A DNA stretch of 64,000 bases from Pseudomonadota bacterium. GTDB lineage: Bacteria; Desulfobacterota; Syntrophia; Syntrophales; UBA8958. Under the pieces are notes generated by a model. The model saw only the letters and a list, made by a program, of their open reading frames with translations. It did no database searches and had not been told where the DNA came from. Shown one piece after another: positions 1 to 64,000 of the stretch (position 1 is the first letter of the stretch; every line of letters begins with the position of its first letter). The translations under genes and the position numbers were made by a program. The DNA lies in NCBI GenBank assembly GCA_030057915.1, contig JASGUC010000012.1:24399-88398 (forward strand). Reading direction: 5' to 3'.

Positions 1-113
1 TGCTTCGCCGGCCTTCCTGGCAACATAGATTCTTGTTTCCCCGATGTCAAGAAGCCATCATTGGCGAGCCGGGCAAGGATGAATAAAGCACCAGAAAAAC
101 ATCGGGATTAGTC

Positions 114-142
114 TTGACAATGGAACGCGAAAGGTATATAAG
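114..142 (+). promoter_or_regulatory. Sigma70-type promoter of the beta-oxidation cluster
   Basis: TTGACA at 114-119 and TATAAG at 137-142 are separated by 17 bp, so transcription should start near 149. This would give the first thiolase gene a leader of about 370 nt. No other good promoter was seen before the cluster. Confidence 0.6.
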
Positions 143-522
143 CCCCGTGGTTGTGCGGTTCAGGCGGGCGCAGCCGTTCACCGAATCCTTACATTTCAAG
201 CCATCACCTCGACAAAAGAGCGTTTTTGCGCTTGAAATCCCTGAAGTTTAAGGAGATGACCCGGCCGTGATGCGACATACCTCCAGCAGGACAGGCAGGC
301 CAAGAGACGTCAGAACCATCTTGAAGAATTTTCCCCATTCATTTCATCAATACAATCCCAGGACAAAGAGGCAGGATGGAACCCATCCCCGGTGCATCAT
401 GCCCGGAGAGGGGCCCGGGGGGAGCGGGTTTACGACCGGCGCGAAAAGATAGTCGGAACTAACCGGCGCGGGGCTCTGAAAGAGGCCTGAGAGCGCCGGT
501 GACGAGGAAAGAAGGAGGAGAA
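143..522 (+). other. Long untranslated leader without a recognised gene
   Basis: About 370 bases lie between the inferred transcription start and the thiolase start codon. The only open frame on the plus strand (267-452) lacks a ribosome binding site and any family resemblance. I see no riboswitch class I can name. The leader length alone leaves room for post-transcriptional control. Confidence 0.4.
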
Positions 523-1884
523 ATGGAAAAAGTGCCGCAGAAGTTGGAAAAGACAAGGAAGGATTATTACAAGGACGCGCCGATTGCCAAATTCGGCGAG
601 CGGAAGCCCGATTATTCCGGGATGGGCAAAAGGATCAAGAACGCCTTCAAGGGCCTGCGCGAGGTGGTCTGCGTCGAGGCCTGCCGGACGCCCTACGGGG
701 TCTTTGGGGGGGGCTTGAAGGGTTTCGACGCCCCTCAGCTTGGGGCGCTGGCCATCAAGGAGTGTCTCCGGAGAACGAACGGCAAGGTCAAACCGGAAGA
801 TATCGATTATGTTTTCATGGGTCAGGTCGTTCCCGCGGGCTGCGGTCAGGTGCCGAGCCGACAGGCGACGCTGCTCGCCGGCCTGCCGGAGTGGGTTCCC
901 TCCATCACCGTCAACAAGGTCTGCTCATCCGGGATCAAGACCGTAGATCTGGCCGTCCAGATGATCCAGACCGGGCGGGCCGAAATCGTCATTGCCGGGG
1001 GCCAGGAGAGCATGAGCAACTGTCCGTATTCCCTCCCGGACATGCGCTGGGGAAGCCGCATGGGCCTTCCCAACGGCCGCACGGTTGACCTGATGGTCTA
1101 TGACGGCCTCTGGGATGCCTTCTACAACCGCCACATGGCCATCCACGGTTCCGAGACGGCGGACGAATTTGGCTACACCCGCCAGGATCAGGACGAATGG
1201 GGCTACCAGTCCCAGATGCGGGCCGTGGCGGCGATGAAAGAGGGCAAACTCGATGACGAGATCTTCCCCGTGGAGATCAAGAAAGGCAAGGAAACCATTA
1301 TTTTCGACAAGGACGAGGGACCCCGGCCCTATACGACCATGGAAGGCCTCGCCAAGCTGCCGCCCGTCTTCAATCACAAGAGCACCGTGACGGGTGAACC
1401 CGGCGGGGTGACGGCGGGGAACGCCCCGGGCGTCAACGACGGCGGCGATGTCTGCCTGATCATGAGCCGAGAGAAGGCCGATGCCCTTGGCATGAAACCC
1501 CTCTTCACCATCCTCGACTACGCCGAGGTCTCCCAGCCGACGAAGGACATTGCCACGGTGCCCGGCCTGTCCATCAAGAAGGTTCTGGAACAGAACGACA
1601 TGACCGTGGACCAGATGGACGTAATCGAGATCAACGAGGCCTTCGCGGCGGTGGCGATCATCAGCGCCCGGACGATCCTCGGGATGTCCAAGGAGGAGAT
1701 GTTCAAGAAGGTGAATCCCAACGGCAGCGCCATCGCCTATGGCCATCCCATCGGCGCCACGGGGGCCCGGATCCTCATGACCCTGGCCTATGAGTTGCGA
1801 CGCCGTGGCGGCGGCATCGGGGTGTGCGGGATCTGCTCCGGCCACGCCCAGGGCGACGCCATGTTGATCAGAGTGGATAAATAA
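523..1884 (+). CDS. Acetyl-CoA acetyltransferase (thiolase)
   Basis: Thiolase of the beta-ketothiolase family, which cleaves 3-ketoacyl-CoA with CoA or condenses two acetyl-CoA. The nucleophile is the Cys in VNKVCSSGIK (about residue 134). The catalytic His is in GHPIGATGA (about 408), followed by the C-terminal motif GICSGHAQGD. The protein is 453 aa, longer than the usual 390, because of a charged N-terminal extension of about 45 residues before the core begins at REVVCVEACRTPYG. The start is placed at the ATG behind GGAGGAGAA rather than the GTG at 499, which has no Shine-Dalgarno. It heads a cluster with a second thiolase, dehydrogenase, crotonase and acyl-CoA dehydrogenase. Direction of the reaction cannot be read from sequence. 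Confidence 0.93.
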   Translation: MEKVPQKLEKTRKDYYKDAPIAKFGERKPDYSGMGKRIKNAFKGLREVVCVEACRTPYGVFGGGLKGFDAPQLGALAIKECLRRTNGKVKPEDIDYVFMGQVVPAGCGQVPSRQATLLAGLPEWVPSITVNKVCSSGIKTVDLAVQMIQTGRAEIVIAGGQESMSNCPYSLPDMRWGSRMGLPNGRTVDLMVYDGLWDAFYNRHMAIHGSETADEFGYTRQDQDEWGYQSQMRAVAAMKEGKLDDEIFPVEIKKGKETIIFDKDEGPRPYTTMEGLAKLPPVFNHKSTVTGEPGGVTAGNAPGVNDGGDVCLIMSREKADALGMKPLFTILDYAEVSQPTKDIATVPGLSIKKVLEQNDMTVDQMDVIEINEAFAAVAIISARTILGMSKEEMFKKVNPNGSAIAYGHPIGATGARILMTLAYELRRRGGGIGVCGICSGHAQGDAMLIRVDK

Positions 1885-1921
1885 TTGTAAATATACTTTT
1901 TTTGAAAGGAGAAGCGGTGGT

Positions 1922-3211
<1,290 letters not shown>

Positions 3212-3230
3212 ACGAGCGTCGATTATGATC

Positions 3231-3254
3231 GGGGCGGCCCGTCCGGGCCGCCCC
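3231..3254 (+). terminator. Intercistronic GC-rich hairpin
   Basis: GGGGCGGCCC at 3231-3240 pairs perfectly with GGGCCGCCCC at 3245-3254 around a 4-base loop. No T-tract follows, so this is more likely an mRNA-stabilising or partial-termination hairpin between the thiolase and the dehydrogenase than a full terminator. Confidence 0.55.
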
Positions 3255-3288
3255 CTCATGAAATCTTATCATTCAAGGAGGGTTGAAC

Positions 3289-4149
3289 ATGGCAGTTAAG
3301 ACCTTTGGCGTCATTGGCGCCGGACAGATGGGAAACGGCATCGCCCAGGTGGCGGCCTATCCCGGCGGATTGAACGTCATCATGAACGACATCGCCGATC
3401 AGTTCGTGGACCGGGGCTTCGATACCATCTCGAAAAACCTCGACCGGCTGGTGGCCAAGGAGAAGCTCACGACGGATCAGAAGGCGGAGATCCTGAGCCG
3501 GATCAAAAAGAGCACCAATCTCGAGGACATGAAGGATGCGGATTTCGTGGTGGAGGCGGCGGTGGAGAGGGAAGACCTGAAACTCGGCATCTTCAGGAAG
3601 CTTGACGAGGTCTGCAAGCCCGACGTGGTTCTCGCCACGAACACCTCGTCCATTCCCATTACCCGCATTGCCGGGGCGACCAAAAGGGCGGACAAGGTCA
3701 TCGGCATGCACTTCATGAATCCCGTTCCGGTGATGCGGCTTGTGGAGATCATCCGCGGCCTGGCCACCTCCCAGGCGACCTACGACCTGACGGAGAGCCT
3801 CAGCAAACAGTTCGGTAAGGTCCCGGTGGAATGCAACGACTTCCCCGGCTTCATCTCCAACCGCATCCTCATGCCCATGATCAACGAGGCCTTCTGCGCC
3901 CTCATGGAGGGAGTGGGAACTCCCAAGGCCATTGACGACATCATGATGCTCGGCATGAATCATCCCATGGGCCCCCTGGCGCTGGCCGATCTCATCGGCC
4001 TGGATACCTGCTGGGCGATCATGGACGTCCTCTACAAGGGCTTCGGCGATTCCAAATACCGTCCCTCGCCCCTGTTGAAGAAGTATGTGGATGCCGGCTG
4101 GGTGGGTCGCAAGGTTGGGCGTGGCGTTTACGATTACAGCAAAAAGTAG
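3289..4149 (+). CDS. 3-hydroxybutyryl-CoA dehydrogenase
   Basis: NAD(P)-dependent oxidation of 3-hydroxyacyl-CoA to 3-ketoacyl-CoA. The N-terminal Rossmann motif [14 protein letters not shown] starts at residue 5, the catalytic His is in [10 protein letters not shown], and the C-terminal domain ends in GVYDYSKK, typical of the family. At 286 aa it has the usual length of bacterial Hbd. The ATG at 3289 has AAGGAGGG at good spacing and is preferred to the TTG at 3283. It sits between the thiolases and the crotonase, completing the middle of a short-chain beta-oxidation path. Confidence 0.95.
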
Positions 4150-4198
4150 AGGAATCGGCATCCATCGTGGGTGCCCAAGTGCATAAGGGGGTATGTTT

Positions 4199-4981
4199 AT
4201 GGAATATCAGAATCTGATCTTTGCGGTGGAAGCGGGGGTGGCGACCATTACCTTCAATCGTCCCAAGGCCCTCAACGCCATGAACTCCGTGACGATGAAG
4301 GAACTCTACGATGCGGCGATGCGCTGCCAGACGGATCCGGACATCAAGGCGATCATCCTCACGGGCGCCGGGGACAAGGCCTTCGTGGCCGGGGCGGACA
4401 TATCCGAAATGCAGAACATGCGCCCCCAGGAGGCCATGGAATTCATGGAACTGGGTCACGCCGCCCTGCGCCTCATCGAAACCATGTCCAAGCCGTCCAT
4501 CGCGGCGGTCAACGGCTTTGCCCTGGGAGGCGGGACGGAAATCTCCATGGCCTGCGATATGCGCTTCGCCTCCGACAAGGCCCGCTTCGGACAGCCGGAA
4601 ATCCTCATCGGCCTGATCCCCGGTTGGGGAGGAACCCAGCGGCTGGCGCGCCTCATCGGCGTTGGCCGGGCAAAGGAAATCATCATGGGGGGCGGTCAGT
4701 TGGATGCCCAGCGGGCCTACGAGATCGGTCTGGTAAACCGGGTCATCCCCGCTGACCAGCTCATGGACGAAACGAGGAAGTTTGCCGCCAAACTCGCCGG
4801 CCTGCCGGGATTCGCCCTGAAGATGGCGAAGCACGCCATCGTTTATGGTTACGATCTGGCCCTGGACAATGCGAACAAGCTGGAAGTGGAATGTTGCTCC
4901 CAGTGCTTCAGCACCGATGACCAGAAGGAGGGGATGAAGGCGTTCCTTGAGAAGCGAAAGCCGAATTTCAAGGGTTGTTGA
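4199..4981 (+). CDS. Enoyl-CoA hydratase (crotonase)
   Basis: Hydrates crotonyl-CoA and similar enoyl-CoAs. Crotonase fold with the oxyanion-hole segment AFVAGADISEM. Both catalytic acids of true hydratases are present, in GGGTEISMACD and GQPEILIGLIPGWGGTQRL. The protein is 260 aa, standard length. The ATG at 4199 is 6-8 bases after AAGGGGG; the in-frame ATG at 4193 is too close to that site. It lies directly after hbd, and its product/substrate relation to the dehydrogenases on each side supports a butyryl-CoA/crotonyl-CoA route. Confidence 0.95.
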   Translation: MEYQNLIFAVEAGVATITFNRPKALNAMNSVTMKELYDAAMRCQTDPDIKAIILTGAGDKAFVAGADISEMQNMRPQEAMEFMELGHAALRLIETMSKPSIAAVNGFALGGGTEISMACDMRFASDKARFGQPEILIGLIPGWGGTQRLARLIGVGRAKEIIMGGGQLDAQRAYEIGLVNRVIPADQLMDETRKFAAKLAGLPGFALKMAKHAIVYGYDLALDNANKLEVECCSQCFSTDDQKEGMKAFLEKRKPNFKGC

Positions 4982-5104
4982 CAAGAAAGGAGGCAAACGG
5001 AGCAGGGTGGGGCGTCGCCCCTCTCTCCGGAGCCGGGGGGACGACCGCTCATGTGTATCGGCACTTTAACCTTTCATCATTCTATAATTAAGGGGGGTAA
5101 CAGC

Positions 5105-6253
5105 ATGAATTTCGGACTGACGGAAGAACAACAGATGGTAAAGGATCAGGTAACCAAGTTTGCCGAAACCGAGATTAAACCCATTGCCGCGGAACTGGAC
5201 AAAACCCATCGCCATCCCGAGGAAATCTGCCGAAAGTTGGGCGAGATGGGCATCATGGGCGTCGCCGTGCCCACGGAATACGGCGGAGCGGGCATGGACA
5301 CGGTCACCTATGTGCTCTGTATGATCGCCATTTCCAAGGCCTGCGCCAGCACGGGCGTCATCGTGTCGGTCAACAACTCCCTCTACGGCTTCCCGGTGAA
5401 GACCTACGGGACGGAGGAACAGAAGCAGAAATTCCTCCCCCCCGTGGCGGGAGGCAAGGTCGAGGGCTGCTACGCCCTCACGGAGGCCGGCGCCGGCTCC
5501 GACGCCGCGGCCCTGGCCTGCCGGGCGGAACTCAAAGGCGACAAGTTCGTTGTCAACGGGACCAAACGCTTCATCACCAACGGCAACGTGGCTCAATACT
5601 GCGTCCTGGCGGCGACGGAAGATCCGGCCAAGGGCTACAAGGGCGTCCTGAACCTCGTCGTCGATCTCAAGAACACCAAGGGCTTTTCCATCGGCAAGAT
5701 CGAGGAGAAGATGGGCATTCTCGCCTCCGGGACGGCGGAGTTGGTTTTCGAGGATGCGGAAGTGCCGGCGGAGAACCTCCTGGGGAAACCCGGTCAGGGC
5801 TTCCGGCAGATGCTCTCCGGTCTGGATGCCGGCCGCATCGGCATCGGCTCCCAGGCCTGCGGCATCGGCAAGGCCGCCCTGGAGGACGCCCTGAACTACG
5901 CCAAGGAAAGGGTGCAGTTCGGCAAGCCCATCGCCTCCTTCCAGGCCATTCAGTTCAAACTCGCCGACATGGCGACGGAACTGGAAGCGGCGGAACTGCT
6001 CCTCCTCCGGGCCGCTTGGATGGAAGACCATCACATGGATTACGAGAAGGAGTCGGCCATGGCCAAGATGTATGCCTCCGATGTGGCCATGAAGGCCGCC
6101 ATCGAAGGCGTTCAGATCTTCGGCGGCTATGGCTACTGCAAGGAATACCCAGCGGAACGTCATATGCGCGACGCCAAGATCTGCCAGATTTATGAAGGCA
6201 CCAACGAGATCCAGAGGGTCGTCATCGCCCGGAAGCTCCTGAGCCTCCGCTAA
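5105..6253 (+). CDS. Short-chain acyl-CoA dehydrogenase (butyryl-CoA dehydrogenase-like)
   Basis: FAD enzyme oxidising acyl-CoA to trans-2-enoyl-CoA, with electrons passed to ETF. At 382 aa it has the usual length. Visible motifs are CYALTEAGAGSDA (flavin binding), the helical domain with ERVQFGKPIASFQ, and the catalytic Glu in YEGTNEIQR near the C-terminus. The start ATG follows AAGGGGGGTAACAGC. It is the last gene of the beta-oxidation cluster. No etfAB genes lie nearby, so the electron acceptor must be encoded elsewhere. Confidence 0.95.
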   Translation: MNFGLTEEQQMVKDQVTKFAETEIKPIAAELDKTHRHPEEICRKLGEMGIMGVAVPTEYGGAGMDTVTYVLCMIAISKACASTGVIVSVNNSLYGFPVKTYGTEEQKQKFLPPVAGGKVEGCYALTEAGAGSDAAALACRAELKGDKFVVNGTKRFITNGNVAQYCVLAATEDPAKGYKGVLNLVVDLKNTKGFSIGKIEEKMGILASGTAELVFEDAEVPAENLLGKPGQGFRQMLSGLDAGRIGIGSQACGIGKAALEDALNYAKERVQFGKPIASFQAIQFKLADMATELEAAELLLLRAAWMEDHHMDYEKESAMAKMYASDVAMKAAIEGVQIFGGYGYCKEYPAERHMRDAKICQIYEGTNEIQRVVIARKLLSLR

Positions 6254-6277
6254 ACGCGACCTTAAACCATAGACTCA

Positions 6278-6312
6278 GGGGGCGGGGGAAAGCATCACCC
6301 GCCCCCTTTCCT
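6278..6312 (+). terminator. Rho-independent terminator of the beta-oxidation cluster
   Basis: GGGGGCGGG (6278-6286) pairs perfectly with CCCGCCCCC (6298-6306) and is followed by a pyrimidine run TTTCCTTTCC. It lies 25 bp after the acyl-CoA dehydrogenase stop codon. Confidence 0.75.
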
Positions 6313-6339
6313 TTCCCCCTTTCTCAAGGAGTTTTATCC

Positions 6340-7545
6340 ATGCATCCGGAATTGATCGACACCCTGGTGATACCCAACACGACAAAGATCATCTTTCTCA
6401 TCATGGACGGTCTCGGCGGTCTGCCCGGACCGGGAGGGCAGACGGAGCTGGAAGCGGCTCAGACGCCCAACCTGGATGCCCTGGCGAAGGGGGGCGTCTG
6501 CGGGCTTCTCGATCCCGTCGGTTACGGGATAACCCCGGGAAGCGGCCCGGCGCACTTTGCCCTGTTTGGCTATGACCCCGTGAAAAACAACATCGGCCGG
6601 GGGATCCTCGAAGGGGCCGGCATCGACTTTCCCATGACCGAGCGGGACCTCCTGATCCGAGTCAATTTCGCCACCGTGGACAAAAACGGCCTGGTTATCG
6701 ACCGGCGCGCCGGCCGCATCGACAATGAAACGAACCGTCGCATCTGTCGGAAGCTCCAGGAAAACATCCGGGCGCCGGAAGCCGTGGAGGTCATGTTTCA
6801 ACCGGTGAAGGAGCACCGGGCGGTCTTGGCGATCCGGGGGGATGGCCTGGCCGAGGAGATTCAGGAAACCGACCCCCAGCAGCTTGGCAAGCCGCCCCTG
6901 CCCCCCCGCGCCCTAGTCCCGGCGGCGGCGGCTACGGAGCGGATACTCGCCGCGGTCGTTGAACAGGCCGGGGAGATCCTCGCCGACGAGCCGCGGGCCA
7001 ATATGCTCCTCCTTAGGGGATATGCAAAATACCGCCGTTATCGATCCCTGTACGAACGCTATCTACTCGAAGCCCTGGCCATCGCCGGCTACCCCATGTA
7101 TCGGGGCATCGCAAGGCTCTTGGGGATGGCCATCGGGGCGCCCACGGAAACCGTGGAGGAGGAAATCGCCCTCTTGAGGCGGGAATACGGCAAGTACGAT
7201 TTCTTCTTCCTCCATGTAAAGGCCACGGATTCCCGGGGCGAGGACGGGAACTTCGACGGCAAGGTCAAGGTCATCGAACAGGTGGATTCCTTATTGCCGG
7301 ATATTGTCGCCCTGGGTCCCGAGGTCCTCGTCGTCACCGGCGATCATTCCACGCCGGCGACCCTGGCCGGTCATTCCTGGCACCCGTCGCCGGTCATCCT
7401 CGCCGCGCCTACGTGCCGCCCGGACCGGGTCGCCCATTTCTCCGAGCGGGATTGCATCCACGGCGGCCTGGGGCGGATGCCCATGATGTATCTCATGGGT
7501 CAGGCCCTGGCCCATGCCCGCCGGCTGGAGAAGTTCGGCGCCTGA
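6340..7545 (+). CDS. apgM: 2,3-bisphosphoglycerate-independent phosphoglycerate mutase, archaeal type
   Basis: Interconverts 3- and 2-phosphoglycerate in glycolysis/gluconeogenesis. The alkaline-phosphatase-superfamily fold is shown by the first metal motif LIMDGLGGLPG, the phosphorylated-Ser region GITPGSGPAH, KATDSRGEDGNFDGK and the C-terminal metal motif VTGDHSTPA. At 401 aa it matches the ApgM family, which is shorter than bacterial GpmI (about 510). AAGGAG precedes the ATG. It stands alone behind a terminator. Confidence 0.93.
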   Translation: MHPELIDTLVIPNTTKIIFLIMDGLGGLPGPGGQTELEAAQTPNLDALAKGGVCGLLDPVGYGITPGSGPAHFALFGYDPVKNNIGRGILEGAGIDFPMTERDLLIRVNFATVDKNGLVIDRRAGRIDNETNRRICRKLQENIRAPEAVEVMFQPVKEHRAVLAIRGDGLAEEIQETDPQQLGKPPLPPRALVPAAAATERILAAVVEQAGEILADEPRANMLLLRGYAKYRRYRSLYERYLLEALAIAGYPMYRGIARLLGMAIGAPTETVEEEIALLRREYGKYDFFFLHVKATDSRGEDGNFDGKVKVIEQVDSLLPDIVALGPEVLVVTGDHSTPATLAGHSWHPSPVILAAPTCRPDRVAHFSERDCIHGGLGRMPMMYLMGQALAHARRLEKFGA

Positions 7546-7635
7546 GCGGCCCTCCGGCGCCGGAAAGCCGCCTCCGCGTGGTCGGCGGCGTCCTGGCGGA
7601 GCATCCCGTCCCGGCCTGGTGGCGGGCAACGCCCT

Positions 7636-7756
7636 GAGGGCTTTGAATAACCGCCATTTTCGTCATTTCGACCGAAGGGAGAAATCTTTAACAAACTGCC
7701 ATGATTAGGATTTCTCGTCGCTCGCGCTCCTCGAAATGACATTTTTCAAAGCTCTC
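7636..7756. repeat. Short inverted-repeat element (AGACCTTTGAA-family)
   Basis: GAGGGCTTTGAA (7636-7647) and TTCAAAGCTCTC (7745-7756) form imperfect terminal inverted repeats. Inside, GTCATTTCGA (7662-7671) and TCGAAATGAC (7731-7740) form a second, perfect inverted pair, and GGAGAAATC is mirrored by GATTTCTC. The same inner and outer motifs recur at 51875-52022, and the outer motif recurs at 32978-33111. The rest of the apgM-nrdD gap outside this element and the nrdD control region shows nothing else. Confidence 0.65.
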
Positions 7757-7816
7757 GCCCCCGTTCCCTGGCCGTTGCCGGTTTTCCTGTCTTGTCTTGG
7801 CGTCTGCCGATTTTCC

Positions 7817-7845
7817 TTGCCTAAAACAACATGTAGTGTTAGATG
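7817..7845 (+). promoter_or_regulatory. Possible nrdD promoter overlapping NrdR box 1
   Basis: TTGCCT (7817-7822) and TAGATG (7840-7845) are 17 bp apart. The -10 match is weak. The spacer coincides with the first NrdR-like box, which would suit repression. Confidence 0.35.
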
Positions 7846-7870
7846 TCCGTACCGACGCCATATATAGTGT
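7824..7870 (+). promoter_or_regulatory. Pair of NrdR boxes upstream of nrdD
   Basis: Box 1 (7824-7839, AAACAACATGTAGTGT) and box 2 (7855-7870, ACGCCATATATAGTGT) match the NrdR consensus ACACWATATATWGTGT at 13 and 14 of 16 positions by my count. They are 31 bp apart start to start, the three-helical-turn spacing known for NrdR operators. This predicts repression of nrdDG by the ATP/dATP-sensing repressor NrdR. The nrdR gene is not in the window. Confidence 0.8.
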
Positions 7871-7935
7871 GAACTTTAATCGCATCGAGAACTAACCGCC
7901 TTTTACCGGTGATAGCTCACCGCCCGGAGGTAAGT

Positions 7936-10032
7936 ATGCACGCCAAGATCCGCAAACGCGACGGCCGTCTGGTCAAATTCAGGGCCGAGAAGATCACCAA
8001 TGCCATCGCCAAGGCCGGGGCGGCCACGGGAGAATTCGACGAAAAGATTGCCCGCAAGATGACCATCAAGGTCTTGAACCTGGCCGAGAGACTTTTCGAC
8101 GGCAGGATCATGACGGTGGAGGAGGTTCAGGATATCGTCGAGGAGGCCCTTCTGGATTCGCCCTACCGGCGGACCGCCAAGGCTTATATCATCTACCGGG
8201 ATCAGCATGCCCGCCTCAGGGAGATCGCGAACAAAATGGAGATCGACCTCGTAGATCAATACCTCCGGAAGATCGACTGGAAGGTGCATGAAAACAGCAA
8301 CATGGATTATTCACTCCAGGGGTTGAACAACTATATATCCTCCGAGGTCAGCAAGGTTTACTGGCTCAACGAGATCTATTCCCCGGAGATCCGGAAGGCC
8401 CACGGGGAGGGGGATTTCCATATCCATGACCTGAGCCTCCTGTCCGTTTACTGCGTGGGCTGGGACCTTTACGATTTGCTGATGGAAGGATTCAGAGGCG
8501 TCTCCGGCAAGGTGGAGAGCAAACCCGCACGACATCTCCGCAGCGTCCTGGGGCAGGTGGTCAATTTCTTCTATACCCTCCAGGGAGAGGCGGCGGGGGC
8601 CCAGGCCTTTTCCAGTTTCGACACCCTCCTGGCGCCCTTTATCCGTTCCGATGGCCTCGATTATCAGGAGGTCAAGCAGGCCCTCCAGGAATTCATCTTC
8701 AATATCAACGTTCCCACCCGGGTGGGCTTTCAGACCCCCTTCACCAATGTCACCCTGGACGTCGTCGTCCCCCGGCACTTCGCGGATCAACCCGTAATCA
8801 TCGGCGGCGATCCGCAACGGGAAACCTACGGCGAATACCAGGAGGAGATGGATATTTTCAACAGGGCGTTTCTCGAGGTCATGGCCGCGGGCGATGCCAA
8901 GGGTCGGGTCTTTACCTTTCCTATCCCGACCTACAATATCACTCGGGACTTCGATTGGGAGGCCCCCAACCTCGACGGCCTCTGGGAGATGACGGCCAAA
9001 TATGGGACGCCCTATTTCTCAAATTTCGTCAACTCCGACATGAGTCCCGAGGACGCCCGCAGTATGTGCTGTCGATTGCGCATAGACAACCGGGACCTGG
9101 AAAAACGGGGAGGCGGGCTGTTCGGTTCCCATCCCCTGACCGGTTCCATCGGCGTCGTCACCATCAACATGCCGCGGATCGGTCACCTTGCCGCTTCGGA
9201 AAGCGAATTCTTCCAGCGCCTGGAGAGGTTGATGATCATTGCCCGGGAAAGCCTGGAGACGAAGCGCAAGGTCCTGGAAAAATTCACCGACGGGAATCTC
9301 TATCCCTACACCAGGCATTATCTGCGGAAGATGAAGGGGCGTTTCGGGGAATACTGGAAGAATCATTTTTCCACCATCGGGCTGGTGGGGATGAACGAGG
9401 CCTGTCTGAATCTCCTGGGTCGGGGCATCGGGACGCCGGAGGGACAGGATTTTACGAAGCGGACGCTGGATTTCATGAGGGAGAGGCTCATTGCCTTTCA
9501 GAAGGCCACGAAGAACAACTACAACCTGGAAGCGACGCCGGCGGAGGGCGCATCTTACCGCCTGGCCCGGATGGACAAGGAAAGATACCCCGAGACATGG
9601 TGCGCCAACGAAGAGGCCTTCCGAAGCCGGACAGCGGCGCCTTTTTACACCAATTCCACGCAATTGCCGGTCAATTTCACGGACGATATCTTCGCCGCCC
9701 TGGACCTACAGGACGACATCCAGACAAAATATACCGGCGGGACGGTATTTCATGCCTTTGCCGGGGAGCGGATCGACGACCCCGCCGCCGTGCGCGGCCT
9801 TGTCCGCAAGGTCTGCAACCAGTACCGGCTTCCCTACCTGACCTTTACCCCTACCTTCAGCGTCTGCCCTTCCCACGGCTATCTCACGGGGGAACAGGAC
9901 GTATGTCCGGAATGCTGGGAGCCATGCGAGGTTTATTCGCGGGTGGTGGGCTACCTTCGGCCAGTGAAACAGTGGAACCGGGGCAAGCAGGAGGAATTCA
10001 GGCTCCGGAGGACATTCCAGACGACGAGATGA
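7936..10032 (+). CDS. nrdD: Anaerobic ribonucleoside-triphosphate reductase (class III)
   Basis: Oxygen-sensitive glycyl-radical enzyme that makes dNTPs from NTPs. An ATP-cone occupies about residues 1-95 (KIRKRDGRLVKF to YRDQHARL), followed by the reductase barrel. The C-terminal zinc site (CPSHGY, CPECWEPC) leads into the glycyl radical loop SRVVGYLRPV. The protein is 698 aa, normal for the family. The ATG at 7936 follows CGGAGGTA; the in-frame ATG at 7909 has no such site. Its stop overlaps the start of the activase gene by 4 bp (ATGA), so translation is coupled. NrdR boxes lie upstream. Confidence 0.96.
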   Translation: MHAKIRKRDGRLVKFRAEKITNAIAKAGAATGEFDEKIARKMTIKVLNLAERLFDGRIMTVEEVQDIVEEALLDSPYRRTAKAYIIYRDQHARLREIANKMEIDLVDQYLRKIDWKVHENSNMDYSLQGLNNYISSEVSKVYWLNEIYSPEIRKAHGEGDFHIHDLSLLSVYCVGWDLYDLLMEGFRGVSGKVESKPARHLRSVLGQVVNFFYTLQGEAAGAQAFSSFDTLLAPFIRSDGLDYQEVKQALQEFIFNINVPTRVGFQTPFTNVTLDVVVPRHFADQPVIIGGDPQRETYGEYQEEMDIFNRAFLEVMAAGDAKGRVFTFPIPTYNITRDFDWEAPNLDGLWEMTAKYGTPYFSNFVNSDMSPEDARSMCCRLRIDNRDLEKRGGGLFGSHPLTGSIGVVTINMPRIGHLAASESEFFQRLERLMIIARESLETKRKVLEKFTDGNLYPYTRHYLRKMKGRFGEYWKNHFSTIGLVGMNEACLNLLGRGIGTPEGQDFTKRTLDFMRERLIAFQKATKNNYNLEATPAEGASYRLARMDKERYPETWCANEEAFRSRTAAPFYTNSTQLPVNFTDDIFAALDLQDDIQTKYTGGTVFHAFAGERIDDPAAVRGLVRKVCNQYRLPYLTFTPTFSVCPSHGYLTGEQDVCPECWEPCEVYSRVVGYLRPVKQWNRGKQEEFRLRRTFQTTR

Positions 10033-10718
10033 AGATCGGCGGCTGGCGGAGGTTCTCCCTGATCGACTATCCCGGCCGGATCGGCGCCGTGGTCTTCACC
10101 CAGGGTTGCAATTTCCGCTGCCCCTATTGTCACAATCCCGAACTCGTCGATCCCCGCCGCTTCGGAAAGACGATCCCCGCCGAGGATATTCTCGCCTTCC
10201 TGTCCGGACGGCGGGGGAAATTGGATGCCGTTACCGTAACCGGCGGCGAACCGACCCTACAGAGAGGCCTTGCCGATTTCTTGACCCGTGTCAAAGAGAT
10301 GGGCTTTCTCGTGAAACTCGACACCAATGGCGCCGCCCCCGCGATACTGGCCCGGCTTCTGGAGAAAGGCTTGGTGGACTACATCGCCATGGATGTAAAA
10401 GGGCCGCTGGATAAGTATGCCGCCATCACCGGCGTCGCGGTGGACGCCGGGGTTATCGTGGCCAGTGTCTCGTTGATTTCCGCCTCCGGCATCGCCCATG
10501 AATTCCGCACCACCCTGGCGGCCCCCTTCCTCACCCCGGAGGATGTCGTCGTCACGGCCGGGCTGATTCCGTCTCGATCGAGATATGTGTTGCAGAGGTT
10601 TGCGCCGGCCGAACACCTCGCGCCCGGACTGGGAGAGAAGAATCGCTTTACGGACGAGGAAATCGACGTGGTGAAGTCCCGAATCGAAAAACACCTTTCC
10701 CGCGTGGCGATTCGATGA
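10029..10718 (+). CDS. nrdG: Anaerobic ribonucleotide reductase activating protein (radical SAM)
   Basis: Radical-SAM activase that installs the glycyl radical on NrdD. The 4Fe-4S motif CNFRCPYC occurs near residue 31, preceded by the typical FSLIDYPGRIGAVVFTQG. TVTGGEPTLQ is the SAM-contacting GGE motif and LDTNG follows. The protein is 229 aa. The open frame extends far upstream inside nrdD, but the ATG overlapping the nrdD stop is where family similarity starts. Confidence 0.94.
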   Translation: MKIGGWRRFSLIDYPGRIGAVVFTQGCNFRCPYCHNPELVDPRRFGKTIPAEDILAFLSGRRGKLDAVTVTGGEPTLQRGLADFLTRVKEMGFLVKLDTNGAAPAILARLLEKGLVDYIAMDVKGPLDKYAAITGVAVDAGVIVASVSLISASGIAHEFRTTLAAPFLTPEDVVVTAGLIPSRSRYVLQRFAPAEHLAPGLGEKNRFTDEEIDVVKSRIEKHLSRVAIR

Positions 10719-10730
10719 TATGGCTGGGGC

Positions 10731-12323
10731 ATGAAAAAGCAAACGACGACCGACTCCCTGAGCGTGGTGGAGCGCCTCTCCAGAATCGGCGTGGCCCTGT
10801 CGGCGCAACAGGACATCAACCGTCTGCTGGAGCTGATCATCGACGAGGCCTGTGGCTTGACCGCCGCCGATGGGGGCACCTTGTACAACCTGTCCCCGGA
10901 CGGCGACTTCCTGGAGTTCGCCATTGTCTATAATCGCTCCCTCGGCGTTCGAAAAGGCGGCACCGGGGAGCCGATCGACTGGCCGCCCGTTAGGCTCAAA
11001 CAGGGGGCGTCGGGACGGAATATGGCCAATGTTTCCGCCTATGCCGCCTTGACGGGCCAGGTAGTCAACATCCCCGACGTATATAATGCCGCGGGTTTCG
11101 ATTTCCAGGGAACCAGGGATTTCGATGCCCGTAACGGCTATCGCTCCCGGTCGATGCTCGTTGTCCCCATGAGAGATCACGAAGGAGACCTCATCGGCGT
11201 CCTGCAATTGTTGAACGCCACGGACGACGCGACGGGACGGGTGATGCCCTTTTCCCGGGAGAGCCAAATGATCACCGAATCCTTCGCCTCGCAGGCCGCC
11301 GTGGCCATTTCGCAAAAGCGGCTGATCAAGAGCCTCGAGGAACTTCTGGATGCCTTTGTAAAGACCATCGCCCTGGCTATTGACGAAAAATCGCCCTATA
11401 CCGGCGGCCATATCAGGCGGGTGGCCGACCTGACCATGTCCATTGCGGAAAGAATCAACGCGGCCCAGTCGGGTCCTTTCGCCGGGGTCCGTTTTTCCGA
11501 CCATGAAATGCAGGAACTCCGCATGGCCGCCTGGCTGCACGACGTGGGGAAGATAACCACTCCCGAACGGATTGTGGACAAGGCAACCAAACTTACCGCC
11601 GTCTGCGACCGCCTGGAACTGATCAGGACCCGGGGAGAGGTGATGATCCGGGACCATGAACTCTCCCGGCGGCGACGGGTAGGGCTGCCGCAAGGGGTCG
11701 AGGAGGAGATAGTCAGGGAAAACGATGATTTCAATCGGCGGATGACATCCGATATGGAGTTCCTGGCCTCTCTGAATACCGGGGCGTTTCCGGTCCGGCC
11801 GGAGGACATCGCCCGACTGGAGGCGATCGCCGTCCGGACATGGCGTCAGGACGGCCGGGAGCAACCCCTCCTCACCGAGGACGAATATAGAAACCTGGCC
11901 GTATTCCGCGGCACCCTCACGGAGGACGAACGGGAGATCATCAACAATCACGCCCTGGTTACGAAAAGACTCCTCGAAACCCTTCCCTTTCCCAAACGGC
12001 TGAGGAACATCCCCGTTTATGCCGGCAGCCACCACGAAAAGCTTGACGGTTCCGGCTACCCCCAGGGGATGCGGGAGGAGGAGATGCCCCTCCAGGCGCG
12101 CATCATCGCCTTGGCCGATATCTTCGAGGCCCTCACGGCAAGAGACCGGCCCTACAAGCGGGCCAATACCCTTTCCGAGGCCGTGTCCATCCTCCGGGGC
12201 ATGGCGAGGATGCGCCACATCGATCCAGACCTCTTCGCATTGTTCATGGAGGAGCGGATTTATCTCGATTATGCGGTCAGGGAGATGGCGCCGCATCTGA
12301 TCGACATGCCGGCAAGGACATAA
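10731..12323 (+). CDS. GAF and HD-GYP domain protein (probable cyclic-di-GMP phosphodiesterase)
   Basis: Residues about 15-190 form a GAF sensor domain; about 210-525 form an HD-GYP domain. HD motif residues are seen in HIRRV, WLHDVGKITTPERIVDK and HHEKLDGSGYP, so the metal ligands and the GYP signature are intact. Between HDVGK...DKATKL and the next core helix (INNHALVTKRLL) about 110 residues are inserted, mostly charged helical sequence. No membrane segment is visible, so it is probably cytosolic. It starts 12 bp after nrdG. Substrate assignment follows from the family. Confidence 0.9.
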   Translation: MKKQTTTDSLSVVERLSRIGVALSAQQDINRLLELIIDEACGLTAADGGTLYNLSPDGDFLEFAIVYNRSLGVRKGGTGEPIDWPPVRLKQGASGRNMANVSAYAALTGQVVNIPDVYNAAGFDFQGTRDFDARNGYRSRSMLVVPMRDHEGDLIGVLQLLNATDDATGRVMPFSRESQMITESFASQAAVAISQKRLIKSLEELLDAFVKTIALAIDEKSPYTGGHIRRVADLTMSIAERINAAQSGPFAGVRFSDHEMQELRMAAWLHDVGKITTPERIVDKATKLTAVCDRLELIRTRGEVMIRDHELSRRRRVGLPQGVEEEIVRENDDFNRRMTSDMEFLASLNTGAFPVRPEDIARLEAIAVRTWRQDGREQPLLTEDEYRNLAVFRGTLTEDEREIINNHALVTKRLLETLPFPKRLRNIPVYAGSHHEKLDGSGYPQGMREEEMPLQARIIALADIFEALTARDRPYKRANTLSEAVSILRGMARMRHIDPDLFALFMEERIYLDYAVREMAPHLIDMPART

Positions 12324-12494
12324 TCGGCGGCAGCCGCCGGCGGATCCTTGCCGTCGCCCGGGCTTGCATCCATCGGCGGACGACGCCGATTCCGGCTGGA
12401 GATCCTTGAAAAACCTTGGGCCCCGGCCGGCGATCCGTGCGAGTCGTTGTTCTCCTCGGGCGCGGGGGCCGGGGAAGGGAGAATTTCAAGGGCC

Positions 12495-13670
12495 TTAGAC
12501 GATCCCCCGCGATTTGAGATCGGCGATCTTGTCTTCCGAATATCCCAGGCCCTTCAGAATCTCTCCGGTGTGTTCGCCAAGGAGCGGCGGCGGATTCCGC
12601 AGCCCGGGCTGATCGGCGGAAAACCTGATGGGAAAGGCCTGCTGGGGAACGGTGCCGTCGGTCGGATGAGGGGTGTGAAACCAGAGCCGCCGTTCCCGGA
12701 TCTGGGGATCCTCGCAGGCCTCCGCAAGGGAATTTACCGGGGAGAAACAGATGTCGCGACGGTCCAGGATTTCTATCCACTCCTGGCGGTCCTTCCGCCG
12801 GAAGATCCTCTGGAATTCATCTATCATCTCCGCCTGGCGGTCCGGGGGCGCGTGGAGATCCGGGGAAAAATCCTCCCGGCCCAAACAGGAACACAAGGCC
12901 TGCCAGAACTTCTCCTCCAGGCAGCCGATGGAGATGAATTTGCCGTCCTTAGTCTCATAGACGTTGTAGCAGGCGCAACCCCCACCCAAACGCGACTCCC
13001 CCCGGACGGGATCTCGTCCTCCGGCGAGATATTCCGACATCATCAAGGCCAGGAAGGGACTCAGGCCGTCCAGGATCGCCGCGTCGAGATACTGTCCAGC
13101 CCCCGTTCGTTCTCGCCGCAGCAGGGAGGCGAGGATGCCCAAGGCGGCGTTTTGGCCCCCGCCGCCGGCCCCGGAGATCATGATGGCGGGAACGATGGGG
13201 GGACGCCCTCTTTCGCCCAACAGATCGTGTATCCCGGAGAGGGACAGGATGTTGATGTCGTGGGCGGGACGGTGGCGGTATGGACCGGTTTGGCCGAATC
13301 CCGTCAACGAGCAGTAGATCAGCCGGGGATTCAGCCGGCGCATCTCTTCATAGCCCAAGCCGATTCTGTCCATCGTTCCGGGACGGGTGTTCTCGACGAT
13401 CACGTCGGCCTTGACCGCCAGGCGTCGAAATATCTCCCGGCCCTCGTCGGTTTTTATATTGAGGGTGAGGCTCTTCTTGTTGCGGTTCAGGATATGGAAG
13501 AAACTCCCGTTGCCCCCAACGAGGGGAGGGGAGTTGCGGAAACCGTCCCCACGACCGGGACTTTCGATTTTGATGACCTCGGCGCCCAGGTCGGCGAGGA
13601 TCAGGCCGCAGAGCCCTCCCGGCAACATCTGGGCAAGATCGAGAATCCGCATTCCTTCCAGGGGCAACAT
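12495..13670 (-). CDS. CaiB/BaiF family CoA transferase
   Basis: Class III CoA-transferase or alpha-methylacyl-CoA racemase-like enzyme. The N-terminus MRILDLAQMLPGGLCGLILADLGAEVIKIE is characteristic (first 20 shown by LDLAQMLPGG and ADLGAEVIKIE), followed by NTRPGTMDRIGLGYE and the Asp of RPAHDINI that carries the covalent intermediate. The protein is 391 aa, full length. It is the last of three genes read leftward, 18 bp after the PP-loop gene. Substrate cannot be deduced, but the window's two acyl-CoA systems suggest acyl-CoA metabolism. Confidence 0.9.
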   Translation of the reverse strand: MLPLEGMRILDLAQMLPGGLCGLILADLGAEVIKIESPGRGDGFRNSPPLVGGNGSFFHILNRNKKSLTLNIKTDEGREIFRRLAVKADVIVENTRPGTMDRIGLGYEEMRRLNPRLIYCSLTGFGQTGPYRHRPAHDINILSLSGIHDLLGERGRPPIVPAIMISGAGGGGQNAALGILASLLRRERTGAGQYLDAAILDGLSPFLALMMSEYLAGGRDPVRGESRLGGGCACYNVYETKDGKFISIGCLEEKFWQALCSCLGREDFSPDLHAPPDRQAEMIDEFQRIFRRKDRQEWIEILDRRDICFSPVNSLAEACEDPQIRERRLWFHTPHPTDGTVPQQAFPIRFSADQPGLRNPPPLLGEHTGEILKGLGYSEDKIADLKSRGIV

Positions 13671-13688
13671 CCGTTTTTCCTCTTGCGA

Positions 13689-14669
13689 TTAGCGAAGGAT
13701 CCGTTGGGACGCCTCGACGGGGTCGGCGGATCGGACCGCCATCACATATGGCCTTCCCGAGGAGGTCACCTGGACCGCCGCCTCCGCGTCTTTAGGGGCG
13801 TCGCTGTAAAGGACGCAGAGCCGGGCCGCTTCCCGGACTTCCTCCTCGCTCCCCCCGCCGGGGATGAGGACCAGCGGCCCGGGGAAGTCCGCCATCTTCA
13901 GGACCGCGTCATTCTCCCTGATTAGGGATTGCAGGGCGAGGTTGTCCTTTTCGTTGCGCCCCACGATTGCCTTGGCCGCCGCGGCGATGCGGAAGTGACG
14001 GCCGTGCTTGAGGAGTTCCATGTCCCGGCGGTCAGGGTCGGGATGGCGCTCGAACAGGTCCTTGAGGCGCCGGGAAAATATCGGATCCGTCAGCAGGCAT
14101 CCGCCCGCCGGGGGAGGATAATGCTTGATTCCGTAGGCCCCGGCCATTTCCATCTGAGTCTTGCGACCGCGACCCTGAAGGGCCAGTAGCCTTTGGCGGT
14201 CCACCTTTCCCTCTCGTTCGGGCCTGCTTTCCGGGAGGAGGCGGGCGCTCAAAGGCCGGAGCACATACTCCCCATAGCCGGAATTCCTTGCCACAATATG
14301 CAGCGATTGCCTGGTCTGAGACATGGGGCGCTGCCCCAGCACCTCCCCGGTGAAGATGAAATCCGCCGCCGTCTCGTCCATGATCCTTCCCGCCAGATGG
14401 AGCATCAGGGTATGGCAGTCGATGCAGGGGTTCATATGCTTCCCAAAGCCATAACGGGGAGCTTTCATCATGCGCAGATGTTCCGTCGTGATATCCTCGA
14501 TTCTAAGGGGGATGCGGATCCGCGCCGCCGCCGCCTCCGCCTTCCGGGCGTCGAAAAAGGGGGTCGTGAAGGTCAAGCCTTCCACGACTATGCCTTGATC
14601 CTGAAGGAGTTTCACGGCGAGCATGCTGTCGAGTCCGCCGGAAAAAAGGGAAATCGCCTTGACGCTCAA
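13689..14669 (-). CDS. PP-loop ATPase of the tRNA-thiolation type with NFACT-like C-terminal region
   Basis: The N-terminal PP-loop SGGLDSMLA (about residues 10-18) adenylates a substrate as in ThiI/MnmA-type tRNA thiolases. Cys residues occur in NPCIDCH (about 79-84) and AGGCLLTDP, a pattern seen in thiolases. The C-terminal third contains AIVGRNEKDNLAL, resembling the NFACT-R (DUF814) RNA-binding region. The protein is 326 aa. The start is TTG at 14669, overlapping the TGA of the LysM gene; upstream codons reach a stop without another start. tRNA sulfuration is the most likely role; the target is unknown. Confidence 0.78.
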   Translation of the reverse strand: MSVKAISLFSGGLDSMLAVKLLQDQGIVVEGLTFTTPFFDARKAEAAAARIRIPLRIEDITTEHLRMMKAPRYGFGKHMNPCIDCHTLMLHLAGRIMDETAADFIFTGEVLGQRPMSQTRQSLHIVARNSGYGEYVLRPLSARLLPESRPEREGKVDRQRLLALQGRGRKTQMEMAGAYGIKHYPPPAGGCLLTDPIFSRRLKDLFERHPDPDRRDMELLKHGRHFRIAAAAKAIVGRNEKDNLALQSLIRENDAVLKMADFPGPLVLIPGGGSEEEVREAARLCVLYSDAPKDAEAAVQVTSSGRPYVMAVRSADPVEASQRILR

Positions 14670-16189
14670 TATGTTATAACCAATACACCCAAGGTGTGAT
14701 AGAGATAGTCGCTAACGCCTTCTCCGGGATCCACCTCGGTCAGGTAAAAGGGTCGGCCCGCATCCGGGACGATCTTCATTCCCGACAGGATGACAACCGT
14801 GTCGGACAGGTCTCCCTTCGTCGCCAGTGGCAGCGAGAAGCTGCCTGTTTCATGGTCGATTCCCAGGGCCAGGCAGGATCGGGTGAGAAACGATGTCTTC
14901 GTCTCCTGCGCCTCGGGGGTTATGACCTCCGTATGCCTCTTTTTCAGGATGTCCAAAAACTGATTGGGCAGCCGCCGGTTGGAAAGCACTAATCTGTTTT
15001 CGCCCCTGGCAATCGTCGCCTCCGCCTTGATTATGAGATCGAATCCTTCCCGAGAGGCCTCGAATATCTTCAGATCGGTGTTTCTCCCTATCTCGAGATT
15101 CATCCTTTGGAACAGATCCGCGGCCATCTCCAGGTGGGATTGCGAGGACAAATGGGCCGTCGGCCGGGGGGCGTAAACCTCTTCCGGGGATGGTTCGATC
15201 AAGCTATCGTCTTTGATGTCGAGGATTTCCCAGCCTTGGGCCCGGGCCTGACGCCGTATTGGCCCGGGCAGGGCGGGGCCGTCGTCCCTTCTGATCCGGA
15301 GGGCCAAATTCCTCCCGCCCCGGGTGGCGAAAGCGGCCTTGGGCCTGATGATCCAGTCGAGGCGGATTTCCAGCGTCCGAGGGGTGCCGATCGGCAGTGG
15401 TTCTTTCCGGAGGCGCATCTCGTGGCTGCCCGAGGCGCCGATTATCCGCGCAAGTATCTCCGTGGCGGGCAGGCGGGGGTCGATTTGCAGCGCCTGAATA
15501 CTCTTCCAGGTCTGACGCAGCAAACCGCTGAGATCATCGGAAAGCTGGTTGCGGAAGTCGATGAAGACCATCCCGTGGTCGGGGAATTCGACCAGGGGGA
15601 TTTTCCCGCAGTCAATGTTGATCTGTCCCATGTCCCGCAGAGGCAGATGGTATTTGCCCTTTGCGCTGACCGTGGCCCCGATTTCTCCCAGGACGCGCTC
15701 GATTATGGACCATTTTCCCGCCGAGAGGGGCAAAGTGTCGCCGCCCGGCAGGATCTCCGCGCCGGTGGCGGTAGGGGAGGCGTGGAGCTTGGGCTTTTCC
15801 GCGGTAGGGGGAGGGGGGCGTTTAGTCCTAAGGGGAAGCACGATCCTCTGTCCGGGGTAGATGCGGTTCAGGTCCTTGAGGGTCGGATTGTATTTTCGGA
15901 CTATGGCCAGGCGGTTCCTTGTCTGCCCCGTTACCTTCTGCACGATCCCGAGGAGCCACTCCCCCTTCTTTACCGTATAAACCGTGGTCCCCGATGGGCC
16001 GGTGGCGGACTTACGGAAGGAGAGGTAGGCGGTTTCCTCCTTCGCCCCGGAGTTGTTCGCCAAGGACAGAAGGAATAAGGATAAAAACAGGAGCGGCAAT
16101 CCGCGGATGCCGGCGGATAAATACTCCCGCGCCGTCCTCCGGAAACGCTTGTCCCCCCTCGGGGGCGTTGGCCAAACTCTACAATTCAT
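14666..16189 (-). CDS. LysM domain protein, probable envelope protein
   Basis: An N-terminal hydrophobic segment (about residues 30-46, LPLLFLSLFLLSLA) resembles a signal sequence. A LysM domain follows (about 70-120, VYTVKKGEWLLGIVQKV to YPGQRIVLPL), predicting peptidoglycan binding. The remaining 380 residues have no family I recognise. The protein is 507 aa. The start is uncertain: the ATG at 16189 has no clear ribosome binding site, and a shorter start just before the hydrophobic segment would fit a signal peptide better. Overlaps the PP-loop gene by 4 bp. Confidence 0.75.
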   Translation of the reverse strand: MNCRVWPTPPRGDKRFRRTAREYLSAGIRGLPLLFLSLFLLSLANNSGAKEETAYLSFRKSATGPSGTTVYTVKKGEWLLGIVQKVTGQTRNRLAIVRKYNPTLKDLNRIYPGQRIVLPLRTKRPPPPTAEKPKLHASPTATGAEILPGGDTLPLSAGKWSIIERVLGEIGATVSAKGKYHLPLRDMGQINIDCGKIPLVEFPDHGMVFIDFRNQLSDDLSGLLRQTWKSIQALQIDPRLPATEILARIIGASGSHEMRLRKEPLPIGTPRTLEIRLDWIIRPKAAFATRGGRNLALRIRRDDGPALPGPIRRQARAQGWEILDIKDDSLIEPSPEEVYAPRPTAHLSSQSHLEMAADLFQRMNLEIGRNTDLKIFEASREGFDLIIKAEATIARGENRLVLSNRRLPNQFLDILKKRHTEVITPEAQETKTSFLTRSCLALGIDHETGSFSLPLATKGDLSDTVVILSGMKIVPDAGRPFYLTEVDPGEGVSDYLYHTLGVLVITY

Positions 16190-16380
16190 ACGTGCATATC
16201 GCTGGGATTTGTCCGATCCGCTGCTCCGTCACTCCGTCGGTTCGTCGGCGACCGGCGCCGCTGGGAAGACGTGGCTACTCTTCTATGTGCCGCTCCGATA
16301 CTCGATAATTATGGGAAAGTCAAATCGGGAAAGGTCATCCGAGCCGCCCCCCAAGAAGGAGAGGGCCTTCCCCGGGGAAT
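16190..16380. other. Gap between LysM gene and terminator
   Basis: No convincing gene. On the minus strand TTGACT (16318-16323) and TATCGG sit 17 bp apart and could be a weak promoter for the LysM operon. Confidence 0.3.
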
Positions 16381-16420
16381 AAGAAATGCCATGACCCGGG
16401 GTGGGATCATGGCATTTCTT
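16381..16420. terminator. Perfect 14-bp inverted repeat, probably a bidirectional terminator
   Basis: AAGAAATGCCATGA (16381-16394) is the exact reverse complement of TCATGGCATTTCTT (16407-16420), with a 12-base GC-rich loop. On both strands the hairpin ends in a T-rich run. It lies 37 bp beyond the stop of the minus-strand acyl-CoA dehydrogenase. Confidence 0.6.
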
Positions 16421-16457
16421 TCAGACTATGTTTTAACCAAACCCTTGGCGCTAAAGA

Positions 16458-17657
16458 TTACAGGCCACTCTTGAAGTCGTCTCTCATGAGTTCCCGGGCG
16501 ATGATCATGCGGCGGATTTCCGACGTGCCGGCGCCGATCTCCCACAGTTTCTGATCCAGGAAGTGCCTCGAAATGGCGTATTCCGTCGTGTAGCCGTAAC
16601 CGCCGAAAATCTGGATGGCATCGAGACCCGTCTTGGTGCCGACTTCGCCGTTGAACAGCAGGGACGCGGCGGCCATGCGGTCGAGGTCGGTGCCCTTTCC
16701 ACCGGACTTGTTCTCCAGGCTGTCGCAGTAAGCAGCGGCGCTGTAGGCGAGGAACTTGCCGGCCTTGTAGTTACAGTACATGTTCGCCAGTTTTTCCTGA
16801 ATGGTCTGGAAGGCGGCGATGGGTTTGCCGAACTGGACCCTCTCCTTGGCGTACTTCAGGGAGAGTTCGAGGCAGGTTCTCTGGCCGCCGAGGGTGCAGC
16901 CGGACAGGGTGATCCGCTCCGTGCAGAGGCCGCTGGTGAGGACCGCGACGCCCTTGTTCAGCCCGCCGATGAGGTTCTCTTCCGGAAGCTCCATGTCTTC
17001 GAAGGTAACCAGGGCCGTGGGGGAGGTTCTCATGCCCCACTTCTTGATCTTCTCGAACTTTACCTGTCCCTTCTTCTTGGGTTCCGCGGTCTCGAAGAAG
17101 AAGGTCGAGATGCCCTTGGGGCCTGCGGCGGGATCGGTCTTGGCGTAGAATACCATGAAGTCGGCCACGGGGCCGTTGGTGATGAAAATCTTGCTGCCGT
17201 TGATGATGTACTTGTCGCCCTTCTTCTCCGCCTTGGTGGCCATGGACATGGCGTCGGAGCCGGCGTTGGGCTCGGTGATGCCGAGACAGCCGATCCATTC
17301 GCCCGTACAGGACTTGGGCAGGACGTGCATTTTCTGCTCTTCCGTCGCGTTTCTTCGGAAGTTGTCGAAGCAGAGGGTCTGGCTTGCGCCCACGGTCATC
17401 GACAGGGCGTTGCTTACCCGGGCGATGGTCTCGTAAGCCAACAGGGTTTCCACGTAACCCAACGCGGAACCGCCGTACTTCTCATCGAATACGATGCCGT
17501 TGATGCCGAGATTGCCGGTCTGCTTGAACAGATCTTTGGGCATTTCATCGATCTCATAGGCATGTTCCATCTGGGGTTCGAGCCAAGCCATCGCCCATTT
17601 GTAAACTGAATCCTCGAGCATCCTTTGCTCTTCCGTAAAGTTGAAATCTAACGCCAT
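16458..17657 (-). CDS. Acyl-CoA dehydrogenase
   Basis: Second acyl-CoA dehydrogenase in the window, 399 aa, diverged from the one at 5105. The N-terminus is DFNFTEEQRMLEDSVYKWA. The flavin motif GCLGITEPNAGSDAMSM, the ERVQFGKPIAAFQ segment and the C-terminal GAGTSEIRRMIIARELM are visible. In the last motif the Glu of the usual YEGTnEIQR position is replaced (IGAGTSEIRR), which in this family means the catalytic base may sit elsewhere, as in isovaleryl-CoA dehydrogenase types. GGGAGG precedes the ATG. It is a monocistronic unit with its own strong promoter and terminator. Confidence 0.93.
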   Translation of the reverse strand: MALDFNFTEEQRMLEDSVYKWAMAWLEPQMEHAYEIDEMPKDLFKQTGNLGINGIVFDEKYGGSALGYVETLLAYETIARVSNALSMTVGASQTLCFDNFRRNATEEQKMHVLPKSCTGEWIGCLGITEPNAGSDAMSMATKAEKKGDKYIINGSKIFITNGPVADFMVFYAKTDPAAGPKGISTFFFETAEPKKKGQVKFEKIKKWGMRTSPTALVTFEDMELPEENLIGGLNKGVAVLTSGLCTERITLSGCTLGGQRTCLELSLKYAKERVQFGKPIAAFQTIQEKLANMYCNYKAGKFLAYSAAAYCDSLENKSGGKGTDLDRMAAASLLFNGEVGTKTGLDAIQIFGGYGYTTEYAISRHFLDQKLWEIGAGTSEIRRMIIARELMRDDFKSGL

Positions 17658-17841
17658 AACACTACCTCCCTTTTGTAAATAATTTGTTTTACCTGACGCG
17701 AACCCGCTCCGCTCAAGGGGAATGGTGACTTCTTTCCCCGGACAAGCTTCGCCCGACCCGCATATTGGTTACTCGTCGCGTGTCATTTTCGGAATAATCA
17801 AGAAGCGATATTCTGAAGAAAATTAGCTGAAACGCGACCGC

Positions 17842-17870
17842 TATATATATGAATGCCCGCTCAGTGTCAA
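17842..17870 (-). promoter_or_regulatory. Sigma70-type promoter of the acyl-CoA dehydrogenase
   Basis: On the minus strand TTGACA (17870-17865) and TATATA (17847-17842) have a 17-bp spacer. The inferred start near 17835 gives a leader of about 178 nt. Confidence 0.7.
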
Positions 17871-17894
17871 GGTGTTTTCTCGGAAAATTCGAGG

Positions 17895-17922
17895 TTGCAA
17901 CGAACGGCCTAATTGATATAAG
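17895..17922 (+). promoter_or_regulatory. Promoter of the 17973-24585 gene series
   Basis: TTGCAA (17895-17900) and TATAAG (17917-17922) are 16 bp apart on the plus strand, about 50 bp before the first start codon. It is arranged back to back with the minus-strand promoter; no other feature was seen in this 315-bp divergent gap. Confidence 0.5.
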
Positions 17923-17972
17923 ACGGAGATCGCGGCTTGCGGATGGATCGTCGGAGGCCGGGAGGTGGCGAA

Positions 17973-18206
17973 ATGAGTGACCGGGGACAGGATGCGCTGC
18001 AGAGAGAGATGCAGTCCAGGTTCAACAAGAAGCTGAGAGAACAGGAAATCGCCGTTGTCGAGCACTGGCATGGACAGTTGACCCGCATCCTGTCCCTCAA
18101 GCCGGAAGGGGTGGCGGCGCTCCAGAATCATATCCGGAAGGTGGTCAAGATGATGGAAAACAGGGCCATGATCCTCAAGCGATCCCCCCTGGACGGCGGG
18201 AATTGA
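17973..18206 (+). CDS. Small uncharacterised protein
   Basis: 77 aa, rich in charged residues and predicted helical throughout, with no signal peptide or membrane segment. The ATG at 17973 follows GGGAGGTGGCGAA and is preferred to the upstream ATG at 17937. I do not recognise the family. It begins a run of plus-strand genes and precedes the HD hydrolase. Confidence 0.6.
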   Translation: MSDRGQDALQREMQSRFNKKLREQEIAVVEHWHGQLTRILSLKPEGVAALQNHIRKVVKMMENRAMILKRSPLDGGN

Positions 18207-18297
18207 AGACGATGCCTTTTGTTATGAAGGGATGCCCGCCGAGGATGACCGAATCGATCGAAGCAGAGGCCAACAGAGCCTTGCCGTTTTTTTATCC

Positions 18298-18885
18298 ATG
18301 AGAGATGTCGCAAATTTTCTTTACGAAGTTGGAATGTTGCAAAAGACCCCCCGTTCGGGATACCAGTTTCTCGGCTCCGGTTGCGAATCCGTGGCGGAGC
18401 ATATTCTCAGGACGATCTATATCGGCTATGCCCTGTGTCAACTGGATCCCCGGGTGGATGAACATAAAACCCTCAAGCTCTGCCTCTTCCATGATGTGCC
18501 CGAGGCGAGAACGGGCGACATGAACTATGTCAACAAGAAGTATGTGCGGGTCGATGAGGAGAAGGCCGTCAAGGAGTTGACCGAGACGCTCCCCTTCGGG
18601 GATGACATCGCCGCTCTGATCGGGGAATTCAACGAAAAGGAGACCGAAGAAGCCAAAATCGCTCATGACGCGGATCAATTGGCGCTTATAATCCAGTTGA
18701 AGGAATACGGCGACCTGGGTAACAAATACAGTCAGGAATGGATTTCATTCGCCCTCAAGCGCCTTTGCACCAATAACGGCAAAAGGCTGGCCGAGGGGAT
18801 CTTGAATGCCGACTCGTCGGCCTGGTGGTTCAAGGATAAAAGCGACTGGTGGATTAACGGGACGCGTGGCAGGGAGGAGGCCTGA
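18298..18885 (+). CDS. HD domain hydrolase (YfbR/HDDC2-like 5'-nucleotidase family)
   Basis: 195 aa HD-superfamily protein. Metal ligands are seen in SVAEHILRTIYIG, CLFHDVPEARTGDM (His-Asp pair) and AHDADQLALIIQ. The beginning FLYEVGMLQKTPRSGYQFLG is typical of the family that dephosphorylates nucleoside 5'-monophosphates. The start is uncertain: family alignment favours ATG 18298, which lacks a clear ribosome binding site, while ATG 18232 would add 22 unconserved residues. The TGA stop overlaps the next ATG by one base. Confidence 0.83.
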   Translation: MRDVANFLYEVGMLQKTPRSGYQFLGSGCESVAEHILRTIYIGYALCQLDPRVDEHKTLKLCLFHDVPEARTGDMNYVNKKYVRVDEEKAVKELTETLPFGDDIAALIGEFNEKETEEAKIAHDADQLALIIQLKEYGDLGNKYSQEWISFALKRLCTNNGKRLAEGILNADSSAWWFKDKSDWWINGTRGREEA

Positions 18886-19676
18886 TGGGGCGCGAAGCGG
18901 ACCGTCTTCGTCATGCATGGCGGGTAATTCTGGCGATTTCCTTGGGCCTGTTGCTTCTGACCTCCCTGATCGCCTGTGCCTCCTTCGGGCAAAAGCGCCG
19001 GGAGAGGGCGGAAAACCACCTGAACCTCGGTAGCGCTTACGTCGAGTCCGGGGATTACACCACCGCCTTGAGGGAACTCCTGGCGGCGGAGAAAGACGCC
19101 CCGAACAATCCCCGGGTTCATTATTATCTGGCGATCGCCTATTTCGGCAAGGGGCTGGACGCAGCGGCCGCGACGGCGGCGGAACGGGCGGTGGCGCTGA
19201 AGAAGGACTATCCCGTGGCCCATAACCTGCTGGGCGCGATATATTTCTCCCAGGGGAGATACGATAAGGCCATCGAGGCTTTTAACCGGGCCTTGGACGA
19301 TGTCCTGTACGAGACGCCCGCCCTGACCCTCTATAACCTGGGCAAGGCATATTCCCGTCTTGGCGATTATCCTCGGGCCCTGAAAAGCTATCGGGAGGCC
19401 GACCAAAGGGATAGCCGGCGTGAACTGCTGCCGCTCATCAAGATGGAGACGGGCAAGGTAAGCTTTGCCCAGGGGAATTACGCCGAGGCGGCAGCCGGTT
19501 TCAAGGAGGCGACGGAACTGGCGCCGACGCTGGTGGAAGCGCATTACTGGCTGGGGGAAGCCTATCTGAAACAGGGCCGGGGCAGGGAGGCGAGACAGGC
19601 TTACGAAACGGTGGTTCGTCTTTCCCCCGGTTCGGAACTCGGTCTCAAGGCCAGGAAGATGCTGCCCAGTCCATAG
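18885..19676 (+). CDS. TPR-repeat lipoprotein
   Basis: The N-terminal signal ends in a lipobox (LIAC, Cys about residue 31), so it is probably lipidated and envelope-anchored. About six tetratricopeptide repeats follow, for example LNLGSAYVESGDYTTALRE and YYLAIAYFGKGLDAAA. At 263 aa it resembles PilF/PilW-type pilotins in size and layout, but pilus genes are not adjacent. It is coupled to the HD gene by a TGATG overlap. Confidence 0.82.
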   Translation: MGREADRLRHAWRVILAISLGLLLLTSLIACASFGQKRRERAENHLNLGSAYVESGDYTTALRELLAAEKDAPNNPRVHYYLAIAYFGKGLDAAAATAAERAVALKKDYPVAHNLLGAIYFSQGRYDKAIEAFNRALDDVLYETPALTLYNLGKAYSRLGDYPRALKSYREADQRDSRRELLPLIKMETGKVSFAQGNYAEAAAGFKEATELAPTLVEAHYWLGEAYLKQGRGREARQAYETVVRLSPGSELGLKARKMLPSP

Positions 19677-19705
19677 ACGCCTAAATCGGTTGACAGGAGT
19701 TTTTG

Positions 19706-20329
19706 ATGGCCTCGAAGAAACAATTGAGAACCGCCACGGTCAAAACCCGGAAGCAGAAAAAGGCGATGAAGAAATCCGTCCTCGCGCTTATGATCACGGT
19801 CCTGGTGGGCTTCCTGATTTTCTTCTTTCTCACCCTCTTCGATTATGTCTATCCGCCGGTCGGAGGTCAGGGCGCCGGGGCCGGGAAAAAGGAGAAGACG
19901 GCGGTGACCGTGTATTTTTCCGATGACAATGAGCGTTTCCTCGCGCCGGAAAAGAGGTATGTCCCGAAGGAGACGATCCCAACGGATGCGGCGCGGGAGG
20001 TGGTGAAGACCCTGCTGGACGGCTCTCGCACCGGCCTTGTCAACACCTTTCCGGAGAAGGTGGAGGTGATGAGTGTAAGGATAGACGGCGGCATCGCCTC
20101 CGTGAGCTTCAACCGCAATCTCGTGAAAAACCATCCCGGCGGCAGCGCCGCCGAGATGGCGACCATATATTCCCTGACCAATTCCTTGACGGAGAACATT
20201 CCGGAGATCAAAAAGGTCAAAATCCTCGTGGCCGGAAAGGAGATCGACTCCATCAAGGGCCATATCGATACGCGCCAGGCCTTTGCCCCCAACCGGGAGT
20301 TGATCGTTCAGGCCAAGGTGACGCCTTAG
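19706..20329 (+). CDS. GerMN domain membrane protein
   Basis: 207 aa. A basic N-terminus (RKQKKAMKKS) precedes one membrane helix (about residues 27-48), then an extracytoplasmic GerMN (sporulation/germination) domain with AVTVYFSDDNERFLAPEKR and ALVEGPRE-like REVVKTLLDG. In non-sporulating bacteria this domain occurs in envelope proteins of unknown role. ATG 19706 is spaced 8 bases from AGGAG; TTG 19703 is the alternative. It follows the TPR lipoprotein by 29 bp. Confidence 0.82.
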   Translation: MASKKQLRTATVKTRKQKKAMKKSVLALMITVLVGFLIFFFLTLFDYVYPPVGGQGAGAGKKEKTAVTVYFSDDNERFLAPEKRYVPKETIPTDAAREVVKTLLDGSRTGLVNTFPEKVEVMSVRIDGGIASVSFNRNLVKNHPGGSAAEMATIYSLTNSLTENIPEIKKVKILVAGKEIDSIKGHIDTRQAFAPNRELIVQAKVTP

Positions 20330-20340
20330 GATCGTAGCTC

Positions 20341-22374
20341 ATGCCGCCCAGATCGAGACTCGCCAAGATAAGAAATATCGGCATTGTGGCCCATATCGAC
20401 GCCGGAAAGACCACCGTAACGGAAAGGATGCTCTACTACACCGGCCGCTCCCATAAAATGGGCGAGGTGCATGACGGCGAGGCCGTCATGGATTGGATGC
20501 CCCAGGAGCAGGAGCGGGGCATCACCATATCCTCGGCCGTCACCACGTGCAATTGGCGTGACAGCGAGATCCATATCATCGACACCCCCGGTCATGTGGA
20601 TTTTACCATCGAGGTCGAGAGATGCCTGCGGGTCCTCGACGGCGCCGTGGCCGTATTCTGCGCGGTGGGCGGCGTGGAGCCCCAATCGGAGACGGTATGG
20701 CACCAGGCCGACAAATATGGCGTTCCCAAGATTGCCTTCATAAATAAAATGGATCGGGTCGGGGCGGATTTTTTCGGCGTCGTCGCGATGATGGGCCGAC
20801 GTTTCAACTCCGTGCCCCTACCGGTGCAGATCCCTTGGGGGGAGGCGGATCGGTTTCAGGGCATCATCGACCTGATTCGGCGAAAGTTGGTCGTCTGGGA
20901 TGGCGACACGCTTGGGATGGCCTATTCCCAGGGGGAAATCCCGCCGGATATGAAGGAAGCGGCGGACCGGCAACGGGAGACGATGATCGAAACCCTTGCC
21001 GAGCATGACGACGAGCTTGCGGATAGGTATCTCGAAGGCTTGGAGATAAGGGAAGAGGACATTGTCCGGGCCGTCCGCGGCGCCACCCTGAAGCTGCGGG
21101 TCGTGCCCGTCATGTGCGGTTCCGCCCTTAGGAACAAGGGCATTCAGCCGGTCCTGGACGCCGTTTTGGACTATCTGCCTTCCCCGGAGGATATTCCTCC
21201 CGTTCGCGGGGTGAATCCCGCAACCAGGGAGGAAGAGGTTCGCCACAGCGATCCCCAGGACGCCCTGGCGGCCCTGGCGTTCAAGATCGCGCAGGACGAA
21301 GGACGCAAGCTTACCTATCTGCGCATCTATTCCGGAAGGATCAAGGCCGGCGACGATCTCTACAATATCTCCAAGGGGAGAAAGGAAAAGGCCTCCAGGC
21401 TCTTGAAGATGCATGCCAACAAGCGGGAGCGTCTGGAATCGGCCCAGGCGGGGGATATCGTCGCCGTTATGGGCCTCAAGGAGGCCAAGACAGGGGACAC
21501 CATCTGCGACGAGACCCGGCCTCTGCTTCTGGAATCCATGGAATTTTACGAGCCCGTGATCAGCCAGGCCATCGAGGCGAAAACCCCCGCCGATCAGGAG
21601 AGGGTTTCCCTGGCCCTGGTAAAGCTGATGGAAGAGGACCCCACCCTGCGCCTCAAATATGACGATGAAACGGCGCAGACGGTCATCTCCGGGATGGGGG
21701 AGCTGCATCTGGAGGTGCTTATCGATCGCTTGCAGAGGGAATTCAATGCCCGGGTCAATGTGGGGAAGCCCCGGGTGGTGTATCGAGAAACCATCCAGAT
21801 GCCCGTGGAGGTGGAGGGAAGATTCGAAAGGGAGATCGGCGATCGCCGGCACCACGGACAGGTGACGCTCCAGTTGCGGCCTCGGGAGAGGGGAGTCGGC
21901 AATAGCTATGTGAACCACCTCGATGCGGAGGTCCTGCCGGCGGAGTTCCATGGGGCCATCGAAGAGGGAGTGCGAGAGGCCATGATGAGCGGGGTGATCG
22001 CCGGCTATCCGGTGGTGGATGTGGAAACGCTGGTGAAGAGCGCCTCTTTTCGCGAGGGGGAATCGTCAGCCCTGGGCTACAAGATTGCCGCCTCAACGGC
22101 GGCGCGGGAAGGATGCGAAAAGGGAGGGGCGCTGCTGTTGGAGCCCATTATGATTGTCGATGTGCTCACGCCCAGCGAGTTCATGGGTGAGGTGATCGGC
22201 GACATCAACGCCCGCCGGGGCGAAATACAATCCATAACCCCGAAAGGCGCCGTCAGCGAGATCAGGGCGAAGTTGCCCCTTAAGGCCCTCTTCGGATATT
22301 CCACCGATCTCCGTTCGGCGACCCAGGGCCGGGCCACATTCTCCATGCATTTCTTCCGTTATGACAAGGTGTGA
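20341..22374 (+). CDS. Elongation factor G (probable EF-G paralogue)
   Basis: 677 aa translational GTPase. G1 AHIDAGKTT, the switch I RGITI, G3 DTPGH and G4 NKMD are intact, followed by domains II-V; GYKIAAS and ARRGEIQSI in the last domains are EF-G hallmarks. It is not in a str operon with rpsL/rpsG/tuf and is about 15 residues shorter than canonical FusA, so it is probably a second EF-G. It starts 11 bp after the GerMN gene and is followed 51 bp later by a sigma54 activator. Confidence 0.9.
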
Positions 22375-22425
22375 GGGTGTTGCCAATCGCCTCGGCCCGG
22401 CCGCAACGACAGGAGGTGATCATTG

Positions 22426-24585
22426 ATGCCGGCATATAGCGCGATGCCCTCTGTAACCGATGGGATGGTCGAGTTGTCCGATGGGATGACCGGACCGGCC
22501 CTCGACAAGGATCGACTTCTCAAGAGCATCTTCCGGATCAGCAACCTGCTGACGATGCAGGCCAATCAGGACGAGATTCTGGCGAAGATCCTCGATGAAC
22601 TCGTCGATGCCGTAGGTTTTGAGAGCGGCATCATCAGGCTCTTCGACGAAACGCAGCAGTGCCTGATAACGAAGGCGGTAAAGAATTACCGGGAGGAAGA
22701 TGCCGTCCGGGCCTTCAGCACCCCCCTGAATATCAAGGAGCACGACTGCCTGGCCACCAAGGTGGCGCGGACGGGAGATACGCTCACGATCAGAAACGCC
22801 GCCACGGATCCCCGCATTACCCCTCTGGACCGCATGCTCACCAATATCGTCAGCCGCGGGTCCATCGTCTGCGCCCCCCTGAGGATCGGGGATTACGTCA
22901 TCGGCACGTTGGCGGCGTGGCGTCGGGAGGAGGTCGATTTCTTCGCGGAGGAAATCAACCTCTTTCTCACCTTTTCCAATCAGGTCAGTGTAATCATCCA
23001 CAATGCCCGGCTGCTGGAAACGAATGCCGAAAAGATCAGACACCTGACGATACTGCAGGAAGCGGTCTCGGAGATGAACCAGAGTTACGCCCTTGACAAT
23101 CGCATCCTCGAAATCGTCTTCGCCAGCGCCTTGAAAATCGCCCAGGCCGAGCGGGCCATGGGTTATGTGTGGGACTTAGAGAAGGATCGCTGCTTGATCA
23201 ACGACGGCGAACGGGTGGTGGTGAAGAGCAAGCAGGAATGCGACAGGACGATGAGCGCCAGCCTCGTCCGGGAGGCGATCGAAAAGAATGCCACCGTCGT
23301 GAACGCCGCAATGGACGGCGGGGGAACCCGCCCCTTATTCCCGGATTTTCCCGTGGAAATCGCCATTCCTTTCCACATCCGGGATAAGTTTGTCGGGGCC
23401 CTGCTGTTGGCAAAACGAAAGGGCGGCTTCACCTCCGATCAGGTCAATGTCCTGGATGTCCTAATCAAAAACGCGGCCACGGCCTATGACAATGCCATTA
23501 TGCATTCCCTTCTCTCCCTGGAGGCGGAAACCCTGAAGACGGAGGTAGAGAAGTTGAAGGAGCGAGAGGATCATCTCATGGGTTTCCACGACATCCTGGG
23601 AAAATCAAGAAAGATGATCGACATCTTTCATGTTATCGCCGATGTGGCGGGACATGACACGAACATCCTGATACAGGGGGAGAGCGGCACGGGCAAGGAG
23701 CTGATCGCCCGGGCCATTCACCGCCATTCCCACCGAAGCCTGAAGCCATTCGTGGATATCAATTGCGCCGCCATTCCCGCCACGCTTCTGGAGAGCGAAT
23801 TGTTCGGCTACGAGGCGGGGGCCTTTACGGATGCCAGAAAAAGAAAAATCGGGCTGCTCGAGTATTGCTTCGGCGGCACGATGCTTCTTGACGAAATCGG
23901 GGAAATGCCGACTCAACTCCAGGCGAAATTTCTCCGCATGCTCGAAGACGGACACATCCGGCGGCTGGGAGGGAACGAGAACATCCCCATCGATGTGCGG
24001 TTCGTTTTCTCCACCAACCGGGATCTGGGCGAAATGGTCGCCGCCGGCGCCTTCCGGGAGGACCTCTTCTACCGCATCAGCGTGGTTCCTGTCATGATCC
24101 CGCCCCTCCGGGAACGGGCCGATGACATAGTCATGCTGGCCCGCTACTTCGTCCAGGAGTTCAATAAAAAATTTACCAAGCGGGTCAAGGGATTCACCCG
24201 GGAAGCGGAGGCGATTCTCCAGGCTTACTCCTGGCCGGGAAATGTCAGGGAACTGAAGAACATCATCGAGAGGATCATGATCCTCAAGGGGGTAGGTAAT
24301 GTCATTTCCGCCGACAACATGCCCGCGGAAATGAACATCCTGGCCAACAAGGATGTGAACATCAAGATTGCCCCCTTCCTCCGGCAGCTTCCCCTGACAG
24401 GGATCCACTACGATACGGTGACCGAAAAGATCCTCAAGGACGTCAAGGAGAGGATTCTGGAGAACGCCCTTCGGAAATCGGGCGGCAATAAGACGGAAGC
24501 GGCGAAGCAATTGGGGATTTCCCGCTATAAATTTATTCGGGAGCACAAGAAGTATCGGGAAGAGAAGCGCGGGGCGTCGCCATGA
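22426..24585 (+). CDS. Sigma54-dependent transcriptional activator with two GAF domains
   Basis: 719 aa. Two GAF sensor domains (about 35-190 and 205-355) are followed by a AAA+ domain (about 385-620) with Walker A GESGTGKE, Walker B MLLDEIGEMP and the loop that contacts sigma54. That loop reads GAFTDA (about 465-470) instead of GAFTGA. A Fis-type helix-turn-helix ends the protein (NKTEAAKQLGISRYKFIREH). A perfect AGGAGGTGAT precedes ATG 22426. No receiver domain is present, so activity is probably set by GAF ligands. Tandem palindromes and a sigma54 promoter lie directly downstream, the likely target. rpoN is at 52776. Confidence 0.93.
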   Translation: MPAYSAMPSVTDGMVELSDGMTGPALDKDRLLKSIFRISNLLTMQANQDEILAKILDELVDAVGFESGIIRLFDETQQCLITKAVKNYREEDAVRAFSTPLNIKEHDCLATKVARTGDTLTIRNAATDPRITPLDRMLTNIVSRGSIVCAPLRIGDYVIGTLAAWRREEVDFFAEEINLFLTFSNQVSVIIHNARLLETNAEKIRHLTILQEAVSEMNQSYALDNRILEIVFASALKIAQAERAMGYVWDLEKDRCLINDGERVVVKSKQECDRTMSASLVREAIEKNATVVNAAMDGGGTRPLFPDFPVEIAIPFHIRDKFVGALLLAKRKGGFTSDQVNVLDVLIKNAATAYDNAIMHSLLSLEAETLKTEVEKLKEREDHLMGFHDILGKSRKMIDIFHVIADVAGHDTNILIQGESGTGKELIARAIHRHSHRSLKPFVDINCAAIPATLLESELFGYEAGAFTDARKRKIGLLEYCFGGTMLLDEIGEMPTQLQAKFLRMLEDGHIRRLGGNENIPIDVRFVFSTNRDLGEMVAAGAFREDLFYRISVVPVMIPPLRERADDIVMLARYFVQEFNKKFTKRVKGFTREAEAILQAYSWPGNVRELKNIIERIMILKGVGNVISADNMPAEMNILANKDVNIKIAPFLRQLPLTGIHYDTVTEKILKDVKERILENALRKSGGNKTEAAKQLGISRYKFIREHKKYREEKRGASP

Positions 24586-24604
24586 TTGCCGCCGTCTTCC
24601 GCAT

Positions 24605-24639
24605 GTGCGCGCCGCGCACGGACGGTGCGCAATGCGCAC
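24605..24639. promoter_or_regulatory. Two tandem 15-bp palindromes, probable enhancer (UAS)
   Basis: GTGCGCG-C-CGCGCAC (24605-24619) and GTGCGCA-A-TGCGCAC (24625-24639) are each perfect 7-1-7 palindromes. They are 20 bp apart centre to centre, two helical turns, the geometry of cooperating dimers. They lie about 240-260 bp upstream of the inferred sigma54 transcription start and 20 bp after the activator's stop codon, as expected for enhancer sites of that activator. Confidence 0.65.
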
Positions 24640-24692
24640 GGCGTTCAGATGGCCTATGGGGCGCGCTTTCCCCGTTCCCCTCCCCTGTGGGC

Positions 24693-24707
24693 GTTCGCTA
24701 AGCGCAC
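24693..24707. promoter_or_regulatory. Third, degenerate copy of the palindrome
   Basis: GTTCGCT-A-AGCGCAC keeps the 7-1-7 layout with one mismatched pair. With the flanking GC on each side it is a 9-1-9 repeat. Its centre is 68 bp from that of the second palindrome and about 173 bp upstream of the inferred start. Confidence 0.4.
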
Positions 24708-24846
24708 GCTCGTCGTCCGGTAATTTCCCTCCCCGCCATGGCATCCGCTCCCTTACGATTCATTGCGAAGGCAATGAAGGGGCAAATGCACAGTTATATT
24801 GACGAATTTCTCTCCTTCAAAAATAAGGCCCCGCTCCTGCTTGTCC

Positions 24847-24862
24847 TGGCACGACGATTGCA
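24847..24862 (+). promoter_or_regulatory. Consensus sigma54 (-24/-12) promoter
   Basis: CTGGCACGACGATTGCA (24846-24862) matches every specified position of the sigma54 consensus YTGGCACGNNNNTTGCW. GG at 24848-24849 and GC at 24860-24861 have the required 10-bp gap. Transcription should begin near 24873. The following sequence is AT-rich. Confidence 0.85.
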
Positions 24863-25128
24863 ATCAAATAGATTCAAAAAGACGCAAATCATGGGTGTGG
24901 AGGAAAAGAATCAGTCGAGGCAGGATTCAGGCAGCGAGAAGGATTCAGGGCATCACAGGTTTGACAGACAGATAGTGCATGATTTTTTCCTCTCCCTAGA
25001 TAGCGGCGGGAATGTCGAAACGTTAACCGGGCAAGAAGACAAAAGCGTAATTGACGAGGTAAAGGAAGCAAACGGGGAGTCCTCTCCCTGCCTGGATCAT
25101 CCTGCGATTAAAAAATAGGTTTCAATGC

Positions 25129-25164
25129 CGGTGGGTGGTTTACATCCCTCCTTTCCACCCACCG
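25129..25164 (+). repeat. Stem-loop 1 of the tandem pair
   Basis: CGGTGGGTGG pairs with CCACCCACCG around a 16-nt loop containing TCCCTCC. It is not followed by a T-run, so it is not a terminator on the plus strand. Confidence 0.75.
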
Positions 25165-25221
25165 CCCCCCTTAAAGGGCGATCTGAAGGGGAAATTAGCG
25201 ATACCCTTTCAGTTTATATAC

Positions 25222-25263
25222 AGGTGGATGGTTTAGTCCCTCCTTTTCCATCCACCTTTTTTT
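25222..25263 (+). terminator. Stem-loop 2 and Rho-independent terminator
   Basis: AGGTGGATGG pairs with CCATCCACCT and is followed by seven Ts. The loop is TTTAGTCCCTCCTTTT. The T-run abuts the minus-strand ychF stop codon, so it ends plus-strand transcription just before the convergent gene. Confidence 0.85.
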
Positions 25264-26356
25264 ATACATTGAAACGGAATAACACGATATCCCCGTCCTT
25301 GATCCGGTAATCCCTCCCCTCCGAACGAACGAGCCCTTTTTCCCTGGCGGCGGCGATGCTCCCCGCATCCCGGAAAGCCTCGAAGTGGAGGATCTCCGCA
25401 CGGATAAAACCCCTTTCCATGTCGCTATGGATCTTCCCGGCGGCCTGGCTCGCCTTGATGTCCTGGGGGATGGTCCAGGCCCGGAGTTCCGCGCCGACGG
25501 TCGTGTAAAAGGTAATCAGACCCAAAAGGGCGTAGCCCGCCCGAATCAGCTTTTCCAATCCCGATTCCTGGAGTCCGAGGTCCTGGAGAAATGCCGCCCG
25601 TTCCTCCGGCGCCAGTTCCGCGATTTCCGCTTCCATGTCCCCGCAGATGGTTACGGAGGAAGCGCCCTCCCGGGTGGCTATCTCCTCCACGGTCCTGATG
25701 TAGGTCTGGGGCCCCTTCAGCACGGCTTCGCTGACGTTGGCCACATAAAGGACCTGCTTGTCCGTCAGGAGGCGCAAATCCTTGCGTGTTTCCGCATCCT
25801 CCTCCGTCGGGGCGAGATTTCGACAGGGTATGCCGCGACCCAGGGCATTCTTGACCTTACGTAAAAATTCAAGGGTGGGGACGGCCTCCCGGTCGCCGGT
25901 TTTCACTCTCTTCTCAACCGTCGGGAGTCGCCGGTCGATGGTTTCCAGATCGGCGAGCAGCAATTCGGTGTTGACAATCTCGATGTCCCGCCCGGGATCC
26001 ACCAGGCCATCGACGTGGACAACATCGGGGTCGTCGAAACAGCGGACAATATGCACGATGGCGTCAACCTCCCGGATATGACCGAGAAATTTGTTGCCCA
26101 GTCCCTCCCCGCGGCTGGCCCCTTTTACCAGGCCAGCAATATCCAGGAATTCCATGGTGGTATATGTCTTCTTCGGCGGCTGGAGGATCGCGGCGATAAA
26201 ATCCAGTCGTGGATCGGGAACGGACACCACCCCGATGTTGGGATCGATGGTGCAGAAGGGATAATTTGCCACCTCCGCCCCGGCGGCGGTAAGGGCGTTG
26301 AAGATCGTTGACTTGCCCACATTGGGGAGGCCAACGATGCCGCAGCGAAATCCCAT
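25262..26356 (-). CDS. ychF: Redox-regulated ATPase/GTPase YchF
   Basis: Obg-related P-loop protein (OLA1 family) that binds ribosomes and hydrolyses ATP. G1 [14 protein letters not shown] begins at residue 8; switch and G3 regions read [19 protein letters not shown]. The C-terminal TGS domain includes [25 protein letters not shown] (key part [17 protein letters not shown]). The protein is 364 aa. ATG 26356 has AAGGAG 7 bases upstream; the ATG at 26377 is less well placed. It is separated from hppA by a terminator. Confidence 0.96.
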
Positions 26357-26511
26357 GCTCAGACTCCTTTCCGCCATGATGGCGCCGCCGGGGACAAGGC
26401 CCTCGCATCATCCCCCGCGGGACACCCGGATCGTCTCCGGGGAAACGCCCGGAGGCGTGGGAAAACGATCTGCCTGTGCCTAATGGGTTTCCGTGTTTTT
26501 GTCAAGGCCAT

Positions 26512-26545
26512 AAAAAAGGCGCCCCCCCGTTTGGGGAGGCGCCTT
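26512..26545 (-). terminator. Rho-independent terminator of hppA
   Basis: On the minus strand AAGGCGCC (26545-26538) pairs with GGCGCCTT (26523-26516) and runs into TTTTTT. It lies about 45 bp after the hppA stop. Confidence 0.85.
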
Positions 26546-26591
26546 CGATGTTTTGGACCCCGATTGGGTCAGGACAAGGACAAGGGGCCGG

Positions 26592-29035
<2,444 letters not shown>

Positions 29036-29036
<1 letters not shown>

Positions 29037-29629
29037 TAAACCTCCTCAGATAAATTATTTATGGTGCTGCCGTTATATTGGTTCATAGCCGCCTGAATCC
29101 CGGAAGAGACGATTTTTCTTGCCGCGTTGGCGGCTGTAGTAACAACCGCCGGCAGGAGCTTCATCTCCTCGCTGGTAAAGGGATCGAGGACATGGCGCTC
29201 GGTCAATTCCTTTTCAACCGGTTTTCCGATGCCCACCCGCACTCTCAAGAAATCCGCGCATCCCAGGTGATGAATGACCGACACTAGTCCTTTGTGTCCC
29301 CCATGACCGCCTCCCGCCTTTAGCCTCAGGACCGTAAAGGGCAGGTCGAGATCGTCGTGGACGACTATGACTTCATCCGGCTTTTCCAGTCTGTAATAAT
29401 CAAAGAGCCTGCGCACGGGCTCGCCGCTCAGGTTCATGTATGTCTGGGGCTTGACAAGCAAGACCGTCGCGGCGCCGATCCGCGCCCTGCCAATCGTGGC
29501 GCCGAATCTATGTCGTTCCAGCGGCGCTTCCAGTTCCCGGACCAGGCGATCAATGACCAGGAAGCCGGCATTATGACGCGTTCCCTCGTAACGCCGCCCC
29601 GGATTGCCGAGCCCGACGATCAGAAACAT
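29036..29629 (-). CDS. pth: Peptidyl-tRNA hydrolase
   Basis: Recycles peptidyl-tRNA. The N-terminus MFLIVGLGNPGRRYEGTRHNAGF carries the conserved Asn and catalytic His (key part GNPGRRYEGTRHNAGF), with KPQTYMNLSGEPV and VVHDDLDLPFTVLRLKAGGGHGGHKGL following (key HDDLDLPF and GGHGGHKGL). The protein is 197 aa. The ATG at 29629 matches the family start; an upstream ATG at 29650 would add 7 residues. It lies 48 bp after rplY. Confidence 0.95.
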
Positions 29630-29677
29630 CCGCACCCGACCCTTCGGCAAAGCCGCATGATTTCACCGCCGGCAAAG

Positions 29678-30307
29678 TCATTCCGTATCCGAGGCCTTCT
29701 GCTTCAATACTTCCGCCTCTTCCTCTGATTCCGTCTTCATGGCTTCCCTGGTGACCGCCACCATGGCCAGGATGGCCTCATCGGCATCCAGGATGTCTAT
29801 CCCCTCCATGGCCGGAATGTCTTTTACCCTTAACGCCTCGCCTACCTTGAGAGCGCTGATGTCTAAGCCGATATGTTCCGGAAGGACGGAAGGCAGACAC
29901 GTAAGCGACACCTCTCGTTTCAGGATCTGCAGCTCGCCCCCGAACTCTACCCCCGCGGGGACGCCCTCGAACCGCAGGGGCACGGCGGCGGTCAATTTGT
30001 GATCCATGCTGATTTCATAGAAATCCACATGGAGAAGCCGTCCCGTCAGGGGATCCTGCTGTGTATCCTTGATGATCGATATCCGCTCCCAAGAGGCGTC
30101 CCCGTCTTCCACGCGCAGATTTATGAAGGCGTTATCATCCTTTCTCTTGAAGAATTCCTTCATGTCGGCGGCGCTGACGGTCAGCATGACCGCCTCCGCC
30201 CTCGGATTGTAAAAAACGGCCGGAATCAGCCCGTGGGCGCGAGCGCGTCGGGCGGGGCCTTTTCCGGAGATCTTGCGGGCAGACGCCCTCATTGCCATGG
30301 CTTCCAT
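29678..30307 (-). CDS. rplY: 50S ribosomal protein L25 (long, Ctc-type)
   Basis: Binds 5S rRNA. The N-terminal L25 domain spans about residues 5-95 (ARKISGKGPARRARAHGLIPAV), with a C-terminal TL5 beta domain ending near 185 and an acidic tail. The protein is 209 aa, the long form. TAGGAGG precedes the ATG at 30307. It starts 9 bp after prs, the usual prs-rplY-pth order. Confidence 0.94.
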   Translation of the reverse strand: MEAMAMRASARKISGKGPARRARAHGLIPAVFYNPRAEAVMLTVSAADMKEFFKRKDDNAFINLRVEDGDASWERISIIKDTQQDPLTGRLLHVDFYEISMDHKLTAAVPLRFEGVPAGVEFGGELQILKREVSLTCLPSVLPEHIGLDISALKVGEALRVKDIPAMEGIDILDADEAILAMVAVTREAMKTESEEEAEVLKQKASDTE

Positions 30308-30316
30308 TGATGCCTC

Positions 30317-31258
30317 CTAAATAAAGAGTGAACTCACCGAATCGTCGTAGTATATCCGACGCACCGCCTCGCTGAGGAGACCGGCCACGGAAAGGACCTT
30401 CACACGTTTGCATGCCCGGGCGCCGTCGTGCAACGGGATGGTGTCCGTGACGATGATCTCCTTGATGTCGGAATTCTCCAGACGTTCCATGGCGGGTCCG
30501 GAGAGGACGGGATGGGTGCAGCATACCGATACATCGACCGCCCCGGCCTCCTTGAGGGCCTTGGCCGCCTTGACTACGGTGCCGGCGGTGTCGATCAGAT
30601 CGTCGAGAACAACGACCCGCTTTCCATCGACATTGCCGATGATGTTCATTACCTGGGCTTCGTTGGGCCCTTCCCGGCGCTTGTCGATGATGGCCAGGCC
30701 CACCCCCATCCGGGTGGCGAAGGCCCGGGCCCGGACCACGCCCCCCGTATCGGGAGAGACGATCACGGTGTTGTCGTGATAATACTCCTTTATGTAATCG
30801 AGCAGGACCGGGGTGGCGAAGAGGTTGTCCACGGGTATGTTGAAAAAACCCTGGATCTGGCCGGCGTGGAGGTCCATGGAAAGCACCCGATTCGCCCCGG
30901 CGGTGGCTATCAAGTCCGCCACGAGCTTTGCGGAGATCGGCGCCCGGGGGGCGACTTTCCTGTCCTGGCGGGCGTAGCCGTAATAGGGGATGACGGCGGT
31001 GATCCGATAAGCCGAAGCCCTTTTCATGGCGTCTATCATGATCAGGAGTTCCATGAGGGTTACGTTCACGGGCGGGCACGTCGATTGGACGATAAAGACA
31101 TCCATTCCCCGGACATTCTCGTTGATTTCCACCCGCGTTTCTCCATCGCAGAAGATCGACACGTTGGCCTTGCCCAAGGAGACGCCCAGGTTTTTGCTTA
31201 TCTTAGCCGCAAGATCCGGCGTGGCGTTTCCGGAGAAGATACGAATTCTCTCTAACAT
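30317..31258 (-). CDS. prs: Ribose-phosphate pyrophosphokinase
   Basis: Makes PRPP from ribose 5-phosphate and ATP. Motifs seen: [16 protein letters not shown] at the N-terminus, the flexible-loop RQDRK ([10 protein letters not shown]), and the PRPP-binding [13 protein letters not shown]. The protein is 313 aa, normal length. ATG 31258 follows GAGGAAGCAG; the longer open frame to 31327 would run through the tRNA gene. It is downstream of tRNA-Gln and ispE. Confidence 0.96.
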
Positions 31259-31291
31259 CTGCTTCCTCTTTTGCAGCGTGCGGCAGCGTAT

Positions 31292-31366
31292 TGGCTGGGG
31301 CGGGAGGATTCGAACCTCCGTATGCAAGATCCAAATTCTTGTGTCTTACCGCTTGACGACGCCCCA
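31292..31366 (-). tRNA. tRNA-Gln (anticodon TTG)
   Basis: Read on the minus strand, acceptor TGGGGCG pairs with CGCCCCA, followed by discriminator G and an encoded CCA. The anticodon stem CAAGA/TCTTG encloses the loop ATTTGGA, giving anticodon TTG. The T arm CGGAGGTTCGAATCCTCCG-type stem contains the conserved TTCGAAT. It lies between ispE and prs. Confidence 0.96.
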
Positions 31367-31440
31367 TTGTTGTCCGTGCTTAACGAGGAATGGCTCGGGT
31401 GTGAAGGAAGAAAGAGAGAGGATTGCGCCGAAAAGTCCTT

Positions 31441-32289
31441 TCAAATGGTGTGGGCGCGAAAAAGAAGCCAAGTCCCGCATCCCCGCAATGATTCCTCTGC
31501 CTTCATCGCCATCTCTTCGTTGTCGAAGACACCGAAAACCGTGGGACCGCTCCCAGACATCAGCGCGCCCGCGGCGCCATGACCGAGGAGAAGCGTCTTG
31601 ATTTCAGCCAAGACGGGGAAGAGATTGATGGACACCGTCTCCAAGTCATTGTGCAGTTCCTCGATTACATCATGGCATTCAAAAAATCGTGGGATGCTAT
31701 AATGGATTGCCTCATTTGTCAATGTTAAATTCAAACCTTCATAAACCTTCCGGGTGGAGAGTTCGAATCCCGGATTTACCAGCAGGAAATGGAAATGTGG
31801 CGGATGGGCGACGGCTTCCAGCCGTTCGCCGATTCCGAACGCCCAGGCGGTCTTCTCCAGGATGAAGAAGGGGACGTCAGCCCCAAGGGCGGCGCCCATC
31901 TCCATCAGGCCGCCCCGTGAGCAGGGATGGCCGGCAAGTTCATTGAGGGCCAGCAGGGTCGTGGCGGCGTTGGAGCTGCCTCCTCCCAGCCCGGCGGCAA
32001 TGGGAATGGATTTCTTGAGCAGTATCTCCACCCCGCCGGGAAGGCCGAAACGGCGAAGGAACGCCGCGGCGGCGCGATGGACGATGTTCCCCTCGTCCTT
32101 GGGCAGATTCGATCCCGGACAACGAAGGACGATCCCGGGCGTGGTGGTGAGCCGGAAGAACATCTCGTCGCAGAGACTGATCCGCTGCATGAGCGTGGCC
32201 AGTTCATGGTATCCGTCCGGACGACGGGAGAGGACCTTCAGGTGCAGATTTACCTTGGCCGGGGAGAGGCGTCGTACCGAGTTGACCAT
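31441..32289 (-). CDS. ispE: 4-diphosphocytidyl-2-C-methyl-D-erythritol kinase
   Basis: GHMP kinase of the MEP isoprenoid pathway. SPAKVNLHLKVL and RPDGYHELATLMQ at the N-terminus, then the ATP loop PIAAGLGGGSSNAATTLLALN (key GLGGGSSNAAT) and ALMSGSGPTVFGVF near the C-terminus. Starting at 32289 gives 282 aa, the family length. The frame stays open to 32352 with two further ATGs, and no start has a convincing ribosome binding site. Confidence 0.93.
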   Translation of the reverse strand: MVNSVRRLSPAKVNLHLKVLSRRPDGYHELATLMQRISLCDEMFFRLTTTPGIVLRCPGSNLPKDEGNIVHRAAAAFLRRFGLPGGVEILLKKSIPIAAGLGGGSSNAATTLLALNELAGHPCSRGGLMEMGAALGADVPFFILEKTAWAFGIGERLEAVAHPPHFHFLLVNPGFELSTRKVYEGLNLTLTNEAIHYSIPRFFECHDVIEELHNDLETVSINLFPVLAEIKTLLLGHGAAGALMSGSGPTVFGVFDNEEMAMKAEESLRGCGTWLLFRAHTI

Positions 32290-32424
32290 CTCAAAGTTCA
32301 CGATTCGACAAGGCTCGGATTCGCCTTGAATGTTCATGGGGGTGAGCGCCACAGGGCCCGGGACGCGACGATTCCCCGAGGCCGGCGGCGATGTCTCCGA
32401 GGCGCGGGGAGGAGGTGGCGGCCT

Positions 32425-32856
32425 TCACGATGACGAGGGTCCGCATTCCTTTACGTAGCGCATGCGCAGCTCGAAGAGAACGGCGTCGAGAACGTTCTTT
32501 TCGTTATCGTCGAGATTTCCCTTCGTTTTATCGGCCAGCATCGTAATGGTATCTATGGTGTGCTTGGCGGCCGCCATATTCTTTTTGGCCTTGCCGGCGG
32601 CGGGATCGGTAAAGTCCCCAAAATGAAACATGGCCGTAGTGCTCAGGGACAGAACGAAATTGATGAAATTGACCTCGGGGAGAAAATGTTCCTCTTCTTC
32701 CTGTTCTTCCCGGTCCGGGGCGGCGTCGGCGAGTGGGGGCTTCTCTTCCTCCACAGACGACGTCCCCTCATCCTTTTCCCGGCGTATTTCCCCGGATTCA
32801 TCGAACAGACGACGATCCTTGATTACAAATCCTTTTTCCTGTTTTTCCTCTGCCAT
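32425..32856 (-). CDS. DUF1844 domain protein
   Basis: 143 aa. A highly charged N-terminal half (EEEKPPLADAAPDREEQEEEE) precedes the DUF1844 core NFINFVLSLSTTAMFHFGD, with helices ending FELRMRYVKE. The function of the family is unknown; it is common in Desulfobacterota. AAAGGAG precedes the ATG. It lies 136 bp before ispE on the same strand. Confidence 0.85.
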   Translation of the reverse strand: MAEEKQEKGFVIKDRRLFDESGEIRREKDEGTSSVEEEKPPLADAAPDREEQEEEEHFLPEVNFINFVLSLSTTAMFHFGDFTDPAAGKAKKNMAAAKHTIDTITMLADKTKGNLDDNEKNVLDAVLFELRMRYVKECGPSSS

Positions 32857-32977
32857 CCGTCACTCCTTTTCTTGTCGGCGCCGGGCCTGCAAGCCCCCCA
32901 TCCCCCCGCCGGGTCCCGGGCCGGATTGCCGGGACCAGCCAGGGGGGAAGGCCTTCGGGGCCGTTTTGCCTAGTTCA

Positions 32978-33111
32978 AGACCTTTGAAAAACGACCTATC
33001 TTGTCATGCCGGACTTGACCCGGCATCCAGAAGACACTTGAAAACACCGGATTCCTACCTTCGCGGGAATGACGAGGGGGAGGTTTGTGAGACAAATATT
33101 CAAAGGTCTCA
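32978..33111. repeat. Inverted-repeat element abutting the clpB stop codon
   Basis: AGACCTTTGAA (32978-32988) and TTCAAAGGTCT (33099-33109) are perfect 11-bp terminal inverted repeats. The interior holds TGCCGGACTTGACCCGGCA and a GGGAATGACG half typical of dispersed intergenic repeats. Read on the minus strand the right end is TGAGACCTTTGAA, and its first TGA is the clpB stop codon. Confidence 0.75.
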
Positions 33112-35715
33112 CCTCTTCTTTTTGGCCTCCCTCCTGGTAAACCGCAGTTCCTCCTGGGCGTCGAGATCGACGGCGATCCTGTCACCCTCGCTGAAGGCCC
33201 CGGAGAGGAGCTTGAGCGCCAGGGGATCCAGGACCAGCTTCTGCAGCGTCCGTTTCAGCGGTCGGGCCCCATAAACGGGGCTGTAGCTGTTGCGGGCTAT
33301 ATAATCTTTTGCCCGGTCTGTCAATTCCAGGGTAAGTTTTCGTTCGGCCAGGCGCCCGCGGATAAGGCCGATTTGAATTTCGACGATCTTCTCGATGTCC
33401 GTTGGTTCCAGGGAACGGAAGGTTATGATGTCGTCGATCCGGTTGAGAAACTCGGGCTTGAAGGTGACCCGGAGGGCGTCGGCGCTCCGGGCGCGTTTTT
33501 CCTCGTCCGCGAGGTCGTCGTCCAGAAGCCACTGGCTGCCCACGTTGGACGTCATGATGATAACCGTATTCTTGAAGTCCACGGTTCGCCCGTGGCCATC
33601 CGTCAACCGTCCGTCGTCGAGTATCTGGAGAAGGATGTTGAACACATCCTGATGAGCCTTCTCGATTTCATCGAAAAGGAGGACCGCGTATGGCCGGCGC
33701 CGGACCGCTTCGGTGAGGTATCCCCCCTCGTCGTAGCCGACATATCCGGGCGGGGCGCCGATCAAACGGGCCACGGAGTGTTTTTCCATGTATTCCGACA
33801 TGTCAATGCGGATCATGGCCTGTTCGTTGTCAAACATGAATTCCGCCAGGGCCCGGGCCAGTTCCGTCTTACCCACGCCGGTGGGGCCGAGGAAGATAAA
33901 GGAGCCGATGGGACGGTTGGGGTCCTGGAGCCCGGAACGGGCGCGGCGGAGGGCGCTGGAGACGGCGGCGATCCCTTCGTCCTGACCGATGACCCGCTGC
34001 TTCAGGCGCTCTTCCATGTGGATCAGCTTCTCCACATCGCTTTCCATCATCCGGGACAGGGGGATGCCCGTCCAGTTCGCCACGACCTCGGCGACATCCT
34101 CGGCGTCCACCTCCTCCTTGAGCATCTGCTTGTCCTTCTGGGCGGCGGCAAGGCGTTGTTGCTCCTGTTCCATCTCCCGGCCAAGCTCCACGAGTTTCCC
34201 ATAACGGATTTCGGCCGCCCGGGCTAGATCCCCCTCCCGTTGGGCCGTCATCTCCTCGTTCTTCAGGGCCTCGATCCGGCTCTTGATGGTCTGGATGTTC
34301 TTGATGGCCTCCTTTTCGCCGCTCCAGTGCAGTTTCATCTTGTCCATGGATTCCCTGAGTTCGGTCAATTCCCTTTCGATCTTCTCCCTTCGTTCCTGGG
34401 CTGAGGCGTCGGTTTCCTTTTTGAGGGATTGCCGTTCGATTTCCAGTTGAATGATCTTCCGGTCGACGGCATCAATCTCCTCCGGCATACTGTCCAGCTC
34501 TATGCGCAATCGGGAGGCCGCCTCGTCGATTAGATCCACGGCCTTGTCGGGGAGAAATCGGTCGCTTATATAGCGGTGGGAGAGGGTGGCGGCGGTGACG
34601 ATGGCCCCGTCCTTGATCCGCACGCCGTGATGGATCTCGTAGCGTTCCTTCAGGCCCCGGAGGATGGCGATCGTGTCCTCCACCGTGGGTTCGCGGACGA
34701 TGATGGGCTGAAACCTCCTCTCCAGCGCCGGGTCCTTTTCTATATATTTCCTGTATTCGTTCAGGGTGGTGGCGCCGACGCAGCGCAGCTCCCCTCGGGC
34801 CAGGGCGGGTTTGAGCATGTTCGAGGCGTCCACGGATCCCTCGGAGGCCCCGGCGCCCACCACGGTATGGATTTCGTCGATGAAGAGGATTATCTCTCCT
34901 TCCGCGTCGATTACCTCCTTGAGGACGGCCTTCAGACGTTCCTCGAACTCGCCCCGATATTTGGCGCCGGCAACGAGGGCGCCGACATCGAGGCCGACGA
35001 CGCGTTTGCCCTTCAGGTTCTCGGGTACGTCGCCGTTGACGATCCGTTGGGCCAGCCCTTCGACGATAGCCGTTTTCCCCACCCCCGGCTCGCCGATCAA
35101 GGCGGGGTTGTTCTTGGTCCGCCGGGAAAGCACCTGCATGATCCTCCGGATTTCCTCGTCCCTGCCGATGACGGGATCGAATCCTCCTTTCCTCGCTATC
35201 TCATTGAAATCTTTGGCGTAACGTTTGAGGGCCTGATATTTGTCCTCCGGATTGGGGTCCGTTACCCGCTGTTTGCCCCGGATGTCCAGGAGGATCTTGA
35301 AGACGCTGTCCCTGTTGACGCCGGCGTTGCGAAGGATCTCCGCCGCCGCCCCGGTCTTCTCTTCGGCCATGACGACGAGGAGATGCTCCGCGCTGATGTA
35401 TTCGTCCTTCAGACGGGCGGCCTCGGTCATCGCCCGATCGACAAGCTTGTTCAGCCGGGAACTCAGGTAGGGCGGAGTCGCTCCGGAACCTTCCACCCGG
35501 GGCAGTTTTTCCAGGGCCTTGCTTAGGGACGCCGCCAATGAGCCTGGGTCCGCCCCCAATTTCTTCAGGATCGCCCCGACGATCCCCTCGGGCTGGTTGA
35601 CCAGGGCCAGCAACAGGTGCTCGACCTCGATCGTCTGGTTGCCGTATCTATTGGCGAGGCTCTGGGATTCCTGGATGGCTTCCTGAACCTTGAGGGTCAT
35701 CTTATCGAATCTCAT
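33109..35715 (-). CDS. clpB: ATP-dependent disaggregase ClpB
   Basis: Hsp100 chaperone that rescues aggregated protein with DnaK. The Clp_N repeat domain (about 1-145) is followed by NBD1 with GEPGVGKTA (about 205), a coiled-coil middle domain (about 405-525, rich in KE/RE), and NBD2 with GPTGVGKTE (about 605) and FDEIEKAH. The protein is 868 aa, full length. It starts 12 bp after the diadenylate cyclase gene, an unusual partner. The divergent gene is rpoH. No clear sigma32 promoter was seen; the stop codon coincides with a repeat terminus. Confidence 0.97.
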
Positions 35716-35727
35716 ATATTTCCTCCC

Positions 35728-36594
35728 TTACTCTATGGGTTTTTCTATGCTCACGAAGATCTTGCCGTTTTTGAAAATGCTCACGTTGCCGGTGGATTCG
35801 GAAAGGACGATCGCCGTGGCGTTGGTGATGCCGGTTATTCCGGCCGCGGCGATATGGCGGCTCCCCAGCCCAGCGGGGAAATCCTTGCTTTCCAGGGCGG
35901 CGTTGAGGTGTCTCCCCGCGGTTATGATGGCGCCATCTTCCCTGATGACGAAGGCGCCGTCGATGGCGGAGAATTCCTTGATCGTTTCCTTGAGTTCCGG
36001 ATTGAGGATGTTGCGTTCGTTTTCCGAGTAGCCCATGAAGGGGTTGATGATCATTTGCCGGGAGAGCTGCAAGACCCGATCATGGTCGCCGATGACAAAG
36101 ATGGTGCCCACCTTTCTCCCCTCCCGTCCCTGGGCGGCCAGTTCGATGGCCAGATTCAGGATCGCTCCGAAGACCTCGGGATAGACCTTTTCCGTGAGGT
36201 CCGTCAAATGCTCCGAGGTGAGGATTTCAAATTCCTTGCCCACATCGATGACGAAGATGCTGTCCACGTAACCGAATTTCGGCACCCCGCTGAGGCAGAC
36301 GATTTTGTCCCCTTTCTTGAAAAGGCCCAGGGCGATGCCCTTGGTGACGGCGATCTTGATCTGCCCGACCCGGGTCAGATTCACGTTGGGAACGCTAAGG
36401 CTCAAAGCCGTGTCGGCGAACCTTTCCGGGATGTGGTTGTCCTTGGTTACAATTATGAGGTCGAAGTCGCGCTTCCCCTGGTCACAGCCGGGCAGTTCGT
36501 GGGCGGCCTCGGCGTATATCAGCAGAGCCCGGGCCTCTATCTCCCGGGCGATGCGACAGCCGTATTCCAGAATTACATTGTGGATGGGTTTCAT
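35728..36594 (-). CDS. Diadenylate cyclase, DacZ-like
   Basis: 288 aa. The C-terminal half is a DAC (DisA_N) domain: IDGAFVIREDGAI holds the DGA motif (about residue 213) and GSRHIAAAGITG the RH motif (about 243), predicting synthesis of c-di-AMP from two ATP. The N-terminal half is an alpha/beta domain like the pyruvate kinase C-terminal domain (RALLIYAEA, LIIVTKDN), the layout known from archaeal DacZ rather than bacterial DisA, CdaA or CdaS. No membrane helices. GGAAGAAAGA precedes the ATG. First gene of an apparent operon with clpB. Confidence 0.85.
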   Translation of the reverse strand: MKPIHNVILEYGCRIAREIEARALLIYAEAAHELPGCDQGKRDFDLIIVTKDNHIPERFADTALSLSVPNVNLTRVGQIKIAVTKGIALGLFKKGDKIVCLSGVPKFGYVDSIFVIDVGKEFEILTSEHLTDLTEKVYPEVFGAILNLAIELAAQGREGRKVGTIFVIGDHDRVLQLSRQMIINPFMGYSENERNILNPELKETIKEFSAIDGAFVIREDGAIITAGRHLNAALESKDFPAGLGSRHIAAAGITGITNATAIVLSESTGNVSIFKNGKIFVSIEKPIE

Positions 36595-36623
36595 TCTTTC
36601 TTCCGTCCTTTGGATTGCGCCCT

Positions 36624-36651
36624 AAATTAATTATATATTCCTCTCTGTCAA
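36624..36651 (-). promoter_or_regulatory. Possible promoter of the dacZ-clpB unit
   Basis: On the minus strand TTGACA (36651-36646) and TAATTT (36629-36624) are 16 bp apart. The -10 is moderate. It is back to back with the rpoH promoter. Confidence 0.4.
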
Positions 36652-36677
36652 GACGTCGTCGAGGTCCGAAAAATGCC

Positions 36678-36706
36678 TTGACAGATGCGGCGAAGAAGCA
36701 TATATT
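36678..36706 (+). promoter_or_regulatory. Sigma70-type promoter of rpoH
   Basis: TTGACA (36678-36683) and TATATT (36701-36706) have a 17-bp spacer. The inferred start near 36713 leaves a leader of only 20-35 nt, too short for the long RpoH thermosensor structure known in E. coli. Confidence 0.75.
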
Positions 36707-36747
36707 TTCTAACCTTTCGAAATTATTTGCATATGAGGTGTTGTCCC

Positions 36748-37605
36748 TTGGATGTACCCGCACTGACCGGCACGCTGGATCGTTACATAGCCGAAATAAA
36801 TCAGTTTCCCCTGCTGACTCCGGAAGAGGAATTCAGCCTGGCGGTTCGGCTGAGAAAATTCAACGACATGGAGGCGGCGGAAAAGCTCGTGGTCTCCAAC
36901 CTGCGTTTTGTCGTCAAGATCGCCCACGAATACCGCAATTACGGCATAAAGCTCGCGGACCTGATCCAGGAGGGCAACATCGGGCTGATGCATGCCGTCA
37001 AGAAATTCGATCCCTATAAGGGATACCGTCTTATCTCCTATGCCGTGTGGTGGATCCGGGCCTATATGCAGAACTACATCATCAAGACCTGGAGCCTGGT
37101 GAAAATCGGCACCACCCAGGCGCAGCGCAAACTATTTTTCAAACTCGGACAGGCGAAGAAGAAACTGGAGGCGCTGTCGCGGAGGAATCCCGAGTTTGGG
37201 GAAATCGCCGCCTCACTGGGGGTGAAATCCATCGAGATCGAGGAGATGGATCTACGGATGAGCAACCGCGACGTCTCCCTCGACGCCTTCATCAACGACG
37301 ACAGCGACGCCACCCATATAGACTACCTCACCTACGACGGGGAAGATCAGGAGACGGCGCTCATCAAGAAAGAGGAGATGGATATCCTCAAGAGTCATAT
37401 CGCCGGCGCTTTGAACGAGTTGACGGAGAAGGAGCGATACATCATCAAGAAACGCGTTATGGCCGATGACCCCATGACCCTCCAGGAGATTGGCGACCGC
37501 TACAAGATCACCAGGGAACGGGCCCGGCAGATAGAAAAGCAGGCCCTGAAGAAACTGCGCCTGTCCATTCCGTATCTGGGGGAGACGCCACCGCTTTTGG
37601 GATGA
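36748..37605 (+). CDS. rpoH: RNA polymerase sigma factor RpoH (sigma32)
   Basis: Heat-shock sigma factor of the sigma70 family. Region 2: NLRFVVKIAHEYRNYGIKLADLIQEGNIGLMHAVKKFDP (key part DLIQEGNIGLMHAVKKFD) and YAVWWIRAYMQNYI. The RpoH box region is QRKLFFKLGQAK. Region 4 ends with ITRERARQIEKQALKKLR. The start is probably TTG 36748, seven bases after GAGGTG; ATG 36733 adds five residues but has no ribosome binding site. It is divergent from dacZ-clpB, placing the chaperone and its likely sigma factor side by side. Convergent with dnaB, 9 bp apart. Confidence 0.93.
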   Translation: MDVPALTGTLDRYIAEINQFPLLTPEEEFSLAVRLRKFNDMEAAEKLVVSNLRFVVKIAHEYRNYGIKLADLIQEGNIGLMHAVKKFDPYKGYRLISYAVWWIRAYMQNYIIKTWSLVKIGTTQAQRKLFFKLGQAKKKLEALSRRNPEFGEIAASLGVKSIEIEEMDLRMSNRDVSLDAFINDDSDATHIDYLTYDGEDQETALIKKEEMDILKSHIAGALNELTEKERYIIKKRVMADDPMTLQEIGDRYKITRERARQIEKQALKKLRLSIPYLGETPPLLG

Positions 37606-37614
37606 AACCCGGAT

Positions 37615-38973
37615 TCAGTTTTCCCGGCGGGCAAGGTTTTCGAAGGAGGTGAATTTCTCCAAAAATGCCAGCTTGACGGTGCCGATGGGGCCGTTGCGCT
37701 GCTTGGCGATGATGACCTCCGCCATTCCCTTCTCGGGATTGTCCTCCGCCTTGTTATATACCTCGTCGCGATAAATGAAGGCGATGACGTCGGCATCCTG
37801 CTCGATGGCCCCCGATTCCCGCAGGTCCGCCATCTGGGGACGGCGGTTTGTGCGGTCCTCGACCTTGCGGTTGAGTTGGGAAAGGGCGATGACGGGGACG
37901 TTCAGCTCTTTGGCCAGGGCCTTCAAAGACCGGCTGATTTCGGATATCTCCTGTTCCCGCGAATCTTTGGCCGCGCTGCTGCGCATCAACTGGAGATAAT
38001 CGACGATGACCAGTCCCAGGCCGTGCTCGGCCTTTAGACGTCGGGCCTTGGCCTTCATCTCCAGGACGGTGATCGCGGCGGTGTCATCGATGAAGATCGG
38101 GGCCTCCGAGAGAATGCCGGCGGCGGTGGTGAGTTTCGGCCAGTCCGTTTCTCCGAGAAAACCCTTGCGGATCCGCTGGGAATCCACCTTCGCGGCGGCG
38201 GCCAGCATCCGCATCGCGATTTGTTCCTTGGCCATTTCCAGGGAGAACAGGCATACCGGCAGGGCCCGGTGGATGCCCACATACTGGGCGATATTGAGGG
38301 CGAAGGCCGTCTTGCCCATGCTGGGTCTGCCGGCGATTACGATCAGGTCGGCGTTCTGGAGGCCCGAGGTTATATCGTCCACCTTCTCGAATCCCGTGGG
38401 CACGCCGGTGATGAGTTCCTTGCGGGCGTAGAGGTCTTCGATGGCGCGGAAGCTGTCCTTGACGATGTCCTTGATGGCGAAGAAGGCGGGGCGGATCTTG
38501 TTTTCCGAGATCTGGAAGATGGCCTGCTCCGCCTCATCGAGGACCGTATCCACATCCGCTCCCGGGGCGTAGGTCTTGCCGAGGATCTCCGTCGCGGTGT
38601 TGATCAGGCCGCGCAAGATCGCCTTTTCCTTCACTATCTTTGCGTAGTGGGCGATGTTTGCCGCCGACGGCACGTTATCCACCAGCCCGGCGAGATAAGC
38701 CGCCCCGCCCGCCTTGTCGAGCTGTTTCCGGTCCTTGAGGATGCTGCTCAAGGTAATGAGGTCCACCGGCTCGCCGCGGTCGGAAAGAACGAGCATCGCC
38801 TCGAAGATGCGACGGTGGGCCTCGCTGTAAAAGTCACGGCCGGAGACGATCTCGAGGACGGCGTTCAATCCCTGATTGTCCAGGAGGATCCCCCCCAGTA
38901 CGGACTGCTCCGCCTCCAGGTTTTGAGGAGGGATGCGATGGAGCAAGGGATCTGTCTCTCTGGGGCCCGACAA
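37615..38973 (-). CDS. dnaB: Replicative DNA helicase DnaB
   Basis: Hexameric 5'-3' helicase at the replication fork. The N-terminal domain (PPQNLEAEQSVLGGILLDN) is followed by a RecA-like domain with Walker A GRPSMGKTAFALNIA (about residue 207) and LVIVDYLQLM (Walker B). SQLNRKVEDRTNRRPQMADLRESGAIEQDADV carries the conserved arginine finger region (key RPQMADLRESG). The protein is 452 aa, with no intein. It is the last gene of the rpsF-rpsR-DUF2232-rplI-dnaB series, 4 bp after rplI. Confidence 0.97.
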   Translation of the reverse strand: MSGPRETDPLLHRIPPQNLEAEQSVLGGILLDNQGLNAVLEIVSGRDFYSEAHRRIFEAMLVLSDRGEPVDLITLSSILKDRKQLDKAGGAAYLAGLVDNVPSAANIAHYAKIVKEKAILRGLINTATEILGKTYAPGADVDTVLDEAEQAIFQISENKIRPAFFAIKDIVKDSFRAIEDLYARKELITGVPTGFEKVDDITSGLQNADLIVIAGRPSMGKTAFALNIAQYVGIHRALPVCLFSLEMAKEQIAMRMLAAAAKVDSQRIRKGFLGETDWPKLTTAAGILSEAPIFIDDTAAITVLEMKAKARRLKAEHGLGLVIVDYLQLMRSSAAKDSREQEISEISRSLKALAKELNVPVIALSQLNRKVEDRTNRRPQMADLRESGAIEQDADVIAFIYRDEVYNKAEDNPEKGMAEVIIAKQRNGPIGTVKLAFLEKFTSFENLARREN

Positions 38974-38977
38974 GGTC

Positions 38978-39424
38978 CTACCCCTCCCTTACGACCTGGA
39001 TGTTGACTTCCGCCGTCAATCCGGCGGGAAGCTTGATTTTCACAGGGAAGTCCCCCAGGGTCTTGATCGGTTCCGACACCACGATGGCCTTGCGGTCGAT
39101 CTCCATGCCCATTTCCCTCAAGGCCTTTTCGATGTCCTTGTTGTTTACGGAGCCGAAGAGCTTGTCCTGCTCCCCTACCCGTCGGGCGATGACGCAGGTG
39201 AGGCCGGCAAGCCTCTCCTGCAGGGCCGCGGCGTGTTGTTTCTCCTTTTCCGCTTTCCGGAGTATCCGCTTGCGCTCGTGTTCCAGGGACTGAATGGACC
39301 TGCTGGTCGCCTCGGCGGCGAATCCCTTGGGGATCAGGTAGTTTCTGGCAAAACCATCGGAGACGTTCACGATATCGCCGATTTTTCCCAGGTCGTCCAG
39401 GTTTTCTTTCAATATGACTTTCAT
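38978..39424 (-). CDS. rplI: 50S ribosomal protein L9
   Basis: 148 aa, with the L9 signature GDIVNVSDGFARNYLIPKGFA near the N-terminus (key GFARNYLIPKG), a long connecting helix and a C-terminal domain. AGGAGG lies upstream. It sits in its usual operon before dnaB. Confidence 0.97.
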   Translation of the reverse strand: MKVILKENLDDLGKIGDIVNVSDGFARNYLIPKGFAAEATSRSIQSLEHERKRILRKAEKEKQHAAALQERLAGLTCVIARRVGEQDKLFGSVNNKDIEKALREMGMEIDRKAIVVSEPIKTLGDFPVKIKLPAGLTAEVNIQVVREG

Positions 39425-39440
39425 TTCGTCCTCCTAAAGA

Positions 39441-40427
39441 TTATAGCTTGGGGCCTTGATCGGGTTTTGGCGTCGGCGCGGTCAGCTTGCGAAAATCGAT
39501 CCAGAGATCGAAAAGACCGACGGCGGCGATCAATAACATGAGATACTGTTGAATCATCAAGAGAAAATAGAAGAGGAGGCGTAGGAAAAAGGGCGTCTTT
39601 CTTTTATGGAAGAAGAATTCGCCGATCGCCAGCCCCTGAAGGAAATAAACGAAGAGGCAAATGGCCAGGATGTTCAGGGCGGACAATCTGATTGCCTCCT
39701 GGGGAACCAGAAGACAGGCGCCCGACAGGATAAATAGCCACACCAGATGGTCCGGGGCCCTCCAGCAGGTCAGCTTGCCGAAGTCCGGGAAGGGGAGCGC
39801 CCGCAACCGGAACAGAAGACGGGCCGCCAGGATGTCGATCAGCGCGATTACGGCAACGCCGATCAGAGACAGGGCCGGAAAGGTAAAGGCCAGGATCCGG
39901 GAAATCCGGGCGGAATTGTCCTTCAGGAACTGCAACTGTTCCGCGGGAAGGTCCAGTTCGCCGTACATCTTGATGTTTTCCGTCACCATGACCTGCATGT
40001 AATGATAGATATGCTCCCCAGGCGCCCTTCCGTGGATGGCGCTGCCCACGACGATCATGACCCCCATGAGGAGGACCCCGATGAGGGCCGCGAGGCCAAC
40101 CGTCCATCCCGGCGTAAGGTTTTTCTTCAGGATTTCCGACATGATCACCCCCAGTCCTCCCAGGATGATGAAGGCGGTCATGGATAACTGCGAAGCCACG
40201 GCATGCTGCGCCGCAGTCAGGACAAGCAGGGAGAGGACCAATACGGCCAAGCCGCCGGCACGCCCAAGAGCGGCCAGGTAGAAACACACCGGAAGGGGGA
40301 TGAAGATCAACAGCATGGCGCCGACAAACGGCGTCAGCGCAACGGTCAGAAAGAACAGCGAGGTAATGAACGTGCCTCGCAGGATCCCCAAAAGCATGAG
40401 GCGGTTTCTTCCTTCCTCCCGGACCAT
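39441..40427 (-). CDS. DUF2232 (YybS-like) membrane protein
   Basis: About 328 aa with roughly eight membrane helices, for example MLLIFIPLPVCFYLAAL and ILAICLFVYFLQGLAIG. The family commonly lies between rpsR and rplI and has been linked to the inner membrane, but its role is not established. The start is uncertain; ATGs at 40433, 40427 and 40397 are all possible. Confidence 0.82.
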   Translation of the reverse strand: MVREEGRNRLMLLGILRGTFITSLFFLTVALTPFVGAMLLIFIPLPVCFYLAALGRAGGLAVLVLSLLVLTAAQHAVASQLSMTAFIILGGLGVIMSEILKKNLTPGWTVGLAALIGVLLMGVMIVVGSAIHGRAPGEHIYHYMQVMVTENIKMYGELDLPAEQLQFLKDNSARISRILAFTFPALSLIGVAVIALIDILAARLLFRLRALPFPDFGKLTCWRAPDHLVWLFILSGACLLVPQEAIRLSALNILAICLFVYFLQGLAIGEFFFHKRKTPFFLRLLFYFLLMIQQYLMLLIAAVGLFDLWIDFRKLTAPTPKPDQGPKL

Positions 40428-40506
40428 CCCCATTTCACCATGTCCATGCCGGCGCGGGCCCCAAACGGGGGCGCCCATGCCGGGCGACGGCCGAACCTGG
40501 CGTATA

Positions 40507-40770
40507 TCAGCTTTCGGAAACGGCGAAGGGGAGCAGGGCGATCGTCCGGGCCCGCTTTACGGCCAGAGTCAGGGCCCGCTGGTGTTTGGAGCAATTCCCC
40601 GTTATCCTTCTTGGCATGATCTTTCCCCGCTCGGTGACGAAGTCCCGCAACGCATGGGGGTCCTTGTAGTCTATCTTCAGATTGGAATCCGTACAGAACC
40701 GGCAGAATTTACGCCGGTGGAAAAACTTTCTCTGCGGCCGTTGCGGCCTGGAGCTTCTGACAGGCTTCAT
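40507..40770 (-). CDS. rpsR: 30S ribosomal protein S18
   Basis: 87 aa. The motif [17 protein letters not shown], then [19 protein letters not shown], is diagnostic. The N-terminal Cys pair (CRFC with NC later) suggests the zinc-type S18. GGAGAAGAG precedes the ATG. It lies 14 bp after rpsF. Confidence 0.97.
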
Positions 40771-40784
40771 TTTCTCTTCTCCAC

Positions 40785-41225
40785 TTATTCTCCTGACGAT
40801 GGGGGCATGGCTGCCGTTGCCGTGGCATCATCCGCGGCGCCTTCCGTGTCCGCGGCGGCGGCGGGGATGTCGTCCTCCGGCGCCTTGCCTTCCGGGGTGG
40901 CGCTCGATTCTCCCTCCAGGGCCTTCAGATCGACTGCGTCGTCTTTCTTCACGGTCATGTACTTGAGAATCTTGTCGTCAATCTTGAAATTTCTTTCCAG
41001 TTCACTGACGATGTCCGTCTGACCGGCGAAATCCAGCAGCACGTAAAAACCGCGGAACTGCTTTTTGATTTCATAGGCCAGCTTACGCTTGCCCCATTTT
41101 TCCACCTTGATCAGAAGTCCCTTGCGACCGGTAATGATCGCGGCGTACCTCTCTATCGCGGCTTGCAACTCCTCGTCGGGAATGTCAGCGGGGGTAATGA
41201 AGATGGTTTCGTATCTTCTGGTCAT
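40785..41225 (-). CDS. rpsF: 30S ribosomal protein S6
   Basis: 146 aa. [18 protein letters not shown] begins the fold and [23 protein letters not shown] is the S18-contacting part (key [11 protein letters not shown]). A C-terminal Ala/Glu/Asp-rich extension of about 45 residues follows the fold. ATG 41225 has GGAGGAGAG directly upstream; the frame to 41381 is not used. First gene of the operon. Confidence 0.95.
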
Positions 41226-41436
41226 CTCTCCTCCTCTCGGCTCTAAAGTCCAGGCGCCCGGCCTGAACAAGGAGTTCCGGCAATGATTGTCGATAAGCGC
41301 GTACGTTTTACAACAGGCGGTTTTGGAAAGCAAGGACTTTGTGCCGATTTGGACAAAACGACGAATGACCTTGTAAAACAATGAACATTCAGGTAAATAG
41401 AAATGCCGATCTCATTTGAATAGCCTAAGGGAAAAG

Positions 41437-44106
41437 ATGAACGTTCAAAGACTCCTTGCCAAATCGTCCATTGAGAGCAGAAGTCTTTACTACCGGCTGA
41501 CGATAATCTTCAGCCTGTTTTTTCTCTTCCCCCTCTTGGGTTTTTTCTTTTTTGCCTTCAAATACGAAATACTGACTGACGAACATATACCGATCTTCTT
41601 CATCGGCCTGCTGTTGTTTTATCTCTTCGGTTACACCCTGATGCGCCGGATTTTCGATGGCATTGTCTCGCTCTCCAAAAGGATGGCGGTCTCCATGGCC
41701 GAGACGGGAAAGGCGATGCCCGACGGGGAAGTGAATGAACTGGACGAGATAGTCGCCTCCTTCCAGGCCCTGGAGAGGGATCTGCGGGTGACTTTTGCCG
41801 ATTTGCATCAAAAAGCCGCACAGATAAATACCCTCAAGGAGCTGTCCGACCTCTGTTATGTCACCTTCGACACGGAGGATCTGTTTTACATTACCCTGGA
41901 GCGGGCCCTCAGAATCGTCAATGCCGATGTGGGCTCGGTACTGCTTCTGGAAAAGCCGCGCCGCGAGGCTTTCGAGGTCCGGGCGAGCATTGGTCTGGGA
42001 GAGATTCTCAAGAAGGGCGATCGGGTCGATTTCGCGACCAGCATTGCAAAATTCGCCGTGATCAACAAATCGCCCTTGCTGGTCGGCGATATCGAGACCG
42101 ACAACCGCTTTGGCCGCAAGAACCGGGAGCTGTACGGGACGAAATCCTTTCTTTGCATGCCCCTGAAGGGGATTCATGAGGTCATCGGGGTCATGACCCT
42201 GTCCCGGCGTGCCGCGGATATCCGCTTCACCCAGGAAGACGCCGATATCCTCACGCCCCTGCTGAGCAATGCGGCCTTTACATATGACAACCTGTCCCTG
42301 ATGAGGGATAACGACGCCCAGCGCCAGATGATCAAGGTCATGGATGTGGGCTTCAAGATGATCGGCGCGAAGGGCATGGACCTCGACCTGGTTCATGCCT
42401 ATCTGTATCAGATGCGGGAGGCGATCAACTTTGACCTGGCCGTCACCTTGGTGCGGGAGGAAGAAAACGCCACGGTGCGGGTCTTCGATTATCTTGCCTA
42501 CATTCCTACGGATTTGATCCGGAACAAGAGCTACTCCTTTCGGGGCACGATCCTGGAGAAGGTCATGCGGCAGGGGAGTGCCATTATTCTCGACAATCCG
42601 GCGGCACCGGGGACCAGTGACATCGAGCGGGATCTCCTTGGCGATGGCCAGCTCAAATCGTTTTGCCTGACGCCGCTGCAGAGTCAGGGAGAACCGGCGG
42701 GGGTCCTGGTCCTGGGCGCCCAGCGGGCCTTCTTCTTCCAGGAAAGAAAGGAAAGCGTGGATCTGGCGGCCGGACTCATATCGTTGGCCATCGACCGGGG
42801 GCGCCTGACCTCCCTGGTCGAAAAAAGGGATCGGGAGATGGATTTTCTCAAGCAGGTGGGCAGTCTTCTGGCATCCGCCACCTTCGATATGGATGAAGTG
42901 ATCAAGCTCACCATGCAGATGATCCAGACGACGATCAACGTCGAGGCGGGTTCGTTGCTGCTGCGGGAGGACGATCAACTCGTTTTCAAGGAATCCTTCA
43001 ATGCCAATAAGGACGCGACCCTGTCGGAGCTGAAGAATTTTAAGCTGATACTGGGGAAAGGCATTGCCGGCTATGCGGCGACGAGGGGAGAGGCCATTAT
43101 CGTCAATGACGCGCATGCCTCCCAGTACTTCTATCCCGCCCTGGATGAGAGGACCGGCTTTGTGACCAAATCGGTGCTGTGTGTGCCCCTCGTGGCCAAG
43201 GGGAGGGTCCTGGGGGTGATCGAGGTGCTCAACAAACGAGGGGGGGAATTCAACGCCGGCGACATGCAACTCCTCCAGTCCATAGCCACTTCGGTCAGCA
43301 TCGCCTTGGAAAACGCCCGCTTGTATCGGGAAACCCTCGCCATGGCGGAGCAGGAAAGGTGCATCAGGGGGGTTTTCCAGAAATTCGTGCCCAAGGAAGT
43401 GGTGGATAGAATCGTGCACAATGTCCAGATGGATCAACAGGTTGCCGAGGAACTGCGGATGCTGACGATGCTCAATGTGGATCTGCGGGATTTCTCCCGC
43501 CTGTCCATGAAAGCTGGGCCGCGGAAAACGGTGGCGATGCTCAACATGTTTTTCCATACCATGGGCGAGATCATCTTCAAGCACCGGGGGATTGTCGATA
43601 AATATCTTGGCGACGGTTTCCTGGCGGTTTTCGGGGCCCCTGTTTCCTATCCTTACGACGCCGACAACGCCATCGCCGCCGCCCTGGAGATGCAGCGGTC
43701 CATGGAGGAGATCAATCGCCGGGCCCTCGAGTTGATCGACATGCCGCTGACCATGGGGATCAGCATCCATACCGGCGAGGCGGTGGTGGGCAACATCGGC
43801 TTCGAAAAGAAGATGGACTACTCGGTAATCGGGGATTCCGTAAATATCGTTTTCCGCCTCCAGACACTTACAAAGCGGCGACCGAATTCGATTCTGATAA
43901 CGGAAAAGACCCTCCAGTCGGCGATCGGTTCGGTGGTGGAGGCAAGGGGCATCGAAATTGAAAAGGATCGGTCGCCGCTTGGCAATCTGGCCGTTTACGA
44001 GGTTATCGGGCAGCAACAGCGGGATAGCCTTCGGCCCAACTCCCCGCCTGAATCGACTAAAGCAAAAGAAGCCAATATCCAAATAGTGGCAGGTGTTTTC
44101 ACATAA
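41437..44106 (+). CDS. Membrane adenylate cyclase (class III) with three GAF domains
   Basis: 889 aa. Two membrane helices (about 20-45 and 53-70) are followed by a HAMP-like linker, three GAF domains (about 140-290, 305-460, 475-640) and a class III cyclase domain (about 670-865). Metal-binding Asp are in LNVDLRDFS and KYLGDGFLAVFG; the Lys of DKYLGDG and Asp of YSVIGDSVN fit ATP rather than GTP. The transition-state Asn and Arg are in VNIVFRLQ. AAGGGA precedes ATG 41437. Divergent from the S6 operon. Confidence 0.92.
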   Translation: MNVQRLLAKSSIESRSLYYRLTIIFSLFFLFPLLGFFFFAFKYEILTDEHIPIFFIGLLLFYLFGYTLMRRIFDGIVSLSKRMAVSMAETGKAMPDGEVNELDEIVASFQALERDLRVTFADLHQKAAQINTLKELSDLCYVTFDTEDLFYITLERALRIVNADVGSVLLLEKPRREAFEVRASIGLGEILKKGDRVDFATSIAKFAVINKSPLLVGDIETDNRFGRKNRELYGTKSFLCMPLKGIHEVIGVMTLSRRAADIRFTQEDADILTPLLSNAAFTYDNLSLMRDNDAQRQMIKVMDVGFKMIGAKGMDLDLVHAYLYQMREAINFDLAVTLVREEENATVRVFDYLAYIPTDLIRNKSYSFRGTILEKVMRQGSAIILDNPAAPGTSDIERDLLGDGQLKSFCLTPLQSQGEPAGVLVLGAQRAFFFQERKESVDLAAGLISLAIDRGRLTSLVEKRDREMDFLKQVGSLLASATFDMDEVIKLTMQMIQTTINVEAGSLLLREDDQLVFKESFNANKDATLSELKNFKLILGKGIAGYAATRGEAIIVNDAHASQYFYPALDERTGFVTKSVLCVPLVAKGRVLGVIEVLNKRGGEFNAGDMQLLQSIATSVSIALENARLYRETLAMAEQERCIRGVFQKFVPKEVVDRIVHNVQMDQQVAEELRMLTMLNVDLRDFSRLSMKAGPRKTVAMLNMFFHTMGEIIFKHRGIVDKYLGDGFLAVFGAPVSYPYDADNAIAAALEMQRSMEEINRRALELIDMPLTMGISIHTGEAVVGNIGFEKKMDYSVIGDSVNIVFRLQTLTKRRPNSILITEKTLQSAIGSVVEARGIEIEKDRSPLGNLAVYEVIGQQQRDSLRPNSPPESTKAKEANIQIVAGVFT

Positions 44107-44128
44107 ATAAAGAAGGAGGTAGGACTTT

Positions 44129-44305
44129 ATGGCAACGATCATGCCGGATAGCGATGACGTACAGAGGGCGATCAAATGGATCTCCCAGGCGCTGGAGGAG
44201 AAGGCGGATCAATCGGTGGGGAAGCTGGTGGAGCAGGCGGTATTCAAATTCGATCTTTCCCCGTTGGACAGTGAATTCCTGATCGGCTTTTTCAAAAAAC
44301 GTTAA
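44129..44305 (+). CDS. Very small uncharacterised protein
   Basis: 58 aa, running from MATIMPDSDDVQRA to FLIGFFKKR. A strong AAGGAGGTAGG lies at good spacing. The product is acidic and helical in its first half, with a hydrophobic then basic end. It starts 22 bp after the cyclase gene, so it is probably co-transcribed with it. I do not recognise the family. Confidence 0.65.
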   Translation: MATIMPDSDDVQRAIKWISQALEEKADQSVGKLVEQAVFKFDLSPLDSEFLIGFFKKR

Positions 44306-44363
44306 ACGTTGCGGATGAACCGTCGTTTCAAGCGAACGGCCAAACGTCAAAGGGGGACAAGCG

Positions 44364-44603
44364 ATGAAAAAACTGTTGGCAATTGTGGCGATACTGGCGA
44401 TTTCCGGCTGCGCCGCGGCTATCAAGGAGTCCGAATTCGGGAAGCACGATTCGGTTTACAAAGATATGAGCCATCTGTGGTTTAGTTGGTGCGGTTATCG
44501 GGATGTGGATCGAAACGATGTGAACAAGTCGAATGCCCGCGGTTGGTGGGGTATCGCCGTCCCATATCGACCCGACGATGCGCGGGGAACGGGCAAGCCT
44601 TGA
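44364..44603 (+). CDS. Small lipoprotein
   Basis: 79 aa. MKKLLAIVAILAISGCAAA is a lipoprotein signal with a clear lipobox (ISGC, Cys about 16). The mature part is short and aromatic (SHLWFSWCGY, GWWGIAVPY). AAAGGGGGAC precedes the ATG. Probable envelope protein of unknown function, third in line after the adenylate cyclase. Confidence 0.75.
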   Translation: MKKLLAIVAILAISGCAAAIKESEFGKHDSVYKDMSHLWFSWCGYRDVDRNDVNKSNARGWWGIAVPYRPDDARGTGKP

Positions 44604-44683
44604 CGCCCATGGACGGTGGTGATGGGCTTCGGAAGGGGGGCGGAAGGGGAACGGACGCCCCGGCGTTGTCTCGATGGCGCCTG

Positions 44684-44720
44684 ACCCGGAGATCGCGGTG
44701 GGTGGCGGCGATCTCCGGGT
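44684..44720. terminator. Strong hairpin between convergent genes
   Basis: ACCCGGAGATCGC (44684-44696) and GCGATCTCCGGGT (44708-44720) are a perfect 13-bp inverted repeat with an 11-base spacer. No T-run follows on either strand. It lies between the convergent lipoprotein and hydrolase genes and may end transcription from both. Confidence 0.45.
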
Positions 44721-44850
44721 AGGCAATCGCCGTGGAGCTTCCGGGATTCACCCCGCGTCGGGAGGCGGCAAAAACGCCGCCTCCCTGGTCGCGATGGCGC
44801 CTCCGGGTGGGTTCGCGGCGCCTCCCCGGGGCAAGTGGCGCGGGGGCGGA

Positions 44851-45744
44851 TCATCTCCCTTCGGCGACGACCCGAATTTTCGCCTCCAGATTGATGCGAT
44901 AGGGGCGGGCGTCCTGGAGAATGGCGCCGGTGGCCGCATAATCCTCCTGAAAGATCCTCTCCGCCACCTCCCGGAGATCCCCGTGGCTATCCGCAAGGCA
45001 GCGCTCGATCCTCGCCTTGAATTCCCGGGTCGCCGCCAGGGACTTCCCCACGTAATCCCGGGCGTCGGTGCCGGTGAGCGTGAAGAAATGACTCATCATC
45101 AGCGTATCTATCGCGAGCGAGGACAATATCTCCAACGAATCGACATAGTCCCGATAGCTCGACGTGAATTCGGGATGAATTCGGAAATTGCGGTCGAAAA
45201 CGCCGACCGCCTCGCCGGCGATCAGGGCCTTTAGTTCGGGGAGGTAAAAAGACAGGGAGTCCCGGGTGTGTCCCGGGGTGGCGATAACCCGGCAGGTCAA
45301 CCCCGCCCCCAGCTCCAACTCCATGCCGTCTTCAAGAAGCAGATCGATTTCCAGCCCGGAAAAGGCGATGTCCTCGCCCTCGGCAAGGAATCTGTATTTT
45401 TCTTCCCAGGGGGCGCTAAGATCGCGGATCAGCTCCACCGCACGGGGTTTGCGGAATGTTTCCGCCGCCGCCGCCGCGGCGCCGATCTTCAGTCCGGGGA
45501 TGCGCCGTTTCAGATAGGGAGAGGCGCCGGCATGATCGAAGTGGGAATGGGTGAGAAAAAGGCGGCGCGGAAGGTTGCTGTCGGTAAGGATCTCCTTTAA
45601 TTCCGCCATATAGAGGGGGCCCATAAAGGTCATCCCGGCGTCGAAAAGCACGGGCATGGCGCCGGTGACGAGATAACCGGGCAATTCGGCGGCGCCGATG
45701 GCATGGATGAACTCCTGGAGCCTTCCCCTGCTTGTGACGATCAT
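44851..45744 (-). CDS. Metallo-beta-lactamase-fold hydrolase
   Basis: 297 aa, cytosolic. The metal motif is THSHFDHAG (about residue 65-73); a further His is in TPGHTRDSLSFYLPE and one in MMSHFF. The Asp in the usual GD motif after the second His is replaced by GEAVG. Substrate cannot be told; glyoxalase II-like thioesters and related small molecules are possible. It stands alone between gene-poor stretches. Confidence 0.85.
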   Translation of the reverse strand: MIVTSRGRLQEFIHAIGAAELPGYLVTGAMPVLFDAGMTFMGPLYMAELKEILTDSNLPRRLFLTHSHFDHAGASPYLKRRIPGLKIGAAAAAAETFRKPRAVELIRDLSAPWEEKYRFLAEGEDIAFSGLEIDLLLEDGMELELGAGLTCRVIATPGHTRDSLSFYLPELKALIAGEAVGVFDRNFRIHPEFTSSYRDYVDSLEILSSLAIDTLMMSHFFTLTGTDARDYVGKSLAATREFKARIERCLADSHGDLREVAERIFQEDYAATGAILQDARPYRINLEAKIRVVAEGR

Positions 45745-45825
45745 CGTGTCTTTCCTTTATCGCCCTGTCCGGGATCGATAACATCTCCCATGGACTCCCG
45801 CCAGGAGATGGTGGGAATGGCGAGA

Positions 45826-45895
45826 GGAGGTCTCGGGATTCCCGCCTTCCTGGGAATGACGAAGGGTGTTGCCGAAACCATTGTCCAAAGGTCGC
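45826..45895. repeat. Degenerate copy of the dispersed repeat
   Basis: GAGGTCTCGGGATTCCCGCC, GGGAATGACGAAGG and CCAAAGGTCGCG resemble the GGGAATGACG half and the AAAGGTCTC end of the element at 32978-33111, with substitutions. Confidence 0.45.
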
Positions 45896-45958
45896 GTCTT
45901 TGGGACCGCTCAGGCGCACATACCACAGGTTGGGCGCCGCCGACCACAAAAATATCCC

Positions 45959-46083
45959 CCGGCGCAGGGTAAATTTGTTCTCCATGTAAGTAGTTGATCC
46001 TGAATGATCTACTAAAACCGAGGCACGTCCTGTTTTCAGCCACTTAAGAGATAGAACAAATTTACCGTGTCCTCCGGCGCAGG
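45959..46083. repeat. AT-rich inverted-repeat element flanked by 10-bp direct repeats
   Basis: GGTAAATTTGTTCT (45968-45981) and AGAACAAATTTACC (46053-46066) are perfect 14-bp inverted repeats, AT-rich in a GC-rich region. CCGGCGCAGG occurs on each side (45959-45968 and 46074-46083). The rest of 45745-46451 shows no gene I can support. Confidence 0.55.
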
Positions 46084-46451
46084 CTAAACCCTTCTGCTCG
46101 AAATAAGTAACCGTCTGACGGACTCATCTTGGCGGTTGTTTTAAAATTGAGTAAGGGCGGCAGTCGGCCAGATCCGGGTACTGGCGAGGGCCGAAATAAG
46201 ACGAAAATAGCGAGTCTCCCACTGTTGGCGGGGGCATGTAATCGAGGGCCCGCGGGAAGGGTGGAGAAGCCCTCTCCCCGCGGCCGCCCCGGCGGGCGCC
46301 CTTCCCCCGGGACGGCGGCGGGGAGGACGGAAAGACACGGGGAAGGAAAGCCCCGTCCCCGACGGGCGCCGCCGGCCCCTTGACCCCCGCCTCCGGTGCT
46401 TGGGGAAGGAAAAGATTTGCGTCCGCGGCCGATTTGAGCTACAAAAACCAT

Positions 46452-47339
46452 GTGAATGATTGCCTGACGACATATCTCGACTACCTGACGGTGGAAAGAG
46501 GGGCCTCCCCCCATACGCTGGAGGCCTACCGACGCGATCTGCGACGTTTTATCGGCTTCATGACGGAACGGGGGAGGGAGGACATCGGATCGGTCGCTCC
46601 CGAAGACGTCCTGGCTTTCATTGTCCGGCTCCGGGACCTGAATCTGTCCACGAACTCCGTGAACCGATCCCTGGCCGCCATCCGCAGTTTTTACCGTTTC
46701 CTGACCAGGGAGAAGATAACGGCCGCCGGCCCTGTGGATCGCCTCGTCACGGGTAGAACCTGGATGCTTCTCCCCGATGTGCTCAGCAAACCGGATATGG
46801 ATCGCCTCCTGGCCCAACCGGGGATGGACGGCCCGGCGGCGATGAGGGATTCGGCGATTCTCGAGTTGTTCTATGCAACCGGATTGCGGGTTACCGAGTT
46901 GGTGGAATTGACGGTCCACAGCGTCGATTGGCAGGCGGGATTTTTGGTGGTCATGGGAAAGGGTCGGAAGGAGCGGGTGGCCCCCATGAGCCGGACGGCT
47001 TGCGATCTCCTGAGGCGTTATATGGAGGAAGCCCGCGGAATACTCCTGAAGGGACGGAAGGGCAACAGCCTGTTTGTCAATAAATCGGGCGGGAGGTTCA
47101 CCCGGCAGGGAATATGGAAGCTGGTGAAGAAGTACGCCCGGGCGGCGGGGATGGAGGACAAGGTGCATCCCCATACCTTTCGCCATACATATGCCACCCA
47201 TCTGTTGGAAGGGGGGGCGGATCTGAGGGCGGTGCAGGTTATGCTCGGTCACGCCGACATCGCCACCACCCAGATCTACACGCATATAACCCGGGATCGA
47301 CTCAAGAGCGTCCATAAACGATTCCATCCCCGTGGTTGA
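46452..47339 (+). CDS. Tyrosine recombinase, XerD-like
   Basis: 295 aa. The N-terminal SAM-like domain (TYLDYLTVERGASPHTLEAYRRDL, key RGASPHTLEAYRRDL) is followed by the catalytic domain. Arg is in ATGLRVTELVEL, Lys in GKGRKERV, HxxR in HPHTFRHTYATHLLEGGAD (key HTFRHTYATH), His/Trp position in MLGHADIATTQIYTHI with the Tyr nucleophile. All catalytic residues are present. GTG 46452 gives the typical length. It could resolve chromosome dimers at dif; a dif site was not recognised. The stop overlaps the following gene region. Confidence 0.88.
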   Translation: MNDCLTTYLDYLTVERGASPHTLEAYRRDLRRFIGFMTERGREDIGSVAPEDVLAFIVRLRDLNLSTNSVNRSLAAIRSFYRFLTREKITAAGPVDRLVTGRTWMLLPDVLSKPDMDRLLAQPGMDGPAAMRDSAILELFYATGLRVTELVELTVHSVDWQAGFLVVMGKGRKERVAPMSRTACDLLRRYMEEARGILLKGRKGNSLFVNKSGGRFTRQGIWKLVKKYARAAGMEDKVHPHTFRHTYATHLLEGGADLRAVQVMLGHADIATTQIYTHITRDRLKSVHKRFHPRG

Positions 47340-47344
47340 CGATC

Positions 47345-49354
47345 ATGGAAACCGACTTGATAAGGAAGAGAAAGCCGGATCGTCGCCGGCGGCACGGGAG
47401 GCTGGCCTTCGCGGCGGTGGCCGGCCTCGGGGCGCTGGTCTGTCTGGCCGGGATTCTATGGGGATTGGCGCTTGTCTTCCCGAAGCATATGTCGCCGGTG
47501 TCATCCGGGTGGCAACGGGCGAGGAATTTTGTGGGATTCACGGTTTTGGGCGAACCGCCCCGATTGTACTATCTCGACATGGAGAAAAACGGGCAGTTTT
47601 ACCGGATAACGCCTCAGGACCGCTTCGAGGTGACCTACAAGGATGAATTCATCGTCACCGGGGTTGCGAGCGACGATCTCCGGGGCAGGGGCATAACCGT
47701 GGCTATAGACGGAACCGGGAGGCGCAACGATTTCCGGGTTCTCATGAAGGGGGTCGAATTCGTGGACCGGCTGATGAAAGAGGGAGCGGCCGGCGGCGAG
47801 TATCGAATCCATGTGAGATACCGGGAGCGGGAAATCGGCTCGATCCCCCTGAAGATCGTCCTCCTCCCTCAAGACTGGCTGAGACATGCCCAGGGTCTGG
47901 CGAGTGAACGACAGCAAATCGAGTCCTTAAGAAAGGCGATCGCGGCAAATCCCGAGGACGGGGGGATCAGGAAGGCGCTGGCGGGGATTTACCACCGTCA
48001 GGGCATGTTCAAGGCGGCGGCCGACGAATACGAACGCGTGGCGAGAATGAATCCCCGGGATGCGGGCGCCCTCAAGGAACTGGCGCGCTTGCATCAAAGT
48101 CAAAAGAACTACCCGCAGGCGGCCAAGGCCCTGGCGCGCCTGGCGGAGATACAGCCTGACGATGCGCCCACGTTCGTCAGCATGGGAAACGTTTATGGGG
48201 CCATGGGCGCGTGGACCAAGGCGGCGTCATCGTATCGACAGGCGCTGCGCCTCAAACCGGAAGACGGCAAGGTCCACTTCCTCCTGGGGAGGGCCTACGA
48301 GTCCGACAACCGCAAGAAGGAGGCCATCGACGCCTACCGGACCGCGCTGAGCAAGAATCCTGGGGCGGACGAAGTGGTCGCCGCCCTGGCCAATGTCAAT
48401 CTAAAGGCGGGCAACACCGACGAGGCCATCAGGTGGCACAAGGAACTGATCAAGCGCCAGCCCCGCAATGCCACCGCCCATGCCAATCTCGGCCTGGCTT
48501 ACGGAAACGCGAAACAAGCCGGCAAGGAAATGGAGAATTATCGGAAGGCCCTGAATCTGAATCCGAAGGACCCGGTCATCCAATACAATTATGCCGCCGC
48601 CCTGGAAAAATCGGGAAAGGCATTGGAAGCGGCCAAACATTACCGCAAGGTTCTGGAGCTTCGTCCCGACGACGCCGACGCCCTGGTCCGGCTGGCGGAT
48701 ATGGAAATGAAACACAAGAATTACGACCAAGCCATCAGGCTCTATGAAAAGGCCCTGCCGAGGATGGAGAAGAAGGGCCCTCTGTTTGCCAGTCTCGGAT
48801 TTGCCTACGGCGAGTTGGGCGTACACAAGTCGTCGGCGGAGAATTACGAGCGGGCGCTGAAAGCCGGAGTCCGGGATGCCCAGCTTCACTACAACCTCGG
48901 CTTTGCCTATGCCAAACTGGGCAAACGGAAGGAAGCGATTACCAACTACGAGAAATTCGCCGCCTCCCAGCCTACGGAGAATGTACTGAATATCCTCATG
49001 GACGCTTATATGCGGGAGAAGCGCTACGACAAGGCGATCGACACGGCCAAAAGGCTCTTGAAGACAACGGGGAAGAAGGGGCGGGTCTATGCCGGCCTGG
49101 GTCGGGCCTACGGCGCCAAGGGGGACACCGATAGGGCCATAGAGATGTACCGGGAGGCGCTGAAATATGACCGGGAGGATGACGCGGTTTATGCCGGCCT
49201 GGGAGAGGCCTATGAAAGGAAGGCCCTTTATCGGGAGGCCTTGAAGGCCTATCAAACCGCCAATCAGCTCAATCCCGAGAATCATCTGGCCGCCAGAAGG
49301 ATACCGGCGCTGAGGATCAGGATCCTCCAGGAAAAGCATGGGGGAGGGGAATGA
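47345..49354 (+). CDS. Membrane-anchored TPR-repeat protein
   Basis: 669 aa. A basic start (RKRKPDRRRRHGR) precedes one membrane helix (about residues 22-45), then a beta-rich region of about 140 residues, then about 13 tetratricopeptide repeats (for example AHANLGLAYGNAKQAGKEMENY). The TPR part probably faces the periplasm by the positive-inside rule. Partner unknown; the LPS genes downstream suggest an envelope assembly role. TTG 47336, which overlaps the xerD stop, is an alternative start. Its stop overlaps kdsA (ATGA). Confidence 0.85.
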   Translation: METDLIRKRKPDRRRRHGRLAFAAVAGLGALVCLAGILWGLALVFPKHMSPVSSGWQRARNFVGFTVLGEPPRLYYLDMEKNGQFYRITPQDRFEVTYKDEFIVTGVASDDLRGRGITVAIDGTGRRNDFRVLMKGVEFVDRLMKEGAAGGEYRIHVRYREREIGSIPLKIVLLPQDWLRHAQGLASERQQIESLRKAIAANPEDGGIRKALAGIYHRQGMFKAAADEYERVARMNPRDAGALKELARLHQSQKNYPQAAKALARLAEIQPDDAPTFVSMGNVYGAMGAWTKAASSYRQALRLKPEDGKVHFLLGRAYESDNRKKEAIDAYRTALSKNPGADEVVAALANVNLKAGNTDEAIRWHKELIKRQPRNATAHANLGLAYGNAKQAGKEMENYRKALNLNPKDPVIQYNYAAALEKSGKALEAAKHYRKVLELRPDDADALVRLADMEMKHKNYDQAIRLYEKALPRMEKKGPLFASLGFAYGELGVHKSSAENYERALKAGVRDAQLHYNLGFAYAKLGKRKEAITNYEKFAASQPTENVLNILMDAYMREKRYDKAIDTAKRLLKTTGKKGRVYAGLGRAYGAKGDTDRAIEMYREALKYDREDDAVYAGLGEAYERKALYREALKAYQTANQLNPENHLAARRIPALRIRILQEKHGGGE

Positions 49355-50229
49355 AAGAGGAAAAACGGGGCATGCGGCGGGAGGAGATGAAGACCGTTCG
49401 GATTGACAAAATGGCCATCGGCGCCGGTCGGCCCCTGACGCTCATCGCCGGACCTTGTGTAATCGAGGAGGAGCAGCTCACCAGACGGATAGCCGCTTTT
49501 CTTAAAGAGCTTGCCCATCGGCTGGGCATGCCCTTCATTTTCAAGGCCTCCTATGACAAGGCCAACCGCACCTCCCTGCGGAGCTATCGGGGGCCGGGAA
49601 TGACGCGGGGCCTGGAGATCCTGGCGGGAATCAGAACGGACTATCTGATCCCCGTCCTGTCCGATGTCCATCGCTTCGAGGAAATCGAGGCCGCGGCGGC
49701 TATCCTCGATGTGGTGCAGATCCCCGCTTTCCTGTGTCGTCAGACGGACTTCGTAATGGCGGTGGCGCGGCATGCCCGGGCAATCAATGTCAAAAAGGGG
49801 CAGTTCCTCGCCCCTTGGGACATGAAGAACGTCGTGGAAAAGGTGGAGGCGGCGGGAAACGAGAATCTGCTGATCACGGAACGTGGCGCGTCGTTCGGTT
49901 ACAACAACCTGGTGGCCGATATGCGCTCGCTGCCCATCCTGAGGAGTCTTGGCTATCCCGTGATCTTCGACGCCACCCACAGCGTTCAGTTGCCGGGAGG
50001 CATGGGGGCCTCGTCGGGAGGACAGCGGGAAATGGTCCCCTTTTTGGCCCGGGCCGCCGTGGCCGCGGGCGTGGACGGCATCTTCCTCGAGGTGCATCCG
50101 GAACCGGAGAATGCCCGTTGCGACGGTCCCAATTCCCTACGCCTGGGGGAGATCGAGGGCATGCTGACGACCCTCGCGAGGATCGACCGGTTGGTGAAAG
50201 ACGACGTTACGGAAGGAACATGGAGATAA
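49351..50229 (+). CDS. kdsA: 3-deoxy-8-phosphooctulonate synthase (Kdo8P synthase)
   Basis: Condenses PEP with arabinose 5-phosphate for Kdo. Visible: LIAGPCVIEEEQ, FKASYDKANRTS, IPAFLCRQTDF, GQFLAPWDMKNVVEK, FGYNNLVADMRS and FDATHSVQ. The Cys in LIAGPC is the position that distinguishes metal-dependent Kdo8P synthases (Cys) from metal-independent ones (Asn), so a metal-dependent enzyme is likely. Start 49351 overlaps the previous stop; ATG 49387 (280 aa) matches E. coli KdsA length better. Confidence 0.94.
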   Translation: MKEEKRGMRREEMKTVRIDKMAIGAGRPLTLIAGPCVIEEEQLTRRIAAFLKELAHRLGMPFIFKASYDKANRTSLRSYRGPGMTRGLEILAGIRTDYLIPVLSDVHRFEEIEAAAAILDVVQIPAFLCRQTDFVMAVARHARAINVKKGQFLAPWDMKNVVEKVEAAGNENLLITERGASFGYNNLVADMRSLPILRSLGYPVIFDATHSVQLPGGMGASSGGQREMVPFLARAAVAAGVDGIFLEVHPEPENARCDGPNSLRLGEIEGMLTTLARIDRLVKDDVTEGTWR

Positions 50230-50753
50230 CAACGGAACTGCAAGAGAGAATAGCGCCCCTCCGCCTCCTCATCCTCGATGTGGACGGGGTCCTCACCGAT
50301 GGCCGCATCGTTATGGACGATCGAGGGGAGGAGTCCAAATTCTTCGACGTCAAGGACGGGCATGGCCTGAAGCTCCTTATGCGGTGCGGCATCGAGGTCG
50401 TCTGGATCACCGGTCGGAAGTCCCGGGTGGTCGAGCACCGGGCGAAGGATCTGGGGGTGCGGGAGTATCACCAATTGATCTGGAACAAGGTGGAGGTCTA
50501 TGAGGAAATCCTCGGCAGAAAGGGGCTGACCCCGGCGGAGGTGGCCTTTGTAGGGGACGACATCGTCGATATCCCCCTGCTGAAACGGGTTGGTTTTGCC
50601 GTGGCCGTCAACGATGCGGTGGAAGAGGCGAGGCAGGCCGCCCATTATATAACCAGCCGGCGGGGAGGGCGGGGTGCCGTCCGGGAGGTTTGCGACCTGA
50701 TCATCCAGGGCCAGGGAAAATGGGACCGTCTCATGGCGAGATATTTTTCCTGA
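50220..50753 (+). CDS. kdsC: Kdo 8-phosphate phosphatase
   Basis: HAD-superfamily phosphatase, 177 aa, acting after KdsA. Motif I is LILDVDGVLTDG, motif II ITGRKS, motif III FVGDDIVDIPLL. The small size without a cap domain is typical of tetrameric KdsC. GGAAGGAAC precedes the ATG, which lies inside the last codons of kdsA (10-bp overlap). Confidence 0.95.
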   Translation: MEITTELQERIAPLRLLILDVDGVLTDGRIVMDDRGEESKFFDVKDGHGLKLLMRCGIEVVWITGRKSRVVEHRAKDLGVREYHQLIWNKVEVYEEILGRKGLTPAEVAFVGDDIVDIPLLKRVGFAVAVNDAVEEARQAAHYITSRRGGRGAVREVCDLIIQGQGKWDRLMARYFS

Positions 50754-50754
50754 A

Positions 50755-51306
50755 ATGAAAAGAACCCTGCCGGCGATAACGGTAGCCTTGGCATTGATCG
50801 CCGCCGCCATCTTGATTTACCTTTGGGAGCAGGGAAGGAGGGAAGCGGACAAGGCCCTGATGATCCTGCCCGAGCATGTGGATATGCAGGTGCGGGACGT
50901 CCTTTACACCGACGTGTCCGCCGACGGGGACAAATGGGAAATCAGGGCCAAGACGGCGACCTATGGGCGCCGGGAAAACCTGGTTGTCTTCGACCAGGTG
51001 GGCGCAACGATGATCATGGCCGACGGACGGACTTACCGGCTTACCGCGAGGGAGGGGCGCTACTGGACGGACACCAAGGATATGGAGGTCAAGGGGGAGG
51101 TGGTGGTCGTTTCCGATGGGGGGGATCGCATCACCACGGATGAACTCCACTACACGGAAAACGATAAGCTATTGCATACGGATGAACCGGTAATGCTCGA
51201 AAATGAAAGGCTGATACTGAAAGGGAAAGGCATGAGACTCCACACGAAGACCCGTCGTATGGAATTGTTGTCGCAAATCAAGGCCGTCACGAAGTCGGGA
51301 AGATAA
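50755..51306 (+). CDS. lptC: LPS export protein LptC
   Basis: 183 aa bitopic inner-membrane protein bridging LptBFG and LptA. A single N-terminal helix (about 7-24) is followed by a periplasmic beta-jellyroll (DVLYTDVSADGDKWEIRAKTATY, key DKWEIRAKTA; MEVKGEVVVVSDGGDRI). It starts 1 bp after kdsC and is followed by lptA and lptB, the standard order. Confidence 0.9.
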   Translation: MKRTLPAITVALALIAAAILIYLWEQGRREADKALMILPEHVDMQVRDVLYTDVSADGDKWEIRAKTATYGRRENLVVFDQVGATMIMADGRTYRLTAREGRYWTDTKDMEVKGEVVVVSDGGDRITTDELHYTENDKLLHTDEPVMLENERLILKGKGMRLHTKTRRMELLSQIKAVTKSGR

Positions 51307-51310
51307 GAAA

Positions 51311-51877
51311 ATGAAGATGAATATCGGATACATGCCCCTATGGCTGGGATTGCTTGGCGTCGTCGCGGGCCTCCTGCTTCCGCTCCCGGACGCGTTGGCT
51401 CAGCCCTTAGATAAACGGCTTCCCAAGGAGCCCATTCAGATTACCTCCGATCGTCTCGAGGCGTTCAACGACCAACGCCTCGTCGTTTTTGACGGCAACG
51501 CCGTGGCCGTGCAGGGCCGAAAGGTGATCCGGGCCGACAAGCTTCTTGTGTATTACAAGAAAGGGGCGGACGACGGGAAAGCGGCGTCGGGCGAGACCCT
51601 GGGACAGGGTGGGGATCTCGATCGGATCGAGGCCCGGGGGAGGGTGAGCATCGTCGAACGCAACCGGAAGGTTACGGGAGAAGAGGCCGTTTATTATCAA
51701 GACGACGAAAAGATCGTGATGACGGGCAAGGCGGTGATGCGGGAGGGGGAAAGCGTCGTCCGGGGAGAACGGATTACGGTCCTTCTCAACGAGAACCGGG
51801 GGCTCGTGGAAGGCAGCGCCGGCAAAAGGGTGACGGCCACCATCTACCCCGATGAAAGCGGCAAAAAAAAGAAATGA
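51311..51877 (+). CDS. lptA: LPS transport periplasmic protein LptA
   Basis: 188 aa. A signal peptide ends at about ALA-Q (residues 28-31), followed by the OstA-type fold: PIQITSDRLEAFNDQRLVVFDGNAVA (key ITSDRLEAFN, VVFDGNAVA) and GEEAVYYQDDEKIVMTGKA. A Lys-rich tail ends at a TGA that is also the first three bases of a repeat element. Confidence 0.92.
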   Translation: MKMNIGYMPLWLGLLGVVAGLLLPLPDALAQPLDKRLPKEPIQITSDRLEAFNDQRLVVFDGNAVAVQGRKVIRADKLLVYYKKGADDGKAASGETLGQGGDLDRIEARGRVSIVERNRKVTGEEAVYYQDDEKIVMTGKAVMREGESVVRGERITVLLNENRGLVEGSAGKRVTATIYPDESGKKKK

Positions 51878-52022
51878 GACCTTTTTGTCATTTCGACGGA
51901 AGGGAGAAATCCTTCCCGCCGCCCCGGCATAATCCCGGGTCGGGAATGCCTCGAAAACAAAGCATTCCGGCTACCGTCGGCATGACGACAGGAAATCGGA
52001 AACGGCATTTTTCAAAGGTCTC
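51875..52022. repeat. Inverted-repeat element between lptA and lptB
   Basis: TGAGACCTTT (51875-51884) and AAAGGTCTC (52014-52022) form the terminal inverted repeat. Inside are GTCATTTCGACGGAAGGGAG, the same core as in the 7636-7756 element, and CCGTCGGCATGACGAC. The first TGA is the lptA stop codon. Confidence 0.75.
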
Positions 52023-52052
52023 GAAATAGGAAGGCGGCGGCGGAGGGGCGTC

Positions 52053-52769
52053 ATGCTGGTGGCGAAAGGGCTGGTCAAGGCGTATGGGGGACGACGGGTG
52101 GTGGACAACATCGACCTCGCCATCGAGGCGGGAGAGGTGGTCGGACTCCTGGGTCCCAACGGCGCCGGCAAGACCACGACCTTCTATATGATCGTCGGCC
52201 TGATCCGCCCCGATGGAGGCAGCATCTTTCTCGAAGGGGAGGACATAAGCAGGCGTCCGATGTATCTTCGGGCGAAAAAGGGTTTGAATTATCTTCCTCA
52301 GGAACCCTCGATCTTCCGAAAGCTCACGGTAGCGGAGAATATCATGGCGATCCTGGAAACCCTGGATCTGACGCCGCAACAGCGCCGCGAGCGCATGGAG
52401 TCGCTCCTCGGGGAGCTGGACCTGACGGCCCTGGCGGGAAATCCCGCCTATTCCCTTTCGGGGGGGGAGCGGCGGCGGGTGGAGATTACCCGGGCCCTGG
52501 TAACCTCGCCGAAATTCATCCTTCTGGACGAACCCTTTGCCGGCATCGACCCTCTGGCGGTTGCAGATATACAAAAGATCATATATAAACTGAAGACAAA
52601 GGGAATCGGCGTTGTCATCTCGGATCATAACGTCCGTGAAACGCTCTCGGTCTGCGACCGGGCCTATATCGTCAACGAAGGAAGCATCCTGGTGGAAGGG
52701 GACCTCGACACGATCGCCTCCTGCGAGACGGCGAAGAGGATCTATTTCGGGGAGGACTTCCGCTGGTAA
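52053..52769 (+). CDS. lptB: LPS export ABC transporter ATP-binding protein LptB
   Basis: 238 aa ATPase. Walker A GPNGAGKTTTFYMIVGL, Q-loop LPQEPSIFRKLTVAENI, signature LSGGERRRVEI, Walker B FILLDEPFAGIDP and switch His in ISDHNVRETL. GGAGGGGCGTC precedes the ATG. LptF/LptG are not in the window. It is followed 6 bp later by rpoN. Confidence 0.97.
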   Translation: MLVAKGLVKAYGGRRVVDNIDLAIEAGEVVGLLGPNGAGKTTTFYMIVGLIRPDGGSIFLEGEDISRRPMYLRAKKGLNYLPQEPSIFRKLTVAENIMAILETLDLTPQQRRERMESLLGELDLTALAGNPAYSLSGGERRRVEITRALVTSPKFILLDEPFAGIDPLAVADIQKIIYKLKTKGIGVVISDHNVRETLSVCDRAYIVNEGSILVEGDLDTIASCETAKRIYFGEDFRW

Positions 52770-52775
52770 GGAAAC

Positions 52776-54245
52776 ATGGGCATGGCCTTTGAACTCAAAC
52801 AGAACCTGAAACTCACGCAACAGTTGATCATGACCCCCCAACTGCAACAGGCGATAAAACTCTTGCAGTTGTCGCGCTTGGAGATGGTAGATATGATCAA
52901 CAAGGAGATGGAGGAGAACCCCCTCCTGGAAGAGGTCTCCCCGAATGAGGATGTGGCGGAGGAAGCCCCGGCGGAAGCCGATTCCCTGCGAGGCCGGGAG
53001 GGGGAGGAGATCAAGCCGGCGGATCACACCGTCGAGATCACCGGGGAGGGAGACGGACGGGAAGAATTCGACTGGAACAATTATCTGGAGGACTACGGGC
53101 CGATGGGCGTTACCTACCAGCGGGCCGAGGATGAGGGGACCACATGGGATAACATCCTGACCAAAACGCCGTCCCTGGTCGATCATCTCATGTGGCAGCT
53201 CAAGCTCTCGCCGATGACGGAAGCGGAGATGAGGGTGGGAGAACAGATAATCGGCAACCTCGATCAAAATGGGTATCTCCGGGCCAGCGTGGAGGAGATC
53301 GCCGACCAGGAACACACAACCGCCGACTTAGTGGCCCGGGTCCTGGAAACCGTGCAATCCTTCGACCCCCCGGGCATTGCCGCCCGGGACCTCGTGGAAT
53401 GTCTCTTGATCCAGGCCCGCCTGTTAGATGAAAACCAGGAGCTGGTTATAACCATCATTCGCGATCACCTCAAGGATCTGGAGATGAGGAACTTTCAACA
53501 GATTGCCAGAAAGCTCAAGATAGAGGTCGATCAAGTGGCGCAGGCCGTCATGATCATCACCAACATGGACCCGAAACCGGGAAGCGTCTTTCAGGAGGAG
53601 AAGGTACAGGCCGTCATCCCCGATGTCTATGTGTATAAATCGGGGGATGACTATAAGATCGTCCTGAACGACGACGGCATGCCGCGACTGCGGATCAGCA
53701 ACTTCTATCGGGAGATCATGGCGGGAATGGACGGCGGCCGGGACGCCGATACGGGAAAGAGATATATCAAGGAGCGGGTCCAATCGGCGACGTGGTTGAT
53801 CAAGAGCATCCAGCAACGCCAGAAAACCATATACAAAGTCGCGGAAAGCATCGTAAACCATCAGCGTGGTTTCTTCGAAAAGGGGATCAACTATCTCAAG
53901 CCCCTGGTCCTCCGGGATATCGCCATGGATGTGGAAATGCACGAATCGACAATCAGCAGGGTGGTGACGAATAAGTACATGCAGACGCCTGCGGGCCTTT
54001 TTGAACTGAAATATTTCTTCAGCAGCGGCCTGTCGAGGGATAACGGGGAAAACATCGCCTCCAAGAGCGTCAAGGAGGAAATCCGCAGGCTGATCGCCGG
54101 TGAGGATCCACGCAAGCCATTGAGCGACAACGAAATTGCCAATCTGCTGAAGGCCTCGGGAGTGGATATCGCCCGGCGGACGGTGGCGAAGTATCGGGAA
54201 ACGATGAATATCCTGCCTTCCTCGCGGCGCAGGAGGTTCTTCTGA
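52776..54245 (+). CDS. rpoN: RNA polymerase sigma54 factor
   Basis: 489 aa. Region I is Gln/Leu-rich (LKQNLKLTQQLIMTPQLQQAIKLLQ; key QQLIMTPQLQQAIKLLQL). An acidic region II follows, then the core-binding region. The RpoN box is ARRTVAKYRE, here VDIARRTVAKYRETMNI, preceded by the HTH segment MHESTISRVVTNKYMQTP. AAGGAAAC precedes the ATG. Provides the sigma factor for the promoter at 24847 and the activator at 22426. Confidence 0.97.
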   Translation: MGMAFELKQNLKLTQQLIMTPQLQQAIKLLQLSRLEMVDMINKEMEENPLLEEVSPNEDVAEEAPAEADSLRGREGEEIKPADHTVEITGEGDGREEFDWNNYLEDYGPMGVTYQRAEDEGTTWDNILTKTPSLVDHLMWQLKLSPMTEAEMRVGEQIIGNLDQNGYLRASVEEIADQEHTTADLVARVLETVQSFDPPGIAARDLVECLLIQARLLDENQELVITIIRDHLKDLEMRNFQQIARKLKIEVDQVAQAVMIITNMDPKPGSVFQEEKVQAVIPDVYVYKSGDDYKIVLNDDGMPRLRISNFYREIMAGMDGGRDADTGKRYIKERVQSATWLIKSIQQRQKTIYKVAESIVNHQRGFFEKGINYLKPLVLRDIAMDVEMHESTISRVVTNKYMQTPAGLFELKYFFSSGLSRDNGENIASKSVKEEIRRLIAGEDPRKPLSDNEIANLLKASGVDIARRTVAKYRETMNILPSSRRRRFF

Positions 54246-54256
54246 GGAAAAAAGGG

Positions 54257-54285
54257 TTGACTTTTTTCGGCGACGCCCATATAGC
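54257..54285 (+). promoter_or_regulatory. Sigma70-type promoter of hpf
   Basis: TTGACT (54257-54262) and TATAGC (54280-54285) have a 17-bp spacer, just after rpoN. It would let hpf and the downstream genes be expressed apart from the lpt-rpoN genes. Confidence 0.6.
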
Positions 54286-54323
54286 ACAGGGCCTTTTTAC
54301 GAGAAAGACAACGGGAGGCAAGC

Positions 54324-54863
54324 ATGAAGATCTCTGTGACCTTCAGGAATACGGACGGGGAAGAGTGGTTCAAGAATTATGTGGAAGAGAAGCTGGGCAA
54401 ACTGAAAAAATACCTCGATCGTCCCGTGGATGTCAGGGTGGTGTTGTCGGTGGAAAAATTCCGGAATGTGGCGGAAGTCAATCTCACGGACAACGGCATG
54501 ATCGTCAATGCCCGGGAAGAGGCGAAGGAGATGGCGCTGGCCATAGACGAAGCGGTGGAGAAGGTCGAGCGGCGGTTGAAGAAACACCGTGAAAAGATGC
54601 GGGTGTATAAGGGTCCCGCCGTCAGATCCGCCGAGGATATTATGCAAGGCGCGTCGGGAGGGATGCTGGAAGACCTCCATGGGCCCCGTTTCGTGGAGAC
54701 CCGGAAGGTGATCCTGAATCCCATGTCCCATGAAGATGCGATTATGGAATTGGAGACTTCGAAAAACCTCTTCATCATCTTCCGCGACTCCGCGACGGAA
54801 AAGGTCGCCGTCATATATCGGCGGGATGACGGCAATTACATCCTCATGGAAACCAACGGTTGA
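54324..54863 (+). CDS. hpf: Ribosome hibernation-promoting factor, long form
   Basis: 179 aa. N-terminal domain 1-100 (ISVTFRNTDGEEWFKNYVEEKL, key FRNTDGEEWFKNYVEEKL) binds the decoding centre; the C-terminal domain (VETRKVILNPMSHEDAIMEL, NLFIIFRDSATEKVAVIYRR) dimerises to make 100S ribosomes. GGGAGGCAAGC precedes the ATG. The rpoN-hpf-ptsN-hprK-rapZ order is widely conserved. Confidence 0.94.
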   Translation: MKISVTFRNTDGEEWFKNYVEEKLGKLKKYLDRPVDVRVVLSVEKFRNVAEVNLTDNGMIVNAREEAKEMALAIDEAVEKVERRLKKHREKMRVYKGPAVRSAEDIMQGASGGMLEDLHGPRFVETRKVILNPMSHEDAIMELETSKNLFIIFRDSATEKVAVIYRRDDGNYILMETNG

Positions 54864-54879
54864 ATTACAAAAGACGGGT

Positions 54880-55341
54880 ATGAAGATCGCGGGGATACTC
54901 AAGAAGGACTTCATAATCGAACGGCTGTCGTCACGAAACAAACGGGATGTCCTGGAGGAACTCGCCGGGGTCATCCTGAGCGGTCGACCGGGTTATGACG
55001 TCGAGGAGACGGTGAATATCCTTTTGGGGAGAGAAAAACTGGGGAGCACCGGGATCGGCGACGGCATCGCCATCCCTCACGGGAAGGTCGCCATTATCGA
55101 CGAATTGTGCGTTTCCTTCGGAATAAGTCAGGAGGGGATAGATTTCAATGCCATGGACGGCCGGCCCGTCCATCTGTTCTTTCTTCTCCTCGCCCCGGAA
55201 AACGCGGCGGGAAAACACCTGAAAATGTTGGCCAAGCTATCGAAGATGCTGAAAGACACCGCCTTTCGCAACGATCTGCTCGCCGCCCGGTCCAGGGACG
55301 AGATCATGCGGGTCATCATCGAAAAGGACGATTCCTGCTGA
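54880..55341 (+). CDS. ptsN: PTS IIA domain protein (Fru/Ntr family)
   Basis: 153 aa. The phosphorylated His is in GIAIPHGK (about residue 68); GREKLGSTGIGDG precedes it. The family relays phosphate in the regulatory nitrogen PTS. The ATG follows hpf by 16 bp with a weak ribosome binding site. No transporting EIIB/C is nearby, supporting a regulatory role. Confidence 0.9.
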   Translation: MKIAGILKKDFIIERLSSRNKRDVLEELAGVILSGRPGYDVEETVNILLGREKLGSTGIGDGIAIPHGKVAIIDELCVSFGISQEGIDFNAMDGRPVHLFFLLLAPENAAGKHLKMLAKLSKMLKDTAFRNDLLAARSRDEIMRVIIEKDDSC

Positions 55342-55442
55342 CCCCTCCCCGGATCGCCCTGACCCCTCCCCGGAACGAGCGGTTCGACAGCGGCGGGATT
55401 TGCCCTTCCAGCGGCGAAGGACCCCGGGAAGCGGACGGGACC

Positions 55443-55910
55443 ATGGAGCGTGTTCACGGATGCCTCATCCAATGGCTGGGAAAAGGGCTCCTGCTGATCG
55501 GGGAAAGCGGCGTGGGGAAGACGACCTGCGCCCTGGAAATGGTCCGGCGGGGGGCCGTGTGGGTAGCCGACGACCTTGTCGAACTCACCGTTGGGGCCGA
55601 CCGGCGTCCCCTCGGCAGGGCCCATGATAGCATACGGGGGCTTGCCTGGTTGCCCTCGAGGGGCGTCTTTACCGTCGCCTCCGCCTTTCCTTCCTCTCGC
55701 GCCGTTTTGGAGTGCCGAATCGTTTTTGTTGTCGAACTTATTAAAATACTTGAAAAAACAACGGGAAATCATCCGACCGCGGGCGAGGACTGGAAGGCCA
55801 TGAATTTGAGGGCCTCATTTCTGTCCGTCATCGTCGATGAGGACGTACAGAGCACCGTTTCCAGGATCATCCGGCGACTCCGCCGCCGGGAGGACGCCGA
55901 GGAGGGATGA
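55443..55910 (+). CDS. Short HPr kinase/phosphorylase-like protein
   Basis: 155 aa. [34 protein letters not shown] matches the start of the HPrK kinase domain, with the P-loop GESGVGKTT (residues about 19-27) and WVADDLVEL. The N-terminal HPrK domain is absent, and the C-terminal HPrK signature (EVRGLGIINV-type) is not recognisable: the region reads [16 protein letters not shown]. It lies between ptsN and rapZ. It may phosphorylate an HPr-like partner or have lost activity; the start is uncertain. Confidence 0.7.
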
Positions 55911-55911
55911 G

Positions 55912-56769
55912 ATGCAGATTGTGGTGATCACCGGCATGTCGGGCTCCGGCAAGAGCACCGCGCTGCGTGCCCTGGAGGATATCGGTTTCTTCTGCGTGGA
56001 TAATCTGCCCATCGTCCTGTTGCCCAAATTCCTGAAGATCCAGTCCGTTCCGTCCAAAATGATCTCCAAGGTGGCGATGGTCATGGATTTGCGGGAACAG
56101 GGTTTCCTGGAGAAATACCCGCGGATATTCAAGCGCCTCCGGGAGCAGGGCTATGTCGTCGAGATCCTGTTTCTGGACGCGGTGGACGAGGCCCTGCTCC
56201 ATCGGTTCAGTGAAACGCGGCGCTCTCATCCCCTGGCCGTGAAGGGGTCGATCATGGAAGGCATCGTGCTGGAGCGGCAAAAACTGGCGCCGCTGAAGCT
56301 GATGGCCGATAAGATCATCGACAGCACATCCTCCAACGTTCATCAGTTGAAAGACGCCGTACAAAGACTCTTCCTGCCGTCCGGCGTGGAAAAGCGCCTG
56401 ATCGTCCATGTGATTTCGTTCGGATACCGCTATGGCCTCCCGGCGGATGCGGACATCGTCCTGGACGTTCGCTTCCTCCCCAATCCCTTTTTTGTGGATG
56501 GCCTGAAGAGACACGACGGCCATCACCCGGCGGTCCGGGATTACATCCTGGCTTCCGATGAAGGCCGGAGATTTATCGAAAAGCTCTACGCCCTCATGTC
56601 TTTTCTTCTGCCCCTGTACGAAAAGGAGGGGAAGGTGCGGCTCCACATCGCCCTTGGCTGTACGGGGGGAAGGCATCGTTCCGTCGCCATGGCCAACGAA
56701 CTGGCCGCCTATTTCACCGACAAAGGCTACAACATCCAGGTGAACCACCGGGACATCGGGAAGAGCTGA
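55912..56769 (+). CDS. rapZ: RNase adapter protein / nucleotide-binding protein RapZ
   Basis: 285 aa. Walker [17 protein letters not shown] (about residue 9), Walker B-like VVMD-type AMVMDLRE, and the C-terminal domain with [25 protein letters not shown] (key [14 protein letters not shown]) and [19 protein letters not shown] (key CTGGRHRS). In E. coli it targets the sRNA GlmZ to RNase E and binds GlcN6P; here GlmZ is not visible. GGAGGGATGAG precedes ATG 55912. Confidence 0.95.
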
Positions 56770-56860
56770 AGAACGCCGGGAACCAACGGCCCGGCCAGGG
56801 CGATCCTTCGCGGGTCCGTCAAGGCCCCTCCCTCACTTGCGCCAGGATTTTCCATTAGAG

Positions 56861-56878
56861 ATCGCACGGGCGTGCGAT
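56861..56878. repeat. Short perfect hairpin after rapZ
   Basis: ATCGCACG and CGTGCGAT are 8-bp perfect inverted repeats with a 2-base loop, about 90 bp after rapZ. No T-run follows. Confidence 0.4.
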
Positions 56879-56923
56879 TCACGGCGCGTGGCCTCCGCAT
56901 CATTGGCCAGCGGGTCGCGGGGC

Positions 56924-56979
56924 GCTGGATACCGGGTCAAGCCCGGCATGACGAGAGAGGTCGTCTTTCGAAGGTCTCA
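56924..56979. repeat. Partial repeat element abutting the M23 peptidase stop codon
   Basis: CTGGATACCGGGTCAAGCCC and GGCATGACGA match (in reverse) the core of the 32978-33111 element. The end TTTCGAAGGTCTCA (56966-56979) reads TGAGACCTTCGAAA on the minus strand, and its TGA is the stop codon of the peptidase gene. Confidence 0.65.
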
Positions 56980-58305
56980 GGAAGAGATCGACATCTTCCT
57001 GGTGATGTTGTCCCGGATCCAGTGGGGGTCCCACCACTCCGTAGGGTTCACGAACTGCCCGCCCACGAGGATGGAGAAGTGCAGATGATCCCCGCCGGCG
57101 AGCCCCGTGAGGCCGCTTTTCCCCAGGGTCGCCCCTTTTTTCACCTCCTGCCCCGTTTTCACGTCGATGCTCGATAAGTGGGCGTACAGGCTGAAGAGTC
57201 CCAGACCGTGGTCGATCATGACCATGTTGCCGTATATGCCCAGATAGCCCGCGTAGGCAACGACGCCATGGTTGGCCGCTTCGATGGGGGCGTTGGCCGT
57301 GGAGGCCAGGTCCACCCCCAGGTGCGTGCTCTCGCCGATGGCTTTCCCGTCATGGATGTAGGTGCGGTGATCTCCGAACTGGGCCATGGGGGCCGCATTC
57401 CTCATCCGGAGAAAGGTCCCCTCCCAGAGCTGTCGGGGGACGGTTTTCGCGCACACGGACTGAATGGTCCGAAAATTCTCTTCCCGCAGGGCGCCGTTGA
57501 CGTGGATAAAGGTCTCGAGGAGGGATTTCCCCGCCAGCGACCGATCTTGAGCGACAAACTCCGGCATCTTCTGCCGCAGGAACGACTCGGAGGTGTTCAT
57601 CCGATCGCTCCGGAACTTCTTCTTGAGGAGGAGATGGGGCAGGCCCTGCCAGGCCTCGTTTCCTCCCTCGTCGCGGGCGTGGAGCTTTATGGACGTCCCC
57701 CGGGTCGTCGCGGCGACGGGCACGGCGAAATAGGCGATCAGGCAGGGTTTGTTGTCGATCGTTATGGGATAGGCGGGGAAGTTCAGGTCATTTACCCGGA
57801 TGCCCGCCGTCGGAACCGGCTTGGAGACACGGAAGAGCGCCATCCCGGTGCCGCCGGGATTGATATGCGTCACCGGGGTGAGCGAAACAATTCGCGGCGG
57901 GATGACGTCGATATTCACCAGGCGGTTGACGGTGGCGGCATTCTTCCACAGGGAGCGATCCGTGGCCGTGACGGTCAGGGTGGCCGGGCCGTCGTGAAGG
58001 TTCAACGCCTGGGGATCGACGGGGATCGAGACCGCGTGGCGGCCTGTCCTGGGCCCGGGAAAGGCCGACTTCCACAGCACCCGCGGCTGATTGTCCTGGG
58101 TGAGGGTTACGGCCGCTTCCCGGAGGCCGCTGCCGGCATCGGAAAAGGCGACTTCCAGCACCGTTTGCGGGCCGATGCCGCGGAGGTCCTGCCTCAAGTC
58201 GATCCCGGGGGCGCCGAATTCGCCCGCGGTGGAGAAAAACCACCAGGATACGAGAGAAATAACGATAACCGCCGCGGTAAGGAAATACATCTTGTAGGTC
58301 TTCAT
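56977..58305 (-). CDS. M23 family metallopeptidase (LytM), membrane-anchored
   Basis: 442 aa. One N-terminal membrane helix (about 6-28) is followed by beta-rich periplasmic domains and a C-terminal M23 domain (about 300-440). Zinc ligands are in THLGVDLAS and the HxH of GDHLHFSI, so the endopeptidase site is intact. It probably cuts peptidoglycan cross-links. ATG 58305 follows AGGAAGGCC. The open frame to 58629 crosses the promoter and is not used. Confidence 0.92.
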   Translation of the reverse strand: MKTYKMYFLTAAVIVISLVSWWFFSTAGEFGAPGIDLRQDLRGIGPQTVLEVAFSDAGSGLREAAVTLTQDNQPRVLWKSAFPGPRTGRHAVSIPVDPQALNLHDGPATLTVTATDRSLWKNAATVNRLVNIDVIPPRIVSLTPVTHINPGGTGMALFRVSKPVPTAGIRVNDLNFPAYPITIDNKPCLIAYFAVPVAATTRGTSIKLHARDEGGNEAWQGLPHLLLKKKFRSDRMNTSESFLRQKMPEFVAQDRSLAGKSLLETFIHVNGALREENFRTIQSVCAKTVPRQLWEGTFLRMRNAAPMAQFGDHRTYIHDGKAIGESTHLGVDLASTANAPIEAANHGVVAYAGYLGIYGNMVMIDHGLGLFSLYAHLSSIDVKTGQEVKKGATLGKSGLTGLAGGDHLHFSILVGGQFVNPTEWWDPHWIRDNITRKMSISS

Positions 58306-58374
58306 GGCCTTCCTGTATGTCGAGATTCTTTCGTTGCCGCCGGGGCAATGAGAACGGGGGGAAACATATGACGC

Positions 58375-58403
58375 TCTATAATGACTTTTCCCTCCTTTTG
58401 CAA
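58375..58403 (-). promoter_or_regulatory. Sigma70-type promoter of the M23 peptidase
   Basis: On the minus strand TTGCAA (58403-58398) and TATAGA (58380-58375) have a 17-bp spacer. Confidence 0.6.
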
Positions 58404-58438
58404 GCCATGGGTGGAGTGGCGACGGCGCATCGCCGACC

Positions 58439-58467
58439 TTGATCTTGGCGGTCATTGTTGCTATAGT
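58439..58467 (+). promoter_or_regulatory. Sigma70-type promoter of coaBC
   Basis: TTGATC (58439-58444) and TATAGT (58462-58467) have a 17-bp spacer, giving a leader of about 30 nt. Divergent from the peptidase promoter. Confidence 0.65.
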
Positions 58468-58503
58468 CCCGCGAAAGGCAGCGGTCCATCGCGAGGAGGG
58501 GAA

Positions 58504-59706
58504 ATGGCCACGAAAGAGAAAAGGGCGGTCCTGGGCGTCACGGGCGGCATCGCCGCGTACAAGGCGGCCGAACTGGCGAGATTGCTGGTGAAAAAGGATA
58601 TCTCCACCATCGTGGTCATGACGGAACACGCCAAGAGATTCATCACGCCCCTGACCTTTCAGACCCTCACGGGCAAACCTGTCTTCAGCGATCTTTTTTC
58701 ACAGGAACATTACGATCTGAACCATATCTCCCTGGCGGCCCACGGAGAGGTGATCGTCGTGGCGCCCGCCACGGCCAATATCATCGGGAAGATGGCGGCG
58801 GGCATCGCCGACGATTTGCTTTCGACGGTCCTGCTGGCCGCCCGGGCCCCGGTGATCCTTTGCCCGGCAATGAACGACCGCATGTACGCCCATCCGGCGG
58901 TGCGGAACAATATCGACATTCTCCGGAATCGGGGCGTCCAGATCGTGGCGCCCGGGTATGGCGAACTGGCTTGCAATACCGCCGGGACAGGCAGGCTGGC
59001 CGAACTGGACGAGATCGTCGAGGCGGTCGAAGGGACCTGGACGGATAAGGATCTGGCCGGGGAAAGGATACTCGTCACCGCCGGTCCCACCCGGGAACCG
59101 TTCGATCCCGTCCGCTTCATAACCAACTATTCATCGGGGAAGATGGGATACGCCCTCGCGACCATGGCCCGACGACGCGGGGCGGAGGTGATCCTCGTCA
59201 GCGGTCCCACGGCCCTGCCCGTTCCCCGCGGGGTCGATTTCGTCGGGGTGGAGAGCGCCGTGGAGATGCGGGACGCCGTCATGAGCCGCCTGGAAACCGT
59301 CACGGTGGTCATCAAGGCCGCGGCAGTGGCGGATTATCGTCCCGCCTCCCGGGCCGGCGACAAGATAAAGAAGAAGCGGGGCCCCTTGACCCTCGAGCTG
59401 GAAAGAAATCCGGACATCATCGGCGAAATCGGAGCGAGAAAAGGGAAGCGCGTGGTTGTGGGTTTTGCCATGGAATCGGAAAATCTCCTCGCCAATGCGA
59501 AGGCCAAACTCCTCGCCAAGAATATGGACCTGATCGTGGCCAACGATCTTCGCCAAGCCGGGGCGGGCTTCCAATGCGACACCAATGTCGTCAAGATCCT
59601 CGATCTCCAGGGGGGGGTCGAAACGGTTCCCCTGATGGACAAGCTTGAAATCGCGGCCAGGATCCTGGATCGCGTCAAGGCGCTGATCGATGGTCGAGCG
59701 GGGTAG
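58504..59706 (+). CDS. coaBC: Bifunctional phosphopantothenoylcysteine decarboxylase/synthetase
   Basis: 400 aa, CoA biosynthesis from 4'-phosphopantothenate. The N-terminal flavoprotein CoaC domain (about 1-185) shows GVTGGIAAYKAAELARLL, the His of NHISLAAHGEVIVVAPATAN (key SLAAHGEVIVVAPATAN) and PAMNDRMYAHPAVRNN. The CoaB domain has VTAGPTREPFDPVRFITNYSSGKMG (key AGPTREPFDPVRFITNYSSG) and VANDL near the end. GAGGAGGGGAA precedes ATG 58504. Confidence 0.96.
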   Translation: MATKEKRAVLGVTGGIAAYKAAELARLLVKKDISTIVVMTEHAKRFITPLTFQTLTGKPVFSDLFSQEHYDLNHISLAAHGEVIVVAPATANIIGKMAAGIADDLLSTVLLAARAPVILCPAMNDRMYAHPAVRNNIDILRNRGVQIVAPGYGELACNTAGTGRLAELDEIVEAVEGTWTDKDLAGERILVTAGPTREPFDPVRFITNYSSGKMGYALATMARRRGAEVILVSGPTALPVPRGVDFVGVESAVEMRDAVMSRLETVTVVIKAAAVADYRPASRAGDKIKKKRGPLTLELERNPDIIGEIGARKGKRVVVGFAMESENLLANAKAKLLAKNMDLIVANDLRQAGAGFQCDTNVVKILDLQGGVETVPLMDKLEIAARILDRVKALIDGRAG

Positions 59707-60556
59707 GGAGGAACTCCTCCTGTTGATCGGGGCGTTGCGGTCCCACCTGGAGGCGGAAGGGGCCGCCGGCAACTTTACGATCTCGTCTGGCGGCGGCGGG
59801 GGGGGCGTAACGCCCCGCGAGGGGACGCCGCTCCCCGCCGCGGCGGAAAGGCCTCCGGCGGCCTCCCCCCCGGGCGTCCGCGGGTCCACGGCGCCGCCAC
59901 CGGCGCCCCGGACCATCCCCGCGGAGCAGGCGGCGCCGGGGGAAGCGGAGCGGACGCCCCCCCTCACGGCGTCCCCGGCCGTTGCCCCAGATCTGGAGGG
60001 GCTGCGTGCGGAATTGGGAAACTGCCGGCGGTGCCGGCTCCATCTCGGACGAAGGAACCTCGTCTTCGGTGAGGGGAGCCCCAGGGCGACACTGGTCTTT
60101 GTCGGCGAGGCGCCCGGGGCCGACGAAGACGCCCAGGGGAGGCCGTTCGTCGGCCGGGCCGGCCAGCTTCTCACCAGGATCATCGAGGCCATGAACATGA
60201 AACGTTCCGAGGTTTACATCTGTAACATCCTCAAGTGCCGGCCGCCGGGAAACCGCAATCCCGATTCCGTGGAAATCGCCGCCTGCGAGCCGTTTCTGGT
60301 CCGGCAACTGCAGGCCATCAGACCTCGGGCGATCTGCGCCCTGGGGACCATAGCCGCCCAGACGCTCCTGAAGACCGGGGCGCCAATCTCCACCCTGAGG
60401 GGCCGCTGGCATAGCTACCACGATATCCCCCTCATGCCTACCTATCACCCGGCCTATCTGTTAAGGAATCCCGCCCAGAAACGTCAGGTATGGGAAGACG
60501 TCCAGAAGATCATGACGCTCCTCAATGACGGCGACGGCTATGAAAGCGGAGGTTGA
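59690..60556 (+). CDS. Uracil-DNA glycosylase, family 4
   Basis: 288 aa. The catalytic domain (about 105-285) has motif A GEAPGADEDAQGRPFVG and motif B HPAYLLRN. Four Cys for the 4Fe-4S cluster are seen in NCRRCRLH, ILKCRPPGNRNP and AACEPFL. The first 100 residues are a low-complexity Pro/Ala/Gly linker as in many family-4 enzymes. It overlaps coaBC by 17 bp. Excises uracil from deaminated DNA. Confidence 0.92.
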   Translation: MVERGREELLLLIGALRSHLEAEGAAGNFTISSGGGGGGVTPREGTPLPAAAERPPAASPPGVRGSTAPPPAPRTIPAEQAAPGEAERTPPLTASPAVAPDLEGLRAELGNCRRCRLHLGRRNLVFGEGSPRATLVFVGEAPGADEDAQGRPFVGRAGQLLTRIIEAMNMKRSEVYICNILKCRPPGNRNPDSVEIAACEPFLVRQLQAIRPRAICALGTIAAQTLLKTGAPISTLRGRWHSYHDIPLMPTYHPAYLLRNPAQKRQVWEDVQKIMTLLNDGDGYESGG

Positions 60557-60557
60557 A

Positions 60558-61877
60558 ATGCCCGAGAGATGGGGCTTCCGCGTCGGTTTGACGGCGGCGC
60601 TGCTTCTGATCCTGCTGGTGGCCGTTACGGAGGTCCCGGCCCCGGCGGCGGAGCGTACCCCCGTCTTTCACCAGATTACCGTGAGCGGTCCCATCACGCC
60701 CCCGATGGCGGAGTTCATCCTCCAGCATATTGCCGCGGCCGGCAGGGAAGGGGCTGACGGGCTGATCGTTCTCCTCGACACCCCGGGGGGGCTCGATCTT
60801 TCCATGCGGGACATCGCCAAGGGAATCCTCAACGCCCCGGTTCCGGTCCTGGTCTATGTCTATCCCTCCGGCGCCCGCGCCGCTTCGGCGGGCGTTATCA
60901 TCACCGTGGCCGCCCATGTGGCGGCCATGGCCCCGGGGACGAACATCGGCGCCGCCCACCCCGTAGGTCTGGGCGGGGGAACGGGTGACAAGACCATGAT
61001 GGAAAAGGTTGCCAATGACGCCGCCGCCTATGTCCGCGGCATCGCCAAGATCCGGGGGAGAAACGAGGAGTGGGTGGAAAAGGCGGTGCGCAAAAGCGAA
61101 TCCATCACGGCGGAAGAGGCGCTGAAAAACCATGTGATCGACTATGTCGCCACGGATGTCCGCCATCTCCTTGCCCAGGCGGAGGGAAGGGAGACGCCCG
61201 TCGGCGAGGGGAAAAGGGTTCTGAGAACGGCGGGGGCGGTCCTAAAGGAGAAGAAGATGGGGCACCGACAGCGGATTCTTACCGCCCTTAGCGATCCGAA
61301 TATCGCCTATATCCTTTTTTTGCTCGGCCTGGCGGGGCTCTACTTCGAATTCTCCCACCCCGGGGCCATCCTCCCCGGCGTGGTGGGGGGGATATCGCTG
61401 ATCCTGGCGTTTTTCGCCATGCAGACCCTGCCGGTGAATTATGCCGCGGTCCTGCTCATCCTGTTCGGGATCGTGCTGTTCATCGCCGAGATCAAGGTGG
61501 TTAGTCACGGGATCCTAACTGTCGGGGGAATCGTCTCCCTGGCCGTGGGTTCCCTGATGCTTTTCGACTCCCCGGATCCGGCCTTGCGGGTGTCTCTGGA
61601 GGTGATGATCCCGGCTTTGACCGTCATTTCCCTCTTTTTTGCCGGGGTGATCTATCTGGTGGTCAAGGCCCAGGTGCGGAAAAAACTCACCGGCAAGGAG
61701 GGGATGATCGGCTTGGAAGGGAGGGCGGTAACGGATATCGATGACGAGGGCAAGGTCATGGTCAAGGGGGAATACTGGACGGCTTACAGCGACGAACCAC
61801 TCAAGCAGGGGACGAAGATCAATGTGATCGAGGTCGAGGGTTTGCGGATCAAGGTGGCGGCAGCCAAGGAAAGATAG
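60558..61877 (+). CDS. NfeD-type membrane-bound serine protease
   Basis: 439 aa. A signal/first helix (about 8-30) precedes a ClpP-class protease domain, with the Ser in [17 protein letters not shown] and [13 protein letters not shown]. Then come about four membrane helices ([19 protein letters not shown] and following) and a soluble C-terminal OB-fold NfeD domain (about 380-439). GGAGGTTGAA precedes ATG 60558, and the frame overlaps no needed upstream sequence. NfeD and slipin genes are typically adjacent, as here. Confidence 0.93.
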
Positions 61878-61894
61878 ATAAGGAGGGAAGCAGC

Positions 61895-62641
61895 ATGACA
61901 TACACGATTACCATCATCGTTTTTCTCGTCATCATGTTTTTGGCCTCGGCCATCCGGATCATGAACGAGTACGAACGGGCCGTCATCTTCCGACTGGGAA
62001 GGATCATCGATATGAAAGGCCCGGGCCTGATCATCCTCATCCCGGTGATCGACAAGATGGTCAAGGTGGATATGCGGATCATCACCATGGATGTCCCGGC
62101 CCAGGATGTCATCACCCGGGACAACGTCTCCATAAAGGTCAACGCCGTGGTCTATTTCCGGGTTATGGACGCCAACTCGGCGGTAACGGAGGTGGAGAAC
62201 TTCCTGTATGCCACGTCGCAGCTTGCCCAGACCACCCTTCGGAGCGTCTGCGGCCAGGTGGAGCTGGACGAACTCCTTTCGGAACGGGAAAAGATCAACC
62301 TCCATCTCCAGGAGATCCTGGACCGGAGCACCGATCCCTGGGGCATCAAGGTGACCCTGGTGGAGGTGAAGCACATCGATCTGCCGGAAGAGATGAAGCG
62401 GGCCATGGCCAAGCAGGCCGAGGCGGAGCGGGAGAGACGGGCCAAGGTCATAGCGGCGGAAGGAGAATTCCAGGCGGCGGAGAAGCTCATGGAAGCCGCG
62501 TCGGTTATGGCGCGGGAGCCCATAACCTTGCAGTTGCGTTATCTGCAGACCCTGAACCAGATTGCCGCGGAGAACAACTCCACCACGGTGTTCCCCATCC
62601 CCATCGACTTGTTCAGACACTTCCTGGGGAAGGGCAACTAG
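61895..62641 (+). CDS. Slipin (stomatin/SPFH family protein)
   Basis: 248 aa. An N-terminal membrane hairpin (about 3-22) is followed by the SPFH domain ([21 protein letters not shown], key [33 protein letters not shown], key [12 protein letters not shown]). A coiled-coil ([25 protein letters not shown], key [16 protein letters not shown]) closes it. Forms membrane microdomain scaffolds and is a substrate of NfeD proteases in archaea. TAAGGAGG precedes the ATG. Confidence 0.94.
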
Positions 62642-62701
62642 TGATCCTTCATTCAGATACGACAACCGCTATCTCTCCGTCCGAAGCGTAGGGGGTGGAC
62701 A

Positions 62702-63013
62702 ATGGAAAGGAAAGGCACGTTACATGCCATAACCGGAGGCATGATTCTGATTGCCCTGGGCGTCCTCATCATCCTGAGCAAGACGGGCATCTGGTCCTTC
62801 GATGCGAGTTGGCCCGTGCTGCTCATCGTCATCGCCCTGGGCACCTTGATCCAGAACGTCAAGGATCTGGGCGGCTGGATCATCCTGGCCGTAGGCGCTA
62901 CTTTTCTCCTCACGGAGATCTTCGACGTCCAGATTTACGCCCTCGGCAAGTATCTGCTCCCCGTGCTGCTCATTGTGGCGGGGGCCTATATCATGATGAA
63001 ACAACGGAAATAA
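62702..63013 (+). CDS. Small LiaF-like transmembrane protein
   Basis: 103 aa with three or four membrane helices (GGMILIALGVLIILSKTG, WPVLLIVIALGTLI, GWIILAVGATFLL, LPVLLIVAGAYIMM). It resembles the LiaI/LiaF-type transmembrane (DUF5668) module found near phage-shock and envelope-stress genes. GGGGGTGGAC precedes the ATG. Third in the NfeD-slipin series, so probably part of a membrane-stress unit. Confidence 0.82.
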   Translation: MERKGTLHAITGGMILIALGVLIILSKTGIWSFDASWPVLLIVIALGTLIQNVKDLGGWIILAVGATFLLTEIFDVQIYALGKYLLPVLLIVAGAYIMMKQRK

Positions 63014-63042
63014 GCGGCCGCTTTTTCCCGGGCGCGAAAACA

Positions 63043-63298
63043 ATGGATGCCCCGGCGGATGAGACCCCGATGGATATGAGAACCCCGACGGACCGATCAG
63101 GAAGACAAATGGGGCCGGCGTCTGAAGGATCGAGGAAGGCGGGCGGCGACTCGACGGTCGCGGTCGCGATATGGATGCCCCGGCGGATGAGACCCCGATG
63201 GATATGAGAGCCCCGACGGACCGATCAGGAAGGCAAATGGGGCCGGCGTCTGAAGGATCGAGGAAGGCGGGCGGCGACTCGACGGTCGCGGTCGCGAT
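63043..63298. repeat. Tandem duplication, 2 x 128 bp
   Basis: 63043-63170 is repeated at 63171-63298 with only two substitutions noticed (AGAACC/AGAGCC and AAGACA/AAGGCA). The period is not a multiple of three. The duplication lies between the small membrane protein and the next small ORF. Confidence 0.9.
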
Positions 63299-63307
63299 GA
63301 GGAGAAG

Positions 63308-63607
63308 ATGCCGGACGGGGGGGTAGGGCTGTCCTTGGTATGCCCGGATCTGGCGGCGCTGATGGGATTCTGCGAGGATTGTTATCGCCTCCGGACCCGG
63401 ATCGTCTGGCCCTATCTGACCTGTTACTGCCAGTGCAACGGTGTCGGCGTCCATGCCCTTATCTCCCTGAGTAGGGAAACCGGCGGGACAACGGCGCGCC
63501 TCGGCCCCTGGAAGATGAAGATGGCGGCCTCGCGGGAGGAATTCGAGGAGAAACTTCCGGGGCGTAGCGAGGTTGGAAATCCGGGGCTCCAGGTCCTCTT
63601 TCCTTAG
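63308..63607 (+). CDS. Small Cys-rich uncharacterised protein
   Basis: 99 aa. Six Cys fall within residues 12-43 (CPDL, CEDC, CYCQC), suggesting metal binding. Codon use is GC-ending like real genes around it. GAGGAGAAG precedes the ATG closely. No family recognised. The 128-bp duplication ends 10 bp upstream, so the original start region may have been altered. Confidence 0.45.
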   Translation: MPDGGVGLSLVCPDLAALMGFCEDCYRLRTRIVWPYLTCYCQCNGVGVHALISLSRETGGTTARLGPWKMKMAASREEFEEKLPGRSEVGNPGLQVLFP

Positions 63608-63616
63608 GCCTGGGCG

Positions 63617-63760
63617 TCAAGGGCCAAGGCCTGTCGGGCATCCGCGGTTCGTGCTCTGGTATTTTCCAATGAGGCGGAGGACCCGGTGGTAGCGAATCCT
63701 TCGCGCCACCCGGCGCATCGACACATCGTGGTTGACCGTGGCGAAGAACTTCGATAGGTC
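63617..63760 (-). pseudogene. Fragment of a group II intron reverse transcriptase/maturase
   Basis: On the minus strand 47 codons read DLSKFFATVNHDVSMRRVARR and continue RYHRVLRLIGKY before a TGA. This matches the conserved D(L/M)xKFFDxVNHDxLMxRVARRV...RVLxLI block of LtrA-type maturases. Nothing on either side continues the protein, so it is a decayed remnant. Confidence 0.6.
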
Positions 63761-64000
63761 CGTTACTGACCGCCCTAAAGGGGCCGGGGATGATCGGCCT
63801 AAAAGGGGCCACCCGAAGGGGTTGTTTCTGGGTTTCGGGGCGATGAACTGCGGCGGGAAGCGACACGATTTTTCACAATCCGCCTTACGCCGCGAGCAAA
63901 ATCTTCAGCGCCTTGAAACCTTTTCTCCCATGCCTACAGACCCCTGTGATCGGTAACACGATTTCTCTCCTTGGCCGTACTGCTGCCCCGCTGGAGGATA
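63761..64000. other. Gene-poor end of window
   Basis: No convincing gene. CCTAAAGGGGCCGGGGATGA and GCCTAAAAGGGGCCACCCG are two similar short blocks next to the reverse-transcriptase remnant. They may belong to the same decayed mobile element. Confidence 0.3.

Follow-up and report, generated by a model that had tools for sequence, protein, structure and literature searches.

A conserved, predicted sigma54-controlled unit of the Syntrophales with a small FF-motif gene and a hairpin RNA predicted to act on ribosome-binding sites

In the window, the whole 64,000-nucleotide stretch of DNA analysed here, a gene encoding a GAF-GAF-AAA+-Fis activator is followed by three operators, a sigma54 promoter, a small gene and a structured RNA (Table 1). 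Comparison of sequences among related genomes showed that the activator-operator-promoter-RNA order is conserved, that the open reading frame (ORF) is under coding selection, that the RNA stems carry compensatory changes and that activator and RNA occur together. We consider it probable (about 0.62) that the locus is an activator-switched unit producing an FF-motif protein and an RNA that likely silences mRNAs by covering the sites at which ribosomes bind them. The activator would act through the three operators and the sigma54 promoter to turn on a single transcript, which would encode the small FF-motif protein and end in the conserved hairpin RNA; the RNA may then be cut from the 3' end of this transcript. 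Its UCCCUCCUUU loops would pair, without Hfq, with 10-nt AAAGGAGGGA Shine-Dalgarno (SD) sites, and the pairing would mask the ribosome-binding sites and silence the mRNAs, that of a family III CoA-transferase being the candidate.

Table 1. Positions of the activator gene, control sites, small gene and RNA elements in the window
Feature	Position	Strand	Basis or remark
Sigma54-dependent activator, GAF-GAF-AAA+(GAFTDA)-Fis HTH	22426..24585	+	Pfam domains, orthologues
Predicted operator 1, TGTGCGCGCCGCGCACG	24604..24620	.	11/12 match
Predicted operator 2, GGTGCGCAATGCGCACG	24624..24640	.	10/12 match
Predicted operator 3, CGTTCGCTAAGCGCACG	24692..24708	.	9/12 match, weaker; absent from the preliminary description
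Predicted sigma54 promoter (-24/-12), TGGCACGACGATTGCA	24847..24862	+	12/12; aligned across the genus; predicted start near 24873
Small gene, 75 aa, motif DFFLSLDS	24891..25118	+	dN<dS, FF motif, database relatives
RNA hairpin 1, UCCCUCCUUU loop at 25145-25154	25129..25164	+	100% of cells paired; 5/9 pairs with double-sided changes
Unpaired C-run (C6)	25165..25170	+	Follows hairpin 1 in the majority of aligned copies
RNA stem 2, CUGAAGGGG...CCCUUUCAG	25183..25212	+	91.9% of cells paired
RNA hairpin 3, UCCCUCCUUU loop at 25237-25246, then T7 terminator	25222..25263	+	99.6% of cells paired

The preliminary description had placed an activator ORF directly upstream of the locus, and a Pfam search bore this out, with GAF_2 (two stretches), Sigma54_activat (1.2e-65) and HTH_8 found in the protein. 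Orthologues in related genomes have 49-80% identity with it. In 29 of the 30 orthologue loci (L129-L158), the sigma54-contact motif is GAFTDA instead of GAFTGA, the remaining one having been missed by the script; GAFTDA is among the variants thought to be still active, according to the accessible part of a study of Desulfovibrio vulgaris (PMC4641369). The signal sensed by the GAF domains might, as a guess, be the energy or carbon state. With regard to self-feedback, no 8-nt match was present at the 12 activator starts examined.

The match to the full sigma54 consensus reported earlier was confirmed. When the 900 bp upstream were shuffled 100 times, no shuffle equalled the score of the window's promoter. 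The same 900-bp search was applied to 51 rows (50 loci) from BLAST matches in 60 related genomes; two of the 53 BLAST rows were second pieces of listed loci and were omitted, and L040 was counted twice. A promoter scoring at least 10/12 was found in 43 of the 51 rows (2.0 expected from dinucleotide shuffles), the other eight falling below the threshold. All 43 promoter rows have at least one operator (4.4 expected in shuffles), and 42 have at least two at 9/12 or better (0.3 expected). The operator consensus is TGTGCG-N5-CGCACA. The two palindromes of the preliminary description, with starts 20 bp apart, were recovered, and a third, weaker one that it had missed lies 68 bp past operator 2, at an equal offset in members of the genus (e.g. 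L004-L007 and L009). At no more than one mismatch, the operator occurs at one other place in the window's genome, equal to the backwards control; exact operator pairs 20-50 bp apart gave no match, even at the locus itself, where the gap is shorter. That the pattern is nearly unique to the locus suggests a dedicated regulator, and the activator is predicted to bind at these sites.

The RNA proper occupies the final 135 nt of the predicted transcript, about 25129-25263, where two hairpins with UCCCUCCUUU loops flank a third stem and a T7 terminator follows; the terminal stem-loop with its T-run thus ends where it had originally been placed. Folded by itself, the predicted 391-nt transcript is somewhat more stable than shuffled sequences (z -2.5; 2 of 100 shuffles equal it). 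Alignment A1 comprised 27 of the 50 loci, namely those having both C-loop hairpins. Its consensus runs from hairpin 1 (CGGUGGRUGG, a UCCCUCCUUU-containing loop and CCAYCCACCG) through a C-run, the second stem, UUUAUAUA and hairpin 3, which repeats the UCCCUCCUUU loop, to a T-run. Overall, 98.1% of the cells are paired, and both-sided changes were found in 11 of the 24 pairs, in 40 cells (4.3 and 11.7 in shuffles). Most copies have, immediately 3' of hairpin 1, a run of about 5-7 C. The C-rich loop of hairpin 3 is missing from several copies, among them L022, L032-L034, L039, L042 and L045.

A covariance-model search, which had been proposed in the preliminary description, detected the RNA in 87 of 155 Syntrophales genomes, in 43 of 53 genera and in 20 labelled families. 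BLAST with positions 24600-25270 gave matches in 43 of the 60 related genomes, and outside the genus these lie almost wholly within the final ~140 bases, i.e., in the RNA and not in the ORF. An exact-pattern scan of 84,980 species yielded 49 stretches, the titles of which name Syntrophus, Syntrophaceae, Syntrophales or Syntrophobacterales, Deltaproteobacteria and, in one case, Proteobacteria. Among 395 genomes of the phylum, searched with filters that lose weak matches, only two weak matches lay beyond the order (G432 and G500). Both are without GGTGG...CCACC hairpins, though one locus (L188) has the CCCTCCTTT string, and they were judged to be chance matches. In an Rfam search of the window only a tRNA reached the gathering score, and no family reached it for the RNA in seven loci; the best sub-threshold match in the region, SR6, was rejected at 27.8 bits against the required 55.

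The ~390 nt downstream of the promoter had been read as lacking a convincing gene, and synonymous-biased substitutions in the 24891-25118 frame had been named as evidence that would count against that reading. Such a bias was found: of 36 pairs, 35 had a dN lower than dS, and the ATG of the frame is aligned in nine copies of the genus. The frame is therefore a conserved small gene, a wholly non-coding transcript is rejected, and the purifying selection implies that the unit has two outputs, the small protein and the 3'-end RNA. The overall layout of activator, upstream sites, -24/-12 promoter, small RNA and terminator did stand, and it recurs in 20 of the 21 families labelled within the order; what fell was the claim of a non-coding stretch along the full ~390 nt. 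Across the order, an ORF of at least 50 aa precedes hairpin 1 in 34 of the 51 rows, although that of L043 is probably a different gene. An FF[LIVSKF] motif is present in 33 of these 34 ORFs and two motifs in 22, compared with 3.0 and 0.13 in shuffles that were made without the choice of ORF, which itself favoured the motif. A search of the protein database recovered 31 relatives of the genus version, which are named 'hypothetical protein' and mostly 70 aa long. The protein looks disordered and mostly acidic, and no Pfam match above the cut-off was found for it. The remaining 17 rows have no ORF of at least 50 aa, and at least 10 of them retain the promoter, the operators and the RNA (L018, L020, L022, L026, L032, L044-L047 and L050), the RNA thus being the more constant of the two outputs. 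The relatives have a second, C-terminal FFLPE-type motif, which is lost in the window's species (25041-25118; the protein ends in CLDHPAIKK) and in L008; the small-gene alignment has a one-base gap upstream of the lost motif.

The UCCCUCCUUU loop contains CCUCCUUU, which we take to be the anti-SD core of bacterial 16S RNA, and is complementary to AAAGGAGGGA across 10 nt. The RNA would likely act antisense on SD sites. There was no genome-wide enrichment of AAAGGAGGGA in the window's genome, with 24 sites versus 21 for the reversed control, and SD sites in any case look similar to this sequence. Two of the 24 are the RNA's own complement, and six of the remaining 22 lie 4-6 nt ahead of the ATG of an ORF with at least 80 codons. 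When an ATG was required, 49 sites were counted in eight genomes of the genus versus 4 for the backwards control, a difference that is due to SD function itself; 30 of the 49 were read individually. A family III CoA-transferase gene (PF02515) with the site recurs in seven of the eight genomes, and no NCBIfam equivalog above the cut-off was found for its product. We obtained 26 rows for this gene and read 22; ahead of the start, 21 of these carry an 8-10 nt match to AAAGGAGGGA. The start of L261 seems to be wrong, and the stretch examined contains no site. Outside the genus where the gene was picked, such a match is present in 14 of 15 orthologues, the site being conserved between families, and none of the 102 starts examined in neighbouring orthologous genes has an 8-nt match. 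The calculated duplex energies at the CoA-transferase site are -16.7 and -20.9 kcal/mol for the two loops versus -15.7 kcal/mol for a generic 16S tail, the loops being favoured; when this tail was sought in the window's genome, two places matched, neither of them rRNA-like. Other genes retain their own SD spelling too, as does HppA with GGAGGT in 6 of 8. Furthermore, G004 and G042 have neither RNA nor activator, yet retain the CoA-transferase site, and the gene is absent at 1e-100 in 36 of the 60 genomes. The CoA-transferase therefore cannot be the general target, and its mRNA is the best target but only a candidate. In two members of the genus (L215 and L236), the start of a butyrate/acetate kinase-like gene, named from its sequence, is preceded by AAAGGAGGGA, and this gene may be a further candidate target.

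The two C-rich loops could instead form a sponge for an RNA-binding protein, as CsrB and RsmZ do for CsrA, and not an antisense element for mRNAs. The presence of two near-identical loops on separate stems together with the C-run agrees with a sponge, as do the lack of AAAGGAGGGA enrichment and the result for Hfq (PF17209), which was not found in the window's genome, the control search having detected it in 5 of 14 named genomes. However, the loops spell the anti-SD core and are complementary, along 10 nt, to a ribosome site that is conserved, hairpin 1 alone is retained in several copies, and CsrA wants GGA within a loop, which these loops lack; we regard a sponge as unlikely. It also seems quite unlikely that the small FF-motif protein is the product and the hairpins are merely a terminator and stability element in its 3' UTR. 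Purifying selection on the ORF and the near-constant, often doubled FF motif would fit such an arrangement, but the promoter, operators and RNA persist in the ten loci named above that have no ORF of at least 50 aa, BLAST across families recovers the RNA and not the ORF, and the loop sequences are conserved although they are unpaired.

The linkage of activator and RNA might reflect inherited synteny of a housekeeping block, with the activator controlling something else. The order HD-TPR-GerMN-EF-G-activator-RNA-YchF-HppA-Pth-L25-Prs is indeed maintained in many of 20 regions examined. In 37 of the 43 genomes with both, the RNA lies 256-1867 bp downstream of the activator on the same strand. 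Because the block is so often syntenic, adjacency alone proves little, and the operators and joint losses are more telling. An activator orthologue and the RNA are both present in 43 of the 60 genomes and both absent from 13, with four discordant genomes (activator only in G054; RNA only in G031, G043 and G048; Fisher 1.4e-9, kinship ignored). Joint absence is spread over several separate lineages (G004, G020/G036, G029, G037 and G042). Moreover, the promoter and operators also precede RNA copies remote from the activator (L021, L027, L029, L044, L047 and L050), and synteny as the whole explanation is accordingly very improbable. Copies not beside the activator occur in the f19 genomes G028, G044 and G055, and as second copies in the genomes G015, G033 and G047. 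The abutment of the terminator on the ychF stop codon in the window might suggest a bidirectional ychF terminator, and a chance repeat or REP-like element was also considered. These possibilities are refuted with near certainty by the hairpin pattern, which occurs in the window's genome only at this locus (twice), by the compensatory changes in the stems and by RNA copies away from ychF (e.g. L195, L197 and L208).

The preferred reading, an activator-switched unit with a protein and a silencing RNA, has parallels in several known systems. RNAs controlled by sigma54 activators are known in Vibrio, where the Qrr RNAs are under LuxO or SypG, as described in the available portion of PMC10162802. 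The locus resembles them in having a sigma54 promoter, at least two operators for an enhancer-binding protein (bEBP), the binding being predicted here, and an RNA product. It differs from Qrr in its one-component GAF activator, the small ORF in the transcript, the C-rich loops and the lack of a detected Hfq, and the Qrr family was not matched in the window at the Rfam gathering score. The wider type of sigma54/bEBP-controlled small RNA (Qrr, GlmY) has a -24/-12 promoter upstream of the RNA, present here at 12/12, and upstream bEBP operators, which are predicted here. Within the same phylum, the sigma54 regulons of Desulfovibrio vulgaris include ncRNA targets of enhancer-binding proteins, several of them adjoining the regulator gene; these are likened to our RNA by description, no anti-SD hairpins being given in the accessible part of the paper (PMC4641369). 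The alpha-r14 / NfeR1 RNAs of Rhizobiales have several hairpins with near-identical anti-SD loops on variable stems, a design shared by the RNA described here, and according to the parts of the papers available the NfeR1 promoter is without a sigma54 signature (PMC10746234, PMC3927594). Their loops read CCUCCUCCC, whereas those here read (U)CCCUCCUUU. In the ccaF1-CcsR1-4 locus of Rhodobacter, a small protein gene is followed by hairpin RNAs from its 3' UTR, similar to the order found here; CcaF1 is described in the available part of PMC8625941 as a DUF1127 RNA-binding protein, whereas our small protein had no DUF1127 match at E<=1. The RNA thus appears to join features of the Vibrio/Desulfovibrio, Rhizobiales and Rhodobacter systems, with no Rfam match at the gathering level.

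In the anaerobic turnover of carbon, Syntrophales act as key partners. We found no small RNA described for Syntrophales or Syntrophus in the open-access PMC literature. If the silencing of metabolic mRNAs holds, the RNA would represent a new regulatory RNA family. Through this locus, the Syntrophales would gain a defined regulatory RNA and, with it, a dedicated activator, an operator code, a promoter and a first candidate target. The locus would combine the designs of the sigma54/activator-controlled and the multi-hairpin anti-SD small RNAs, in a sampled genome without detectable Hfq, and add a new two-motif small-protein family. It is conceivable, though doubtful, that the locus is an order-wide, Hfq-free switch with two outputs, in which the dedicated GAF activator induces an anti-SD decoy that damps strong-SD metabolic mRNAs, together with an FF[LIV][SP] bridging protein, as a brake at the energy limit. 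The mRNAs of acyl-CoA and CoA-transfer enzymes would then be damped first, the two FF[LIV][SP] motifs of the disordered protein would hold together two molecules of a cellular partner, and syntrophs, which live at the energetic limit, would possess a built-in brake.

Within the genus, the surroundings and copy number of the unit vary. The activator gene directly follows the EF-G gene in the window; in a genus relative, genes for a K+ channel (TrkA-N/RCK) and a cyclic-nucleotide-binding protein (L193:5748-7469) separate the two. In one member of the genus (G002), the set of promoter, operators, small gene and RNA is present in full three times (L005, L023 and L024), on different contigs.
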